Shown here piece after piece: positions 1 through 52,420 of a stretch of 52,420 bases of DNA. The position numbers and the translations under genes were made by a program. The first letter of the stretch is position 1. Every line of letters begins with the position of its first letter. The notes beneath the pieces are model-generated. The model ran no database searches. It was given only the letters and a program-made list of their open reading frames with translations, and had not been told where the DNA came from. Source of the DNA: an uncultured bacterium (GTDB lineage: Bacteria > Krumholzibacteriota > Krumholzibacteriia > LZORAL124-64-63); NCBI GenBank assembly GCA_903912525.1, contig CAIWHK010000025.1, positions 200,881-253,300 on the forward strand, in the 5' to 3' direction.

Positions 1-1364
1 GGGTTGATGGCGATGCCGCGCTCGGTGACGATGACGTCGATCAGTTCGCCGGGCCCGCACAAGGTAGTCACGTTGTCGACAATGACCGGTATCCGGTCGC
101 GAAAACTGGGGATGGGCAGGATCGTGCACTTGCTGAACAGGCAGTTCTGCCAGCCGCCGATGCCGTGCAGCAGCCGCCCGTCGCTGTGCGTGACGACGTT
201 GCCGTTGAAGCCCAGATCCACCTCGGTGGCGCCCAGCACCACGCAATCGAGCATCGAGGCGAAGTTGCCCTTGCCGTTCCAGTTGTAGCTGGTGAACGGC
301 GAGGTGTTGACGTGGCCGGGGTTCTCGCGCATCGAGCGCACGCCCTCGAGGTCGAAGGTCTGGCCGTCCAGGATGTAGTCGGTCAGTCCCTCTTCCAGCA
401 TGTTGACGAGGTACTGGTTCGAGCCGCCGCGCACGAAGCGGGCCTTGATCCGGCGCTCGCGCATGATGTCGCGCAGGAACAGCCCGAACGACAACGCGGT
501 GCCGCCGGCGCCGGCCTGGAAGCTGAAGCCGTCCCTGATGATGCCGGCCTCGTCGCAGAACCGCGCCGTCATTTCGGCAATGAGCAGGCGGTCGGGCGAC
601 TTGGTGATCTGCGTCGAGCCCGAGACGATCTTCGCCGGGTCGCCGATCGAGTCGATGACCACGACCTGGTCCACGTTGTTGCCCTGGATCTGCCAGGGGA
701 TGCACGGGAACGGCACCAGGTTGTCGGTGACGACGATGACATGGTCGGCGTACTGGCTGTCCGCCAGCGCGAAGCCGAGCAGGCCGCAGGCTGCCGGACC
801 GCGGTCGCCGGTCGCGTTGCCGAACGGGTCGGCCGTCGGCGCCGCGATGACCGCGATGTCGATGCGCACCTCGCCGTCCTGGATCGCCTGCCAGCGGCCG
901 CCGTGGCTGCGGAGCACCGCCGTGCCGCGCATGCGGCCCTCGGTGCAGTAGTCGCCCAGGGGGCCGTTCAGCGAGCCCTCGATGTGGTGGATCACGCCGT
1001 TGTCCATGTGCGCGATCATGCCGTCGTGGCAGGGGAAGCTGGCGCTCGGGAACCAGCGCAGGTCTTTGACGCCCAGTTCGGCCGCGGCGGCGAAGACCAG
1101 GTTGGCCACGCGGTCGCCGTTGCGCAGGTGGTGGTGCGTGGAGATGGTCATGCCGTCCTTCAGGCCGGCGTTGACCAGGGCCTGCTTGATCGACTCGACC
1201 CGCTTGTCGCCGTCGGCCGGGAAGTCGGCGCAGCTGCGCAGCAGCGGCCCCGTCTTGCGGCCCGTCGGCTGGTGGCCGCGCGGGCCCGCGTAGGGCACGG
1301 CCGCGACGCCGTTGATCTCGACCGGCACCATGCGGCCGGCCGCGTTCTGCACCTGGCGACTCAT
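1..1364 (-). CDS. citF: Citrate lyase alpha subunit (CitF), partial at the left edge
   Basis: This frame is open from its ATG at 1364 to the window edge and encodes 454 residues; its C-terminal end and stop lie outside. The product matches citrate lyase alpha, the subunit that moves the acyl group between acetate and citrate on the acyl carrier protein. It starts MSRQVQNAAGRMVPVEINGV and contains family-typical stretches such as GDRGPAACGLLG and RGGSNQYLVNMLEEGLTDY. The usual length is a little over 500 residues, so roughly 50 are missing. The start overlaps the stop of the CitD-CitE gene (ATGA, 1361-1364), and a GGAGG site lies just upstream, so the two genes are translationally coupled. The order citDE-citF fits a cytoplasmic citrate lyase converting citrate to acetate and oxaloacetate. 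The accessory genes citC, citX and citG are not seen in the window. Confidence 0.9.
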   Translation of the reverse strand, partial: MSRQVQNAAGRMVPVEINGVAAVPYAGPRGHQPTGRKTGPLLRSCADFPADGDKRVESIKQALVNAGLKDGMTISTHHHLRNGDRVANLVFAAAAELGVKDLRWFPSASFPCHDGMIAHMDNGVIHHIEGSLNGPLGDYCTEGRMRGTAVLRSHGGRWQAIQDGEVRIDIAVIAAPTADPFGNATGDRGPAACGLLGFALADSQYADHVIVVTDNLVPFPCIPWQIQGNNVDQVVVIDSIGDPAKIVSGSTQITKSPDRLLIAEMTARFCDEAGIIRDGFSFQAGAGGTALSFGLFLRDIMRERRIKARFVRGGSNQYLVNMLEEGLTDYILDGQTFDLEGVRSMRENPGHVNTSPFTSYNWNGKGNFASMLDCVVLGATEVDLGFNGNVVTHSDGRLLHGIGGWQNCLFSKCTILPIPSFRDRIPVIVDNVTTLCGPGELIDVIVTERGIAIN

Positions 1365-2569
1365 TCGCCACCTCCGGATTCCAGGCGGCCCATGCGCACT
1401 GCCAGGGCGACCGTGGCCAGCGCGCGCTTGACCACCGGCGCATCGATCATCTTGGTGCCCAGGCTGACCACGCCCAGGCCGCGGGCCTCGGCATCCTCGT
1501 AGGCGCGCACGATACGCACGGCCTTGTCGATCTCGTCGGCGGTCGGCGCGAAGGCGTCGTGCACCACGGCGACCTGCCGCGGGTGGATGCAGCCCTTGCC
1601 GATGAAGCCCAGCGACTTGGCCTCGAGCACCGAGGCGCGCAGGCCGGCCTCGTCGCCGACGTCGCTGAAGACAGTGTCGATGGGCTGCACGCCGGCCGCG
1701 CGCGCGCCGTTGAGCACCTGGGCCCGGGCCCAGAACGACTCGGTCCCGGCCGTCGTGCGCTGGGCGCCGATGTCGGCCGTGTAGTCCTCCAGCCCGATCG
1801 CCAGCCCCACCACGTTGGGGCTCGCCTTGGCGATCTCATAGGCGCGCCAGGCGCCGAGGGCCGATTCGATGATGGGCATCAGGAACACTTCAGCGCAGCC
1901 TTCGCCGGTGCGGCTGAGGGCTGTGATGCGCTCGTCGACCTCGGCCACCTGCCGCGGGTCCTCGACCTTCGGGATCAGGACGAGCTGCACGCCGTGCGGC
2001 ACCACCCATTCGAGGTCGCCCAGTCCCTGCAGGCCCTGGTTGATGCGCACCATGCGCTCGGCGCCGCAGAAATCGATCGTGCGCAGCGCGTTGCGGACCA
2101 GGACACGGGCGGCGTCCTTCTCGGACGGCGCCACCGAGTCCTCGAGGTCCAGGATCAGCCCGTCGGGACCGTGCAGGCCGGCGTTGGGGAAGAAGCGGGG
2201 TTCGTTGCCCGGCAGGTACAGGCGACTGCGGCGCAGCCGGCCGCGTTCGCCGGCCTCTTTCAGCCCGGACCGGGCCTGCGGCAGCAGCGGCGCGGCGGGC
2301 TGGTGCCCGGCGCGGCGCACGGCCGCCTCCAGGCGCGCAGCCAGGACGTACGGCAGGGCACCTGCGTCCTCGACCGTGATCGACGCGTGGGCCACGCCCA
2401 GCACGCGGCAGCCGTCACGCAGCTGCGCCTCGATCGCCTCGCCGTACAGCGCCCTGACCTTGCTCTTCAGCGCGATCGCGATGCCGCCCGCATCCCGCAA
2501 CTCGACGCTGATCCAGCAGTCCGAGCGCACGCCGGCCTCGCGTTTGCCGGCCTCGCCGACCCTCGACAT
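1361..2569 (-). CDS. Fused citrate lyase acyl carrier protein and beta subunit (CitD-CitE)
   Basis: The 402-residue product joins two citrate lyase subunits. Residues ~1-95 resemble CitD, including the Ser-Asp pair (RSD, Ser16) at the place where CitD carries its phosphoribosyl-dephospho-CoA arm, and a C-terminal VEDAGALPYVLAARLEAA stretch. Residues ~125-402 are an HpcH/HpaI-type CitE: RSRLYLPGNEPRFFPNA, DGLILDLEDSV, RINQ, LIPKVEDP, LMPIIESALG and GLEDYTADIG. CitE cleaves citryl-carrier to acetyl-carrier plus oxaloacetate. The chosen ATG at 2569 has GGAGG upstream; an in-frame extension to 2704 has unrelated composition and no site. The stop overlaps the citF start. CitD and CitE are separate proteins in well-known operons such as that of Klebsiella, so the fusion is notable. 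The family is clear; that both halves are active is inferred. Confidence 0.9.
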   Translation of the reverse strand: MSRVGEAGKREAGVRSDCWISVELRDAGGIAIALKSKVRALYGEAIEAQLRDGCRVLGVAHASITVEDAGALPYVLAARLEAAVRRAGHQPAAPLLPQARSGLKEAGERGRLRRSRLYLPGNEPRFFPNAGLHGPDGLILDLEDSVAPSEKDAARVLVRNALRTIDFCGAERMVRINQGLQGLGDLEWVVPHGVQLVLIPKVEDPRQVAEVDERITALSRTGEGCAEVFLMPIIESALGAWRAYEIAKASPNVVGLAIGLEDYTADIGAQRTTAGTESFWARAQVLNGARAAGVQPIDTVFSDVGDEAGLRASVLEAKSLGFIGKGCIHPRQVAVVHDAFAPTADEIDKAVRIVRAYEDAEARGLGVVSLGTKMIDAPVVKRALATVALAVRMGRLESGGGE

Positions 2570-2652
2570 GGGATTGCCTCCGCCTGGTCGCGGGCGCGGC
2601 GGCGCGTGGCTGCGGCCGGGTCCCGCGGGGTGATGGGAATGGGTTCGCGCGT

Positions 2653-2681
2653 ATGATCGCCCACGCGTCAGGGACAGGCAA
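2653..2681 (-). promoter_or_regulatory. Possible promoter for the citrate lyase genes
   Basis: On the minus strand TTGCCT (2681-2676) and GATCAT (2658-2653) are separated by 17 bases, about 85 bases upstream of the citDE start. The match to a sigma-70 promoter is only moderate. Confidence 0.25.
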
Positions 2682-2781
2682 CCGGGATCGGCCGCGAGCG
2701 GCAAACACGCACCGCGGCCGCGTTTTCATCGTGATTGCCCGGGGCGCCGCCGGCGCCTGCCGCAGGGGGCAAACCGGGGCC

Positions 2782-2813
2782 TTGACAAAGGCCTTCCGGG
2801 GCCGGGGGATAAT
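2782..2813 (+). promoter_or_regulatory. Orphan sigma-70-like promoter facing no gene
   Basis: A perfect TTGACA hexamer is followed, 20 bases later, by GATAAT, one mismatch from the -10 consensus. The spacer is longer than the optimal 17. Nothing coding lies downstream on the plus strand, so this is either chance or the promoter of a short non-coding transcript. Confidence 0.3.
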
Positions 2814-2991
2814 CCCGACGCCGTACGCAGTGCGACGAAATAAGAATTTTCCTTACGATCAGTTAATTTGGACCCGGACAAGAGGTTAGTTGGGTGTCGG
2901 TGTCCGAAATGGCACCTGCGGGCCCCTTCAGGACTTGGGGATAACCCGGGGACAACTGCACGGGGCCGTCAGGCCAAAGAAGTGCCCGCCG

Positions 2992-3023
2992 AACAAAGAT
3001 GGCCCCGCCGCAGCGGGGCCATC
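2992..3023 (-). terminator. Rho-independent terminator of pepD
   Basis: A perfect 11-bp inverted repeat (arms 2998-3008 and 3013-3023, GATGGCCCCGC and its complement, loop CGCA) is followed on the minus strand by TTTGTT (2997-2992). It lies about 55 bases after the pepD stop. Confidence 0.8.
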
Positions 3024-3078
3024 GGGGGTTCCGAAAAGGGTTCGGGCGCCGGGGGATGCCGGGTTCCGGCGCCCCGCC

Positions 3079-4539
3079 CTACGCAGGCTCGGCCAGCCTG
3101 GTCACAGTGGCGGCGAACAGCTTCCAGATCTTCTGCACCGAGGCGATCTCCACCTTCTCGTCAGGCGAGTGCGCGCCGCGGATGTTCGGCCCGAACGAGA
3201 CGATGTCCAGGTCCGGGTACTTCTCCGTCAGCAGGCCGCACTCGAGGCCGGCGTGGATCGCCAGCAACTCGGGTTCGCTGCCGAACGCGCCGAGGTAGCT
3301 CTGCTTCGTGACCGCCAGCAGCGGCGAGGCCAGGTTGGGCTTCCAGCCGGGGTAGCCCTCCGGCTGCTCGACCTTCACGCCGGCCAGCAGGCCCAGCGCG
3401 CGGTGCTGCTCGACCAGCGCCGCCAGCGACGACATCACCGACGAACGGCTGCAACAGACGATCTCGACGGTCAGGCCGTCCGTCTTGACCACGCCCAGGT
3501 TGGTGCTGGTCTCGACCAGGCCGGGGATGTCCAGGCTCATCGCCCCGACACCGTTGGGGATGGCCGACAGCAGGTTCAGCGTGGTGGTCCCGCACTCGCG
3601 CGTGAAGCAGCGCGGCGCCTGCACGGGGGCCAGTTTCCAGGCGAAGTTGTCGTCGATGCCGGCCAGTTCCTCGGCCGCGATGCGCGCGAAGCAGGCGTCG
3701 ACCACCTGCTTGAACCGGCGCGCCTGCTCCTTCGGCACGGTGACCCTGGCTTCGCATTCGCGCGGGATGGCGTTGCGCATGCTGCCGCCGTTGATCGCGA
3801 CCAGCCGCACGTCCATCTGCGCGGCGGCGGCCTGCAGCGCGCGCGCCATGATCTTGATCGCGTTGCCGCGGTGCTCATGGATGTTCAGGCCCGAGTGGCC
3901 GCCGCGCAGGCCCAGCACGGTCACCTTGCGGCCGACCGAGTCCTTCGGCGCCTTGGCGGCGCGGTTCTTCAGCTCGTAGCGCGTGTCGCGACCGCCGGCG
4001 CAGCCGACGAAGATGGCGGTGTCATCCTCGGAGTCGAGGTTGATCATCATCTTGGCGTTGAAGAAGCCCGGCTTGACGCCGGCGGCGCCGGTCAGGCCCC
4101 GCTCCTCGTCCACCGTCAACAGCACCTCGATCGGGCCGCGCAACACCGTGCGATCGTCGGCCAGCGCCAGGCCCATCGCCACGCCGATGCCGTTGTCGGC
4201 GCCCAGCGTCGTGCCGGTCGCCTTCACCCAGTCGCCGTCGACGACGAGCTTCAGCGGGTCCTTCGTGAAGTCGTGCGCCGTGGCGGCATTCTTCTCGCAC
4301 ACCATGTCGACGTGGCCCTGCACCAGGACGACAGGTGCGGACTCGCGTCCCGGCGAGGCGGGGATGCAGACGAGCAGGTTGCCCACCTCGTCCTGCTTCC
4401 ACGGCAGGCCGCGCCGGTCGGCCCAGCCCTTGAACATGCCCAGGACGGCGGCTTCGTTGCCCGAACCGCGGGGAACGGCGCTCATCTTCTCGAAAATCCG
4501 CCAGACGGCGGCGGGCTGCAGCGAATCGAGGCTCGACAT
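3079..4539 (-). CDS. pepD: Aminoacyl-histidine dipeptidase (peptidase D, M20 family)
   Basis: The 486-residue product has the length of E. coli PepD (about 485) and its whole motif set, so it should hydrolyse Xaa-His and other dipeptides in the cytoplasm with two zinc ions. Visible landmarks are GHVDMV (His76, Asp78), GADNGIG (Asp115), DEERGLTGA (Glu145/Glu146), LDSED near 168-172, GGHSGLNIHEHRGNA, which marks the start of the dimerisation lid, and GAHSPDEKVEI near the C-terminus. No signal peptide is present. It sits 45 bp downstream of the propeller lipoprotein gene on the same strand, so the two may share a transcript, and a strong terminator follows. Start and family are secure; the exact dipeptide preference cannot be read from sequence. 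Confidence 0.95.
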   Translation of the reverse strand: MSSLDSLQPAAVWRIFEKMSAVPRGSGNEAAVLGMFKGWADRRGLPWKQDEVGNLLVCIPASPGRESAPVVLVQGHVDMVCEKNAATAHDFTKDPLKLVVDGDWVKATGTTLGADNGIGVAMGLALADDRTVLRGPIEVLLTVDEERGLTGAAGVKPGFFNAKMMINLDSEDDTAIFVGCAGGRDTRYELKNRAAKAPKDSVGRKVTVLGLRGGHSGLNIHEHRGNAIKIMARALQAAAAQMDVRLVAINGGSMRNAIPRECEARVTVPKEQARRFKQVVDACFARIAAEELAGIDDNFAWKLAPVQAPRCFTRECGTTTLNLLSAIPNGVGAMSLDIPGLVETSTNLGVVKTDGLTVEIVCCSRSSVMSSLAALVEQHRALGLLAGVKVEQPEGYPGWKPNLASPLLAVTKQSYLGAFGSEPELLAIHAGLECGLLTEKYPDLDIVSFGPNIRGAHSPDEKVEIASVQKIWKLFAATVTRLAEPA

Positions 4540-4584
4540 GGGGACTCCTCCGGACGGACGTTGGCGGAAAAGCCGGCGGACCGG

Positions 4585-6396
4585 CTATTTCGTGTACTTG
4601 AGGATCACGCCCCAGTAGCCGGCGCAGTACAGGTCGCCGCAGGGGTCGATGGCAATGGCGTCGAGCTGGTCGTGGTGACCGGTGGGCATGATGTCCCAGC
4701 CCGCGCCCGCGTACTTCATCACGAGGCCGTTCGTGCCGGCGGCATAGACATTCCCGTCGCTGTCGCCCGTGATCCCGAACAGCGGGAACGCGGCGCCGCT
4801 GCCGAGCGACTGCCAGACCATGTGGCCGGCGCCGTCGTCGGCGCTGTGCAGGGACAGGCCGGCCTCGCCGACGATGACGGTCTCGTCGTTCGGCCGGCAC
4901 CACACCGCTTCGAGCGGTCCGGTGGTGCCCGACGACGACGCCGTCCAGACGATGCCGTCGAAGTGCAGGATCGTGCCGCCCTGGCCGACGGCGAACACGT
5001 CATAGGAGCTGCGCCCGTGCACCGACAGCAGCGGGTACGACGTCCCGCTCGCCATCTGCTCCCAGACATAGCCGTCGAAGTGCATGATGACGCCGTCCTC
5101 ACCGACGGCGAAGATATCCCCGTTGCCCGTGCCCCACACCGACTCGAGGTCGGCGCCCGACACCAGCTCCCAGATGGTCCACGGCCGCCCGGCCTGGTAG
5201 CGGACGATGAGCCCGCGCGTGCCGACGACGAAGAAATCGTCCGGGCTGGTGCCCCACACGGCCGTCCAATCAACGTCCGGCAGCTGCGGCGAGATGTCCA
5301 GCCAACCGTCCTGGCCGCCCACGAGCACGGTGCCGCTCTTGCCCACGGCCACGGCCGTCCCGCAGTCGGCGGTCCAGACGCCGGTCAGCCAGTGCGTGCG
5401 GCCCTCGTTCAGCGTCTCCCAGACCGGGTCGGTCAGGCGCATGGCCAGGCCGTTGTAACCGACCAGAAGCATCGAACTGTCGCCGTCGCCCCACAGCCCG
5501 TACAGGTACCGCCCGCCCGCGACGGTCTGCGTCGTCCAGGCGCCGTCATGCCGCGTCAGCAGGACGCCGTTGGCGCCGACGGCCACCGGTTCCTTGCCGG
5601 GCAGGCCGCGCACATCCCACAGCCGGTCGATCACATCGGTCGATTCCACCTGCCACGAGGTGCCGTCGTAGTGGGTGATGGTGCCCAGCGAGCCCACGGC
5701 CCAGACGTCCTGGCCGTTGTTGCCCCAGACGGCGTCGAGCGCCTCGGTGGTGCCGCTGTCCATGGACGTCCACGAGGTGCCGTCGAAGTGGATGATCATG
5801 CCGTCGCGCCCGACGGCGAAGATGTCGTCGGCGGCCGCGCCCCACACGCCGTACAGCGTGGCGTCGGTGCCGCTGTCGAGGGTGTTCCAGTTGACGCCAT
5901 CGAAGCGCGCCATCACGCCGTCCTGGCCGACCGCGTAGATGTTGTCCCAGGCCGTGCCCCACACGCCGTAGAGGTCGCGCGTGGTGCCGGGATAAAGCGA
6001 GGTCCACTCCTTGCCGTCGTACCGCAGGCTCAGGCCGCTTTCGCCGACGACCATGACGGAGTCCGCGGCGGTGCCCCACACGGCCCGCAGGTTCTGGAAG
6101 TACTCGAACTGCCAGGAGGTCCATTCACCGTCGCGGAAGCGACTGACGGTGCCGCGTTCGCTGGTGACGAAGAAGTGCGTGGCCGACAGCCCCCACACGG
6201 CGCGGTTGGTGTACTGGGGCGCCAGCGAGACGGTCCACTGCGGCTGGGGCTTCGGCGTGGCGGGGTCATCGCCGCAACCGGCCAGCGCCAGCAGGCACAG
6301 GCACGCGCAGGCGGCGACCACCAGGCGTCCGGCGGACGCCCGGCCGGACCGCCGTCCGGGGCGCAACGAATCGGGCAATAGCATCTTCAACATCAT
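4585..6396 (-). CDS. Lipoprotein made of 14 beta-propeller-type repeats
   Basis: The 603-residue product begins with a basic N-terminus, a hydrophobic stretch and a lipobox LAGC (Cys41), so it is an exported, lipid-anchored protein. The rest is a chain of ~39-residue repeats of the form AVWGTAADDIFAVGEDG-hydrophobic-HFDG-x-x-W-x-x-x-xSGTT. Thirteen complete copies and a shorter fourteenth were counted by eye. Such repeats fold as propeller blades, and 14 would suit two seven-bladed propellers. Relatives are usually annotated as WD40-like, BNR-like or photosystem II assembly factor-like proteins without a known activity. Binding of a protein or glycan at the cell surface is the likely role. 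The gene lies upstream of pepD with a 45-bp gap. Function is unknown. Confidence 0.8.
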   Translation of the reverse strand: MMLKMLLPDSLRPGRRSGRASAGRLVVAACACLCLLALAGCGDDPATPKPQPQWTVSLAPQYTNRAVWGLSATHFFVTSERGTVSRFRDGEWTSWQFEYFQNLRAVWGTAADSVMVVGESGLSLRYDGKEWTSLYPGTTRDLYGVWGTAWDNIYAVGQDGVMARFDGVNWNTLDSGTDATLYGVWGAAADDIFAVGRDGMIIHFDGTSWTSMDSGTTEALDAVWGNNGQDVWAVGSLGTITHYDGTSWQVESTDVIDRLWDVRGLPGKEPVAVGANGVLLTRHDGAWTTQTVAGGRYLYGLWGDGDSSMLLVGYNGLAMRLTDPVWETLNEGRTHWLTGVWTADCGTAVAVGKSGTVLVGGQDGWLDISPQLPDVDWTAVWGTSPDDFFVVGTRGLIVRYQAGRPWTIWELVSGADLESVWGTGNGDIFAVGEDGVIMHFDGYVWEQMASGTSYPLLSVHGRSSYDVFAVGQGGTILHFDGIVWTASSSGTTGPLEAVWCRPNDETVIVGEAGLSLHSADDGAGHMVWQSLGSGAAFPLFGITGDSDGNVYAAGTNGLVMKYAGAGWDIMPTGHHDQLDAIAIDPCGDLYCAGYWGVILKYTK

Positions 6397-6471
6397 GCCC
6401 TTGCTGACCCTGCCATTCGCGTCCGGAATCGCCGGAAACCACCCGGCCCGAGGGCCGGAACCAGAAGCCCC

Positions 6472-6500
6472 ATACTAACACAACACCCGTCGCCGGGCAG
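6472..6500 (-). promoter_or_regulatory. Possible promoter of the propeller lipoprotein gene
   Basis: On the minus strand TAGTAT (6477-6472) is a good -10 hexamer about 75 bases before the ATG at 6396. The matching -35 position, CTGCCC at 6500-6495, is weak. The 130-bp gap to the upstream peptidase gene makes a separate promoter plausible. Confidence 0.25.
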
Positions 6501-6526
6501 GCGCGAAAACCGCCCCCGGCGGCCCG

Positions 6527-8614
6527 TCAGCGGGTCGCCAGCAGCGGCGAGGCGCCCGCCGGCCAGTTTCCGCGCTCGGGGCGCCCCTGGCCCGCCGGCA
6601 GGGCCAGCCAGCTGTACTTCCCGTAGTGGGATACGCGCCCCGCCAGACCCGGCAGGCGGTCCGCGGAGCCGCACACGACAACCAGCGCCGTGGCGCCCGG
6701 GCGACGCGGGTCGGGGCCGGCGAAGACCAGGTCGGTGGCGTCCAGGCCGTAGCGCTTGCCATCCAGGTAGAAGTAGCGGCCGGCCAGGGTCAGCCCGGCC
6801 GGAGCCAGTTTCGCCAGCAGCGCCGGACCGGGGTTGAGCACGACGGCCGTGCGGTCGTCGGCCGGCAGGGCGCCGTCGACCACCTGCACGCTGTCGTTCT
6901 CGGCAAAGGCGCGCGCGAAGGCCTGCGCCGCGGCGGCCAGCGGACCCGTGGCCCCGTCGGTCACGAACACGTGGCGCTCGCTGCCGAAGACCTGGCTGAT
7001 GGTCGGCTCGATCTCGGCCGGGTCCAGGCGCCGGAACAGGTGGCAGTCCGGATCGACGGCCAGCTTCGTGGCGCCGGCCACCGCCAGATTGAAGGAACCC
7101 CCGGCGCCCGCCAGGTGCACAACGTGCTCGGTCGCGCCCCCGGGGCCGGTGACGGTCACGGGCACGTCGAGGTCATAGGCCGGCGCGGGCTGCGTCAGGC
7201 GGAACGAGACATCGTTCGCCCCGAACTTCACGTCGGCCAGGGCGAGCGTCGGCGCGCCGGTGCGCTGCAGCCACTGCGCGGCGAACGCACCGTCCATCCC
7301 GAAGGCGCGCAGGAAGTCGCTCCAGGCGGCGGCGCGGAACCGGTGCGAGGCGGCAACTTCGCGCAATGCGGCCAGGAACTTCTCGCGCCCGACGGTGCGG
7401 TCGATCATGTGGAAGACCATCATGCTCTTGCCGTAGCCGACGGCGCGCGTGGCGCCGCTGTGGCGGCTGCGGAAGTCCTTCAGCGGGAAGTCGAGCGACG
7501 GGTCCGAGACGTACGCCGCGTACTCCTTCAGAAGATTGCGCCGGTATTCGCGCGCGGCGGCCGGGCCCTCGAGTTCCTTGTAGTGGTAGTCGGCGCTCCA
7601 GGTGGTCAGGCCCTCGCACCAGTTGCCCTCAGTCAGCTCGACGAAGACCGAGTTGCCCCACCAGTTGTGCGCGATCTCGTGGCCGAACGAGGTCGTCGGG
7701 ATGAACGGCAGGCGCAGCACCTGGCCGCCGAGCAGCGTGTACGACGGCATGCCGTAGCCCGTGGGGAACCAGTTCTCGACGGTGGCGAACTTGGCGTACG
7801 GGTAGGGCCCGATCATCTCCTCGTACATCGCGATGTAGGCACGCGTGCGCTCGAGGTACGTGGTCCGCAGCGGCAGGTCGTCGGACAGGAAGTAGGTGCA
7901 CGACTCCAGGCCGTCGCGGATCGTCTCGCAGGTGACGACGAAACGGTTGGCCACCAGGTCGAGGCTGTCGCTCGGGTCGCCGGAGACCCAGCGCGTGTGC
8001 AGTCGGCCGGCCTCCTCGCGGTGTTCGGTGCGCCGGCCCTGCGTGACGGTCTCGTAGCCGGCAGGGGTGACGAGCGTGACATCGTAGGTGGCCAGCGTGC
8101 TGTCGGCGCCGGCCAGCCAGCCCGACGACGAGGCCAGGTAGATGCCCTCGGCGGAGATCGTGGCGCTGATCTCGCCGCCCACGTTCTCGCGCGAGAACTC
8201 GACCTGGTCGACGGGCGTGTTGAACGTACCGGCGTAACGCAGGACCAGTTCGCCGCCGCCGGCCAGGCCGGCCGCCGCCAGGTCCAGGCGCTGCCACGGT
8301 CCGCCCTCGGCAGGGCTGTCGTCGACGCGCGCGAGCACGTTTGCCACGGTCAGGACCGGTTGCCCGTCCGCCGCGAGTTCCGTGACGGCCAGACCGTCGC
8401 CCAATCGCAGGAATCCGAGCCCGGCAGGCACGGCAATGCGGTCACGGATGACCACCGTATGGTTGCCGATGTCGAAGGCGGCTTCAGCCCGGTGCGCCAG
8501 GACGGGCGTCGCCTTGTGTTCACCGGCGCTCGCCGACCCGGCCAGGCTCGACACCATCACGACGACAGCCGCCATCGCCGGGCGGATCAGCCTGGCCTTC
8601 ATCATCACGTTCAT
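6527..8614 (-). CDS. Exported M1-like (gluzincin) metallopeptidase
   Basis: The 695-residue protein starts with a signal peptide (MNVMMKARLIRPAMAAVVVM, cleavage likely after SASA). The zinc site is HEIAHNWWGN (His312, Glu313, His316), and the third ligand is probably the glutamate in WCEGLTTW (Glu334), followed by the family-typical GYGKSMMVFHMIDRTVG helix. The spacing from the second histidine to that glutamate is 17 residues, one fewer than in textbook M1 aminopeptidases, so it is a divergent relative. The canonical GxMEN exopeptidase motif was not recognised. A C-terminal region of about 200 residues lacks a clear match. The ATG at 8614 has a GGGAG site upstream. The M16-like gene ends 49 bp upstream, so the two exported peptidases are probably cotranscribed and act in the periplasm or outside. 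Confidence 0.85.
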   Translation of the reverse strand: MNVMMKARLIRPAMAAVVVMVSSLAGSASAGEHKATPVLAHRAEAAFDIGNHTVVIRDRIAVPAGLGFLRLGDGLAVTELAADGQPVLTVANVLARVDDSPAEGGPWQRLDLAAAGLAGGGELVLRYAGTFNTPVDQVEFSRENVGGEISATISAEGIYLASSSGWLAGADSTLATYDVTLVTPAGYETVTQGRRTEHREEAGRLHTRWVSGDPSDSLDLVANRFVVTCETIRDGLESCTYFLSDDLPLRTTYLERTRAYIAMYEEMIGPYPYAKFATVENWFPTGYGMPSYTLLGGQVLRLPFIPTTSFGHEIAHNWWGNSVFVELTEGNWCEGLTTWSADYHYKELEGPAAAREYRRNLLKEYAAYVSDPSLDFPLKDFRSRHSGATRAVGYGKSMMVFHMIDRTVGREKFLAALREVAASHRFRAAAWSDFLRAFGMDGAFAAQWLQRTGAPTLALADVKFGANDVSFRLTQPAPAYDLDVPVTVTGPGGATEHVVHLAGAGGSFNLAVAGATKLAVDPDCHLFRRLDPAEIEPTISQVFGSERHVFVTDGATGPLAAAAQAFARAFAENDSVQVVDGALPADDRTAVVLNPGPALLAKLAPAGLTLAGRYFYLDGKRYGLDATDLVFAGPDPRRPGATALVVVCGSADRLPGLAGRVSHYGKYSWLALPAGQGRPERGNWPAGASPLLATR

Positions 8615-8663
8615 CTGCCATCCACTCCCGACAGCCGTCGCCGGCCACGCCAGTTTGCAGGTC

Positions 8664-11516
8664 CTACTCGACGACCACTTCGACCCAGGGCCGGTTCGCA
8701 AGGTACTTCGCCGCCGCGACCTGCAGGTCGGCCGCCGTCGGCGTCGCAGCGCCGCTGGTGGACCGCGCGTATGCCGCCACGTTGCCGTCCAGCTCCGCCA
8801 TCGCCAGGTAGTAGGCCTGGCCCAGCGACGACAGCCGGCGCATCATCAGGCGGCCCCGCCTCGACGCCCACGTGCGCGTCACTTCGTCCGGTGTGATCGT
8901 CCCCGGGTCGAATGCCGCCAGGAACGCCCGCATGGCGGCCAGCCCCTCGTCGCGACGGGCCGCGGGCGGGTTCAGCGACGCGGTCAGCGTGGCCTGCCCG
9001 GCCTCCAGTTCGAGGCCGGCGCCGACGCTGTAGCTGAGGCCGCGCGTCTCGCGCAGGTCCATCGCCATGCGGTCGCTGAGGATGGCCACGAGCAGGCCAA
9101 GGGCCGCTTCGTCGGCCGGGTCCACGTCGAACACCGAGCCGAAACGGATCGAGGCCATCTGCCCGCCCACCTTTGCGCCCGCCGATTTCGCGGTCGTCGT
9201 GACCGGCAGCTTCGGCAATGCCGCCGTCGGCACGCCCGTGCCCGGCAACAGCGAGGCGACATCGGCGCACCACTGCGCGTGCGTCTGCGGCCCCACGCAG
9301 GCGATGATCAGGTTGCGCGGCGCGAAGGCCTCGCGCGCGATCTCACGTTCCTGCTTGAAGGTCAGCGCGCCCAGCGACTGCGGGTCGCCCTCGCACGGCT
9401 GCGCCAGCGCGTGATCGCCATACAGCTCGCGGTCGAGCAGCGCCTCGGCCGTGGCACGGGCGCTGCCCTGCTGCCGGGCCAGGTCGGTCTTGCGCTGCGC
9501 GCGCACGCGGTTGAAGTCGGCCTCGTCCCAGGCGGCGCCCCGCAGGGCGGACGCCAGGACAGCCAGCACCTCGCGCCCGCGCTCGGCCGTGCACTCGACG
9601 CGGATGAAGCTGTAGCGACCGCTGGTGTAGTAGTCGTCCATCGGGATGGACGGGTCGTCCACCGTCTTGACCAGGGCGCCCAGTTCGCGCAGCCGCGCCG
9701 CATAGCACGTGCCGTCGCAGCCGGTGGTGCCTTCGTCGAGAAGGCGGTGCGCCAGGTCGACGGCGCCGGCGCCGGCCAGTTCACGGTCCAGGCGCGACCG
9801 CGCCCGCACGGTCAGGTGGATGGCGGTCAGCGGGCTGTCGGGGTTGGTCAGGCTGACGACCACGGCGCCGCTCGGCAGCACGGTGCGCTCGGGAGCCGGT
9901 GCCGGTGCCGCGGCCGGTGCAACGGGAGCGGCGGGAGGCGCCTCGGGGGCCTTCATCGCCGTGGCCGGAGGCATGGTCGCGGCCTTGCCGGCCGCCATCG
10001 CGGGCGGCATGGACGGCGGCATCTGGGGCGGCATCCCGGCGGGCTTGCCGCCGGCCATCGCCGCGGCCATCGCCGGGGGCATGCCGCCCGGCATCGACGG
10101 CGCCCTGGTGCCGGCCTTGGCGGCCTCCGCATCGGCCTTCTCGCCCGGCTCGACCAGCACGGCCAGGCAGGGCTCGCCGGCCAGCCAGCGCTCGAGCGTG
10201 CGGGCCACGTCGTCGGCGGTCACCGCGTTGAGCCGGTCCGTGTACGCCAGCAGCATGTCGGGCCCGCCCTGCACGAGCGCGTCGGCGATGTAGATGCCCG
10301 TCATGCGCAGCTGCTCGCGGTTGAGCAGGGTCTGCGTCGCGTTCAGGCTGGCGATGCCGCGGATGGCCGCCTCGTCGATGCCGCTGTCCTGGGCGTCGGC
10401 CAGTGCGCGCTGCACGAGAGGGAGGATGGCCTCGGCGTCGGTGCCGGGGGCCAGCTCGAAACGGAGCACCAGCCGGCCGAACCCGGGGGCCGATTCCCAC
10501 GACGCCGTAATGCCCGGGCGCACCGCTTCGTCCATCGCCTCGAGCGCGCTCGTCAGGATGCCGCCGCCGTCCAGGGTCAGCAGGTCCTGCGCGACCAGGA
10601 ACGGGAAGTAGTCGTCGTCCTCCCAGGTCGGCGCCGCAAAGGCCAGCGCCAGCACGCGGGCATCGCCCCCGCGCCGCGTCACGCCGCGCGTCGCGTCGAT
10701 CGGGCGCGCCGCCTCGGTCTCGGGGCGATCCAGCGTCCCGGGCGCCGCGCCGCCGTAGTACTGCTCCAGCCACGCCACCGCCTGGTCGCGGTCGAAGTTG
10801 CCGGCCAGGGTCAGGATCATGTTGTTGGGCACGTACCAGTCGCTGTAGAAGCCGTACACGTCGTCGCGCGTCATGTGCTCGATGGTCGCGCGCGTGCCCA
10901 CCGTCGGCAGTTCCAGGTCCGAGCCCGCGAAGACCACCGAGTGCACCGTCTCCTCGGCAAACGAGCCGGGGCGATCGCGCCCCTGCACGATCTCGCCGAC
11001 GACGATCCCCTGCTCCTTGGTGAACTTCTCGGCCGGGATCAGCGAATGGAAGAGCATCTGCGACTGCAGTTCCATGCCCTTTTCCAGCTGCTCGGCCGGA
11101 ACCACCATCATGTAGTTCGTGTAGAAATCGGTCGTGTTCGCGTTGTTGTAGGCGCCGATCGCGTCGGCCGCCTGGTAGAGCGCCTCCTGCGTGTACTTCG
11201 CGGTGCCGTTGAACAGCAGGTGCTCCAGCATGTGGCTCATGCCGCTGGTCCGGTAGTCCTCGCGCGCCGAACCCACCAGGACCTGCGTGTAGATGCCCGC
11301 CATCGGCTGGCCGGGGTTGCGCAACAGCACGACAGGCAGGCCGTTCTCCAGCCGCAGGATCTCGGCGTTGGCCGGCAGCACCGGCAGCAGGGGCGACGCC
11401 TCGGGCGTGGCCTGCGCGCGGCGCTTGGTCCCCGCCTGTGCATCGACGGCCGAAAGGGAACACACGCACGCGGCGAGCGCGAGCACGGTCAGCGTCATCA
11501 GGCGGCGGTGGCTCAC
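8664..11516 (-). CDS. Exported M16-family zinc peptidase with two M16 halves and a Met-rich linker
   Basis: The 950-residue product has an N-terminal signal peptide (hydrophobic residues ~7-27) and two insulinase-like halves. The first carries the inverted zinc motif HMLEH (His95, Glu98, His99) followed by LFNGTAKYT, and the downstream GEIVQGRDRPGSF region holds the third ligand. The second half, from about residue 540, lacks an HxxEH motif, as is usual for the inactive half. Between them, residues ~475-521 form an unusual linker of Met, Pro, Ala and Gly with ten methionines, mostly four residues apart, followed by an Ala/Pro stretch. M16 peptidases degrade peptides inside a closing chamber. 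The gene precedes the M1-like peptidase gene, and tpiA ends 44 bp from its own start. Substrate unknown. Confidence 0.9.
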   Translation of the reverse strand: MSHRRLMTLTVLALAACVCSLSAVDAQAGTKRRAQATPEASPLLPVLPANAEILRLENGLPVVLLRNPGQPMAGIYTQVLVGSAREDYRTSGMSHMLEHLLFNGTAKYTQEALYQAADAIGAYNNANTTDFYTNYMMVVPAEQLEKGMELQSQMLFHSLIPAEKFTKEQGIVVGEIVQGRDRPGSFAEETVHSVVFAGSDLELPTVGTRATIEHMTRDDVYGFYSDWYVPNNMILTLAGNFDRDQAVAWLEQYYGGAAPGTLDRPETEAARPIDATRGVTRRGGDARVLALAFAAPTWEDDDYFPFLVAQDLLTLDGGGILTSALEAMDEAVRPGITASWESAPGFGRLVLRFELAPGTDAEAILPLVQRALADAQDSGIDEAAIRGIASLNATQTLLNREQLRMTGIYIADALVQGGPDMLLAYTDRLNAVTADDVARTLERWLAGEPCLAVLVEPGEKADAEAAKAGTRAPSMPGGMPPAMAAAMAGGKPAGMPPQMPPSMPPAMAAGKAATMPPATAMKAPEAPPAAPVAPAAAPAPAPERTVLPSGAVVVSLTNPDSPLTAIHLTVRARSRLDRELAGAGAVDLAHRLLDEGTTGCDGTCYAARLRELGALVKTVDDPSIPMDDYYTSGRYSFIRVECTAERGREVLAVLASALRGAAWDEADFNRVRAQRKTDLARQQGSARATAEALLDRELYGDHALAQPCEGDPQSLGALTFKQEREIAREAFAPRNLIIACVGPQTHAQWCADVASLLPGTGVPTAALPKLPVTTTAKSAGAKVGGQMASIRFGSVFDVDPADEAALGLLVAILSDRMAMDLRETRGLSYSVGAGLELEAGQATLTASLNPPAARRDEGLAAMRAFLAAFDPGTITPDEVTRTWASRRGRLMMRRLSSLGQAYYLAMAELDGNVAAYARSTSGAATPTAADLQVAAAKYLANRPWVEVVVE

Positions 11517-11560
11517 GTCGGGCTCCTTGTCCTGGAGGAATGACAGTTGTCGGGCATCGG

Positions 11561-12331
11561 TCAGCCGATCGCGGCCTCGGCGCCCTCGACGATACCGACG
11601 AAATCGTCGACCTTCAGGCTGGCGCCACCGATCAGGCCGCCGTCCACGTCCTTCTGGCCGAACAGTTCGCAGGCGTTCGAGGCCTTGCAGCTGCCGCCGT
11701 AGAGGATGCGCATGTTGCCGGCCGGGCCGTCGCCCAGCAGGCGGGCCACGACCTCGCGCGACCAGGCGTGCATCTCCTGGGCCTGCTCCGGCGACGCGGT
11801 CTCGCCGGTGCCGATGGCCCAGACGGGCTCGTAGGCCAGGACGGTGTTGTAGGGGTCGGCGTACTGCAGCTTCGGCAGCACGCCTTCAAGCTGGGCGCGC
11901 ACGACGTCGCGCTCGCGGCCGGCCTTGCGCTCACCCAGCAGCTCGCCGTAGCAGAAGATGGCCTTCAGGCCGCAGGCGTGGACCAGGTTGATCTTGCGGA
12001 CGAAGAGTTCGTCGTCCTCGCGCTGGTACTGGCGGCGCTCGCTGTGCGCGATGATGACGTACTGGGCGCCGGCTTCCTTCAGCATCGACGGGCCGACCTC
12101 GCCCGTGAACGCGCCGCTGTCCTGGTCGCCGCAGTTCTGCGCGCCCAGCAGCACCGGGTTGCCGTCGGCGACGGCAGCCACCGCGGGAATGGTTACGTAC
12201 GGCGGGCAGACGAGGACGTCGCCGCGCAGCGTGCGCCCCCGGAGGCGATCGGCCACACCCGCGGCCAGTTCACGGCCCGCGGCCGGGCCCAGGTTCATCT
12301 TCCAGTTGCCGGCAACCAGGTATCGACGCAT
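11561..12331 (-). CDS. tpiA: Triosephosphate isomerase
   Basis: The 256-residue product has all catalytic landmarks of TIM: AGNWKMN (Lys11), IIAHSERR (His96), the flexible loop AYEPVWAIGTG (catalytic Glu168), LYGGS, and the phosphate-binding GGLIGGASL near the end. It interconverts glyceraldehyde 3-phosphate and dihydroxyacetone phosphate in the cytoplasm. The motif that is usually CVGE reads CYGE here (residues 127-130), a mild variation. A GGAG-type site precedes the ATG. The gene lies in a run of minus-strand genes between adenosine deaminase (40 bp upstream) and the M16-like peptidase (44 bp downstream), with no other glycolytic gene nearby. Confidence 0.96.
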   Translation of the reverse strand: MRRYLVAGNWKMNLGPAAGRELAAGVADRLRGRTLRGDVLVCPPYVTIPAVAAVADGNPVLLGAQNCGDQDSGAFTGEVGPSMLKEAGAQYVIIAHSERRQYQREDDELFVRKINLVHACGLKAIFCYGELLGERKAGRERDVVRAQLEGVLPKLQYADPYNTVLAYEPVWAIGTGETASPEQAQEMHAWSREVVARLLGDGPAGNMRILYGGSCKASNACELFGQKDVDGGLIGGASLKVDDFVGIVEGAEAAIG

Positions 12332-12371
12332 GGGGAGGTCTCCTTGTCGGCGCCCGGAAAAGGGCGCGGGT

Positions 12372-13511
12372 TCAGGCGGTCGGGGCGGCCCCGCCGAGGG
12401 GCCGCTGGTCGAGATCCAGTTCGTCGCGCAGCGCCGCGAAGCGCGCCAGGGCGGCGACGACCATCTCGCGCTTCCGCTTCTCGGGCAGGAACGCGCTCTT
12501 GAAGCCGTTGATCAGCAGGTTCTCGGTCTCGAGCAGTGTCAGGTCGAAGGTATCGACCGCCAGGCGGAGTTCACCCACCGGCGAGGTGCGGGCGAACAAC
12601 GTGTTGTCCGTGTTCAGGCAGACGCGCACACCCTTCTGCAGGTAGACCCGGAAGGGATGGCGCGCCAGGTCCCCGACCACGCAGCTCTGCAGGTTGCTCG
12701 ACAGGCACACTTCCAGCGGCACGCGGTTGTTGGCCACGTAGGCCAGCAGGTCCGGATCCTCCTCCAGGCGCGTACCGTGGCCGATGCGGTTGGCGCCGCA
12801 GCGGTGAAGGGCCTGGTGGATCGAGGCGGCGCCGAAGCCCTCGCCCGCATGGATCGTCACGTTCTGGTTGTTGTTCATGACGTGGTAGAACGACTCGGCG
12901 TGGCGCTTGGGCGGGTTGTCCGACTCGTCGCCGGCCAGGTCGAAGGCCACGACGCCGCGCCCCTTCCAGTCCACCGCCAGGTGCGCCATCTCCAGCGAGC
13001 GCGCCGGGTCGATCTGGCGCAGGCCCGTCACGATGATGTTCGCGGTGATGCCGGTGCGCGCCTGGGCGTCGTCCAGGCCCTTCCTCACGGCCGCGACGGC
13101 CTGGTCGCCGGTCATCCCCTTCGCCTGGTGAAGCAGCGGGCAGAAGCGGACCTCGAGGCACCACACGGACTCGCCGGCGAAGTCCTCGGCCAGTTCGCGG
13201 GCCACGCGCGTCAGCGAGGCCTCGTCCTGCAGCACGGCGGTCGTGTGGTCGAAGTGCTTGAGGAACTCGTTGGTCACGGCCTGGCGATCGGGCGGGAAAT
13301 AGAGGGCGCGGACGGCCTCCTCGTCGTCGGGCATGCCCATCCCGGCCGCCCGGCCCAGTTCCATGAACGTGGACAACCGCAACGAGCCGTCCAGGTGGCA
13401 GTGCAGGTCCGTCTTCGGCAGCAGGCGCAGCACATCGTCCCCGATGGCGCGCCCGCGCAGCATGTCGCTCGGCCGGTAGTTGCCCAATTTCAACGTCGCC
13501 TCCGCGACCAC
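12372..13511 (-). CDS. add: Adenosine deaminase family protein
   Basis: The product (up to 379 residues) shows the metal-dependent amidohydrolase motifs of adenosine deaminase: PKTDLHCHLDGSLR (His37, His39), TIHAGEG, RIGHGTRL, CLSSN and LNTDN. It should convert adenosine or deoxyadenosine to the inosine form. The last motif has Asn where E. coli Add has a second Asp (NTDDP); as far as I recall, NTDN is found in a subset of bacterial Add proteins, so activity is not excluded. The start is uncertain: GTG at 13511 lies 6 bp after the upstream stop, while TTG at 13493 has GGAGG five bases upstream, and the first ATG is at 13463. The direct neighbour is a deoxynucleoside kinase, so the pair fits purine (deoxy)nucleoside salvage. 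Confidence 0.9.
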   Translation of the reverse strand: MVAEATLKLGNYRPSDMLRGRAIGDDVLRLLPKTDLHCHLDGSLRLSTFMELGRAAGMGMPDDEEAVRALYFPPDRQAVTNEFLKHFDHTTAVLQDEASLTRVARELAEDFAGESVWCLEVRFCPLLHQAKGMTGDQAVAAVRKGLDDAQARTGITANIIVTGLRQIDPARSLEMAHLAVDWKGRGVVAFDLAGDESDNPPKRHAESFYHVMNNNQNVTIHAGEGFGAASIHQALHRCGANRIGHGTRLEEDPDLLAYVANNRVPLEVCLSSNLQSCVVGDLARHPFRVYLQKGVRVCLNTDNTLFARTSPVGELRLAVDTFDLTLLETENLLINGFKSAFLPEKRKREMVVAALARFAALRDELDLDQRPLGGAAPTA

Positions 13512-13517
13512 CGGCGT

Positions 13518-14207
13518 CTAGCCGACGGTCTTCTCGTGCTTCTCATTGTGGAATTCGCGGATCATGCCCAGCAGTTCGGCCTGCGCGGACGGGTCGTCGC
13601 GCAGGTTGACCTGCTCGGTGTCCAGGATGCGCACCGGGCAGAGGGCCGGGGCACGCTCGATCCAGTCGATGTACGCCGCGTCGAGGTCGCGCAGGAAGTC
13701 GAGCGGGATGTCCGACTCGCAGCTGCGCGCGCGCTGCTTGATGCGGTCCAGCGCCGTCTCGGGCCGGCACTTCAGGTACAGGATCAGGTCGGGCGGCTGC
13801 AGGAACGCCGTCATGTTGCGAAAAATCTCGCGGTAGTTCTCGTAGTCGCGGTCGTCCATGCAGCCGCGGCGATGCAGCGTGGGCGCGAAGATCTCGACGT
13901 CCTCGTAGATCGTCCGGTCCTGCACGGCCGAGCCCGGCTGCGTCAGGATCTGCCGCTGCACTTCGAAGCGCTTGCTCAGGAAGTACACCTGCAGGTGGAA
14001 GCTCCACCGCTGCATGTCGCGGTAGTAGTCGTCCAGGTACGGGTTGTTGATGACCGGCTCGTAGAACATCCGCCAGCCGAAGACCTCGCCCAGCATGGTG
14101 GTGATCATGCTCTTGCCGACGCCGATGTTGCCGGCGATCGACAGGTAGAACGGCGTGGCGGGCTGGTCCTTCTTGGGGAACTGGCGCTTGAGCGACCTGA
14201 GATCCAC
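13518..14207 (-). CDS. Deoxynucleoside kinase
   Basis: The 229-residue protein has a P-loop GNIGVGKS (residues 26-33), the DR-containing motif QDRTIYEDVEIFA and an arginine-rich lid (RIKQRARSCESD), the pattern of the dNK/deoxyadenosine-deoxyguanosine kinase family. It phosphorylates deoxynucleosides to monophosphates in the cytoplasm; substrate choice cannot be fixed by eye. I chose the GTG at 14207 because GGAAGG lies seven bases upstream; a TTG at 14294 would add 29 residues of low-complexity Pro/Arg/Ala sequence with no clear ribosome site. It precedes adenosine deaminase with 6 bp (or slightly more) between them, consistent with a salvage operon. Confidence 0.85.
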   Translation of the reverse strand: MDLRSLKRQFPKKDQPATPFYLSIAGNIGVGKSMITTMLGEVFGWRMFYEPVINNPYLDDYYRDMQRWSFHLQVYFLSKRFEVQRQILTQPGSAVQDRTIYEDVEIFAPTLHRRGCMDDRDYENYREIFRNMTAFLQPPDLILYLKCRPETALDRIKQRARSCESDIPLDFLRDLDAAYIDWIERAPALCPVRILDTEQVNLRDDPSAQAELLGMIREFHNEKHEKTVG

Positions 14208-14439
14208 GATGGGGCCTTCCGGCGGGTCGGCGGCAGCGCGCGCTGGGGCGCGCGAGCCACGACGACGGGTGGTCGACGGACTGTCGACAGGCAACTGGCA
14301 ACCCGAATAGCCAGCACCAGGATAACAAGCGACCCGGGACGTTTCCGCCCCGGGCCACCGGTACGTCTGCCGGAATATTACCCCCTGGAGGCCCCCGCGG
14401 CCAGTATCAAACCGGCCCCGGGACCGCCACGACAGGGGT

Positions 14440-15819
14440 TCAGCGCCCGACCATCCGGGTCAGCTGGGCCGAGACCTCGCCGAGGCCGGCCCCCATCTGG
14501 TTGAGGTTCTCGCTGGCCGTCTCGCTCTGGGCGGCGATCCGGGCGTTGCCCTGGCTGACCTGGTCGATCTGGCCGACCGCGACCCGGATCTGGCCGATGC
14601 CGTCGGCCTGCTCCTCGCTGGAAGTCACGACCCGCGCCATGAGGGCCACCGTCTGGTCGATATTGCGGGTGATCTCGTCCAGGATACCGCCAACCTGCTT
14701 CGACGCCTGGACGCCGTGGTCGGCGCTCTGGCGCGAGGCGTCGATCAGGGCCGTCGTTTCCTGGGCCGCCCGGGCGCTGCGCTGCGCGAGGTTGCGCACT
14801 TCCTCGGCCACCACGGCGAAGCCGCGGCCGGCGTCGCCGGCGCGCGCCGCTTCGACCGCGGCGTTGAGGGCCAGGAGGTTCGTCTGGAAGGCGATCTCGT
14901 CGATGGTCTTGAGGATCTGCGCGGTGCGGTCGCTGGAGGTCTTGATCTCGGCGATCGCCCCGAGCATGCCGGTCATCGCCGCGCTGCTCTGTTTCGCATG
15001 AGCGAGGGCCTGGCGCGCCACGTCCTGCGCCTGTTCGGCGCTGCCGGCGTTGGCGCGCGTCTGCGAAGCCATCGTCTCGAGCGAGGCGGACGTCTGCTGC
15101 AGGCTGGCCGCCTGGTTGTTCGCCCCGTCCACCATCTGTCCACTGGTGGCCGAAAGCTCGGCGGCGGCTTCGCTCAGCTGTGACACATCGTCCAGCAGCC
15201 GACCGGCCACGGACTTCACGGGCACGATGACCAGTTTGTTGATCAGCAGCGCCAGGGCGCCGGCCACGACCAGCAGCGCAATGATGGCGGCCGCGATGGT
15301 GGCCCAGCTGGCGCGGGCCAGCGCCGCGTCGGCGGCTTTCGTGTCGAGGGTGACGCTGGCCAGGCCGAGCACTTCGCCCTCCTTGGACGAGGTATGGCAA
15401 CCGAGGCAGCTGGCGGCTGCCGCGACGGGCGTCACGGTGCGGCGCGTGTGCGCCTTGTGGTCGACGACCACCATTTCCTTGCCGGAAGACAGGACCTGCC
15501 GGTCCACGTCGTCGCGGGCGTCGGCGTCCTTGCGGGCGCCGAATTCGGCAGCCACGCCGGGGGCGCGGACGGCATGCACGTCGGCCAGGGCGGGCAGCGA
15601 CGAGACGTTTTTCAGGTACATCTGAAGGCCGTTCATGTCGCCGGTCTCGCCGAAAACGGACATGGCGGCCGTGATGCTCGCGGCCGTCAGTTCCGTGGCC
15701 GCCTTCTCCTGGTCGCTGGACAAGTGCCTGACAGTCAAGGCGTTATACACCGTCGACAGTCCGAGCACGACGAACAGGCAGGCAACAACCGAAAGGATGA
15801 CTTTTTCACGCAATGCCAT
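14440..15819 (-). CDS. Methyl-accepting chemotaxis protein with a heme-binding CxxCH sensor domain
   Basis: The 459-residue protein has two membrane segments (about 7-27 and 172-195) framing a ~140-residue periplasmic domain, then a short linker and a full signalling domain with the conserved tip [19 protein letters not shown] and [16 protein letters not shown]. The sensor domain contains one CLGCH motif (Cys138, Cys141, His142), the covalent heme c attachment signature, as in heme-carrying receptors such as DcrA of Desulfovibrio. It may therefore sense redox state, oxygen or nitric oxide. A GGGGGAGGG site precedes the ATG at 15819. No CheA, CheW, CheB or CheR is encoded in the window. The 232 bp downstream, up to the kinase gene, show no clear signal. 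Confidence 0.93.
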
Positions 15820-15944
15820 GGTATAGACCCTCCCCCAAACGGGTCGCCGCCGCCGCCCCGGGCATGGGGCCGCACGGAGGGACCCGGGCCGCGGTAGGAA
15901 TCGGCCAACGGACAGGCGGGCTTAAAGGGTTTCTTTTGACCAGG

Positions 15945-17099
15945 TCAGGGGATTACCGGGGGCGGTTCCCGATGGATATAGATGTAGTGCTCGCTGGAGA
16001 TGAAGCGACGCACCTGGCCGGTGCCGGGGGTCACGATGAAGACGTAGGCGGCATAGTCCACGTCATCGGCGCCGGTGCCCACGCGGATATCCACAAGGGC
16101 GAGCGAGGTGGGCGTCGGGCAACTGCCGGCGTCACCGAACTGCAGCAAATAGTGGCCATCGAGGGTGAAGACCCCGACACGGTTGTTGCCCGTGTCGGCG
16201 ACGAAAATGCGGCCGCTTCCGTCCACGCTGACGGCCGTCGGCGCGCGGAACAGGCCGGGGTCGCTGCTCGGGCCGCCGACCCAGTCAGTCTGCCCGCAGA
16301 TCGCCGCGTCGCCCAGAACGAAATCGGTGGCGGCGGGCGGCTCGCAGGTGACCTCGAACGTTACCGCAGTGCCGCGCAGCGGGGCGGCCTGGCCGGACGG
16401 AGCCGTATCCTCGAGGTCCGGCGTTGCGTCGAACCGGATGACCCAGTTGCGCAGCGTGTCGGCGTCACACACGACCATCTTGCCGGTCAAGTCCGTCGCC
16501 ATGCCCCACGCATCGTGCACCGAGCGCGCGCCGATACCCTCTGAGCGCGTCAGGATGCCGTGGGCCGATGGGCCGTTGAAGTCGTCGAACGCGTAGCGGT
16601 GAACGACCGCCGAGTCGGGGTCGGCCAGATAGACGAAGGCGCGCGCGTTCGGCACCTGTTCGATGCCGGCCAGGTTGGCAGCCAGGGCGCGGGCGCTCCC
16701 GACCGCAGGCAGGCTCGCCGAGCCCAGCGGCGCCAGGTCGGAAACCGAGAACCATTTCAGTTCATGCGTCCCCTGGTCCCACACGAACACGACCTGCCCG
16801 GCGGGATCGACGCACAGGGCCGTGGCATCGGTCAGGCCGCCGGCGCCGGCGATCTGGTTGTATTCGAGGTCACGCTTGATGAGCGAATCGGCCGACACCA
16901 CGAACAGGCCGCCGAGCGCCTGCGCGATCTGTCGGGCGCCGTCATCGGCGAATTGGTCGTCGTCCAGCCACGCGCTGACCGAGAACAGGCCCTCCGCGTG
17001 CGGTATGGCGATCTTCTCGCCGCAGCCCGCCGACAGCAACGCCATCAGGGCGCAGGCGGCAAGGGTGACCGAGGCGGCAACGGTACGGCGGCGGCTCAT
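15945..17099 (-). CDS. Lipoprotein with NHL-type repeats
   Basis: The 384-residue product carries a signal sequence ending in a lipobox (LLSAGC, Cys26), so it is a lipoprotein. A stretch near the C-terminus, FRAPTAVSVDGSGRIFVADT followed by GNNRV, is a clear NHL-repeat signature, and weaker repeats (DATALCVDPAGQVVFVWDQG, DAWGMATDLTGKMVVCDADT) precede it, suggesting a beta-propeller. Its ATG overlaps the stop of the PorV-like gene (ATGA, 17096-17099), making it the last gene of a five-gene coupled operon for envelope proteins. It may act as a surface-exposed binding partner of the secretion or receptor proteins encoded upstream. No enzymatic residues were recognised; its function is unknown. 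Confidence 0.8.
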   Translation of the reverse strand: MSRRRTVAASVTLAACALMALLSAGCGEKIAIPHAEGLFSVSAWLDDDQFADDGARQIAQALGGLFVVSADSLIKRDLEYNQIAGAGGLTDATALCVDPAGQVVFVWDQGTHELKWFSVSDLAPLGSASLPAVGSARALAANLAGIEQVPNARAFVYLADPDSAVVHRYAFDDFNGPSAHGILTRSEGIGARSVHDAWGMATDLTGKMVVCDADTLRNWVIRFDATPDLEDTAPSGQAAPLRGTAVTFEVTCEPPAATDFVLGDAAICGQTDWVGGPSSDPGLFRAPTAVSVDGSGRIFVADTGNNRVGVFTLDGHYLLQFGDAGSCPTPTSLALVDIRVGTGADDVDYAAYVFIVTPGTGQVRRFISSEHYIYIHREPPPVIP

Positions 17100-18151
17100 C
17101 GCAGCCTCCAGTCGTCAACAGCTGTATTGGGCCGGCGCCAAAGCGGCGAAACGTCCACGGAGACGTGGTGCACGGCACCGAAGCCGCCCATGTCGCCGTA
17201 GGCGTAATCGATGCGGATCTGCATCTGTCGGCGCTCGACCTGCACGCCGAAACCGGCCGCAAGGCCGCCCTCGGGGCGATTGGTCTCGAAACCCACGCGC
17301 AGGAACAGCTGCTTGCGCAGGCCCAGTTCGCTGCCCAGGCGGAAGCTCTCGGAATAGTCGGACGGGTGGTTGAAGTCCGCCGTCGTCAACAGGGTCACCT
17401 TCGGCAGGAGCTCCCAGGTCTTGGCCGCGCCGAACGCGCCGACCGTGGGAGCCGGGAAACTCTGGAAATCGGCCGCCGGCACATAGCCCTGCGGCGTGGC
17501 CGGGGGCTGGCCGCCCGGGTGCACATCGCCGCCGAAGTTCCGCACCGTGAATCCGATGCGCATGTCGCCGACGCCCACATAGTAGAGGATGCCGAGATCG
17601 GCCAGCAGCGCCCGCGTCTGGTAGGCGTCCAGGTTCTCCTGGAAGAACTTCACCGAAGCGCCGATCGAGAACCGGTCGGTCATCGCGCGCGCCAGGCTGC
17701 CGCCGACGAAGAACTGGTTGGCATTGAAGTACTGGCCGGTGCCCTCCTGGTGGAGTTCATCGGTGCGCAGGATGTCGCCCGAGCGCAGCGCGCCGAACAT
17801 GATCCCCTGCGCGAAGTTCTGGCCGCGGCGATGGTAGGCCGCGTAGTCCATGTTGATGTCCGCGGTCCAGGCCACGTGGCTGACGAAGAAGTTCTTACGC
17901 CCCGGCGTCCGCATGAGGCCTGCCGGGTTCCAGAAGATCGCCGAGCCGTCCGTCGCCAGCGCCGAATAGGCCTGCCCGAGGGCCACCGCGCGGGCGCCGA
18001 CGGGAATGCGCAGGAACTGGGCGCTGGAAGTGCCGGCGTTCTCGTCACCGAACAGGCGGATGACATCGCCGGCCCATGCCGGGGCAGCGCCCCACAGCAG
18101 GACGGCGGCCACTCCGGCCGCGAACAGGCGGCGTGCGCGCATCCTTACCAT
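17096..18151 (-). CDS. PorV/PorQ-family outer-membrane protein
   Basis: The 351-residue product has a signal peptide (cleavage likely after AWA) followed by the family-typical start SSAQFLRIPVGARAVALGQA, then YSALATDGSAIFWNPAGL, and a chain of amphipathic strands expected of an FadL-like barrel. In Bacteroidota, PorV shuttles proteins bearing C-terminal sorting domains from the type IX translocon to the attachment complex. That role is an analogy here. The ATG at 18151 lies inside the end of the receptor gene (ATGGTAA), and an alternative ATG sits at 18142. The gene ends with an ATGA overlap to the NHL lipoprotein. The first gene of the operon encodes a protein with a sorting-type C-terminus, which supports a link to export. 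Confidence 0.85.
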   Translation of the reverse strand: MVRMRARRLFAAGVAAVLLWGAAPAWAGDVIRLFGDENAGTSSAQFLRIPVGARAVALGQAYSALATDGSAIFWNPAGLMRTPGRKNFFVSHVAWTADINMDYAAYHRRGQNFAQGIMFGALRSGDILRTDELHQEGTGQYFNANQFFVGGSLARAMTDRFSIGASVKFFQENLDAYQTRALLADLGILYYVGVGDMRIGFTVRNFGGDVHPGGQPPATPQGYVPAADFQSFPAPTVGAFGAAKTWELLPKVTLLTTADFNHPSDYSESFRLGSELGLRKQLFLRVGFETNRPEGGLAAGFGVQVERRQMQIRIDYAYGDMGGFGAVHHVSVDVSPLWRRPNTAVDDWRLR

Positions 18152-21012
18152 GAGTAGCTCAACCCCCACTGGATCGTCAGCGGATCCTCGATGTAGCTGG
18201 GATCGACGATCTGCTTCGCGTAGATCTCGCTGTCGGTGTTGCCGGAGCCCTCGTTCGCGTTCTCGCGGGGATCAGACCAGCTCGGGTTGAAGTCGCCGAG
18301 CCGGTAACCTTCGCCGGACCAGGGATTCACCCGCCGGTAGTTCTTGTGGTTCAGCACGTTCCTCGCCTCGACCGACAGCGTCAGGCGGTCACGCTTGTGC
18401 AGCTTCCAGTACTTGCTGAACCGGAAGTTGATCGACGACTTGGTCGGCCCCGTCGAACTGTAGCGACTGCCCGTCAGGTAGTTGCTGGGACCAAGGTAGA
18501 TCATGGGCGTGTAGCGCTGGCCGGCTTCGGCCTGCCACAGCAGGTTCATGCTCCAGTTCGGCGGCAGGCGCCAACCGAGGATCTCGGGGCGATCCTTCTC
18601 GAATACGGAGAAGTCCGCGTTGAGGCTGACGGTCCACGGCTTGTCCCACAGCAGCGGCGAGCGCGTCAGGCTGGCCAGGTTCGCCGTCCCGTCATAGTTC
18701 TGCCCGAACGCAGCCTGCAGGTAGGCGGCGTCGGCATCGCTGTTGGTGCCCGTCGAACGCTGCAGTTCCAGGCTGCCCGAGCCGCTGAGCCACCGCGTCG
18801 TCCGCTTGGTGACCGAGATCTCGGCGCCAAGGCTGCGCGCGGAATCGCCGTTGAAGTAGCGCACCGGGTTGATCGTCTCGGTGCCCTCGTCGTTCGGGTC
18901 GGGCGTCTGCTCGGCCGAGATCTCCACCGCGTTCATCGTCACGCTCTTGGCGTAGCCGAAGATGTCGCGGTTGAAGAACGTGACGCCGGCGCTCCACAGC
19001 CCGCCGAACTCGTGCTGGATGCCCGTCTCGTATTCGACGGTGATCTTCGGGTCCAGGTTCGGGTTGCCGAGCAACTGCACCTTCGTGGCCGAGTTCGCCG
19101 TCAACTGCGGGTACACGTAGAGGAACCGCGGCCACTGGCTGAAGTGACCGTAGTTGAAGAAGAACTTGTCGCGCTCGGTCACCTTGAAGCTGAGGCCCAG
19201 CCGTGGCGACACGCGCGTCTTCCAGCTGCGGCCGAAGGCGCGGGACGTGGAGGCGTCGAACTCGGCCGACATGTCGTCGGTGATGAAGAGGTAGTCGTCC
19301 GGCCGCGACATGACGTCCTCGACCTCGCGGCCCGGCGCCCAGAAGTCGGCGCGTACGCCGGCGTTCAGGATCAGCCCGCGGTACTCCAGCTTGTCCTGGA
19401 AGTACGCGGCGCCGGTGATCGGGTGCGCGACGTAGATGTCCTCGCGAATGCCAAGCTTGCCCGAAGGCGGGCGCGACAGGCTGCTGGCCAGGTCGATCAG
19501 CTGGATTTCGGTCGCCGATGCGTCAATGCCTGTCTTGAACTCGTTGCCGCTACCGCCCATGAACGAATAGGCGCCCTTGAACGTGTACGACTCGGCGAAG
19601 TGGTCGTGCCAGCGGTCGGCGCTGCCTGTGCTGCCGTCGGTCGTCAGCCGGAACGGCTCGTAGGTCGAGTAATCGTCGTTGCCGTTGACGTTCGTATGCT
19701 GCCGCGTGAATGTGCGGCCCACGGTCACGTCGAACCACGACTTCTGGCCCAGAACCTGCCGATAGTATGCCTGCGTCAGGATGTTCTCGTTGGTGAACAC
19801 CAGGTACTTGTCGAGGCGGTCGATGAACTCGAGCGGGAAGCCCTCGCCCGCCAGGTCGAAGCCCTGGCTGATGCTGACGTTGCGGCTGACGTTGACGTTG
19901 AACTTCCGGTCATTGTCCAGATTCCACGTCCACTTGACCATCCCGTTCCAGTTGTTGTCCCCGCGCGGAGTCCAGAAGTTGCCCTTGTAGACGGGCGACT
20001 CGAGCTGGTTCTGGCGGCTGAACACGGGCAGGTAGCCGTCGGCGGTCTCGACCGAGCCGCTGGCCAGCATGTACTGGGTTCCCGGCAGGTTGATGCCGAG
20101 CTTGCGCAGGCCGGCCGACAGCGGATCGGGACCCGAGACCGAGGCCTTGAGGACGTCGGTGTTCTGCGATTCGCCGAAATTCGACCAGTTGCGCCAGTCG
20201 AGGTAGTCGTGCTTCGGCACCGTGTGGCCGAAGTAGTCGCGCTTGAGGCTCACGCGCGCCTCAAGGCGGTCGTTGCCTTCCTTGGTCGACACGTTGACGA
20301 CGCCGCTGACGGCCTGTCCGTACTCGGCGTTGAAGCCGCCGGTCAGCACTTCGATCTCGTTGATGATCGACGGGTCCATCTGGTAGCCGTAGCCGCCGCC
20401 GCCCAGGGGATCGTTCACCGAGACGCCGTCCACGACGAACATCGTGTCCTCGGCGCGGCCGCCGCGGATATGGATCTCGTTGTCCTGCATCGTCACGCCA
20501 GGCTGCAGCGCGATCATGTCGACCATCTGGTCGAGCGGGACGGCCTGCAGCTGCTGGGCGCTCATGTAGTGCGAGCTGCCGGTCTTCTCGACCTCGATGA
20601 TCTGGCGTTCGGCGGCGACCTCGTAGGTGTCCTGCAGGATCGCGTGGATCTCCAGGCGGAAATCCAGGTTGATCGTCTCGCCCGGATGCAGCGTGACCGT
20701 CTGCGAGCCCAGCGCGTACGAGATGTACGACGCCTTGACGTTGTAGGTGCCGGCTGGCAGGCCCCGGATCATGTACAGGCCGTCGGTGAAGGCCATCGTG
20801 CCGTAGTTGGTCCCGGCCAGGTAGATGTTGGTGTACGGCATGGTCTCGCCGCTCTCGGCGTCGTAGATGCGGCCGCGGATCATGCAGGGCGTCAGCGGAT
20901 CAACGGCCTGCGCGGGTTGCGCGGTCACGGGCTTCGTCTGGGCTACGGCGCGCGGCGCGACGCCCGCGCACCCGAGCAGGATGACGGCAAGCGCCAGGTG
21001 GCGGATCTTCAC
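18145..21012 (-). CDS. TonB-dependent receptor with carboxypeptidase-regulatory-like N-terminal domain
   Basis: The 955-residue protein starts with a signal peptide (VKIRHLALAVILLGCAGVAP as written in the genome, GTG start at 21012). A CarboxypepD_reg-like beta-sandwich (about residues 40-125: RGRIYDAESGETMPYTNIYL) precedes a plug domain with VPLDQMVDMIALQPGV, EIHIRGGRAEDTMFVVDGV and GFNAEYGQAVSGVVNVSTK. The remaining ~650 residues are strand-rich and end in an aromatic residue (SYSW), as in 22-strand outer-membrane barrels. It would import a substrate using TonB energy, but no TonB box was identified and no transport partner lies nearby. The GTG overlaps the stop of the upstream lipoprotein gene (GTGA), and the stop overlaps the PorV-like start. 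An open frame reaching 21207 inside the upstream gene was not used. Confidence 0.92.
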   Translation of the reverse strand: MKIRHLALAVILLGCAGVAPRAVAQTKPVTAQPAQAVDPLTPCMIRGRIYDAESGETMPYTNIYLAGTNYGTMAFTDGLYMIRGLPAGTYNVKASYISYALGSQTVTLHPGETINLDFRLEIHAILQDTYEVAAERQIIEVEKTGSSHYMSAQQLQAVPLDQMVDMIALQPGVTMQDNEIHIRGGRAEDTMFVVDGVSVNDPLGGGGYGYQMDPSIINEIEVLTGGFNAEYGQAVSGVVNVSTKEGNDRLEARVSLKRDYFGHTVPKHDYLDWRNWSNFGESQNTDVLKASVSGPDPLSAGLRKLGINLPGTQYMLASGSVETADGYLPVFSRQNQLESPVYKGNFWTPRGDNNWNGMVKWTWNLDNDRKFNVNVSRNVSISQGFDLAGEGFPLEFIDRLDKYLVFTNENILTQAYYRQVLGQKSWFDVTVGRTFTRQHTNVNGNDDYSTYEPFRLTTDGSTGSADRWHDHFAESYTFKGAYSFMGGSGNEFKTGIDASATEIQLIDLASSLSRPPSGKLGIREDIYVAHPITGAAYFQDKLEYRGLILNAGVRADFWAPGREVEDVMSRPDDYLFITDDMSAEFDASTSRAFGRSWKTRVSPRLGLSFKVTERDKFFFNYGHFSQWPRFLYVYPQLTANSATKVQLLGNPNLDPKITVEYETGIQHEFGGLWSAGVTFFNRDIFGYAKSVTMNAVEISAEQTPDPNDEGTETINPVRYFNGDSARSLGAEISVTKRTTRWLSGSGSLELQRSTGTNSDADAAYLQAAFGQNYDGTANLASLTRSPLLWDKPWTVSLNADFSVFEKDRPEILGWRLPPNWSMNLLWQAEAGQRYTPMIYLGPSNYLTGSRYSSTGPTKSSINFRFSKYWKLHKRDRLTLSVEARNVLNHKNYRRVNPWSGEGYRLGDFNPSWSDPRENANEGSGNTDSEIYAKQIVDPSYIEDPLTIQWGLSYSW

Positions 21013-22622
21013 GGCGTGACCACCCCCAGCTCGGTCGTCAGGATCCCGTGGAGCACGTCGGCAACGTGCGCCGGATTGAAGTTGTCGAGCTGCAGGCTCA
21101 GGCCGACCATGCGCGCCTGGCTCGACGTTGCGCGCGACGGCACGCGGATGCCGACGACGGGATCGTACGGCGGCAGCGGCCGGCGCGGGTCGCCGTAGCA
21201 CGTGCAACTTTCGAACTTGTAGAGTATCTCGTTGTCGGCCGTCGCAAGGCGGACCAGGCCCTGGCCGCCGGAAGTCACCGTTTTCGCCGTCATCATGTCC
21301 GCAAGCGCGCCGCTCTGGTGCAACACGAGCTTGTCTACCGGGTAGCGCAGCGGCGTGGCCGGCGCCGGCGTCGGGCTGACGCCCACGACCGCCTGCAGGA
21401 ACGCGACCGTCAGTCCGTTGGTCTGCCCCACGAACCCGCGGGACACGAAGAGGAAGCGCCCGGGCGTCGAACCATCGGTCGGCGACATGTACTGCTGCAG
21501 CACGCCGCCGGGAGCCGACGCCGTCCTGAGACTCAGGCTGCCGCTGCCGCCGTCGGTCCAGAATACCACCTGGAACTTGCGGAACGTCTCGAGCAGGACC
21601 GACGGGATGTCGGGAGCGCCGAACCAGAAATTGTACTGGTCCCAGCCTTCGACACCGAACCGCGCATCGAGGATCCCCTCAAAGAAGGCGCGCGAATCCG
21701 GGCTCATGCCGTCGCCGATGAACAGCACCGGACCCTTGGGCGCCCGCACTTCCCAGGTATAGCTGAAGTTCGCGTCCGAGAGCGCCTCGTCCCTCACGGA
21801 CACGCGCAGCGTACGGATGCCGGGCACCACATCCCTGACGAAGATCGAGAACTGCTTGATCTCGGCGGACGAGTTGAACGGGACCCGGACCCAGCAGGTG
21901 TTGGGATCGGCGGCCGGATCGTCGTAGTCCAGGGTGACCCCGGGATCGCCATCGGCCAGGGTGTAGCGGTAGAACTCGTCCATCGTCGGGGCCCCGTCGA
22001 GATCCAGCGCGAACATCCGGAAATTCATCGGGCCCCAGTTGAAGTACGTCGTATCGACGGCGGCGGACGGATTGGGCGTGATGTCGCCGTTCACGTCGTG
22101 GAATTCGCGCTGCAGGTTACGCAGCGGGTCGAAGTCGCTCTGGAAATTCACCGCCGGCGGGAAGTTCCGCAGCGGCACGTACTGCCGGAGCGTGTCGCTC
22201 AGCGTGCCCCGATCGTCGCGGCAGACCAGGAGGAACGTCGCCTGGGCGTTGCCCTCGTCATCGGGCTGGAACGTCATCGTCGTATCGGTGCGCAGGGTGG
22301 TGTCCCACGGGGCTTCCACTCCAGGCTGCGTCTGGACCGAGACGTAGAACTGTTTCACCCAGCCGTCGGCATCCGAGCCGCTCCAGCGGAAAGTGCGCCG
22401 GTAGTAGCTGGTCGGATTCAGGACACCGCCCGGATCCACCGGCCCGACGAACAGGCGGACGGTGGGCGGCTGGTTCGCCACCGACGACGGATCGAACGGC
22501 GGGTTGGCGGAACATCCCGCGATGATGGCCGCCGCCGCGCCGGCCATCGCCAGCGCCGAGGGCACGATCAGCCGCCAGGGGTACCGCGCCATGCGCGCAC
22601 GAGGGGCCACGGGATTCCTCAC
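21009..22622 (-). CDS. Lipoprotein of unknown function in the envelope operon
   Basis: The product is 537 residues from a GTG at 22622 that overlaps the preceding stop (GTGA). The N-terminus has a basic segment, a hydrophobic helix and a lipobox (IIAGCS, Cys37). Residues ~50-150 look like an Ig/fibronectin-like domain (NQPPTVRLFVGPVDPGG, RWSGSDADGWVKQFYV), and a similar domain around 170-310 precedes a region with GPVLFIGDGMSPDSRAFF that may be an alpha/beta domain. I recognise no enzyme motif. It lies between the sorting-domain protein and the TonB-dependent receptor and is coupled to both, so it likely works with them at the cell surface. An internal ATG at 22592 is an alternative start. 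Confidence 0.75.
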   Translation of the reverse strand: MRNPVAPRARMARYPWRLIVPSALAMAGAAAAIIAGCSANPPFDPSSVANQPPTVRLFVGPVDPGGVLNPTSYYRRTFRWSGSDADGWVKQFYVSVQTQPGVEAPWDTTLRTDTTMTFQPDDEGNAQATFLLVCRDDRGTLSDTLRQYVPLRNFPPAVNFQSDFDPLRNLQREFHDVNGDITPNPSAAVDTTYFNWGPMNFRMFALDLDGAPTMDEFYRYTLADGDPGVTLDYDDPAADPNTCWVRVPFNSSAEIKQFSIFVRDVVPGIRTLRVSVRDEALSDANFSYTWEVRAPKGPVLFIGDGMSPDSRAFFEGILDARFGVEGWDQYNFWFGAPDIPSVLLETFRKFQVVFWTDGGSGSLSLRTASAPGGVLQQYMSPTDGSTPGRFLFVSRGFVGQTNGLTVAFLQAVVGVSPTPAPATPLRYPVDKLVLHQSGALADMMTAKTVTSGGQGLVRLATADNEILYKFESCTCYGDPRRPLPPYDPVVGIRVPSRATSSQARMVGLSLQLDNFNPAHVADVLHGILTTELGVVTP

Positions 22623-24625
22623 TTGATGATCACCAGCTTCCCGCGTTGCACCTGGCCGGTCTCAAGATCCGTGACGACGTAGATATAGAGCCCGGACGCG
22701 ATGGCGCGCACCGGCTCGCTGATCAGGTCCCACGGCTCCTGGCCCGAATTCGGGTTGTCGTGTTCGATCGACTTGACCAGGTCGCCGGCCAGCGTGAACA
22801 CATCGATGCGGCTGCGGGCAGGCAATCCGGTGAACCAGATCTTGCGCCCGATCTCACTGACGCCGCTGGGCGTGTGCACATCGAACATCGACGCCGCGCG
22901 GTACGGGTTCGGATACACGCCGATACCGCCCTCCGACCAGTCCGAGGCGGCCGAACCCGGGTACACCAGGTTGGAGTTCTCGTTGAACCCGCTCTCGAAC
23001 TCAGGCAGGCCGTCCTCGATGTCCGGCGCGCTGAACGTCGTGACCGCATACCAGTAGGGCGACCCGTCCAGCAGGTCGGAGTCCACGAAACGGCGCCGGC
23101 CGTTCTCGCCCTTCGGCGGCAGCCCGGTGTCGAAGCCGATGCCGTCGATCTTGTCGAACTGCGCGACCAGGGTCGCCGTCCGGAAGGGATCGCCCGACAG
23201 CGACGTGCCCTGGTACCGATAGATCCGGTAACCCTGGAAGTCCTCGCGGCGGGTGATCAGGCTGATGTGGTGCTCGGGCGAGCGCAGCGGGCTGTCCACC
23301 GGCAGGACCTGGCCCTCGAGCGGGTCGCCCGGCGGGTAGAGCGAGTCGCCGGCAGCCCAGCCGATGACGACCGAATTGTTCTCGGTCCCGAACTCGAGGC
23401 GCGGCGAGGGAGGGCCGGACGGGATGGTGAACCCTTCGTCGAAGGCCACCTGTGCGACCTTGCTGTTGGAGAGCAGGCCCACGGAATCCGGCGCGGCCAC
23501 GACCGCAAACGTGATCGACAGCGTGTCGCCCGGCGCCCAGGTGGGGAACGGCCCGGTCGACATCATGCTCACCCAGTTGGAAGCCGCCGAGTAGTTGCCA
23601 TCCGGTGTATCGCCCACGTCGAATTCACCATTGGACATGAATTGGTACTTGCCGGGCATGACCTGCCCGGGGTTGTCCACGTTGTCGTACTGGTCGTCGC
23701 GCTCCGGCACGCCTTTGAAGCGCCACAGGTTGAACGAGACCGGGCGCCGCGACTCGACGGGGGCCGGCGAAATGCTGGTGCCGAGCAGGCGGACTCCGAC
23801 CCAACTGGTGGCCATGCCCTCGTCACCGTCGGCATCGTGCTCATACGACAGCCAGATGTTCGGGTCCGACGGGACCGTAAAGGCCGGATCGACAAGGCCG
23901 ACCGGACCGAAGGCGCCGTTCTGGCCGCCCCAGAAGTCCCACTTGTTGATGGCCTGGCCGTCGTACGGGTCCTTGAAATCGGTGTTGCCGACAGTCGTAT
24001 CGGTCCACAAACCCAGGTAGACGTCGCGCAACTCTCCGCCACTGACATTGATCAGGGAATAGTCGAGGATCACGAAGTCGTCGGCGAACGGGTTTCCCCA
24101 GGAAAGCACGCGCAACCGCACCTTGACGCCCAGCGGCACATGGTTGCCCGTCGTGAGCGACGTGTAGTCGTCGGAGAACAACTCGAACTGCTCGGTCGCC
24201 AGAGCCGCCGGGTTGTAGTTGTCCGCATTCTGGCTGTTGGACCAGAGCCGCAGGAAGTTCTCGGGGTTCGACGGATGTTCGCGATCGTAGAAATCCTTGA
24301 ACTCGCGGATATTGTCGCCCTCTTGGAGGCCGTTGGCATCCTGCGCGCCCGTCGACACGTGCAGGGAGCCGTCAAGGCCGCGCGCGCCGACCCAGATGCC
24401 GCCCCGGTAGATATGCTCCACACGGCTGTGGCGCGGGTACTCGCCCGACGGCAGGTTTCGATTGAAGAACGCATTGCCGAAGTAGCCGAGGTTGCTGACG
24501 CTCAGGCCAATCAACCCGGCGCTCGTGGTCATGTCCTTGAACACGGTAGCCATGGCCGACGTTGCCGAGACGCTCACCAGGAGCGCCACCGCAATGCGGA
24601 CGATGCGCGGGCGGAGAATGTTCAC
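22619..24625 (-). CDS. Secreted protein with C-terminal type-A sorting (FlgD-like) domain
   Basis: The 668-residue product begins at a GTG (24625) with GGAG seven bases upstream and has a signal peptide ending near SAMA. The large middle part is strand-rich and includes a fibronectin-like segment around residues 475-560 (EDFQGYRIYRYQG). The last ~95 residues form a typical sorting-type domain: GVYPNPYRAASMFDV, IWFTGLPARSRIDVFTLAGD, ending ASGLYIYVVTDLETG-QVQRGKLVIIK. Such C-termini mark cargo of the type IX secretion system in Bacteroidota and are widespread in other FCB phyla. It is the first gene of the coupled operon with the PorV-like protein and receptor. Open frame upstream to 24802 crosses the divergent promoter region and was rejected as a start. 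Confidence 0.82.
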   Translation of the reverse strand: MNILRPRIVRIAVALLVSVSATSAMATVFKDMTTSAGLIGLSVSNLGYFGNAFFNRNLPSGEYPRHSRVEHIYRGGIWVGARGLDGSLHVSTGAQDANGLQEGDNIREFKDFYDREHPSNPENFLRLWSNSQNADNYNPAALATEQFELFSDDYTSLTTGNHVPLGVKVRLRVLSWGNPFADDFVILDYSLINVSGGELRDVYLGLWTDTTVGNTDFKDPYDGQAINKWDFWGGQNGAFGPVGLVDPAFTVPSDPNIWLSYEHDADGDEGMATSWVGVRLLGTSISPAPVESRRPVSFNLWRFKGVPERDDQYDNVDNPGQVMPGKYQFMSNGEFDVGDTPDGNYSAASNWVSMMSTGPFPTWAPGDTLSITFAVVAAPDSVGLLSNSKVAQVAFDEGFTIPSGPPSPRLEFGTENNSVVIGWAAGDSLYPPGDPLEGQVLPVDSPLRSPEHHISLITRREDFQGYRIYRYQGTSLSGDPFRTATLVAQFDKIDGIGFDTGLPPKGENGRRRFVDSDLLDGSPYWYAVTTFSAPDIEDGLPEFESGFNENSNLVYPGSAASDWSEGGIGVYPNPYRAASMFDVHTPSGVSEIGRKIWFTGLPARSRIDVFTLAGDLVKSIEHDNPNSGQEPWDLISEPVRAIASGLYIYVVTDLETGQVQRGKLVIIK

Positions 24626-24843
24626 TGTCGACTCCGCGATCCCGGCAGCCCGGGCGGGGCAGCCGACCCGGGCGTGTGGGGACGCGGGGACCGGCGCGGT
24701 GAGCAAGCTTGCCGAAGCGCACCCACCGACAGAGATTGGATCCCGAACTCTTGATCCGGGGTAAGTCGGCCTAAGGTATCTTCCCGATTCCACTTCTGTC
24801 AATCCCGCCGGTGCGATGAGGCCGGGGAACAGGGAACCTGAAC
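24626..24843. promoter_or_regulatory. Divergent promoter region between the envelope operon and pabB
   Basis: This 218-bp gap separates two divergent operons and should contain both promoters. A small inverted repeat GGATC-N9-GATCC lies around 24738-24757, and TTGATC followed by the AT-rich TAAGGTAT at about 24770-24780 could be part of a plus-strand promoter. None of these matches is strong. Confidence 0.35.
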
Positions 24844-26418
24844 ATGGAACTCGCCTTCACTGCAGGCCGCGCCACGCGCCGCCGGGTGGCTGTCCCGGCT
24901 GCCGGCCCGTTCTGGCACCTGGCCGGGATGTTCCCCGAGACGGCCGACATCTTCCTTCTGGACAGCGCCTTGAACGAGGGCGGCCTCGGTCGCTGGTCGT
25001 ATGCCGGCGGCGAACCGTTGGCGTCACTGACCGGTCGGCGACGTGCGAAACCGGGCGACGGACTGGACCTCGAGGTGACCGTGTGGCGCGAACCGGACGG
25101 GACGCCGGCCTGTCCGCCCCGGCGACTTTGCGGGACAGGTGACCCTGTCGCAGCCCTGCGGGCGCTGCGCAACGCCTATGCCGACGCGCAGGCTGACGGC
25201 GCCACGGAGGGTGCCGCGCCCTTCGCCGGCGGCCTGGTCGGGTGGTTCGGCTACGGCGTGGCATGGGCCGGCGAGAACCTGCCGCCGGAAGCCGGGCCTA
25301 TCGGAAGCGAGGCCCCGGACCTCCTGTTCATGGTGGTTGACGACGTGCTTTGCCACGACCACGCGACCGACGTGACGACGTTGGTCGTCACCGGGCGCGG
25401 GGTCGATGACCGCGCCGCCGCGAGCGACCTGGAGTCCCGTCTGGCCGATTGGCGGGCCCGCCTGGCCGCAGCGTCCACCCTGCCGCCGGGCAGACCGTTA
25501 CCCGCGGCCCAGCCCGCGCCCGACTGCTCCACCGCCCCCGACCTGTCGGGCATCACCGCGGCCTGCGACGAACCCGCCTACCTGACAGCCGTCTCCCGCT
25601 GCCGCGAACACATCCTCTGTGGCGACGCCTTCGAGATCTGCCTGACCCAGCAGTTGTCGACTCCGCTGCGGGCGACGCCCTGGGAACTGTACGCCGCTTT
25701 GCGCGCGGTCAATCCCGCCCCCTTCGCTGCGTTCCTGCGCGCAGGCGGGGTCACGGTAGCGGGCGCCTCGCCCGAGCGGTTCCTCAGCGCGACCGCCGGC
25801 GGCGTGCTCGAAAGCCGCCCCATCAAGGGCACCCGCCCCCGCGGCGCCACACCCGCCGACGATGCGCGCCTGCGCCGCGACCTGGCCGAGGCCGAGAAGG
25901 ACCGCGCCGAGAACCTGATGATCGTCGACCTCGTCCGCAGCGACCTCGGCCGCGTAGCGCGCATCGGCAGCGTGACCGTGCCCGATCTGTGCGTCGTCGA
26001 GACGTACGCCACCGTCCACCAGATGGTCTCGACGGTCCGCGCCGAACTGAAGCCCGGTTGCGACGCGCTCGACGCCGTGCGCGCCTGCTTCCCCGGCGGT
26101 TCGATGACCGGCGCGCCCAAGCTCGAGGCGATGGCGATCATCGCCGGGCTGGAGCCGATGCCGCGCGGCGTCTACTCCGGCGCGCTGGGCTGGCTGGGCT
26201 GGGACGGCGCCATGGATCTGAGCATCGTCATCCGCACGTTCGTCTGCGCGAACGGCCGCGCCACGTTCGGCGTGGGCGGCGCCGTCACGGCCGACTCCGA
26301 CCCCGCAGCCGAGTACCGCGAGAGCCTCGACAAGGCCCGCGCCCTGCTGGCCGCACTGCGACTGGCCGTCGGCGGCGAGATGGACAACGCGCCCACCACG
26401 GAAGGGAACCAGCCATGA
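24844..26418 (+). CDS. pabB: Aminodeoxychorismate synthase component I (PabB)
   Basis: The 524-residue product belongs to the chorismate-binding family (TrpE/PabB/MenF). Its conserved C-terminal half shows AGASPERFLSA, ESRPIKGTRPRG, AEKDRAENLMIVDLVRSDLG, TVHQMVSTV, FPGGSMTGAPK and GVYSGALGW. The lysine in PIKGT (Lys328) marks PabB, where it acts as nucleophile; anthranilate synthase has PIAGT. It therefore makes 4-amino-4-deoxychorismate from chorismate with ammonia supplied by PabA, for folate synthesis. The N-terminal half is only weakly conserved, as usual. The stop overlaps the start of pabA (ATGA). The start ATG has AGGGAA upstream. No pabC-like lyase gene is present in the window. Confidence 0.92.
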   Translation: MELAFTAGRATRRRVAVPAAGPFWHLAGMFPETADIFLLDSALNEGGLGRWSYAGGEPLASLTGRRRAKPGDGLDLEVTVWREPDGTPACPPRRLCGTGDPVAALRALRNAYADAQADGATEGAAPFAGGLVGWFGYGVAWAGENLPPEAGPIGSEAPDLLFMVVDDVLCHDHATDVTTLVVTGRGVDDRAAASDLESRLADWRARLAAASTLPPGRPLPAAQPAPDCSTAPDLSGITAACDEPAYLTAVSRCREHILCGDAFEICLTQQLSTPLRATPWELYAALRAVNPAPFAAFLRAGGVTVAGASPERFLSATAGGVLESRPIKGTRPRGATPADDARLRRDLAEAEKDRAENLMIVDLVRSDLGRVARIGSVTVPDLCVVETYATVHQMVSTVRAELKPGCDALDAVRACFPGGSMTGAPKLEAMAIIAGLEPMPRGVYSGALGWLGWDGAMDLSIVIRTFVCANGRATFGVGGAVTADSDPAAEYRESLDKARALLAALRLAVGGEMDNAPTTEGNQP

Positions 26419-27044
26419 GCGCGCGCGGACCGGTCGTCATCCTCGACAACTACGATTCGTTCACGTACAACCTGTTCCAGCTGGTGGCCGGGCTGGACAA
26501 CGGCCGCGATCCGCTCGTCTTCCGCAACGACGCCCTCACGCTGGACGAACTGCGCGCACTCGACCCGTGGCGCATCATCATCTCGCCCGGCCCCGCCGGC
26601 CCCGACCGTCCCGGCTACCTGGGCGTGGGCCTGGCAGCCATCACCGAACTGGGACCGACCGTCCCCATCCTCGGCGTGTGCCTGGGCCACCTGGGCATCA
26701 TCGACGCCTTCGGCGGCCGGGTCGTGCGCGCGCCCGAGCCCTGCCACGGCAAGACCACGCTGATCCTTCACGACGACGCCGGCCTCTTCAACCGCCTGCC
26801 CGAACCGCTGGAGGTGATGCGCTACCACTCGCTGGTCGGCGAGCGCGAGTCGCTGCCCGAGTGCCTGCGCATCACGGCCTGGACGGACGAGCGCCTGGTG
26901 ATGGGCGTGCGGCACCGCAAGTGGCCGATTTACGGCGTGCAGTTCCACCCCGAGAGCATCGGCACGGAATACGGGCCGAGGATGATGGCGCACTTCCTGA
27001 GGGACGGCTTCGACAACGAGGTGCAGGTGCGCCGCGACGTCTAG
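26415..27044 (+). CDS. pabA: Aminodeoxychorismate synthase component II (PabA), class I glutamine amidotransferase
   Basis: The 209-residue protein has the class I glutaminase fold with the triad Cys89 (GVCLGH), His178 and Glu180 (QFHPES), plus the typical start ILDNYDSFTYNLFQ and the CHGKTT and MRYHSL segments. It releases ammonia from glutamine for PabB. Two conserved spots deviate: the nucleophile motif reads GVCLGHLG where nearly all relatives have GHQ, and the SPGPG loop reads SPGPAG. The catalytic residues are intact, so activity is likely but substrate binding may differ. ATGA overlap with pabB indicates coupled translation and a stable two-subunit complex. It could also serve anthranilate synthase, as in organisms with one amphibolic PabA/TrpG. 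Confidence 0.9.
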   Translation: MSARGPVVILDNYDSFTYNLFQLVAGLDNGRDPLVFRNDALTLDELRALDPWRIIISPGPAGPDRPGYLGVGLAAITELGPTVPILGVCLGHLGIIDAFGGRVVRAPEPCHGKTTLILHDDAGLFNRLPEPLEVMRYHSLVGERESLPECLRITAWTDERLVMGVRHRKWPIYGVQFHPESIGTEYGPRMMAHFLRDGFDNEVQVRRDV

Positions 27045-27083
27045 TGCGTCGGGATGTCTAGTGCGTCGCGACGTCTAGCCCGT
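27033..27083. repeat. Three tandem 17-bp repeats across the pabA stop codon
   Basis: Units 27033-27049, 27050-27066 and 27067-27083 each follow CGCGACGTCTAGTGCGT with one to three changes. The first unit includes the last codons and stop of pabA; the copies extend into the short gap before the convergent protease gene. No hairpin with a T-run was seen here. Confidence 0.85.
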
Positions 27084-27132
27084 CCGGACGCGTGACGACA
27101 CCGCGGCGCGAGCCGCATTCAGCGGTTGGCGA

Positions 27133-28341
27133 TCAGCGGAGGTCGTGCAGCGTCCCGCAGCGCGGGCATTTGGCTGCCGGCGTGGCGAAATCGGGCGGGA
27201 TGCGCAGCGTGGTGCCACAGGCGCAATCCAACTTCCTGTAGCCGTCCTTGCGATAGAAGAAGTCGTCGACCTGTCGCGCGTTTTCGCGCGCGGACGGGGC
27301 CGGTCCGGCTGAAGCCTCTCGCGCGGGCTGGTTCGCGGCCGCCGCCGCCCCGCTCGAAAGCTCCGACGCCGGGATCACGCCGCCGCCCCTGGTCACTTCG
27401 CGGTAACTGCGCTCGTAGTCGGCCAGCCCGCCGCCGGCCATCGAGCGCAGGATGCGCACGCGCTCGTCGATGGGCGGGTGCGTGCTGGTGGCGTTGGCCG
27501 CCATCTCGCCGGTGCGCTTGAGCGGGTTGATGATGTACATGGGCGCCGTCGCACTCGTGGCCCCGCCCAACCGCTGCGGCGCGCGGCTGATCTTTTCCAG
27601 CGCCGAAGCCAGGCCCTCGGGGTAGCGCGTGAACGACGCACCCGACGCGTCGGCCAGGTACTCCCGCTTGCGTGACACGGCAAAGTAGATCAGTTGCGCC
27701 AGGATCGGCGCCAGGATCATCAGTACGACCGCCAGGATCGCCACGATGCCGGACCCGTCGGAGCCGCCCTCACGCCGCGATCGGCTGCGCCCGCCGCCCA
27801 GCCACATGCCGCGCAGGCCGCCCTCGGCCAGGATGACGATGGCGCCCGCCAGCACGCCGGCGAACAGCATCAACTGGATGTCCTTGTTGCGGATGTGCGC
27901 CATCTCGTGCGCGACGACGCCCTGCAGTTCGTCGCGGTCCAGCGTGCGCAGAAGGCCGCTGGTGACGGCGATGGCGGCGTTCTCGGCGCGCCGCCCGGTG
28001 GCGAAAGCGTTGGGCGCGGGATCGTCGATGACGTAGACGGCCGGCATCTTCGGCAAGCCGGCCGCCAGCGTCATTTCCTCGACCACGTTGAACAGCTGCG
28101 GCAGGTCTTCCTTCTGCACGCGGTGCGCACCGGCCACCGACAGCATGATGTTGTCGCCCTGGTACCACGCGGTCAGGGTCATCACCAGCCAGACGACGAG
28201 CGCCATCATCACGCCCGGAACGCCGCCGTTCCGGCCCATGAAGTTGACGCCCAACGCCCAGCCGAGGACACCCAGCAGCAGCGCCGACGACATCACAAGC
28301 AGGATGGACTTGCGACGGTTGGCCGCGATCTGTTCCCACAT
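27133..28341 (-). CDS. htpX: HtpX-like M48 membrane metalloprotease with C-terminal zinc ribbon
   Basis: The 402-residue protein has two N-terminal membrane segments (about 13-32 and 43-60), then the M48 core with HEMAHIRNKD (His145, Glu146, His149), two further hydrophobic segments and the third-ligand motif KREYLADASG, followed by STHPPIDERVRIL. This is the arrangement of HtpX, an inner-membrane protease for damaged membrane proteins. Typical HtpX is under 300 residues. Here a ~100-residue tail follows, with a low-complexity Ala-rich linker and a zinc ribbon (CACG near 368 and CPRCG near the end). The upstream genes encode LemA, a common HtpX partner, and a zinc-finger protein. The lemA stop is 45 bp away, so one operon is likely. 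Confidence 0.92.
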   Translation of the reverse strand: MWEQIAANRRKSILLVMSSALLLGVLGWALGVNFMGRNGGVPGVMMALVVWLVMTLTAWYQGDNIMLSVAGAHRVQKEDLPQLFNVVEEMTLAAGLPKMPAVYVIDDPAPNAFATGRRAENAAIAVTSGLLRTLDRDELQGVVAHEMAHIRNKDIQLMLFAGVLAGAIVILAEGGLRGMWLGGGRSRSRREGGSDGSGIVAILAVVLMILAPILAQLIYFAVSRKREYLADASGASFTRYPEGLASALEKISRAPQRLGGATSATAPMYIINPLKRTGEMAANATSTHPPIDERVRILRSMAGGGLADYERSYREVTRGGGVIPASELSSGAAAAANQPAREASAGPAPSARENARQVDDFFYRKDGYRKLDCACGTTLRIPPDFATPAAKCPRCGTLHDLR

Positions 28342-28386
28342 GGCCCCATTGCCCCTATTGAACCAGCGCCCCGGGTTGAAGGAGAC

Positions 28387-28947
28387 CTAGTTGAACGAGA
28401 CCTTCGGGGCCTCGCGCTGGGCCTCGTCTTCCACCTTGAAGAACGTCTCCTGACCGAAGTGGAACATGCCGGCGATGATGTTCCCCGGGAACATCTGCAC
28501 CCTGTTGTTCATGTTCATGACGGTCTCGTTGTAGAACTGCCGCGCGAACCCGATCTTGTTCTCGGTGCTGGCCAGTTCCTCCTGCAGGCTGGCGAAGTTC
28601 GTGCTGGCCTTCAGGTCGGGATACGCCTCGGACACGGCGAACAGGCGGCCGAGCGCCGCGGACAGGCCGGCCTCGGCCTCGACGCGCTGGGCCATGTTGC
28701 CGGCGCCGGAAATGGCGGCGCGCGCCTGCGTGACGGCCTCGAGCGTGCCGCGCTCGTGCTGCATGTAGCCCTTGACCGTTTCGATCAGGTTCGGGATCAG
28801 GTCGAAGCGGCGCTTGAGCTGCACGTCGACCTGCGCCCAGGCTTCCTTGACGCGGTTACGGGCGGCCACGAGGCCGTTGTAGATGCCGACGCCCCACATG
28901 ACCACGACCAGGGCCAGTACCAGGGGAACCAGGAACAGGACAGCCAT
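28387..28947 (-). CDS. lemA: LemA family protein
   Basis: The 186-residue product has a single N-terminal membrane segment (residues 2-22) and the LemA core: YNGLVAARNRVKEAWAQVDV, LKRRFDLIPNLIETVKGYM, ENKIGFARQFYNETVMNMNN and FPGNIIAGMFHF. LemA proteins have a short outside N-terminus and a helical cytoplasmic domain; their biochemical role is unknown, though they often sit next to HtpX-type proteases, as here. The ATG overlaps the stop of the zinc-finger gene by one base (TGATG at 28945-28949), and the start has GGTGG upstream within that gene. An open frame reaching 29382 includes the wrong frame of the neighbour and was rejected. Confidence 0.95.
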   Translation of the reverse strand: MAVLFLVPLVLALVVVMWGVGIYNGLVAARNRVKEAWAQVDVQLKRRFDLIPNLIETVKGYMQHERGTLEAVTQARAAISGAGNMAQRVEAEAGLSAALGRLFAVSEAYPDLKASTNFASLQEELASTENKIGFARQFYNETVMNMNNRVQMFPGNIIAGMFHFGQETFFKVEDEAQREAPKVSFN

Positions 28948-29333
28948 CACTTGCCACCTTTCGCCGGGAACATCTCCCGGATGAAACCGTGTACCGCCGC
29001 GGGCAGCCCCCAGGCGGCAGCGTCCAGGTCGGCGGCCAGGGCCGCCACTTCCGCGCCGTCGAACCACAGGCCGCAGCCCCGCGGGCAGCGGTCCACCAGT
29101 ACCCGGCGCCCCGGGCCGATATTCACCTTGGCCATGGGTTTGTCGCAGAGCGGGCAGGAGCGCGTCGCCTCGTCGGTCAGGGCAGCGGCGGCGTCCAGGG
29201 GCCGCTGGTCGCCCAGCAGCAGGGCCAGTTCGCCGCTGTCGAACCAGACGCCGGCGCAGCGGCCGCACAGGTCCAGTTCGATCTGCTGGTATTCGGCCAC
29301 GTACATGGGCACGCGGCAGGCGGGACACTTCAT
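28947..29333 (-). CDS. Small protein with two TFIIB-type zinc-finger modules
   Basis: The 128-residue product has two similar modules: CPACRVPMYV followed by LCGRCAGVWFDSGEL, and CPLCDKPMAKV followed by RCPRGCGLWFDGAEV. The CxxC pairs and the W-F-D-x-x-E signature are those of the zf-TFIIB family of bacterial zinc-ribbon proteins, whose function is not known. AAAGGAG precedes the ATG. It heads an operon with lemA and the HtpX-like protease, whose own tail also has a zinc ribbon, so a shared role in membrane protein quality control is a reasonable but unproven inference. Confidence 0.88.
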   Translation of the reverse strand: MKCPACRVPMYVAEYQQIELDLCGRCAGVWFDSGELALLLGDQRPLDAAAALTDEATRSCPLCDKPMAKVNIGPGRRVLVDRCPRGCGLWFDGAEVAALAADLDAAAWGLPAAVHGFIREMFPAKGGK

Positions 29334-29527
29334 GGCGCTCCTTTCGCCAGGACAGGATCCGACAACTGGGGCGGATGTGCAATACCGGGCTGCCGATCGG
29401 CCGGACCGTGGAGGGCGGGGGTCCGGTTTCCCGACGGCGGCCGGCGGTGGACGCCCCCGGCCCCGTGTACTATTTTTCGGGCGCCGCTGCGGCGGACCCG
29501 CTCGCCTCCAACAGAACAGGACGCGCC
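29334..29527. promoter_or_regulatory. Divergent promoter region between the lemA operon and the acyltransferase gene
   Basis: The 194-bp gap separates divergent genes and so should hold promoters for both. TACTATTTTTCG at about 29470 is the most AT-rich part and could be a plus-strand -10 region; no clear -35 was found. Confidence 0.3.
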
Positions 29528-29998
29528 ATGAGCTACCCGGTGAACGACAAGCAGCTGATCCGCGACTGCGAGATCGGCGAGGGCACGAAGATCTGGAATT
29601 TCGTCAACATGTACGGCTGCAAGATCGGCCGCGACAGCATGATCGGCACGTTCGTCGAGGTCCAGGGCGGCGTCACGATCGGCGACCGCACCCGCGTGCA
29701 GAGCCACACCTTCATCTGCGAGCTGGTGACCATCGGCAACGATGTCTTCGTCGGCCACGGCGTCATGTTCATCAACGACACGATGCCGCCCCAGCCCGAG
29801 AAGGAAAAGTGGCTGGCCACGCGCATCGAGGACGGCGCCAGCCTGGGCTCGAACTCGACCATCCTGCCCGTCCGCGTCGGCAGGAACGCCGTCGTCGGCG
29901 CCGGCGCCGTGGTGACCAAGGACGTCCCGGACGGGGCGATCGTCGCCGGTTGCCCGGCGAAGATCCTGCGCTACAAGGACGGGTACGGGCCGAAATAG
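29528..29998 (+). CDS. Hexapeptide-repeat acyltransferase (WbpD/WlbB-like)
   Basis: The 156-residue product is a left-handed beta-helix acyltransferase: imperfect hexapeptides (CEIGEGTKIWNFVNMYGCKI, MIGTFVEVQGGVTIGDRTRV) run through the protein, and the active-site region VFVGHGVMFINDTMPP is like that of UDP-2-acetamido-3-amino-glucuronate or related 3-amino-sugar N-acetyltransferases. The end, GAVVTKDVPDGAIVAGCPAK, is the typical last turn. It would acetylate a nucleotide-linked amino sugar for surface polysaccharide. No other sugar genes lie next to it, so the substrate cannot be fixed. AGGA precedes the ATG, and a terminator follows. Confidence 0.85.
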   Translation: MSYPVNDKQLIRDCEIGEGTKIWNFVNMYGCKIGRDSMIGTFVEVQGGVTIGDRTRVQSHTFICELVTIGNDVFVGHGVMFINDTMPPQPEKEKWLATRIEDGASLGSNSTILPVRVGRNAVVGAGAVVTKDVPDGAIVAGCPAKILRYKDGYGPK

Positions 29999-30037
29999 CC
30001 CCGATCCACCCGGGTGCGAACGATCGGTTGGTTTCCT

Positions 30038-30077
30038 AAAGGGCCGTTTCCAATCAATTTGGACGGCCCTTTTCCTT
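30038..30077 (+). terminator. Terminator after the acyltransferase gene
   Basis: Arms AAAGGGCCGT (30038-30047) and ACGGCCCTTT (30063-30072) form a perfect 10-bp stem with a 15-base loop, followed by a T-rich tail (TCCTT). Confidence 0.8.
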
Positions 30078-30108
30078 ATTGGGCGAAACCACCAACAGCC
30101 TGCGGCAA

Positions 30109-30130
30109 ATCATCACAAAATCATCACAAA
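30109..30130. repeat. Two tandem 11-bp repeats in the S8 protease promoter region
   Basis: ATCATCACAAA occurs twice without a gap (30109-30119, 30120-30130), at the left edge of an AT-rich island. Spacing of one helical turn and the position upstream of a gene suggest a regulator-binding site. Confidence 0.6.
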
Positions 30131-30180
30131 TTTGTAATTGAAATTCGTTGTTTAACACTCGGATTAATTTGTTAGGCTAT
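30131..30180 (+). promoter_or_regulatory. AT-rich promoter region of the S8 protease gene
   Basis: This is one of the few AT-rich stretches in the window. It contains TTGAAA (30138-30143), TTGTTT (30148-30153), and TTAATTTG (30164-30171), one base off the TAnnTTTG -7 element of Bacteroidota promoters. The exact promoter cannot be chosen. The leader to the ATG at 30311 would be about 130 bases. Confidence 0.45.
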
Positions 30181-30200
30181 CTGCCCCGATCCCTCGCCCC

Positions 30201-30225
30201 GCACGGTCGCCACCGGCGACGGTGC
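30201..30225 (+). other. Stable hairpin in the leader of the S8 protease mRNA
   Basis: GCAC-G-GTCGCC-ACC-GGCGAC-G-GTGC folds as a ten-pair stem with one G-G mismatch and a three-base loop. No T-run follows, so it is not a normal terminator; it could stabilise the mRNA or take part in regulation. No known riboswitch motif was recognised. Confidence 0.5.
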
Positions 30226-30310
30226 CGGAAGGATCTGGGTATCTAGGTCGTGCGCCAACACGATCACCTCGCTATGTCCGGTCTTTGGAGATCAATCCGT
30301 GGGGGGAAAA

Positions 30311-33300
30311 ATGAAGCGACACCTATCGCTCCTGCTGCTGACCCTGCTGACGGTAGCCGTGCTGGTTCCCAGCGCCGGCGCCGGCGTCGACAAGACGCGC
30401 CAGTGGGTGCCCGGCGAACTCATCGTGAAATTCAGTCCCGGCCTGAAGGCCGCGCAGAAGGCGACCATCATCCAGGGCCAGCAGGTCAAGGAATTCAAGA
30501 CCATCGGCTACGAGCACTGGAAGATCGGCAACAAGTCGGTCGAGGCAGCGGTAGCCGCCCTGGAGAAGAATCCCAATGTCGAGTTCGTCGAGCCGAACTA
30601 CCTGCTCTACGCGCTCGAAGCCCCCAACGACCCCAGCTACGGCATGCTGTGGGGCATGAACAACACGGGCCAGAACGACGGTGGCGGCACACCCGGCACC
30701 GTTGACGCGGATATCGACGCCCCCGAGGCGTGGAGCGTGTTCCACGGCTCCAACGCGGTGACCGTCGCGGTCATCGACACCGGCATCGACTACACGCACC
30801 CCGACCTGGCGGCCAACGCCTGGACCAACCCGGGCGAGATCGCCGGCAACGGCATCGACGATGACGCCAACGGCTACATCGACGACATCCACGGCTGGGA
30901 CTTCGCCAACGGCGACAACGACCCCATGGACGACAACGACCACGGCACGCATTGCTCCGGCACCATCGGCGGCGTCGGCAACAACGGCGTCGGCGTGGCG
31001 GGCGTGAACTGGAACGTCAAGATCATGGGCTGCAAGTTCCTGACGTCGGGCGGCTCCGGCTCGACGGCGAACGCCATCAGCTGCATCGAGTACGCGACCC
31101 TGATGGGCGTCGATGTGATGAGCAACTCCTGGGGCGGCGGCGGCTACGACGCGGCCCTCGAGGCGGCCATCATCGCCGCCAACGCCGCGGACATCTTCTT
31201 CATCGCGGCCGCCGGCAACGCGGGCACCGACACCGATGTGACGGCGAACTACCCGAGCTGCTACAACGTGCCGAACGTGATCGCGGTCCTGGCGACGAAC
31301 AACCGCGACCAGCGCGTTGTCGAGCCCGGCTGGTGGTCGTCCAACTACGGCGCCACCACCGTCGACATCGGCGCGCCCGGCCTGTACATCTACTCGACCA
31401 TCCCCGGCGCGGCCTACGACTCGTTCTCCGGCACCTCGATGGCCACCCCGCATGTCGCGGGCGCCATGGCGATGCTGCGCGGGCGCTTCCCGACCATCTC
31501 GGTGGCCGCCGGCAAGAACCTGCTGATGACCATCGGCAACGACCCCGTGCCGGCCCTGTCGGGCCTGTGCGTGACCGGCGCCCGGTTGAACCTGCTCAAG
31601 CTGATCGGCGATCCCGACGTCATCAACCCGGGCGCCGTCATCGACCTGGCGACGGGCGCGGCGACGTCCGACCGCCTGGCCCTGAGCTGGACGGCCCCCG
31701 GCGACGACGGCAGCGTCGGCACCGCCATGGGCTACGACGTCCGCTATGCGAGTTCGCCGATCGTCGACCAGGCCGGCTGGGACGCCGCCACGCCGGCGAC
31801 CGGTGAGCCGAATCCGTCGATCGCCGGCTCGGCCGAGACCATGCAGGTCACCGGCCTGACCCCGTCGACGACCTACTACTTCGCCATCCGCGCGCAGGAC
31901 GAGTACGGCAACCTCGGCGACCTGTCGAACAGCCCCTCGGGCTCGACGATGGCCCCGCCGGTCGTCGCGGTCAGCCCTGCCTCGCTGTCGGCCGCGCTGG
32001 CCAGCGGCGGCACGACCACCCAGACGCTGACGATCTCGAACTCGGGCGCCAGCGTGCTGGACTTCACGATCCCGAACCCGACCTTCATGGTTCCCGCCAA
32101 GGGCGCCGCGTCGGTCAGGCAGCACGAGTACATCGAGCTGGCCAAGGGCGAGATCGACACCCGTGTCGGCGACCCCGTCCTGTTCGGAGCCGGCGGCCCC
32201 GACGTGTTCGGCTACCGCTGGGCGGACAGTGACGCCGTGGGCGGCCCGGCCTACAACTTCATCGACATCTCGGGCCTCGGCACCGCGGTCACGCTGACCG
32301 ACGACTCGAACCTGGGACCGTTCCCGCTGGGCTTCACGTTCGGCTACTACGGCACCGACTTCACGACGTTCCGCATCGGCTCCAACGGCTTCGTGTCGTT
32401 CTCGTCGACGTCGACGTCCGTGACGAACTCGGCCCTGCCCGCGGTGGCGGCACCGGCCAACCTGCTGGCCATGTTCTGGGACGACCTGACCCCGAGCACC
32501 GGCAGCACGTACTACTACAACGACGGTACCCGCATGATCATCCAGTACTCCAACTGGATGAACTACGGCACCGGCGGCCCGTACACGATGCAGATGCACC
32601 TGTATCCGAGCGGGACCATCGAGTACCACTACCAGACGATGACCGGCGCCACGAACAGCGCGACGGTCGGCATCCAGAACGGTGACGGTACCGACGGCCT
32701 GACCGTGGCCTTCAACGCCACCTACGTGCACGACAACATGGCGGTCCGGTTCACGCGCATGCCGGCGTGGCTGACCGTGTCGCCGACCAGCGGCAGCGTG
32801 CCGGCGGGCGGCAGCCTGGACCTGAGCGTCGCCTACGACGCGACGGGCCTGTGCGGCAGCCACTTCGACGCGACCGTGCATGTGGTCAGCAACGACCCGA
32901 CGAACGCCAACGTGTCGGTGCCGGTGGGCCTGGACCTGACGGGCACGTCCGACATCGCGATCGTCCCGACCAGCCTGGCGTTCCCCGACACCTACGTGAC
33001 GGCTTCCGCGTCGATGAACCTGGCCGTGACGAACCTCGGCTGCGCAGACCTTGTGGTCTCGGGCCTGTCGTTCGACAACGGCGCCTTCACCAGCGCCCAG
33101 GCGCTGCCGCTGACGGTGCTGGCCGGCGCCACGCAGAACGTGGCGGTCGTCTTCACTCCCGGCGGGCCGGGGCTCACGAGCGGCCAGTTGACCGTGACGA
33201 GCAACGACCCCGACTCGGGAACGCTGCTGGTGCCGGTGTCCGGCACGGGCCTCGACTTCCCGAACATCGCTGTCAGCCCGGCTTCGCTGGCGCAGACGCT

Positions 33301-35878
33301 GCCCACCGGCGGCACGGCGACGCAGACGCTGACGATCACCAACAACGGCCTGGGCGCGCTGGGCTTCAGCATCCCCGACGCCGAGTACATCGCCGTGGTG
33401 GCCAAGGCCGCGGCTCCCAAGCCCGGCAGTGAGTACATCGACCTGGCCAAGGACGCCAAGGATCCGCGCGTGGGCGCCCCTGTGGTCCTGGGCTCGGGTG
33501 GACCGGACTCCTACGGCTACCGCTGGAAGGACAGCGACGAACTGGGCGGCCCGGCGTACAACTGGATCGAGATCTCGGCGATCGGGACCGCGATCCCGTT
33601 CACGGGCGACGACCAGAACCTCGGCGCCTTCAATATCGGGTTCAGCTTCCCGTTCTACGGCACCGACTTCACGTCGTTCCGGGCGAGCACGAACGGCTGG
33701 ATCAGCTTCACCAACACCACGACCGCGCTCAGCAACTACAACCTGCCGAGCACGAGCGCGCCCGAGAACCTGATCGCCGCCTTCTGGGACGACCTGGACC
33801 TCTCAGTGTCCGGTGACGCGTACTACCACTTCGACGGCACCCGCACGATCATCGAGTACACGGCCGTACCCCGCTACGCGAGCGGCGGCCCGTACACGTT
33901 CCAGATCCACCTCTATCCCAGCGGTCGGATCGAGCTCCATTACAAGACGATGGCCGGCACGCGCCTGAACGAAGCCACGATCGGCATCCAGAACGAGACG
34001 ATGGACGCGGGCCTCGCGCCGGTGTTCAACGCCGCGTACGTGCACGACAACATGGCGATCCGTTTCGAGGCGCAGATCCCCTGGCTGTCGGCGACCCCGA
34101 ATACGGGGACCATCGCCGCCGGCACTTCGGCCGATGTCACCGTCGGCTTCAACGCCGCCGGCCTCTGCGGCGACTCGTACAGCGCCAACCTGCACATCGT
34201 CAGCAACGACCCGGACAGCCCGGACGTGACCGTCCCGGTGACGCTGACCCTGCAGGGTTCGCCCGACGCGCTGGTGTCGCCGACGACCCTGGCCTTCGGG
34301 AACGTCTACGTGACGCAGAACGGTTCGCTCTCGACCAACGTGGCCAACGCCGGCTGTGCCGGCCTGCAGGTCACCGCGATCGCGATCGACAACCCGGTCT
34401 TCGCCAGTGCGCAGACCGTGCCGTTCAGCGTCGCTCCCGGCGCCTCGCAGGCGGTGGGCGTGACCTTCACGCCGGCAGCGGCCGGTGCGGTGACGGGCAC
34501 GATGACCCTGACGACCAACGACCCGCTGCACCCGACGCTGACCGTGGCGTTGACGGGCACGGGCGTGAACCCGGCCGGCATCGAAGTGACGCCGGCGGCG
34601 ATCACCGCCACCGTGCCGTCCAACCAGCAGCGGACGGCCACGATCCACGTCGTGAACAACGGCGCGGGTTCGCTGACCTACAGCGTGCCGTCGCCCGACC
34701 TGTACAGCAAGGCCATCGCGAATGCGCCGCCTGCCGTGCTGGCCGTGGACGGTCCGAAGGACGCCGAAGACAAGGAATCCGGCATTGCCCCGATGGGCAG
34801 CGGCGGCCCCGATGTCTTCGGTTACAGCTGGAAGGACAGCGATGCGGTTGGCGGCCCGGCGTTCAACTGGGTCGAAATTTCCTCGACCGGCACCGCGGCC
34901 CTGACCAGCGGTGACGACACGAACTCCGGTCCGTTCCCGATCGGGTTCACGTTCAACTACTACGGCACCCCGTACACGACCTTCCGGGTCTGCACGAACG
35001 GATTCCTGAGCTTCAGCAGCACCGCGACGACGTACAGCAACACGGCGTTGCCGTCGGCGAGCGCGCCGCTGAACATGCTGGCCCCGTTCTGGGACGACCT
35101 GAACCTGAACGCGGTCGGTTCCGGCGACATCTACTACCAGGTGGTCGGCGGCAACCTCGTCGTGCAGTTCAACAACGTGATGCGCTTCGGCACGACGATC
35201 CCGATGACGTTCGAAGTCATCCTGTCGCCGACCGGCGCCATCACGTACCAGTACCTCAACCTGAGCACCGCGCTCCTGACCAGCGCCACGGTGGGCATGC
35301 AGAACTCGACCGGCACGGTCGGCCTGCAGGTTGCGTACAACGCGGCCTACCTGCACAACAACCTGGCGATCCGGTTCTCGGCGCTGCCCCAGTGGGCCAC
35401 GGTCACCCCGACCAGCGGCACGCTGGCCGGCGGCGAAAGCGTGGACCTGACGGTGACGATGGACGCCACGGGCCTGGCCCTGGGCGTGCACACCGGGCAG
35501 GTGCGCATCCTGAGCAACGACCTGAGCAATCCCGTGGTCACCGTGCCCCTGACGATGACCGTGCAGGACTACACCTCGGGCGTCGGCAACGAACTGCCGA
35601 GCCTGCTGGCCCTGTCCCAGAACGTGCCGAACCCGTTCAACCCCAGCACGAAGATCAGCTTCGCCCTTCCGGCGCGCGGCCTGGTCGACCTGCGGGTGTT
35701 CGACGTGCGCGGCGCGCTGGTTCGCACCCTGGTGTCCGGCGACCTCGAGCCGGGCTTCCACGATTACACGTGGGAGGGCCGTTCGGACGACGGCGTCCAG
35801 GTGCCTTCGGGTGTGTACTTCTACCGCCTGCGGACCGCGACGGGTGACATCACCCGCAGCATGACGCTGGTCAAGTAG
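30311..35878 (+). CDS. Large secreted subtilisin-like (S8) protease with repeated modules and a C-terminal sorting domain
   Basis: The 1,855-residue product has a signal peptide (MKRHLSLLLLTLLTVAVLVP), an I9-like propeptide (about 30-100, GELIVKFSPG and VEFVEPNYLL), and a subtilisin domain (about 130-435) with the full triad: Asp156 (VIDTGID), His211 (HGTHCSG), Ser376 (SGTSMATPHVAG). A fibronectin type III domain (about 440-545) follows. Then three tandem ~435-residue units, each an Ig-like strand set, a nidogen-like module (GYRWADSDAVGGPAYN, FTFGYYGTDFTTFR, FWDDL, GIQN) and HYDIN/ASPM-like Ig domains; the third is shorter. Residues ~1765-1855 are a FlgD-like sorting domain (QNVPNPFNPSTKISFALP to MTLVK). 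It is probably secreted or cell-surface and degrades proteins. Start: GGGGGG-AAAA before ATG; a GTG at 30299 is possible. Confidence 0.95.
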   Translation: MKRHLSLLLLTLLTVAVLVPSAGAGVDKTRQWVPGELIVKFSPGLKAAQKATIIQGQQVKEFKTIGYEHWKIGNKSVEAAVAALEKNPNVEFVEPNYLLYALEAPNDPSYGMLWGMNNTGQNDGGGTPGTVDADIDAPEAWSVFHGSNAVTVAVIDTGIDYTHPDLAANAWTNPGEIAGNGIDDDANGYIDDIHGWDFANGDNDPMDDNDHGTHCSGTIGGVGNNGVGVAGVNWNVKIMGCKFLTSGGSGSTANAISCIEYATLMGVDVMSNSWGGGGYDAALEAAIIAANAADIFFIAAAGNAGTDTDVTANYPSCYNVPNVIAVLATNNRDQRVVEPGWWSSNYGATTVDIGAPGLYIYSTIPGAAYDSFSGTSMATPHVAGAMAMLRGRFPTISVAAGKNLLMTIGNDPVPALSGLCVTGARLNLLKLIGDPDVINPGAVIDLATGAATSDRLALSWTAPGDDGSVGTAMGYDVRYASSPIVDQAGWDAATPATGEPNPSIAGSAETMQVTGLTPSTTYYFAIRAQDEYGNLGDLSNSPSGSTMAPPVVAVSPASLSAALASGGTTTQTLTISNSGASVLDFTIPNPTFMVPAKGAASVRQHEYIELAKGEIDTRVGDPVLFGAGGPDVFGYRWADSDAVGGPAYNFIDISGLGTAVTLTDDSNLGPFPLGFTFGYYGTDFTTFRIGSNGFVSFSSTSTSVTNSALPAVAAPANLLAMFWDDLTPSTGSTYYYNDGTRMIIQYSNWMNYGTGGPYTMQMHLYPSGTIEYHYQTMTGATNSATVGIQNGDGTDGLTVAFNATYVHDNMAVRFTRMPAWLTVSPTSGSVPAGGSLDLSVAYDATGLCGSHFDATVHVVSNDPTNANVSVPVGLDLTGTSDIAIVPTSLAFPDTYVTASASMNLAVTNLGCADLVVSGLSFDNGAFTSAQALPLTVLAGATQNVAVVFTPGGPGLTSGQLTVTSNDPDSGTLLVPVSGTGLDFPNIAVSPASLAQTLPTGGTATQTLTITNNGLGALGFSIPDAEYIAVVAKAAAPKPGSEYIDLAKDAKDPRVGAPVVLGSGGPDSYGYRWKDSDELGGPAYNWIEISAIGTAIPFTGDDQNLGAFNIGFSFPFYGTDFTSFRASTNGWISFTNTTTALSNYNLPSTSAPENLIAAFWDDLDLSVSGDAYYHFDGTRTIIEYTAVPRYASGGPYTFQIHLYPSGRIELHYKTMAGTRLNEATIGIQNETMDAGLAPVFNAAYVHDNMAIRFEAQIPWLSATPNTGTIAAGTSADVTVGFNAAGLCGDSYSANLHIVSNDPDSPDVTVPVTLTLQGSPDALVSPTTLAFGNVYVTQNGSLSTNVANAGCAGLQVTAIAIDNPVFASAQTVPFSVAPGASQAVGVTFTPAAAGAVTGTMTLTTNDPLHPTLTVALTGTGVNPAGIEVTPAAITATVPSNQQRTATIHVVNNGAGSLTYSVPSPDLYSKAIANAPPAVLAVDGPKDAEDKESGIAPMGSGGPDVFGYSWKDSDAVGGPAFNWVEISSTGTAALTSGDDTNSGPFPIGFTFNYYGTPYTTFRVCTNGFLSFSSTATTYSNTALPSASAPLNMLAPFWDDLNLNAVGSGDIYYQVVGGNLVVQFNNVMRFGTTIPMTFEVILSPTGAITYQYLNLSTALLTSATVGMQNSTGTVGLQVAYNAAYLHNNLAIRFSALPQWATVTPTSGTLAGGESVDLTVTMDATGLALGVHTGQVRILSNDLSNPVVTVPLTMTVQDYTSGVGNELPSLLALSQNVPNPFNPSTKISFALPARGLVDLRVFDVRGALVRTLVSGDLEPGFHDYTWEGRSDDGVQVPSGVYFYRLRTATGDITRSMTLVK
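31952..35580 (+). repeat. Three tandem ~1.3-kb coding repeats inside the S8 protease gene
   Basis: Units start near 31952, 33259 and 34571; the first two are about 1,310 bp, the third about 1,010 bp. Matching anchors are GGPDVFGYRWADSDAVGGPA, GGPDSYGYRWKDSDELGGPA and GGPDVFGYSWKDSDAVGGPA. The DNA is diverged but clearly related. Confidence 0.85.
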
Positions 35879-35914
35879 AGCTGCTGCGCGGCGACGCGCA
35901 GAAGCCAGACGGCA

Positions 35915-35955
35915 AGAGCCCCGCCGGTGTCGAACCGGCGGGGCTCTTTGTTTGT
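35915..35955 (+). terminator. Strong terminator of the S8 protease gene
   Basis: Arms AGAGCCCCGCCGGT (35915-35928) and its complement (35934-35947) form a perfect 14-bp stem with loop GTCGA, followed by TTTGTTTGT. It also separates this gene from the convergent rubrerythrin gene. Confidence 0.92.
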
Positions 35956-35995
35956 CGTCGACGCAGTCGTTGGCCGCGCCCTCCTGCTGGACGCG

Positions 35996-36511
35996 TCAGA
36001 CCAGGACGAACTTTGCGGCCGGTGCGCCGCAGATCGGGCACTTGGCCGGGGGCGTCCCGAACTCGATGTGCCCGCAGACAGGGCACAGGTAGAACTTCTC
36101 CTCGCCCAGGTCCTCGCCGCGCGTCGCCGCGGCCAGCGCGCGGGCATAGAGTTCGGCGTGCACGCGCTCGGCCTCGACCGCGAAACGGAACATGCGCGCA
36201 GCCCTGTGACCCTCTGCCTCGGCCTGCGCCAGCATCGGCGGGTACATCGTCTCGAACTCGTAGGTTTCGCCACCGATGGCCGCGCGCAGGTTGTCCACCG
36301 TGCCGCCGACACCTTCGAGCGCCTGGAAATGCCCGGCTGCATGGATACGTTCGGCCTGCGCCGTGGTGCGGAAGAGGCGCGCGATGTTCGGCCGGCCTTC
36401 CTTCTCGGCGACTTCGGCGAAAGACGTGTACTTCTGGAACGCCTGGCTCTCGCCGGCGAACGCTTCCTTCAGGTTGTCATGGGTGTTCGGCTTGCCATTC
36501 GGGTTGGCCAT
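35996..36511 (-). CDS. Rubrerythrin
   Basis: The 171-residue protein has a four-helix diiron domain with the ligands in AFAGESQAFQKY (Glu21), AERIHA (Glu54, His57) and VEAERVHAELY (Glu115, His118), and a C-terminal rubredoxin-like domain binding one iron through Cys143, Cys146 (CPVCGH), Cys158 and Cys161 (CPICG). This is a full-length rubrerythrin, a cytoplasmic peroxidase that protects anaerobes and microaerophiles from hydrogen peroxide. AAAGGATG precedes the ATG. The phosphotransacylase gene ends 42 bp upstream on the same strand, so they may be cotranscribed. It points to an at least partly anaerobic lifestyle. Confidence 0.95.
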   Translation of the reverse strand: MANPNGKPNTHDNLKEAFAGESQAFQKYTSFAEVAEKEGRPNIARLFRTTAQAERIHAAGHFQALEGVGGTVDNLRAAIGGETYEFETMYPPMLAQAEAEGHRAARMFRFAVEAERVHAELYARALAAATRGEDLGEEKFYLCPVCGHIEFGTPPAKCPICGAPAAKFVLV

Positions 36512-36553
36512 CTCGGCATCCTTTCGCGGCGCGCGCGGTCCGGTCGGGGCGGA

Positions 36554-37462
36554 TCAGCCCGCCAGCCGGCAACCGAGCGCAATGGAAAACAGCTTCGATT
36601 CCTCGTCGTCGGCGCGACTGGTCAGCACGCAGGGCGCCGTGGTGCCCACGACCGCGGCCGCCACGCGCGCGCCGGCCAGGTGGGTCACGGCCTTGTAGAA
36701 GACGTTGCCCGCCTCGATGTTCGGGAACACGAGGATGTCCGCCAGGCCACCAACGGGCGAATCCAGCTCCTTGATGCGGCACGCCTCCGGCGACAGCGCC
36801 ACATCCAGGGCCAGCGGACCGTCGACGATCGCGTCGCCGAAGCGACCGTCGGCGGCGAGCTTCCGGATCTCGTCGGCCTCGACCGTGGCCGGCATCTTGG
36901 CGCTGACCTTCTCCGTGGCAGTGACCAGCGCCACGCGCGGCCGCGCGATGCCGAAGCTGCGCGCCGCATGCAGGCAGTACTCGATGATCTGCAGCTTCGT
37001 CGCGACATCCGGCTGCGGAATGATCGCGACGTCGGCCACGAACAGCAACCGCGGGAGCGCCGGCATCTCCAGGACGGTCACGTGCGACAGCACGCGGCCG
37101 GGCGGCAGCAGCCCGGTCTCGCGGTCCAGGATGCACTTCATGTAGTCGCTGGTCGCCACCAGGCCCTTCATCAGGACGTCGGCCTGCCCCCCGCGCACCA
37201 GCGCCACGGCGCGCCGGGCGGCAAGCAGGGGATCCGGTTCGTCGACGACCGTGACGCCCGACGGCAGCGGCCCCAGGTCCTTCGCCATTTCCGCCAGCCG
37301 GCGCGCGTCGGCCACCAGCGTCACCAGGGCAATGCCCCCGCTTGCGGCGCGCATTGCCGCCTCCAGCGTGTGCGGGTCGTGACCCGCCGCCACCGCCAGG
37401 CGCTTCGGCGGCGCGCCTCTCAACCCGTCCAGCAGGTCGTCCAGCTTCGTGATCGCGGTCAT
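36554..37462 (-). CDS. Phosphate acyltransferase (phosphate butyryl/acetyltransferase family)
   Basis: The 302-residue product has the length and motifs of phosphate butyryltransferase: ADVLMKGLVATSDYMKCILD, LSHVTVLEMP, VADVAIIPQPD, TATEKVSAKMPATVEA, DILVFPNIEAGNVFYKA and the phosphate-binding end LTSRADDEESKLFSIALG. It should convert an acyl-CoA and phosphate to an acyl phosphate. Acetyl, butyryl or branched substrates cannot be told apart by eye. Its ATG overlaps the stop of the upstream fused transacylase-kinase gene (ATGA, 37459-37462), so the products are made together and likely act in sequence to make ATP from acyl-CoA. Confidence 0.9.
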   Translation of the reverse strand: MTAITKLDDLLDGLRGAPPKRLAVAAGHDPHTLEAAMRAASGGIALVTLVADARRLAEMAKDLGPLPSGVTVVDEPDPLLAARRAVALVRGGQADVLMKGLVATSDYMKCILDRETGLLPPGRVLSHVTVLEMPALPRLLFVADVAIIPQPDVATKLQIIEYCLHAARSFGIARPRVALVTATEKVSAKMPATVEADEIRKLAADGRFGDAIVDGPLALDVALSPEACRIKELDSPVGGLADILVFPNIEAGNVFYKAVTHLAGARVAAAVVGTTAPCVLTSRADDEESKLFSIALGCRLAG

Positions 37463-39684
37463 GCGTTCGCCTCCGTCCGGGGGTCGTACTGCTTCGCCAC
37501 CTCGCGTCCGCGCAGCACGCGCAGCGCGCCGCGCACCAGGGCCTGCATCTCGTTCTCACCGGGGTAAGCCGACACACCGCAACCGAGCGCCGCGACGGCC
37601 CTGGTCACGTCGGCCACGAGCCGCTCGCTGCGCGCCATGCCGCCGGTCAGCAGCACACGGTCGACGGGTTCGCCGTCGAAAGCCGGCAAGAGGCCGGTGA
37701 TGGCCTTGGCGATCTGGTAGATCATCGCGTCGTAGACGTCACGGGCTTCCCTGTCGCCGTCGTCGATGCGCTTTTCCACCTCGCGGAAGTCGGCCGTGCC
37801 CAGCAGGTCGATCAGGCCGCCGCGCCCCTTGTTCAGCTTCAGCAGATCGTCCAGCGTGTAGCGGCCGCTGAAGCACAGGCGGATCAGGTCACCGGTGGGC
37901 TCGCTGCCCGAGCGTTGCGGGCTGAACGGCCCCTCGCCGTCCAGGCCGTTGTTGACGTCGATATACCGGCCCTTCGCATGCGCGCCGACGGTGATACCGC
38001 CGCCCATGTGGCAGACGATCAGGTTCAGGTACTCGTAGAACGTCTCGTTCTCGCGGGCATAGCGGCGCGCCGTGGCGATCTGGTTCAGTGCGTGGCTGAT
38101 CACCTTGCGCCGGATGGCCTTCATGCCGGTGACGCGCACGCGCGCCGGCGCCTCGTCGACGACCACCGGGTCGACGATGAATGCCGGCTTGCCGGTGCCC
38201 TCGACAAGCTCGCGCGCGATGAGCGCGCCCAGGTTCGAGGCATGGTCCGGGCCGCGGCCGTTCAGCAGGTCGTCGCGCATGCGGTCGTTCACCGCGTAGG
38301 TGCCGTGCGGGATGGGCTGCAGCAACCCGCCGCGCCCGGACACGGCGTCCAGGTCCTCGACCCGCAGGTTGTGCGCCGCCAGCTCGCGCAGCACCAGGTC
38401 CTTGCGCATGGCATACTGCTCAACAATGCGCCGCCCCTCGAACGGGGCCAGGTCGGCCGCCGGATGCTCGATCTCGCGCGTGAACACCTCGATATCGCCC
38501 TCGTAGAGCGCGATCTTGGTCGTCGTCGATCCGGGATTGATGGCCAGGATGCGGTGGCGCGGGAAGAACGTGTCCTTGGGCGTGCGCTGCCAGTGACCGA
38601 AGCGGTGCATGCGCAGCACGCTGGCCTTGATGCCCAGGGCCGCATCGGCGGCGCTGCTGTCCATCGGCAGGTCCACGCCCTGGAACCGGATGCCGAACAT
38701 CACGCTGAACTTGCGCGCCTCGGGATATCGTGTGGCGTACAGGTGGAACAGCAGGTTGCCGGTGTCCAGGTTCGGCACGATCAGGACGTTGGTGCCGCCG
38801 ACGAAATCCTCTTCCTGCCCGCGCCGGTACAGGTGCGCGGCGCGCCGCGACAGCGCGACGCTGATCTTGACCTCGCCCTCGATGTGGATCGAGCCGTAGC
38901 GGGCGCCCAGCGCCGTGCGCTCGGCCAGGATCTGGGGCACCATCGCCGCAGCCTGGCGCACCAGTTCCGGGCTCGGCCCCTCGTCCGAGCCCTTGTTCGA
39001 GTACGAGACCATCGCGCCGTTGATGACCGGCAGCACATCCTCGGGGAACAGGTCGCGCGCGACGGCACAGATGCCGACGGCCGTGTGCGCGAGCACCTCG
39101 GGCGTCATTGTCGCATTCACCCCGACGTCACCGACAACCAGGATGTTGTGCGGGAAGATGCCATCGGGATGCGTGTCCGGCAGCACGAAGACGCCGGCCT
39201 CGCACAGCACTTCCTGTTTCGCCAGCAGGCGGATCATCGGGCGGAAGAAGTCGTGCGGCTCGTGGCGGATGCCGCCGACGACCATGTCGGCGTGACCCTG
39301 CCTGACGGCCATGATGCCGAAGCGCGCGGGCTCGGACATCAGGCGGCGCGCCTCGTCCTTCCGGTCGGTGCGGCGGATGGCCAGCGGCAGTTCGGTGCAG
39401 GCCTGGGCGAACTCGTCCAGCAGGTCGGTGCGCGCGTTGATGTCGACAAACGCGCTCTCGGCCAGCGTGAAGGCGATGCGCGTGGGGTCGACGTGCCCGA
39501 GTTCCTGCTCGGCCACGGCGCGCACTTCCGCCTCGGGTGCCAGGAAGACGGGGCGAATGAAACGAGGCAGCCTGCAGGCTGCCTCGATCACGCGTGGATC
39601 GGTGGCCTCGACGAAGATGACAGCCGGGCGGTGGCGCCCCAGCGCCATGATCTGGGTGTCAAGTGAGGCATCGATGTCGTACAT
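37459..39684 (-). CDS. Fusion of a phosphotransacylase-like domain with butyrate kinase
   Basis: The 741-residue protein has two parts. Residues ~1-370 are of the PTA/PTB phosphotransacylase fold (RQGHADMVVGGIRHE, PHNILVVGDVGVNATMTPE, GEVKISVALSRRAA, NVLIVPNLDTGNLLFHLYAT, similar to the transacylase-like part of MaeB-type malic enzymes). Residues ~375-741 match butyrate kinase in length and motifs: ILAINPGSTTTKIALYEGD at the start, SGRGGLLQPIPHGTY, NLIVCHMGGGITVGAH, VNNGLDGEGPFSPQRSG and LLTGGMARSE. The kinase would turn an acyl phosphate and ADP into acid and ATP. In most bacteria the two enzymes are separate genes. AGGAGAGGG precedes the ATG, and a second transacylase gene overlaps its stop. 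Whether the N-terminal domain is catalytic is not certain. Confidence 0.9.
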   Translation of the reverse strand: MYDIDASLDTQIMALGRHRPAVIFVEATDPRVIEAACRLPRFIRPVFLAPEAEVRAVAEQELGHVDPTRIAFTLAESAFVDINARTDLLDEFAQACTELPLAIRRTDRKDEARRLMSEPARFGIMAVRQGHADMVVGGIRHEPHDFFRPMIRLLAKQEVLCEAGVFVLPDTHPDGIFPHNILVVGDVGVNATMTPEVLAHTAVGICAVARDLFPEDVLPVINGAMVSYSNKGSDEGPSPELVRQAAAMVPQILAERTALGARYGSIHIEGEVKISVALSRRAAHLYRRGQEEDFVGGTNVLIVPNLDTGNLLFHLYATRYPEARKFSVMFGIRFQGVDLPMDSSAADAALGIKASVLRMHRFGHWQRTPKDTFFPRHRILAINPGSTTTKIALYEGDIEVFTREIEHPAADLAPFEGRRIVEQYAMRKDLVLRELAAHNLRVEDLDAVSGRGGLLQPIPHGTYAVNDRMRDDLLNGRGPDHASNLGALIARELVEGTGKPAFIVDPVVVDEAPARVRVTGMKAIRRKVISHALNQIATARRYARENETFYEYLNLIVCHMGGGITVGAHAKGRYIDVNNGLDGEGPFSPQRSGSEPTGDLIRLCFSGRYTLDDLLKLNKGRGGLIDLLGTADFREVEKRIDDGDREARDVYDAMIYQIAKAITGLLPAFDGEPVDRVLLTGGMARSERLVADVTRAVAALGCGVSAYPGENEMQALVRGALRVLRGREVAKQYDPRTEANA

Positions 39685-39798
39685 TTGCCCTCTCCTGCCG
39701 CACTGGCTGCCAGGCGGCCGCGGGTAAGGACCGCCACCGCGGTCGATATTTATTTAACAAACAAAGTGGCCCTTTTTCGGGAGCTTCGCAAGAACGTC
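39685..39798. promoter_or_regulatory. Divergent promoter region with an AT-rich patch
   Basis: Between the two divergent starts, 39744-39766 (GATATTTATTTAACAAACA) is strikingly AT-rich for this genome and probably contains the -10 region of one or both promoters. The frame of the transpeptidase stays open through it, which is why a later start was preferred for that gene. Confidence 0.4.
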
Positions 39799-40395
39799 GT
39801 GGCCCATTCCGATCCGGCATCCACCCCTTCCCGGCCCCCGCTGCCGCCCCTGGCCGAGGGCCTGGCCGCCGTGCGCCGCCTGGCCCCCGACGGCGAGGCC
39901 CGCTGGCTGCTGGTCGATGTGGCGGCGCAGCGCCTGCACCTGATGGCAGGAAGCGTGCCGCTGGCCGACTGGACTGTTTCGACGGCAGCGGCCGGGATCG
40001 ATGCCCGCGAAGGCTCCGGCGGGACGCCTCCGGGAGTGCACCGGATCCTGCGCCGGATCGGGGCTGGCGCACCGGTCGGCATGGTTTTCCTGTCGCGCGA
40101 GCCGATCGGGCTCACCTGGCCCGCCGGCCTGGCCGACGGGATCACCGGTCCCGGGGGCGAGCCCCTGCCCGCCGACCTCATCCTGACGCGCATCCTGACC
40201 CTCGACGGCCTGGAGGACGGCGTCAACCGCGGCCCGGGCGTCGACTCGGTCGCGCGCTACATCTACATCCACGGCACCAATGCCGAAGACCGCCTGGGCA
40301 CGCCCTGCTCGCACGGCTGCGTGCGCATGGCGAACGCCGACGTGGCGACGCTCTTCGACCAGGTGCGGGAGGGCGACCCGGTTGTCATCATCTGA
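39799..40395 (+). CDS. L,D-transpeptidase (YkuD domain) without an obvious signal peptide
   Basis: The 198-residue product carries a YkuD catalytic domain: LLVDVAAQRLHLMAG at the start, GTPPGVHRI, IYIHGTNAEDRLG and the active-site SHGCVRM (His172, Cys174 in this numbering). Such enzymes form 3-3 cross-links in peptidoglycan or attach proteins to it. No signal peptide or membrane anchor is visible with any plausible start (GTG at 39799 or 39766, TTG at 39685), which is unusual because the substrate is outside the membrane. The start choice is weak. The gene overlaps the start of a MurC/Mpl-like ligase by 14 bp, linking the pair to peptidoglycan synthesis or recycling. Confidence 0.82.
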   Translation: MAHSDPASTPSRPPLPPLAEGLAAVRRLAPDGEARWLLVDVAAQRLHLMAGSVPLADWTVSTAAAGIDAREGSGGTPPGVHRILRRIGAGAPVGMVFLSREPIGLTWPAGLADGITGPGGEPLPADLILTRILTLDGLEDGVNRGPGVDSVARYIYIHGTNAEDRLGTPCSHGCVRMANADVATLFDQVREGDPVVII

Positions 40396-41812
40396 ACCGA
40401 ATCCCGGCAACGGCCGCCTCCACTTCGCCGGCGTCGGCGGCAGCGGCATGAGCGCCCTGGCCCTGTTCGAGGTGCGCCGCGGCGGCAAGGCCAGCGGCAG
40501 CGATCGCGCGTTCGACCTGGGGCAGAACGCCGAACTGCGCGAGCAGCTCGAGCGCGAGGGCGTCGTCATCGTCCCGCAGGACGGCTCGTTCCTGGACCCG
40601 GCGCACGGTCCGTGCGAGGCGATTGTCGTCTCCACCGCAGTCGAGGCGCAGGTGCCCGACGTCGCCGCGGCGCGCGCCGCCGGCGTGCCCGTGCTGCACC
40701 GCTCCGAACTGCTGGCCCGGCACGTGGCCTCGCACCGCAGCGTGGCCGTCAGCGGCACCAGCGGCAAGTCGACGGTCACGGGCATGGTCTTCTCGATCCT
40801 GCAGGGCTGCGGCCTGCAGCCGGGCCTGCTGACCGGCGGCGCGCTGGCCGACCTGACGGCGCAGGGCGAGCCGGGCAACGTATGGGCGCCCGGCGCGGCG
40901 CCCGACGGCGGCGCACCGTGGCTGGTGGTCGAGGCCGACGAGAGCGATGGCAGCCTGGTCCGCTACGAGCCGTGGCTGGGCGTGGTGCTGAACCTGGGCC
41001 TGGACCACAAGCAGCCCGACGAGATCCTGGCGATGTTCCGCACCTTCCGGCAGCGCACGCGCGGGCCGTTCGTCTGCGCCGCCGAGGCGAACCTGGCGGC
41101 CCTCCAAAAGGGCGCCGTGCTGTTCGGCGCCGAGCCCGACGCCGCGGGCGCCGCCTTCCGCGCCGGCGACATCGCGTTGTCCCCCCGCGCGGCCACATTC
41201 CGCCTGCAGGACGTCGCCTTCACGCTGTCGCAGCCCGGGCGCCACAACGTGCTCAACGCCGCGGCGGCCATCGCCGCCTGCGCGCAGGCCGGCCTGCCGA
41301 TCGCCGGCATGGCGGCGCCCCTGGCGGCTTTCGGCGGCATCGCGCGACGCTTCCAGAGCCTCGGTGAGGCGAATGGCGTCGAGGTCATCGACGACTTCGC
41401 GCACAACCCCGACAAGATCGCCGCCGCGCTGGCCACCGCGCACGGCCGCGTGAAACCCGGCGGTCGCGTGCTCGCCTTCTTCCAGCCGCACGGCTTCGGA
41501 CCGACACGATTCCTGCGCGACGCGCTGGTGGCAGCGTTCAGCGAACACCTGGCGGCGGACGATGTGCTGTGGTTGCCGGAGATCTTCTTCGCCGGGGGGA
41601 CGGTCGTCCGCGACATCTCGTCGGCGGACCTGGTCGCGGCCATCGTGAAGGGCGGACGCGACGCCCGTTTCAAAGACGAGCGCGCCGGGATCGCCCCGCT
41701 CATCGCGGCCGAGGCGCATCCCGGCGATGTGGTCCTGGTGATGGGCGCGCGCGATCCGTCGCTCACCGCGTTCGGTCGCGAGTGCCTTGAGGCGCTGGCG
41801 GCGCGCGCCTGA
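40382..41812 (+). CDS. Mur ligase of MurC/Mpl type with a variant nucleotide-binding motif
   Basis: The 476-residue product has the Mur ligase layout: an N-terminal Rossmann-like part with HFAGVGGSGMSALALF, a central ATP domain with SGTSGKSTVTG (Lys129) and VEADESDGSL (Glu184), and a C-terminal domain with DDFAHNPDKI and FFQPHGFGPTRF. These last motifs and the first are close to UDP-MurNAc:L-alanine ligase (MurC) and to Mpl, which re-attaches recycled peptides to UDP-MurNAc. The ATP loop, however, reads GTSGKST instead of GTHGKTT. I chose TTG at 40382 because GGGAGGG lies eight bases upstream; the frame opens at 40280. It overlaps the L,D-transpeptidase gene. Mpl-like recycling is the favoured guess, not proven. 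Confidence 0.8.
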   Translation: MSSSEPNPGNGRLHFAGVGGSGMSALALFEVRRGGKASGSDRAFDLGQNAELREQLEREGVVIVPQDGSFLDPAHGPCEAIVVSTAVEAQVPDVAAARAAGVPVLHRSELLARHVASHRSVAVSGTSGKSTVTGMVFSILQGCGLQPGLLTGGALADLTAQGEPGNVWAPGAAPDGGAPWLVVEADESDGSLVRYEPWLGVVLNLGLDHKQPDEILAMFRTFRQRTRGPFVCAAEANLAALQKGAVLFGAEPDAAGAAFRAGDIALSPRAATFRLQDVAFTLSQPGRHNVLNAAAAIAACAQAGLPIAGMAAPLAAFGGIARRFQSLGEANGVEVIDDFAHNPDKIAAALATAHGRVKPGGRVLAFFQPHGFGPTRFLRDALVAAFSEHLAADDVLWLPEIFFAGGTVVRDISSADLVAAIVKGGRDARFKDERAGIAPLIAAEAHPGDVVLVMGARDPSLTAFGRECLEALAARA

Positions 41813-41828
41813 CGCCCACCGCATTCGC

Positions 41829-42206
41829 TCAGGCGTTGACGGAGCTCGTCAGCGCAGCCAGCGTGTTCAACAGCTCGTCCCGGTTGATCGGCTTGGTGAA
41901 CGTGCAGTGCACGCCGAACCGCTTCGCCCAGTCGAGGTATTCCTCGGGGCTGATGCGACCGCCGCCCGAGATCGCGATGATCCGTACGCCCGCGCTCTTC
42001 TGGCGCAGCTCCTGGATCGTCTCGATCCCTTCCTTCTCGGGCATGACGATGTCGGTGATGACGACATCATGCCGGGCGGGGTCGAACGCCGCGACGGCCT
42101 CGTTGCCGTCGGCAGCCGTGTCCACCTCGTAGCCCGCGCGCTCGAGCACCAGCCTCAGGACGCGCCGTACCTGTTCCTCGTCATCCACTACCAGAATTCG
42201 CGGCAT
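41829..42206 (-). CDS. Single-domain response regulator (CheY-like receiver)
   Basis: The 125-residue protein is a receiver domain only: ILVVDDEEQ with the acidic pair Asp8/Asp9, phosphorylation site Asp52 in ITDIVMPEKEG, and the conserved lysine in FTKPIN. It has no output domain, so it acts by protein contacts, as CheY does, or as a relay. GGAAAGG lies seven bases before the ATG at 42206. The longer reading frame that continues upstream to 42932 runs out of frame through the neighbouring membrane protein gene and is not real. No sensor kinase is adjacent. The convergent Mur ligase ends 16 bp away. Confidence 0.92.
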   Translation of the reverse strand: MPRILVVDDEEQVRRVLRLVLERAGYEVDTAADGNEAVAAFDPARHDVVITDIVMPEKEGIETIQELRQKSAGVRIIAISGGGRISPEEYLDWAKRFGVHCTFTKPINRDELLNTLAALTSSVNA

Positions 42207-42321
42207 GACGGCCTTTCCGTGCCATGGCCTGCGCCGTTTCGCCCTGATCCGTCGGCGGCGACATGTGATGTATGGTGATTTTCGGCTCCCGGCTGGGGAA
42301 CTTGAGGGGCAACTGGGGGCA

Positions 42322-42368
42322 TATTTCATCAAATACAGGGCGGGGCGAGCCCCCGGCCCGCCCCGCCC
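42322..42368 (-). terminator. Probable terminator of the sigma/anti-sigma operon
   Basis: Arms GGGCGGGGCG (42338-42347) and CGCCCCGCCC (42359-42368) form a 10-bp stem; on the minus strand the sequence after it is T-rich (TGTATTTGATGAAAT). It lies 23 bp after the stop of the membrane protein gene. Confidence 0.65.
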
Positions 42369-42391
42369 CACCCTGCCTATGCCTGCCGACC

Positions 42392-42946
42392 CTAGCGCCC
42401 CTTGCGCCGCGCCTGCCAGACCATGCGCCCGCCGACGATGACCAGCGCCAGCGGCCACCAGTCCGCGAGCCAGTCCAGCGGGATGTCGAAGTTCAGGTCC
42501 AGCACGAACAGCAGCCCGATGACGATCATCACGATGCCGCCGAACAGGGAACCGCCCGCCTTGGGCAGCTTGTACTCGTCGGGCAGTTCCTCGGCGCCCA
42601 GCCCGGCGCTGACGCGGTTGTAGTGCATGGCCCTCCGGTTCGCGTCGATCAGGTTGAACATCCAGAAGAACGCCATGCCGAGGGCGATGAACGGCTCGAG
42701 TCCCTCGAAGCGGTTCGAGCTGAGGGCCGTGATGCACCCCGCCACGATCGCCATGTTGATGAAGCCCTGCTGGTAGTAGCCCACGTAGATATGCCCGAGG
42801 CCCGGCATCACCGACAGCATCGTGGCCAGCGCCGGCGACCGCATCGGCCGCTGCGAGCCCACGGCCGCGTACGCGGCCCGTCCGGTTTCCTGTCCGCCCT
42901 GGGCCTGCGGCCCGGTTCCGTTTGCGTTCCATTCACTGTTGCTCAT
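42392..42946 (-). CDS. Small multi-span membrane protein
   Basis: The 184-residue product has a Gly/Gln-rich N-terminus, then a segment ALATMLSVMPGLGHIYVGYY, which resembles the TM2/DUF5683-type start GxGHxYxG, two central membrane segments, and a C-terminal pair (LFGGIVMIVIGLLFVLDL and WWPLALVIVGGRMVW) like the LiaI/LiaF-type membrane region. A role in envelope stress is suggested by its position: it follows the anti-sigma factor gene by 12 bp and is the last gene of the sigma operon. A terminator-like hairpin follows. Specific function unknown. Confidence 0.75.
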   Translation of the reverse strand: MSNSEWNANGTGPQAQGGQETGRAAYAAVGSQRPMRSPALATMLSVMPGLGHIYVGYYQQGFINMAIVAGCITALSSNRFEGLEPFIALGMAFFWMFNLIDANRRAMHYNRVSAGLGAEELPDEYKLPKAGGSLFGGIVMIVIGLLFVLDLNFDIPLDWLADWWPLALVIVGGRMVWQARRKGR

Positions 42947-42958
42947 GGTCTTCCCCTT

Positions 42959-43750
42959 TCACTCGCCCGTCGCCGACTGTTCCTCATGCCACCAAAGTGC
43001 CCAGGCCCGTCGCGAGGCGTCGATGGCTCCCAGGCCCTCGAGTCCAGCCTCGCTCGTCCGTCGATTCTCCAGATCCCGCCACATCAGGCCCAGGTGATGG
43101 GCGACCTGCCCGCGCGCCTCCGACGAGCGCATCATCCGGGCGTCAAGACCGCCGTCGATCACCTGCACACGATTGTTCACGGCCGTGCGCGTCTCGCCGG
43201 CCTGGCCGTCCACCCAGTCCACGGCCACCGCCACCGCCGGCACCGCCGTCGGGCCGGCCCGCATGACCTTCAGGGCCTCGCCCGGCACCTTCTGCAGCGG
43301 CGCGCCCGGCACCGCCGTCAGCAGGACCAGCAGCACCGTCGCCGCGTAGGCGACCTGCGCCGCAAACCCGGGCTGGAAGATGCGCTCGCCCCACCAACGG
43401 CCCAGCCGGTCCATCAGGCCGGGCAGTCCCTCCGGCTGCGTGCCGGGCGCCGGCGCCGCCAGCCTCTGGCGCAGCGTCGTGCGCGCCAGCACAGCCGCGG
43501 TGAACGCCGCGCCGGGATCGACCACGGCCAGTTGCGTCAGCACCGGCTCGCACCAGCCCATCGCCACGGCCAGCGAGCGGCACCCGCTGCAGTGTTCCAG
43601 GTGCGCCTGCACCAGCTGCCGGTCCAGGTCCTGGAGCCGTCCGTCGGCCAGGTCGGGCAGCTGGTCCTCGCAGCGCAGGCACGGCGAGCCGCTGGTCCGG
43701 GCCAGCACGTCGCGCACGAAGCGCTCGCGGTCGTCGCGCTGCCCGCTCAT
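42959..43750 (-). CDS. Anti-sigma factor with zinc-binding ZAS domain
   Basis: The 263-residue product has an N-terminal zf-HC2/ZAS-type module with CLRCEDQLPDLADGRL and the HxxxCxxC motif in AHLEHCSGC, then one membrane segment near residues 130-150 (VAYAATVLLVLLTAVPGA) and a C-terminal domain on the other side. That is the layout of membrane-bound anti-sigma factors. Its ATG overlaps the stop of the sigma factor gene (ATGA, 43747-43750), which is the typical arrangement for the pair. It would hold the sigma factor inactive until an envelope signal arrives. The C-terminal domain (WVDGQAGETRTAVNNRVQVI) resembles no domain I recognise. Confidence 0.85.
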   Translation of the reverse strand: MSGQRDDRERFVRDVLARTSGSPCLRCEDQLPDLADGRLQDLDRQLVQAHLEHCSGCRSLAVAMGWCEPVLTQLAVVDPGAAFTAAVLARTTLRQRLAAPAPGTQPEGLPGLMDRLGRWWGERIFQPGFAAQVAYAATVLLVLLTAVPGAPLQKVPGEALKVMRAGPTAVPAVAVAVDWVDGQAGETRTAVNNRVQVIDGGLDARMMRSSEARGQVAHHLGLMWRDLENRRTSEAGLEGLGAIDASRRAWALWWHEEQSATGE

Positions 43751-44334
43751 GACACGGCCTCCGCGCCCAGGGGGCCGCCGGCCGGCCCGCCCTCGATCTC
43801 GACGATGGCCCGCGCCAGTTCCACGCGCGCCCGGCTGCTGCGCGATTTCACGGTGCCCAGCGGCAATTCCAGCATCCCCGCGATGTCCTCCAGGGGCAGT
43901 CCCTGGATGTCCTTGAGCACGATGATCTCGCGGTTGATGTCGCTGAGCTTCTGCAGCGCGCGGTGCACCAGCTTCTGGCGCGAGGTGCTCAGCCACTGCT
44001 GGTGCGGGTCGGCCGAGGCCGCGGCCAGCGAGGTCATCTCGTCGGCCGGGATGTCCTGCCGCGGCGGCCTTGCCTTGCGCCGGCGCAGGTGGTCGATGCA
44101 CGCGTTCCGCGTGATGCGGGTCAGCCAGTGCTCGAAGCGCTCGGGGTCCACGCAGGCGTCGAGGCTGCGATACAGCCGGACGAAGATCTCCTGGGCCACG
44201 TCGAGCGCGTCATCCTGGTCGCCGAGGTAGTGCCACGCGATGGCGCATACTTTTCCCTGATGCGTTCTCACGAGCACCTCCCACGCCAGTTCGTCGCCCG
44301 CCTGGCACCGTTGAAGAAGTTGCGTCTGGTCCAT
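43747..44334 (-). CDS. ECF-type RNA polymerase sigma factor
   Basis: The 195-residue product has region 2 (WEVLVRTHQGKVCAIAWHYL, DALDVAQEIFVRLYRSLD, FEHWLTRITRNACIDHLRRR) and region 4 (LQKLSDINREIIVLKDIQGL, LEDIAGMLELPLGTVKSRSS), with no region 1 or 3, so it is an ECF (RpoE-like) sigma factor. It directs RNA polymerase to its own set of promoters, often including its own operon. The ATG at 44334 has GGAAGCGGG upstream; an extension to 44415 would read through a short tandem repeat and is rejected. The next genes encode a matching anti-sigma factor and a membrane protein. Confidence 0.93.
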   Translation of the reverse strand: MDQTQLLQRCQAGDELAWEVLVRTHQGKVCAIAWHYLGDQDDALDVAQEIFVRLYRSLDACVDPERFEHWLTRITRNACIDHLRRRKARPPRQDIPADEMTSLAAASADPHQQWLSTSRQKLVHRALQKLSDINREIIVLKDIQGLPLEDIAGMLELPLGTVKSRSSRARVELARAIVEIEGGPAGGPLGAEAVS

Positions 44335-44368
44335 CCCGCTTCCGGTCGGTTCGTCGGTTGGGATGCGG

Positions 44369-44410
44369 GTCGCCAGCCTCTTGTCGCCAGCCTCTTGTCG
44401 CCCGCCTGTC
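44369..44410. repeat. Three tandem 14-bp repeats upstream of the sigma factor gene
   Basis: GTCGCCAGCCTCTT is present twice exactly (44369-44382, 44383-44396), then once with two changes (44397-44410). The array starts 34 bp upstream of the sigma factor ATG, in its likely leader or promoter. Confidence 0.8.
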
Positions 44411-44464
44411 TGCACCCATCAGCCCACAGACGCACCCGGCCGGTCAATGGTTCGGTGGGTTCGC

Positions 44465-44507
44465 AAAAAAGATGGGGCGCCCCCGCCCAGCGGCGGAAGC
44501 GCCCCCC
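44465..44507 (-). terminator. Terminator of the TPR protein gene
   Basis: On the minus strand GGGGCGC (44505-44499) pairs with GCGCCCC (44480-44474), followed by ATC and a run of six T (44470-44465). It separates the TPR gene from the sigma operon. Confidence 0.8.
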
Positions 44508-44558
44508 AAACCCCTTCGCGGGATGGCCCCGGAGGTCCACGGCCCCCGGCCCGCCCCC

Positions 44559-45119
44559 CTACCCCATGAGCGAGCTCGCCATGTAGATCGTGACAGCCAG
44601 GCACCCCAGCCCCACCGCCCGGTGCGTCGGCGACCGCAGCCCGGTCCGCAGTCCCCCCAGCGCACGGTTGACCGGGTGCAGGCGCGACAGGTCGGCGATG
44701 ACCGGCGGCCGCTCGCGATCGTAGATCGCGAAGCCGGCGGCCAGCCGCGGGTCGCGCGGGGCCAGATGCTTGGCCTTCATCAGGTAGCGGTAGCCCTCTT
44801 CCAGTCGTGAGCCACGCAGGTGGATGTACCCCAGGGCGATGTAGCCGGCCGCCGACTTCGGGGCCAGCTTCACCGACTGCTGCGCAAGCTTCTCGGCCGT
44901 CATGAAGCGGCCGCCGTCCTCGGCGGTGCACACGGCCAGGCCGGCGAGGGCCTCGTGGTCACGCGGATTCTCGTCGATGATGCGTCGGAAACGGACCTCG
45001 GCCTCGGGGATGTCGCCCTCGAGCATCACCCGGTAGGCGGCCTGCACCGCCGGACTGGCGAACATGTCGGTGGTGAAGCCGCCGGCGCGGAATTCCAGGA
45101 GGTGGCTAAGTTCACTCAT
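44559..45119 (-). CDS. TPR-repeat protein with C-terminal membrane segment
   Basis: The 186-residue product begins MSELSHLLEFRAGGF and contains two to three tetratricopeptide-like repeats (about residues 30-125: AYRVMLEGDIPEAEVRFRRI-IDENPRDHEALAGLAVCTAE, then LAQQSVKLAPKSAAGYIALG). A hydrophobic segment close to the C-terminus (VGLGCLAVTIYMASSLMG) would anchor it in the membrane with the repeats in the cytoplasm. TPRs bind other proteins; the partner is unknown. The ATG at 45119 has GAGG nine bases upstream, and the long extension to 45305 crosses the divergent promoter region. A terminator follows the gene. Confidence 0.78.
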   Translation of the reverse strand: MSELSHLLEFRAGGFTTDMFASPAVQAAYRVMLEGDIPEAEVRFRRIIDENPRDHEALAGLAVCTAEDGGRFMTAEKLAQQSVKLAPKSAAGYIALGYIHLRGSRLEEGYRYLMKAKHLAPRDPRLAAGFAIYDRERPPVIADLSRLHPVNRALGGLRTGLRSPTHRAVGLGCLAVTIYMASSLMG

Positions 45120-45366
45120 GTTTTCGACCTCATCGGGCACTTTACCCGTCCGCTCCCAGCGGTCTTTCGTTTTGCCCTGCCCCCCGTTTCCCGTCGTTCC
45201 CCGCGGCTGCCCGGGAGGCGTCGCCTGCCCAGGGGTCGCATATCCGGGACCGGGAGCGCGTGGCCACTGGAAACGAGCGCGCCTTGATGCCATAATGGCG
45301 GGCATCGTCCGGACCCCAGACCGCTAAGAGCCACGAAGAGCCACCACGAGCCGCCGGAGAGCCCAA
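45120..45366. promoter_or_regulatory. Divergent region between the TPR gene and the GntR regulator gene
   Basis: This 247-bp gap has no gene. Just before the GntR gene, at about 45329-45358, three 10-bp units follow each other (GAGCCACGAA, GAGCCACCAC, GAGCCGCCGG), spaced one helical turn apart, a possible autoregulatory site. No strong -10/-35 pair was found. Confidence 0.4.
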
Positions 45367-46038
45367 ATGATCCAGCGCAAGCCGCTGCGCGACGATGTCC
45401 AGAAGGAGATCCTGGCCCGCCTGGTCGACCAGCGCCTGGCGCCGGGATCGCGCGTGAACGAGTCGCACCTGTCGGCCGAGTTGGGCGTCAGCCGCACCCC
45501 GCTGCGCGAAGCCATGCTCGGGCTGGAGGCGGCCGGGTTCCTGGGCAGTGACGTGGGCCGGGGCTTCCTCGTCCCGGCGCTCACGGCGATGGCGTTCCTG
45601 GAGGGGCAGCAGGTGCTCGCGCGCCTGGCTCCGACAGCGTTGCTGCTGTCGCCGGCGCCGGATCCGCGGCGGATCATGGAGCTGCAGAACCTCCTGGGCC
45701 GGGCGCGCCTGCGCCTGGGCGCGGCTCCGGCCGAGCGCGCCGCCGACCTGGCCGGCGTGCCGCAGCGCTGGTCGCTGGTGCTGCTGGAACACTGCCCGAA
45801 CCGGACACTGGAGCGGGATATCGTCCGTCTGGAGGCGCTGGCGGTGCGCGGTTGGCGCGAGGCGCTGCGACGCGGCTACGACTCGACGGCACAGCAGGCG
45901 TCGTGGGCCGCGATGTACGAACTGGTGCGCGGCGGGCGCCGCGACGAGGCCGCGACGCTCTGGGCGCAGCACCTCGAGCAGTTCGGCGCGGCGGCGGCGG
46001 CCTTCCTGCCGGTGACCGCCGCGGTGGCCGGCGGCTGA
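45367..46038 (+). CDS. GntR-family transcriptional regulator (FadR/FCD-like)
   Basis: The 223-residue protein has an N-terminal winged helix typical of GntR regulators: PLRDDVQKEILARLVDQRLAPGSRVNE in two parts, then LSAELGVSRTPLREAMLGLE, which is the DNA-recognition helix, and GRGFLV as the wing. The C-terminal ~140 residues are helical and correspond in size to an FCD ligand-binding domain, but the usual metal-binding histidines are not obvious. Genes controlled and ligand are unknown; it may repress its own promoter through the 10-bp repeats just upstream. It converges with the nucleotidyltransferase gene, with a 4-bp gap. Confidence 0.9.
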   Translation: MIQRKPLRDDVQKEILARLVDQRLAPGSRVNESHLSAELGVSRTPLREAMLGLEAAGFLGSDVGRGFLVPALTAMAFLEGQQVLARLAPTALLLSPAPDPRRIMELQNLLGRARLRLGAAPAERAADLAGVPQRWSLVLLEHCPNRTLERDIVRLEALAVRGWREALRRGYDSTAQQASWAAMYELVRGGRRDEAATLWAQHLEQFGAAAAAFLPVTAAVAGG

Positions 46039-46042
46039 TCCG

Positions 46043-47440
46043 TCAGGTCCCGTCGATACCCGTCAGGCGCGCCGCGAACGCCTGTCCGTCCTCTTCGTTC
46101 GTGATCCGGCCGTCCAGCTGCGCCGCGTAGCAGCGGTCGAGCCACTCGCCGAACTGCGGCCCCGGTTCCAGCCCCAGCGCGATCAGGTGCCTTCCGAGGA
46201 CCAGCGGCGCCGGCGGCCCGCTCTCGACCCCCAACTCCCGCGCCCGCTCGAGCAGCCAATCGCCCGCCGGGAATTCGCGCGACGCCAGCGGCGGACGCCC
46301 CAGTGCATCGGCGCGCGCCACGCGCACCAGCCGGTCGATGCGACCGGCCCGCACGGACAGCCGACGGATGGCGGCGGCCGACGCCCCCGACTTGTGCAGC
46401 GCCACGGGCCGCGTGTGTTCGTGCACCAGCGAGACCACCTGCTCGACCAGCGCCGCGCTGGCGGTCAGGCGCGCCAGGAACGCGCGCGTCAGCCCACCGC
46501 CCAGCCCCTCGTGCCCGAAAGCACGCAGCCGGCCGTCCACCTCGGCGGTGGTGCCCGGCTTGCCCAGGTCGTGGCAGAGCACCGCCAGGCCGACGACCAG
46601 GTCCTCACGGCGGTCACCGGTCAGCTCGCTCGCGAACACATCAAGGCAGTGCCGCGTGTGCGTCCACACGTCGCCCTCGGGATGCCAGTGCGGATCCTGC
46701 GGGCAGCCCCGCAGCGCATCGAGCTCGGGGAAGTACGCCAGCCAGCCCGTGTCCTCCAGGAAACCGAGCCCGCGCGACGGCTGCCCGCCCAGGGTCAGCA
46801 GCTTCTCCCACTCGCCGAAGACCCGCTCGTGGGCCAGGCCCTCGGGCGTCATCGCGCGGCACACGGCCACCGTCAGGTGGTCGGGCGTGAGCGCGTAGCG
46901 ACTGGCCAGCTGCATGCCCCGCAGGACGCGCAACGGGTCCTCGCCGAACGCCTCGGAGGTGTGCCGCAGCACGCCGGCCTCGAGGTCGTCGAGCCCGCGC
47001 CAGGGGTCGGCCACCTCGCCCGTCAGTGGATCCAGGTAGACGGCATTGATCGTGAAGTCGCGCCGCGCGGCGGCCACCGGCAGCGGCAACTGGGGATCCG
47101 AGGCGACGGCGAAACCGCGGTGCCCCGGCCCGGTCTTGCTCTCCCGGCGCGGCAGGCCGACGTCCACCGGCCAGTCCTTCAGCTTAAGGATGCCGAACGA
47201 GCGCCCGACCAGGTCCAGGGCGAACCCCTCGGCGAGCACCTCGACCAGGCGGTCGGGCTCCAGCCCGAAGACCTCCAGGTCGGCGTCGCCCGGCACCAGG
47301 CCCAGGGCGCAGTCCCGGACGGTGCCCCCGACCAGCCACGCACGGCCGCCGGCCGCCGCCACCCGGAAACAGACCTCCCGGACCGCCCCACCGAGGGCCG
47401 GCCCGAGCTTGTCCGCCTGCGGATGTCTGGAAACGACCAT
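46043..47440 (-). CDS. CCA-adding enzyme / poly(A) polymerase family nucleotidyltransferase with HD domain
   Basis: The 465-residue protein has the class II nucleotidyltransferase head WLVGGTVRDCALG and GDADLEVFG (the two metal-binding Asp), then VAAARRDFTINAVYLDP, FGEDPLRVLRGMQLASRYAL, and an HD-type domain (HTRHCLDVF, LCHDLGKPGTT). This layout matches bacterial CCA-adding enzymes of the E. coli type that carry a C-terminal HD domain. It repairs or adds the CCA end of tRNAs, or polyadenylates RNA; the two cannot be separated by eye. I chose ATG at 47440; the frame opens at 47533 with a Pro/Gly-rich extension. Divergent to the chemoreceptor-like gene. Confidence 0.9.
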   Translation of the reverse strand: MVVSRHPQADKLGPALGGAVREVCFRVAAAGGRAWLVGGTVRDCALGLVPGDADLEVFGLEPDRLVEVLAEGFALDLVGRSFGILKLKDWPVDVGLPRRESKTGPGHRGFAVASDPQLPLPVAAARRDFTINAVYLDPLTGEVADPWRGLDDLEAGVLRHTSEAFGEDPLRVLRGMQLASRYALTPDHLTVAVCRAMTPEGLAHERVFGEWEKLLTLGGQPSRGLGFLEDTGWLAYFPELDALRGCPQDPHWHPEGDVWTHTRHCLDVFASELTGDRREDLVVGLAVLCHDLGKPGTTAEVDGRLRAFGHEGLGGGLTRAFLARLTASAALVEQVVSLVHEHTRPVALHKSGASAAAIRRLSVRAGRIDRLVRVARADALGRPPLASREFPAGDWLLERARELGVESGPPAPLVLGRHLIALGLEPGPQFGEWLDRCYAAQLDGRITNEEDGQAFAARLTGIDGT

Positions 47441-47621
47441 GGAATACACACCACCCGGCCTGGTTTGCGGTCCCCGGCCGACAGGATAACCCCCCGGAGG
47501 GCCGATGGGAACAACCTCAAGGCACCCGCGCAATTTGGCTCAACAGCCCCCCCATCGGGCCGATGAAGAACGCGGCATGGCGGGCCGGTTGCCCGCCCAC
47601 GTGGATTCATGGAGGAAAGCA
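47441..47621. promoter_or_regulatory. Divergent promoter region of the nucleotidyltransferase and chemoreceptor-like genes
   Basis: The 181-bp gap contains a direct repeat GGGCCGATG (47499-47507 and 47557-47565) and an inverted pair CCGATGGG / CCCATCGG (47502-47509, 47551-47558) around a 41-base loop. GGAGG for the plus-strand gene lies at 47611-47615. No clear promoter hexamers were found. Confidence 0.35.
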
Positions 47622-49913
47622 ATGTCCACGACGCGTAAGCTGAAATTGACGATTGGCGCCGTGAGTCTCTGCCTGGTGGCATGCGGCGGCTTCCTGGTGA
47701 ACAACGTTCGCCAGGGCGATCACACGGTCGTCCAGCTCAAGGTCGCCGACCGCCAGCAAACGCTGGTGGCCGAGCTCGTTGAGCAGACGGAGTCGTTGGT
47801 CGCCGGCGTGGGGCGCGAAGAGGCGCTCGCCGCGCGCAACGCCCTGGGCGAGACGATCACCAGCTTCGATGAGGGTCTCGGAGCCCTGCTGGCCGGCGGA
47901 GCCGTGCGCCTGGATGGCCGCGCCCACCGCGTCACCCGCGTCGACAACGCCAGGGCCCGCGAAGCCCTCGAAGCCGCCTCACAGGTATGGACCGATACCG
48001 GCGTGCCGCTGGGCGACCTGGCCGCGGGCCAGTTCTCGCCGTTCAGCGCCGCGGGCCAGGAAGCCGTGGAGGGCCTGCAGGCCCATCGCGAGGAATTGTC
48101 GCAGCACATGGCCGACGCGGCCCTCAGCCTGCGACAGGGCGCCGCGGCGCAGGCCTCGCTGGCCGGCATGGTCCAGTGGGCGGCCATCGGCCTGGGCATC
48201 GCGCTGGTGGCGCTGGTCGCCGTAGTCCGGATCTCGACGTGGCGCGCCAACCGTCCCGCCAAGCCCGCTCGCGGGAAGAAGGCCAAGGCCGGACAGGCGC
48301 ACGACGGCGAAGACGCCGCCGCCCCCGCCCGCCCGCGCTCGCGCGCGCACATCGACGACCAGGACGACGACATGCGCCCGATCCGCTCGGCGCGCCCCGG
48401 CGGTCGTCCGGCGGTCTATGTGCCCTCGATCGACTTCGACAACGTGAACGCCGCCGTCGACCAGCTCTCCGTCGACATGAACACCATCGCCGGCAGCAGC
48501 GACAAGATGCGCCAGGCGATCGACCAGGTCGGCTTCGCCCTGCAGGGCATGCTGTACTCACTGAACGAGATGGCGCAGGATACGAGCGAGGGCGCACAGA
48601 TCGTCCGCAACGCGAACAACGCCGCCGTCTTCACGGCCGACGCCGCCACCGAGCTGGTCCAGGCCGCGCGCGAGATGAGCCGGCTCGTCGGCCGCGTCAC
48701 GCAACTGGCCGAACGCACGCGCCACGTCGCCGGCAACATCGAGGGCGAGGCGCTGCAGACCGGCCGCACCGGCGAGGCGTTCACGTCGGTCGTGGCGCAG
48801 GAGGTCAAGGGCCTCGCGCGCCAGACCAACCAGGCCACGTTCGAGATCGACCAGACAGTCAATGACGTGCTGGCCACCGCGCGCCAGTACGAAGAGGCCA
48901 TCGGGCAGATCATCAAGAACGTCGCGGCCATCAACAAGGTCTCGCAGAACCTCGGGCAGATGATGATCGACCCCCCGCGCCGCGTGCAGCCCGGGTCCTT
49001 CACCACGGCCACTGCGGCCACTGCGGCCGCCGCCCAGGCGATGGCGGCGCCCGCGCCGGCGCCGGTGGCGCCGCAGCCTGTCGCGCAGCCCGCGCCGCAA
49101 CCGACCATCGCGCAGCAGGCCGACGTCCAGGACGACCCGGTGGTCGTCGAGCCGACGGCCCAGCAGACCGCGCAGGTGACCGCCGAGGCCATCGAAGCGG
49201 CCACTCCCGCGCCTGCGCCCACGGCGGCCCCCGCGCCCGCTGCGACAGCAGCAGAGCCGGCACCGGCAGCCCCTACCCCCGGACCGGGCAAGGCTGACGG
49301 CGGCAGCAACGGCAACGTCTTCCTGCTCGGCAAACCGCGCCGGAAGCCGGATGTGGCGGCAGCCCTGGCGGCCGACGCCGGGGACACGGCGCCGGCGGCG
49401 CCGGCTCCTGCTCCCGCACCAGTTCCTGCGCCCGCGCCGGTCGCCGAAGCGCCTGCGCCGGCCCCGGCGCCCACGCCGGCACCTGCGCCTGCAGCCAGCG
49501 AGGCACCGGCCACAGGCACGTCGTCGGCTGACGGCGGCAGCAATCGCAACGTGTTCCTGCTGAACAAGCCGAAGGGCGGCAAGCCCGCGGCGGTCGAAGC
49601 AGCGGCGGCCCCGGGGCCCGAGGCGGCAATCCCCGTTGCGGCGGCCCCGGCGGCGGCCCCGGTCCCGGCTCCCGCGCCGGTGGTCCAGGAAGCGCCGGCT
49701 GAGGAAGCCGAAGAGCACACCGGCCCGAACATCTTCATGCTCACCCGGCCGAAGAAGAAGACGGCGCCGGCCGAGGGCGGCGCAGATGCGGCCGTCGCGG
49801 TTGCCGAACCCGTCACCGTGCCGCCTTCGGAGCCCGCAGCGCCGGCGGCCGCCCCGGCCGCGACGGGTGACGCGCCGAAGAAGAACTTCATCATGCTCAA
49901 CAAGCCGAAGTAG
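47622..49913 (+). CDS. Chemoreceptor-like membrane protein with degenerate signalling tip and a tail of four repeated short motifs
   Basis: The 763-residue protein has two membrane segments (about 10-28 and 183-205) around a ~150-residue periplasmic helical domain, then a basic Ala/Pro linker and a helical domain (about 265-450) that aligns with MCP signalling domains. The tip is altered: LAERTRHVAGNIEGEALQTG occurs where receptors have the [10 protein letters not shown]-type sequence, while the flanking VVAQEVKGLARQTNQATFEID is conserved. The CheA/CheW contact residues therefore seem lost. From ~455 on, a Pro/Ala-rich tail contains four copies of one motif: NVFLLGKPR (565), NVFLLNKPK (643), NIFMLTRPK (703) and NFIMLNKPK (755, the exact C-terminus). 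The ATG at 47622 has GGAGG seven bases upstream, and a strong terminator follows. Function unknown. Confidence 0.88.
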   Translation: MSTTRKLKLTIGAVSLCLVACGGFLVNNVRQGDHTVVQLKVADRQQTLVAELVEQTESLVAGVGREEALAARNALGETITSFDEGLGALLAGGAVRLDGRAHRVTRVDNARAREALEAASQVWTDTGVPLGDLAAGQFSPFSAAGQEAVEGLQAHREELSQHMADAALSLRQGAAAQASLAGMVQWAAIGLGIALVALVAVVRISTWRANRPAKPARGKKAKAGQAHDGEDAAAPARPRSRAHIDDQDDDMRPIRSARPGGRPAVYVPSIDFDNVNAAVDQLSVDMNTIAGSSDKMRQAIDQVGFALQGMLYSLNEMAQDTSEGAQIVRNANNAAVFTADAATELVQAAREMSRLVGRVTQLAERTRHVAGNIEGEALQTGRTGEAFTSVVAQEVKGLARQTNQATFEIDQTVNDVLATARQYEEAIGQIIKNVAAINKVSQNLGQMMIDPPRRVQPGSFTTATAATAAAAQAMAAPAPAPVAPQPVAQPAPQPTIAQQADVQDDPVVVEPTAQQTAQVTAEAIEAATPAPAPTAAPAPAATAAEPAPAAPTPGPGKADGGSNGNVFLLGKPRRKPDVAAALAADAGDTAPAAPAPAPAPVPAPAPVAEAPAPAPAPTPAPAPAASEAPATGTSSADGGSNRNVFLLNKPKGGKPAAVEAAAAPGPEAAIPVAAAPAAAPVPAPAPVVQEAPAEEAEEHTGPNIFMLTRPKKKTAPAEGGADAAVAVAEPVTVPPSEPAAPAAAPAATGDAPKKNFIMLNKPK

Positions 49914-49939
49914 CCCGCCGACGGGTTGACAGAAACGAC

Positions 49940-49978
49940 GGGCCGGGTCAGGTTGTCCTGACCCGGCCCTCTTCGTTC
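49940..49978 (+). terminator. Terminator of the chemoreceptor-like gene
   Basis: Arms GGGCCGGGTCAGG (49940-49952) and its complement (49957-49969) form a 13-bp stem with loop TTGT, followed by TCTTCGTT. It lies 27 bp after the stop. Confidence 0.88.
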
Positions 49979-50001
49979 CAGGCCCTGAACCGGGAGAGTC
50001 C

Positions 50002-51429
50002 ATGCAGCCCGATGAATTCCGCCGCCACGCGCACGAGATGGTCGACTGGATCGCCGACTACCTCGAACACGCCGACCGCTATCCGGTCTGCAGCCGCAGC
50101 AAGCCCGGCGACCTGCTGGCGACGCTGCCGGCATCCGCGCCCGAGGACGGCGAGCCGATGGCCGCCATCTGGGCCGACTTCGAGCGCGACGTCATGCCCG
50201 GCATCACGCACTGGAACCACCCGCGCTTTTTCGCCTACTTCCCGGCCAACAACAGCGGGCCGTCCATCCTGGGCGAGATGCTGTCGGCCGGCCTGGGCGT
50301 CAACGGGATGCTGTGGCAGACCAGCCCGGCGGCGACGGAACTGGAGCAACGCATGATGTCGTGGCTCGGGCAGCTGGTCGGCCTGCCCGACGGCTTCCAC
50401 GGCGTCATCCACGACACCGCCTCGACGGCCACGTTCTGCGCCCTGGTCTGCGCCCGCGAGCGCGCGACCGGCTTCGCGGCCAACCGCGAGGGCCTCGGCA
50501 CCGCGACCGGCGGCCGCGCGCTGCGCGTGTACGCCTCGCGCGAGGCGCACTCCTCGGTGCTCAAGGGCGCACGGCTGGCCGGTTTCGGCGCCGAGCACGT
50601 CGTGCCGGTGGGCATCGACGCTGAGCGCCGCCTCGACCCTGCCGACCTCGAGCGCCTCATCGCGGCCGACCTCGCGGCGGGCCACCTGCCGTGCGCCGTG
50701 GTCGCCACGGTCGGCACCACCGGCTGCACGGCGATCGACCCGCTGGCGGCCATCGGCCCCATTGCCCGCCGCCATGGCCTGTGGCTGCACGTCGACGCGG
50801 CGCTGGCCGGCACCGCGGCGATCCTGCCGGAAATGCGCTGGATCCTCGACGGGATCGGGCATGCCGACTCGCTCGTCTTCAACCCGCACAAGTGGATGCT
50901 GGTGAATTTCGACTGCTCGGCGTTCTACGTGCGCGACCCCGACCACCTGCAGCAGGCCATGGCCATCCACCCCGAGTACCTGCGCACGACACGCGACGCC
51001 GAGGTGGTCAACTACATGGACTGGGGCGTGCAACTGGGGCGCCGCTTCCGCGCGCTGAAACTGTGGTTCGTGCTGCGCAACTACGGGGCACGCGAACTGC
51101 GCGCGATCATCGGCAGCCACCTCGAGGCCGCCCGCGCGTTCGCCGGCTGGATCGACGAGGCCCCGGGCTGGGAACGCCTGGCGCCGGTGCCGCTCAATAC
51201 GGTCTGCTTTCGCTGGCTGCCCGCGGGCGTCACCGGAACCGACGCCCTGAACGGGCGCAACCTTGACCTGATGGCGCGGGTCAACCAGGACGGCGTCATC
51301 TACCTGACGCACACGAAACTCGATGACGTCGTCACCCTGCGACTGGCCGTCGGTCAGCGCGCCACCACGCTCGAGCACGTCCGGCAGGCCTGGGAGGCCC
51401 TCCAGGACACGGCTCGCGCGATCGCCTGA
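50002..51429 (+). CDS. Aromatic-L-amino-acid decarboxylase family protein (group II, PLP-dependent)
   Basis: The 475-residue product has the length and motif set of DOPA/tryptophan decarboxylases: ITHWNHPRFFAYFPANNSG at the start, GVIHDTASTATFCAL, SREAHSSVLKGARLAG, TVGTTGCTAIDPL, WLHVDAALAG and the cofactor lysine in FNPHKWMLVNFDCS (Lys297). It should remove the carboxyl group from an aromatic L-amino acid to give an amine. The HVDAA motif continues with LAG where animal enzymes have YAG; substrate preference is therefore open. GGGAGAG precedes the ATG. A DUF1684 protein gene follows after 11 bp, so the two are likely cotranscribed. Confidence 0.92.
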   Translation: MQPDEFRRHAHEMVDWIADYLEHADRYPVCSRSKPGDLLATLPASAPEDGEPMAAIWADFERDVMPGITHWNHPRFFAYFPANNSGPSILGEMLSAGLGVNGMLWQTSPAATELEQRMMSWLGQLVGLPDGFHGVIHDTASTATFCALVCARERATGFAANREGLGTATGGRALRVYASREAHSSVLKGARLAGFGAEHVVPVGIDAERRLDPADLERLIAADLAAGHLPCAVVATVGTTGCTAIDPLAAIGPIARRHGLWLHVDAALAGTAAILPEMRWILDGIGHADSLVFNPHKWMLVNFDCSAFYVRDPDHLQQAMAIHPEYLRTTRDAEVVNYMDWGVQLGRRFRALKLWFVLRNYGARELRAIIGSHLEAARAFAGWIDEAPGWERLAPVPLNTVCFRWLPAGVTGTDALNGRNLDLMARVNQDGVIYLTHTKLDDVVTLRLAVGQRATTLEHVRQAWEALQDTARAIA

Positions 51430-51440
51430 GGGGAAGGCCC

Positions 51441-52367
51441 ATGCTGATCATCCGTCACCGCCACGCGCTGCACGTCGGCGCCACGATCTGCCTGCTGCTG
51501 GGCCTGGCCGGCCGCCCGGCCGCCGCCGCCGAGCCCACGACGCCCACCTACGTCGCGGAGATCGACGCCTGGCATGCCGCACGCGTGCAGCGCCTGCACA
51601 GCAACACCGGCTGGCTGACGCTGGTCGGCCTGCACGACCTGGACAAGGCGCGCGTGAACACGGTGGGCTCGGCTTCGGACGCCCTGGTGCGCCTGATCGA
51701 CAAGGCTCCCGCGCGCGTGGGCGACCTGGCCTTCGCCGACGGCCACTGGACCTTCACCGCCGTCCCCGCCGCCCACGTCACGCTGGCCGACTCGGCCGCC
51801 ACGCCGGTCACGACGATGACCGTGACCACCGACCGCGAGGGCCGGCCCACGATGTTCAACTGCGGCTCGCTGCTGTTCCACGTCATCGAGCGCGAGGACC
51901 TGTGCTTCGTCCGCGTGAAGGACCGCGAAGCCGAGATCCTCAAGACCTTCACCGGCATCGACCGCTTCCCCGTCGATGCGAAGTGGCGCGTGACCGCCCG
52001 CCTCGAGCCCGGCGAGGCCACGGTCATGGTGCCCAACAAGCTGGGCCAGCTGACCGCAACGGCGAGCCCCGGCGTCCTGGTCTTCGAGCTGGAAGGCCGC
52101 ACCTTCCGCCTGACCCCGACCGGCAAACCCGGCGAGGAACTCTCCATCATCTTCGGCGACGCCACGAACACCCACGAAACGTACGGTGGCGGCCGCTTCC
52201 TGGACACCGACGTGCCCGCGGCGGATGGCACCGTGATCCTGGACTTCAACAAGGCCTACAACCCGCCCTGCGTCTTCACGCCCTACGCAACGTGCCCTCT
52301 CCCCGGCGCGCGCAACACGCTCGACCTGCCGGTTACGGCCGGCGAGCATGCCTGGGGGGTGCATTGA
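51441..52367 (+). CDS. Exported DUF1684 family protein
   Basis: The 308-residue protein begins with a signal peptide (hydrophobic residues about 10-30, cleavage likely near AAAAE). The mature part follows the DUF1684 pattern: an N-terminal WHAARVQRLHSNTGWLTLVG, central CFVRVKDREAEI, and the strongly conserved end YGGGRFLDTD, VILDFNKAYNPPCVFTPYAT and CPLPGARNTLDLPVTAGE. The family is widespread, and its biochemical role is unknown to me. GGGGAAGG lies just before the ATG, and the decarboxylase stop is 11 bp upstream. The remaining 53 bp of the window after the stop contain nothing recognisable. Confidence 0.9.
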   Translation: MLIIRHRHALHVGATICLLLGLAGRPAAAAEPTTPTYVAEIDAWHAARVQRLHSNTGWLTLVGLHDLDKARVNTVGSASDALVRLIDKAPARVGDLAFADGHWTFTAVPAAHVTLADSAATPVTTMTVTTDREGRPTMFNCGSLLFHVIEREDLCFVRVKDREAEILKTFTGIDRFPVDAKWRVTARLEPGEATVMVPNKLGQLTATASPGVLVFELEGRTFRLTPTGKPGEELSIIFGDATNTHETYGGGRFLDTDVPAADGTVILDFNKAYNPPCVFTPYATCPLPGARNTLDLPVTAGEHAWGVH

Positions 52368-52420
52368 GAGGTGCTGCAGGGTTGTGTTGGGACCAGTCCT
52401 CGCCCCTTCGGGGCTGCGGA

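Follow-up and report, generated by a model that had tools for sequence, protein, structure and literature searches.

Gene content and organization of the locus

The window analyzed here, the whole stretch of 52,420 nucleotides, belongs to a genome that probably represents Krumholzibacteriota, bearing out the expectation of a host outside the well-studied Bacteroidota. Its minus strand carries five open frames, g1 to g5 (Table 1). The original prediction of five overlapping same-strand genes was confirmed, with both the coordinates and the overlap letters matching. The g1 product is 668 aa long when counted from GTG 24625, with an in-frame TTG also present at 24802. A single NHL repeat in g5 exceeds the cut-off of the Pfam profile (E 4.4e-8). 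The g5 lipobox was read in the window sequence, and the g5 open frames of several relatives extend upstream.

Table 1. Genes, gene junctions and protein domains of the five-gene cluster.
Feature	Position	Strand	Description
g1, exported cargo protein	22619..24625	-	signal peptide and C-terminal sorting-type domain
g1 C-terminal domain, module-type tail	22622..22921	-	last 100 residues, ends GKLVIIK
g1-g2 overlap GTGA	22619..22622	-	-4 start present in 15/15 related loci
g2, lipoprotein	21009..22622	-	IAGC lipobox by eye; Cys nearly invariant
g2 N-terminal domain, predicted Ig/FnIII-like	22158..22475	-	VIA Z ~8-9, residues 40-145, low-confidence model
g2 C-terminal alpha/beta domain	21012..21737	-	class I amidotransferase / ThuA-like fold predicted from model
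g2-g3 overlap GTGA	21009..21012	-	-4 start present in 15/15 related loci
g3, TonB-dependent receptor	18145..21012	-	N-terminal carboxypeptidase-regulatory-like domain
g3 Plug domain (PF07715)	20299..20583	-	E 5.9e-13
g3-g4 overlap ATGGTAA	18145..18151	-	-7 start present in 15/15 related loci
g4, PorV/PorQ-family outer-membrane barrel	17096..18151	-	NF033709 match
g4-g5 overlap ATGA	17096..17099	-	-4 start in 13/15 related loci, -1 in remaining two
g5, NHL-repeat lipoprotein	15945..17099	-	LSAGC lipobox by eye and NHL repeat

The overlaps are regarded as real and conserved because the -4 and -7 starts recur in 15 related loci, whereas among 101 other same-strand neighbour pairs in this genome 15 would allow a -4 start. 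A non-overlapping g2 start at GTG 22610, located behind GAGGA, is disfavoured by the -4 start of all 15 relatives. Translational coupling of the five genes is plausible. Scanning for promoters and terminators yielded nothing in excess of shuffled sequence.

Conservation of the five-gene cluster

The gene order is conserved in all 16 orthologous loci fetched, as the original prediction implied, being complete in 13 and kept as far as the contig reaches in the three that are cut by contig ends. Of the 17 genomes in the family of g1, this one counted, 15 encode a full-length relative. The five genes behave as one unit, including in other families, where the same five families stand in the rotated order g3-g4-g5-g1-g2 at three f2/f4 loci. 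Titles and abstract openings listed by searches of open-licence literature, a weak test, contained no description of this module.

Slow rearrangement might keep these genes together without any joint function, and the flanking genes of family f1 loci, adenosine-deaminase-like, nucleoside-kinase-like and TPI-like by eye, are likewise conserved beside the cluster. However, flank matches are absent in the f5 loci L077 and L078 and in L079, where the five families nevertheless remain together. The order rotates, the overlaps persist, and a core of the cluster is also seen in other phyla and in paralogous copies, leaving a merely conserved neighbourhood highly improbable.

Receptor and lipoprotein domains

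The assignment of g3 as a TonB-dependent receptor was upheld by two domains above cut-off, Plug (49.7 bits vs 23.9) and CarboxypepD_reg (E 1.6e-14), with g3 scoring below every NCBIfam receptor cut-off. None of the five proteins matched either the SusC-type receptor model (TIGR04056) or SusD.

The g2 protein had no Pfam or NCBIfam match, and its profile returned only chance matches against PDB sequences. Its structure model reached a pLDDT of 65-84 over residues 281-400, with one block at 55, and lower values after residue 440. In this model the C-terminal domain shows a predicted class I amidotransferase / ThuA-like fold, with VIA Z values of 11.9 to 1i7q_B and 4pxy_A (ThuA-like) and 11.7 to 8aa2_G, a levan utilisome chain. 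These alignments cover ~180-205 residues at an rmsd of 3.4-3.7. The class I amidotransferase fold is a common one, and enzymes, with amidotransferases at Z 11-12, score equally high. As modelled, g2 resembles the levan utilisome glycan-binding protein in fold. Foldseek searches with g2 gave FnIII tandem domains as the best rows at very low TM-scores and were not relied on.

The g4 barrel and the three-gene core

The g4 protein scored 169.4 bits with the PorV/PorQ family model NF033709, above its cut-off of 90, and also matched the PorV structure 6h3i_F in the PDB (E 1.5e-4). It remained under the equivalog cut-offs of both PorV (NF033710, 53.6 bits; cut-off 250) and PorQ (NF033711, 105.4 bits; cut-off 220), PorQ being the nearest of the three named subfamilies. 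The PorU-linked PorV of this genome is encoded by a separate gene (L107:9792-10883) and is itself under the NF033710 cut-off of 250. Across the module barrels, the PorQ model outscored the PorV model in 12 of 13, and the reverse held for all 11 core PorVs used as controls.

The five-gene cluster represents one variant of a wider core consisting of a TonB-dependent receptor, a tailed cargo and a PorV-family barrel, of which two further copies exist in this genome. This core, absent from the original prediction, is widespread in the FCB group. About 40 clusters of paralogous cargos were listed, and 20 of their loci were fetched; the core was present at 12, with receptor and barrel neighbours missing at 8. 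At distant FCB loci it was complete in 10 of 14, the remaining 4 being cut by contig ends. In the barrel tree, a 95 branch sets off the module barrels and a 99 branch the PorU-linked PorVs; the receptor tree gives the same module groups, so that the two trees agree. The three-gene core is ancient. For g4, the earlier description as a PorV-like shuttle requires refinement: the protein is placed apart from the PorU-linked PorV in the tree and scores higher with PorQ, which is the barrel associated with PorZ.

Secretion and energy systems of the host

Of the components of the type IX secretion system (T9SS) that had been proposed for a genome search, SprA (TIGR04189, 492 bits) and the PorU sortase (NF033707, 464 bits) were found, the latter with a PorV gene adjacent. 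A TonB-ExbB-ExbD system is encoded as well (ExbB, ExbD and TonB_C at L111). No GldM or GldN was detected in the genome at E <= 10, a weak test in which no control genome scored above cut-off: the GldN profile found nothing in the control genomes, and the GldM profile gave only sub-cut-off matches in unrelated genomes.

With GldM and GldN undetected in this weak test, secretion could conceivably draw on a different energy source, and g3 could assist the export of g1 or of some other protein, in the manner of Oar with PopC. The Oar architecture of g3 favours such an export role, as does G014, a 96% complete genome that carries the complete five-gene cluster and is one of the three relatives with no SprA_N match. 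Conversely, SprA is present in this genome and above cut-off in all 13 distant module genomes tested, and 25 of 28 relatives gave an SprA_N match. Receptors in general often have the Oar architecture, and the modelled g2 fold points to surface ligand binding. Export by the receptor is considered improbable.

The C-terminal tail of g1

The g1 tail scored 68.6 bits with a module-tail HMM built from other phyla only; the maximum among 28 ordinary tails of this genome was 29.0 bits with the same HMM, two of the 30 having been left out as read in the wrong frame (L029, L036). With the type A sorting model TIGR04183 the g1 tail reached 14.2 bits, under the cut-off of 23, and the highest value among the related module tails tested was 23.4 (L077). 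The general type A model is therefore no proof alone, and the sorting C-terminus originally proposed for g1 is established by comparison with relatives instead. With the PorZ model NF052228, g1 scored 19 bits over the C-terminal domain only, far under the cut-off of 260. Of 13 module tails, 11 scored higher with the PorZ model than with the type A model; of 10 ordinary tails, none did. Module tails form a separate class, PorZ-like rather than ordinary.

PorU tails are also retained in Porphyromonas. Kinship of the module tails with the retained tail of PorU had been considered, since a GKLV-I run can close either tail, and was rejected: the ordinary-tail HMM gave 21 readable PorU tails 29-54 bits and the module HMM 8-24, 5 of the 26 PorV loci having been left out for want of a readable PorU tail. 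In a distance comparison over 15 genomes, given core PorV, the correlation of tail and barrel (0.53) was no stronger than those of tail and body (0.57) or body and barrel (0.77), and hence shows no specific tail-barrel coevolution. The g1 profile gave chance matches only against PDB sequences, and its structure model, built with 10 orthologues, had a pLDDT of 46.8 and was unusable for fold search.

These data also bear on whether g1 is just a regular T9SS client served by a private shuttle, with g4 passing it from SprA to PorU for cleavage of the tail and the receptor and lipoproteins being only co-regulated. Such a pair would be the type A counterpart of type B cargos and their PorP/SprF barrels; type B cargo genes are commonly followed directly by the shuttle gene, as described in PMC12618676. 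PorU and a core PorV are available in the genome, and the barrel gene directly follows the cargo gene in type I modules. In the window form, however, the gene before g4 is the receptor g3 and not the cargo, and receptor and barrel share one history. The distinct tail class argues further against cleavage as an ordinary client, as does the tail being the best conserved part of g1 (0.66 vs 0.56 for the body), making a private shuttle unlikely.

Proposed surface complex

The reading preferred here, with a probability of roughly 45%, is that the products of the five genes assemble into a single surface complex of the outer membrane around the TonB-dependent receptor, in which g1 is delivered by the T9SS and kept on g4. 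The g1 protein would use its signal peptide to cross the inner membrane and the SprA translocon of the genome to cross the outer one. The PorQ-like barrel g4, dedicated to this cargo, would then take up the C-terminal domain and retain g1 without cleavage, a step modelled on PorZ, kept uncleaved in Porphyromonas. The g1 protein may thereby become an extracellular subunit beside g3, with g2 (Ig/FnIII-like and ThuA-like) and g5 (NHL propeller-type) possibly adding ligand binding or a lid, and TonB-ExbB-ExbD could power import of the ligand, perhaps a glycan. Complex formation, retention of g1 on g4 and uptake as the direction are what we infer. Of the dedicated surface machine for export or uptake first envisaged, the conserved unit, SprA and PorU stand, while uptake is the inferred part and export a live rival.

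Several observations weigh against the surface complex. The PorQ and PorZ scores lie far below their cut-offs (220 and 260), PorU tails group with ordinary rather than module tails, the tail-barrel correlation carries no specific signal, and at 8 of the 20 paralogous cargo loci the receptor and barrel neighbours are missing. G014 has the cluster and no SprA_N match, the g1 model is unusable, the g2 fold is common with Z values tied with enzymes, and the CarboxypepD_reg and Plug set of g3 is also that of Oar, which protein export requires.

The T9SS and TonB-dependent uptake have been studied as separate systems. A conserved module of this kind, if true, would link secretion with uptake and suggest an origin for PorQ and PorZ. 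PorV is described as serving every type A cargo (PMC12618676), and the recurrence of cargo, PorQ-like barrel and receptor in many FCB phyla would, if true, mean that dedicated barrels exist on the PorV/PorQ branch too. More tentatively, there may be a superphylum-wide class of TonB-dependent uptake complexes in which a T9SS-client subunit is held permanently on a PorQ-like barrel beside the receptor, and PorQ-PorZ of the Bacteroidota attachment complex would then be related, in specialised form, to a cargo-plus-barrel pair that is older and general. The hosts are mostly uncultured, and gene order is therefore one of the few guides to their surface biology.

Relation to known systems

The closest likeness is to PorQ-PorZ of the Porphyromonas gingivalis T9SS attachment complex, which are the nearest HMMs for the module barrel and tail. 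Both systems pair a PorV/PorQ-family barrel with a surface protein whose C-terminal domain is uncleaved, as reported with respect to PorU for PorZ (PMC8545088) and as presumed here for g1. The module differs in scoring well under the equivalog cut-offs, in being encoded with a TonB-dependent receptor and in a g1 without recognised propeller domains, with no A-LPS or sortase partner shown here. Type B cargos and their PorP/SprF barrels (SprB-SprF; PG1035-PorP) are similar in that cargo and barrel genes often adjoin, the PorP/SprF barrel being described as a 14-strand FadL-type barrel that can anchor cargo on the surface (PMC9143113, PMC12618676). The module differs from these pairs in its PorV/PorQ-family barrel, its type A-related tail and the receptor in the unit.

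Oar of Myxococcus xanthus likewise combines CarboxypepD_reg and Plug and is linked to a secreted protein, PopC; M. xanthus is described as having no T9SS, and the available text of the source mentions no PorV-family partner (PMC6434023). The SusCD levan utilisome also joins a TonB-dependent receptor with surface lipoproteins, and the predicted Ig-like and ThuA-like layout of g2 parallels that of SGBPlev, described as having a ThuA-like domain at its C-terminus in addition to two Ig-like domains (PMC7618045). The module, by contrast, has no SusD and no glycoside hydrolase, and its large surface subunit bears a T9SS-type tail. BtuG is a propeller, and g5, an NHL lipoprotein, would be a comparable lid candidate. 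In BtuB-BtuG, the receptor is described as capped by this surface lipoprotein lid (PMC10404256).

Conservation of the five-gene cluster

The five reading frames and four overlaps described in the original prediction were both confirmed at the positions tabulated below, within a window genome assembly of 4.29 Mb in 72 contigs.

Coordinates, within the window, of the five overlapping genes
Gene	Positions	Strand	Product
g1	22619-24625	minus	exported protein, C-terminal sorting-type domain
g2	21009-22622	minus	lipoprotein; no match to any Pfam or NCBIfam model
g3	18145-21012	minus	TonB-dependent receptor, N-terminal carboxypeptidase-regulatory-like domain
g4	17096-18151	minus	PorV/PorQ-family barrel
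g5	15945-17099	minus	NHL-repeat lipoprotein

Full-length g1 orthologues occur in 15 of 17 genomes of the window genome's family (f1), its own included, and a wider search gave g1 matches at E <= 1e-30 in 38 of 80 genomes. The order g1-g2-g3-g4-g5 is kept on one strand in 13 of the 16 orthologous loci fetched, the other three following it up to a contig end. Because the flanking genes are likewise common to f1 loci, order within that family alone is little proof; in two loci of another family, f5, the flanks are missing and the five genes are still together. The overlaps recur too, with starts at -4 for g1-g2 and g2-g3 and at -7 for g3-g4 in 15/15 related loci each, and at -4 for g4-g5 in 13/15. 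Of the 101 other same-strand pairs in the window genome, 15 would allow a start at -4. In families f2 and f4, three loci hold the same five gene families rotated to g3-g4-g5-g1-g2 (HMM scores of 80, 58 and 34 bits for g2; 47, 31 and 21 bits for g5). The gene set, its order and its overlaps are established.

A wider three-gene module

Two further clusters of a TonB-dependent receptor, a tailed cargo and a PorV-family barrel, hereafter the module, lie on contigs C6 and C7 of the window genome, the C7 receptor having a CBM9-match protein upstream. This 4.29 Mb genome holds 11 barrel and 11 plug matches, and the chance probability of three barrel-plug pairs within 7 kb is about 0.008. Loci of paralogous cargos were retrieved from relatives for 20 of about 40 clusters; 12 combine receptor, cargo and barrel and eight hold the cargo without the other two, one of them at a contig edge. 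Retrieval by g1 alone gave 14 loci from other phyla (going by record titles, Stahlbacteria, Calditrichota, Ignavibacteria, Melioribacteraceae, Neomarinimicrobiota, a Bacteroidetes MAG and others), of which 10 are complete for the module and four are cut by contig ends. Each part of the module is of a known kind; no description of the joined module, its spread or its PorQ/PorZ-like bias was found in the open-licence papers searched.

In some relatives cargo paralogues also stand in tandem runs of several (L126:2542-8046; G007:C41:27628-36791; G011:C40:4580-10873). A family f3 cluster of cargo, g2-like and NHL proteins (L117:663-17062), with a faintly receptor-like barrel (24 bits), is possibly a further form of the module. 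At L114:5189-12727, in a different arrangement, a weak PorV-family protein adjoins a ComEA-like-match protein and a second barrel.

Quick trees were built, with long branches flagged for L106, L079 and L164. In the barrel tree (74 barrels), a branch supported at 95 has all of the module barrels to the same side of it, and another, supported at 99, has the PorVs linked to PorU, a PorU-like tail lying just upstream of these in 21/26 loci. The receptor tree (44 rows) gives matching module groups, namely the window and rotated types together, type I of Krumholzibacteriota (barrel directly after cargo), and the other phyla with the window genome's C7 copy. Receptor and barrel share one history, and the tail tree agrees with both in outline.

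Tail and barrel classes

The g1 tail belongs to a class apart from the common tails: an HMM whose training set came solely from other phyla scored all 43 module-type tails outside that set at 37.9-115 bits and 28 ordinary tails of the window genome at 29.0 bits at most. PorZ is described as retaining its C-terminal domain and as partnering PorQ in the attachment complex (PMC8545088). The scored module barrels and tails, none of which reached the PorQ or PorZ cut-off, are biased towards this pair, the PorQ model exceeding the PorV model in 12/13 barrels (exception L095) and the PorZ model exceeding the type A model in 11/13 tails (exceptions L101, by 0.1 bits, and L077, by 1.9 bits). PorU-linked PorVs preferred the PorV model in 11/11 cases and ordinary tails the type A model in 10/10. 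A tail of ordinary sorting type also ends a 1859-residue protein encoded at 30299-35878 on the plus strand of the window.

Type IX secretion components

Two secretion components named in the original prediction are present in the window genome: SprA (492 bits, cut-off 200) and PorU (464 bits, cut-off 420), the latter with its own PorV directly after. GldM and GldN gave no match there, and control genomes likewise lacked an above-cut-off match. SprA exceeded its cut-off in 13/13 other-phylum module genomes tested, and SprA_N was found in 25/28 near relatives. One relative (G014, locus L068), 96% complete, has no SprA_N match yet carries the entire five-gene cluster, which may reflect an assembly gap or a diverged SprA.

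Type A sorting tails matched at 139 places in the window genome (E <= 0.01), over a hundred in a 4.3 Mb genome where GldM was not detected. On contig C28 (L107:5308-14508) the genes for PorU sortase and core PorV are lined up with one for an M6-like protein bearing a type A tail, a PorU-PorV linkage outside Bacteroidota.

Proposed mechanism and link to uptake

We infer a mechanism in which g1 would be exported through SprA, picked up by g4 and then kept by it, and would stand beside g3, together with g2 and g5, as part of a receptor complex on the cell surface importing by means of TonB. For such a barrel dedicated to one cargo, the pairing of type B cargo with PorP/SprF is the closest precedent that has been tested (PMC12618676, PMC9143113). 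Against the mechanism stand the eight orphans among the 20 cargo loci and a distance comparison of 15 genomes, in which no tail-barrel coevolution was found beyond that of other parts. Oar, a receptor with the domain layout of g3, is reported to serve protein export in Myxococcus (PMC6434023), which also counts against the mechanism.

The fold modelled for the C-terminal domain of g2 is of the class I amidotransferase/ThuA-like kind (Z 11-12, at which enzymes, a ThuA-like protein and the corresponding domain of 8aa2 chain G, from the levan utilisome, are level). Judged by its length and residue range, chain G is probably the levan utilisome glycan-binding lipoprotein, described as two Ig-like domains followed by a ThuA-like C-terminal domain (PMC7618045); g2 is likewise Ig/FnIII-like in front, where its model is weak. 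For g5, an NHL lipoprotein, BtuG on BtuB offers a precedent as a lipoprotein lid (PMC10404256). The window genome encodes ExbB, ExbD and TonB (L111). Near these genes lies an open frame (L111:9172-10740) that is PorV-like over about residues 109-406 and carries a FlgD_ig tail (429-491), perhaps a barrel with a sorting-type domain.

Follow-up and report, generated by a model that had tools for sequence, protein, structure and literature searches.

A tipless chemoreceptor-like membrane protein of Krumholzibacteriia carries a repeated tail motif whose integrity tracks a lone CheR

Known receptor tails that tether adaptation enzymes carry a single C-terminal pentapeptide, which follows the criterion xZxxZ (Z = F, W or Y), is mostly acidic, and sits at the end of a disordered tail, where it is thought to keep CheR nearby (PMC7390727). 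Its CheR partners have a long beta-loop, while the short-beta-loop type is reported not to use NWETF (PMC3062574). ParP/ParC of Vibrio is a scaffold of another kind, linked to chemosensory proteins without being a receptor; ParP joins core units via MCPs and CheA (PMC5706961).

Here we describe P0001, a protein encoded in a window (the whole 52,420-nucleotide stretch of DNA that was analyzed) from a genome of 4.29 Mb in 72 contigs. Like receptors with the NWETF-type CheR/CheB tether, P0001 has a disordered C-terminal tail with a short motif at its end. However, tails of the P0001 family end in ..NVFMLNKPK and do not conform to xZxxZ, their motif is basic, longer, and repeated two to five times along ~300 residues, P0001 has no kinase tip, and the lone CheR described below has a short beta-loop. 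Being basic, repeated, of a different sequence, and paired with a short-beta-loop CheR, the motif falls outside the NWETF group, though it may work alike. P0001 also differs from ParP, as it is itself derived from an MCP and occurs without CheA. The open-licence literature contained no account of the motif or of any MCP that combines a missing tip with this kind of tail. Judging from sequence comparisons, we put the probability at about 0.52 that P0001 is a receptor-derived, tipless membrane scaffold whose tail motifs would tether several molecules of a dedicated CheR.

The N-terminal part of P0001 was modelled by AF2 as a membrane-anchored four-helix sensor with pLDDT mostly of 80–98 (Table 1). 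The PilJ N-terminal domain (PF13675) gave a weak match in four of 12 members (best E 0.0075), and the NarQ sensor was among the Foldseek matches, also weakly (E about 0.05–0.3). Over sensor and stalk, the closest paralogue was L002, an MCP whose N-terminus is PilJ-like and whose tip is normal. In most MCPs, the linker position is occupied by a HAMP domain. A Pfam profile search found no HAMP match in P0001, and the connection between TM2 and the stalk was neither HAMP nor rigid; instead, the AF2 model showed a disordered linker (pLDDT < 50 at residues 216–269), which was hypervariable among the aligned orthologues. The hairpin, formed by helices at residues 272–317, 324–380, and 385–449, was the best-conserved portion of the protein and contained invariant columns. 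The C-terminal ~310 residues were disordered, with tail pLDDT mostly below 50 except for the short helix, and had a Pro+Ala content of about 50%. The short helix persists even where motifs decay and probably has a partner of its own.

Table 1 Features of P0001 and their positions in the window.
Feature	Position	Strand	Basis
Entire P0001 (763 aa): MCP-like membrane protein, tipless, with a motif-bearing tail	47622..49913	+	ORF, profile, alignment
Residues 1–209: TM1, periplasmic four-helix PilJ/NarQ-like sensor, TM2	47622..48248	+	AF2, PF13675, Foldseek
Residues 210–271: variable disordered linker at the HAMP position	48249..48434	+	pLDDT, alignment, no HAMP match
Residues 272–449: MCP-like coiled-coil hairpin	48435..48968	+	AF2 helices, invariant columns
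Residues 364–384: replaced hairpin tip, ERTRHVAGNIEGEALQTGRTG vs QTNLLALNA.. in canonical MCPs	48711..48773	+	Alignment
Residues 513–527: conserved short tail helix, EPTxxEVAxETxxAIEE class	49158..49202	+	pLDDT 68
Motif copy 1, NVFLLGKPR, GSN-G/GK type	49314..49340	+	ORF translation, tail comparison
Motif copy 2, NVFLLNKPK	49548..49574	+	ORF translation, pattern search, tail comparison
Motif copy 3, NIFMLTRPK	49728..49754	+	ORF translation, pattern search, tail comparison
Motif copy 4, NFIMLNKPK, C-terminus	49884..49910	+	ORF translation, tail comparison

The CheA/CheW-binding tip is the part of an MCP that normally drives the signalling kinase. The first-pass annotation of this DNA had claimed that P0001 lost the tip while keeping its flanks, and the alignment bore this out: QTNLLALN was common to 19 canonical MCPs of the same genome set, P0001 had RTRHVAGN at those columns, and the flank TGxxF..VVA.EV..LA, which follows the tip, was conserved in P0001 and its orthologues. 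No homologue with a normal tip appeared among the orthologues read across this region; all lacked the CheA/CheW tip sequence and had xTRxVAGx in place of QTNLLALN, with the most diverged orthologue (G007) deviating further. P0001 thus shares with the MCPsignal domain (PF00015) the coiled-coil hairpin and the C-terminal flank VVA.EV..LA, together with a PilJ-like sensor as in the paralogue L002, but it scored 28.3 bits, under the Pfam gathering cut-off of 34.6, in addition to its replaced tip and absent HAMP. At E ≤ 1, PF00015 was matched by 12 of 12 members. Conserved E/Q columns were present in the stalk of the orthologues, and none in the alignment separated genomes with CheR from those without, which leaves no candidate methylation site in the stalk that tracks CheR.

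Of the 80 genomes of the class, 25 had an orthologue (E ≤ 1e-20), all of them in one Krumholzibacteriia family and spread over eight of its genera; the genomes compared are uncultured assemblies of varying completeness. In G009 and G066 (95% and 93% complete), the orthologue was the sole PF00015 match (E about 1e-7). CheW domains were confined to one ORF per genome (289 aa in G009 and 330 aa in G066), which implies that neither has a CheA with a CheW domain. Since the orthologue occurs there without a canonical receptor or such a CheA, kinase arrays are not required. G005 showed the reverse, with seven MCPs, two CheW domains, and a CheR, and its orthologue was not found. Gene and chemotaxis system thus occur independently of each other, and dependence on chemotaxis was rejected in both directions. 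It is very improbable that P0001 passes signals to CheA as other chemoreceptors do, its tip having only diverged in sequence and its tail being unnecessary. Its N-terminal part and stalk do resemble PilJ-type MCPs, as the match to L002 indicates, and CheA/CheW are present in most of the compared genomes, but such a receptor is hard to reconcile with the replaced tip and missing HAMP, or with the orthologues kept in G009 and G066.

Some further chemotaxis genes were recorded in these genomes. In five reduced che clusters (L078, L079, L080, L081, and L085), CheW adjoins an HDOD protein; L078 and L079 also encode a CheY-like protein, and L079 a CheD-like one. The CheW of the reduced cluster is the only CheW domain in G009, G066, G004, and the g8 genomes, where CheA appears to have been lost. 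The window itself also contains a canonical MCP at 14440–15819 (-), with its PF00015 match at G000:C25:215434–215904.

The four tail motifs noticed in the first-pass annotation lie at residues 565, 643, 703, and 755 (spaced by 78, 60, and 52 residues), the fourth being the very C-terminus, as had been stated. Related genomes keep the motif in orthologue tails: 18 of the 19 readable tails hold one to five copies of the N-[V/I]-F-[M/L]-L-[N/G]-K-P-K type, so its absence from orthologues, which would have spoken against the docking-tail reading, was not observed. A copy ended 4–5 residues before the stop in 16 of these 19 tails, and several genera had positional types in common, namely a first NVFMLGG/GK, NIYNL/NIYGL, and the C-terminal copy. 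Although a tail of about half Pro and Ala might be expected to yield repeats by chance or at the DNA level in GC-rich low-complexity sequence, this explanation has practically no probability left. The core motif almost never arose when tails were shuffled (5000 shuffles per tail), the C-terminal position was fixed across genera, and copies within one gene differed by synonymous codons, e.g., AATGTCTTCATGCTC vs AATATATTTATGTTG; with codons varying in this way, the conserved entity is the protein sequence, indicating selection on the peptide. Searched as a DNA pattern in 15 genomes, the strict motif matched this gene alone, and a reversed control pattern gave 0 matches. The idea that other proteins share the motif was rejected, as none was found with the strict pattern in the 15 genomes or with a relaxed pattern in its own genome.

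A partner was not suggested by the gene neighbourhood, where PLP decarboxylase, CCA nucleotidyltransferase, subtilase, and cytochrome c assembly genes have no evident link to P0001, and this route was rejected. Loci from different genera share a PLP-dependent decarboxylase downstream of the gene (10 of 19 loci; 50002–51426 (+) in the window), and a subtilase-like protein is divergently encoded beside the orthologue in 10 loci (e.g., L052 3846–5792 (-)).

The CheR search was aimed at a pentapeptide-like tether, and a lone CheR clade was recognized only later. Its 20 sequences form a separate clade (support 100/99), distinct from the che-cluster CheR (L083; G000:C70 in the genome of P0001), and their beta-loop is short, less than in che-cluster CheRs. 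The lone CheR gene is unlinked to that of P0001; it lies at G000:C8:21365–21937, flanked by cheY1 and cheY2, in a locus with the conserved order mutM, TerB/DnaJ, cheY1, cheR, cheY2, F1, F4. The cheY1-cheR-cheY2 cassette (L096 2212–3974) has no adjoining CheA gene, and cheY2 is absent from it in several lineages, such as G017, G021, and g13.

Tail integrity was compared with four partner families (CheW, MCP, CheR, and CheY1), and genes outside these four may have the same distribution. The lone CheR was present in 17 of 17 genomes with intact tails. The table of intact tail against lone CheR read 17/0/1/15 by genome and 6/0/0/8 by lineage (Fisher p 1.5e-8 and 3e-4, respectively, uncorrected for shared ancestry). 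In G009, G066, G007, G004, and G010, the locus retained its flanks and cheY1 and lacked cheR, while the G063 contig ends shortly past cheY1. Among these CheR-less genomes, the tails of G009 and G066 were reduced to one perfect copy each with a degenerate C-terminus, that of G007 had no good copy, the orthologue of G004 was present with its tail unread, and no orthologue was found in the g8 genomes (G010, G063, and G019). The tail helix was still present in G009 and G066, so constraint on the tail was not lost as a whole. On the RpoB tree, tail-specific decay occurred in just two lineages (part of g7 and g5), and the whole gene was absent in g8, g4, and the g3/g6/g11 group. Two genomes were exceptions: G002 had the lone CheR and its orthologue was not found (a 790-contig assembly), and G061 lacked both the lone CheR and cheY1, its orthologue contig stopping before the motif region. 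These patterns suggest, at the level of sequence, that the tail serves to receive the lone CheR, a dedicated methyltransferase.

The tail might instead dock another partner, such as a response regulator or a polar or cytoskeletal protein, with CheR co-occurring through a larger module. We regard this as unlikely, if far from negligible: a perfect motif copy outlives CheR in G009 and G066, which leaves an additional tail partner possible, the positional motif types (NVFMLGG, NIYNL, and C-terminal) may point to multiple ligands, and cheY1 accompanies nearly every orthologue. However, cheY1 was retained in all CheR-less genomes with an intact locus, including those with decayed tails (G009, G066, G007), G004, and g8 without an orthologue, so it alone does not explain tail decay. 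Conversely, cheY1 is gone from the locus in G021, where CheR and an intact tail are kept, though other cheY1-like copies exist elsewhere in this genome. CheY1 was thus not supported as the gene tracked by the tail.

The tail is multivalent, its Pro/Ala linkers are disordered, and the stalk is highly conserved, all of which would also suit motifs acting as self-assembly stickers, which bind the coiled-coil stalks of neighbouring molecules to form a condensate or polar hub. This is improbable, as the motifs decay in G009 and G066 while the stalk remains conserved, and the full-length AF2 model did not order them on the stalk, which is weak evidence.

Because tail integrity tracks CheR rather than CheY1, CheA, or canonical receptors, the dedicated CheR is the likeliest soluble partner. 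In the scaffold reading, the PilJ/NarQ-like sensor and two TM helices would anchor P0001 in the membrane, a floppy linker would take the place of HAMP, the hairpin without a CheA/CheW-binding tip would serve as a stalk, and the disordered Pro/Ala-rich tail would present the repeated docking motif. For this motif, the most likely ligand is the CheR whose gene lies between cheY1 and cheY2; one P0001 molecule could in this way collect several CheR molecules at the membrane, where they may act on the P0001 stalk or on receptors nearby. The proposal made at the outset, in which a receptor scaffold bears a tail with several docking sites, fits all of the evidence; docking itself stays a prediction, for which the dedicated CheR is now the candidate partner. 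A methylation module independent of the kinase, comprising the tipless sensor-scaffold, the motif-recruited CheR, and one or two CheY-like proteins without CheA, is a more speculative and rather doubtful extension.

If CheR docks on the motifs, receptor tethering of adaptation enzymes would have been invented twice, the second time in multivalent form, and the two partners would make a clear peptide-enzyme pair. The tether would sit on a receptor that no longer contacts the kinase, separating methylation from kinase control. The P0001 family would then be an example of a chemoreceptor converted into a scaffold.
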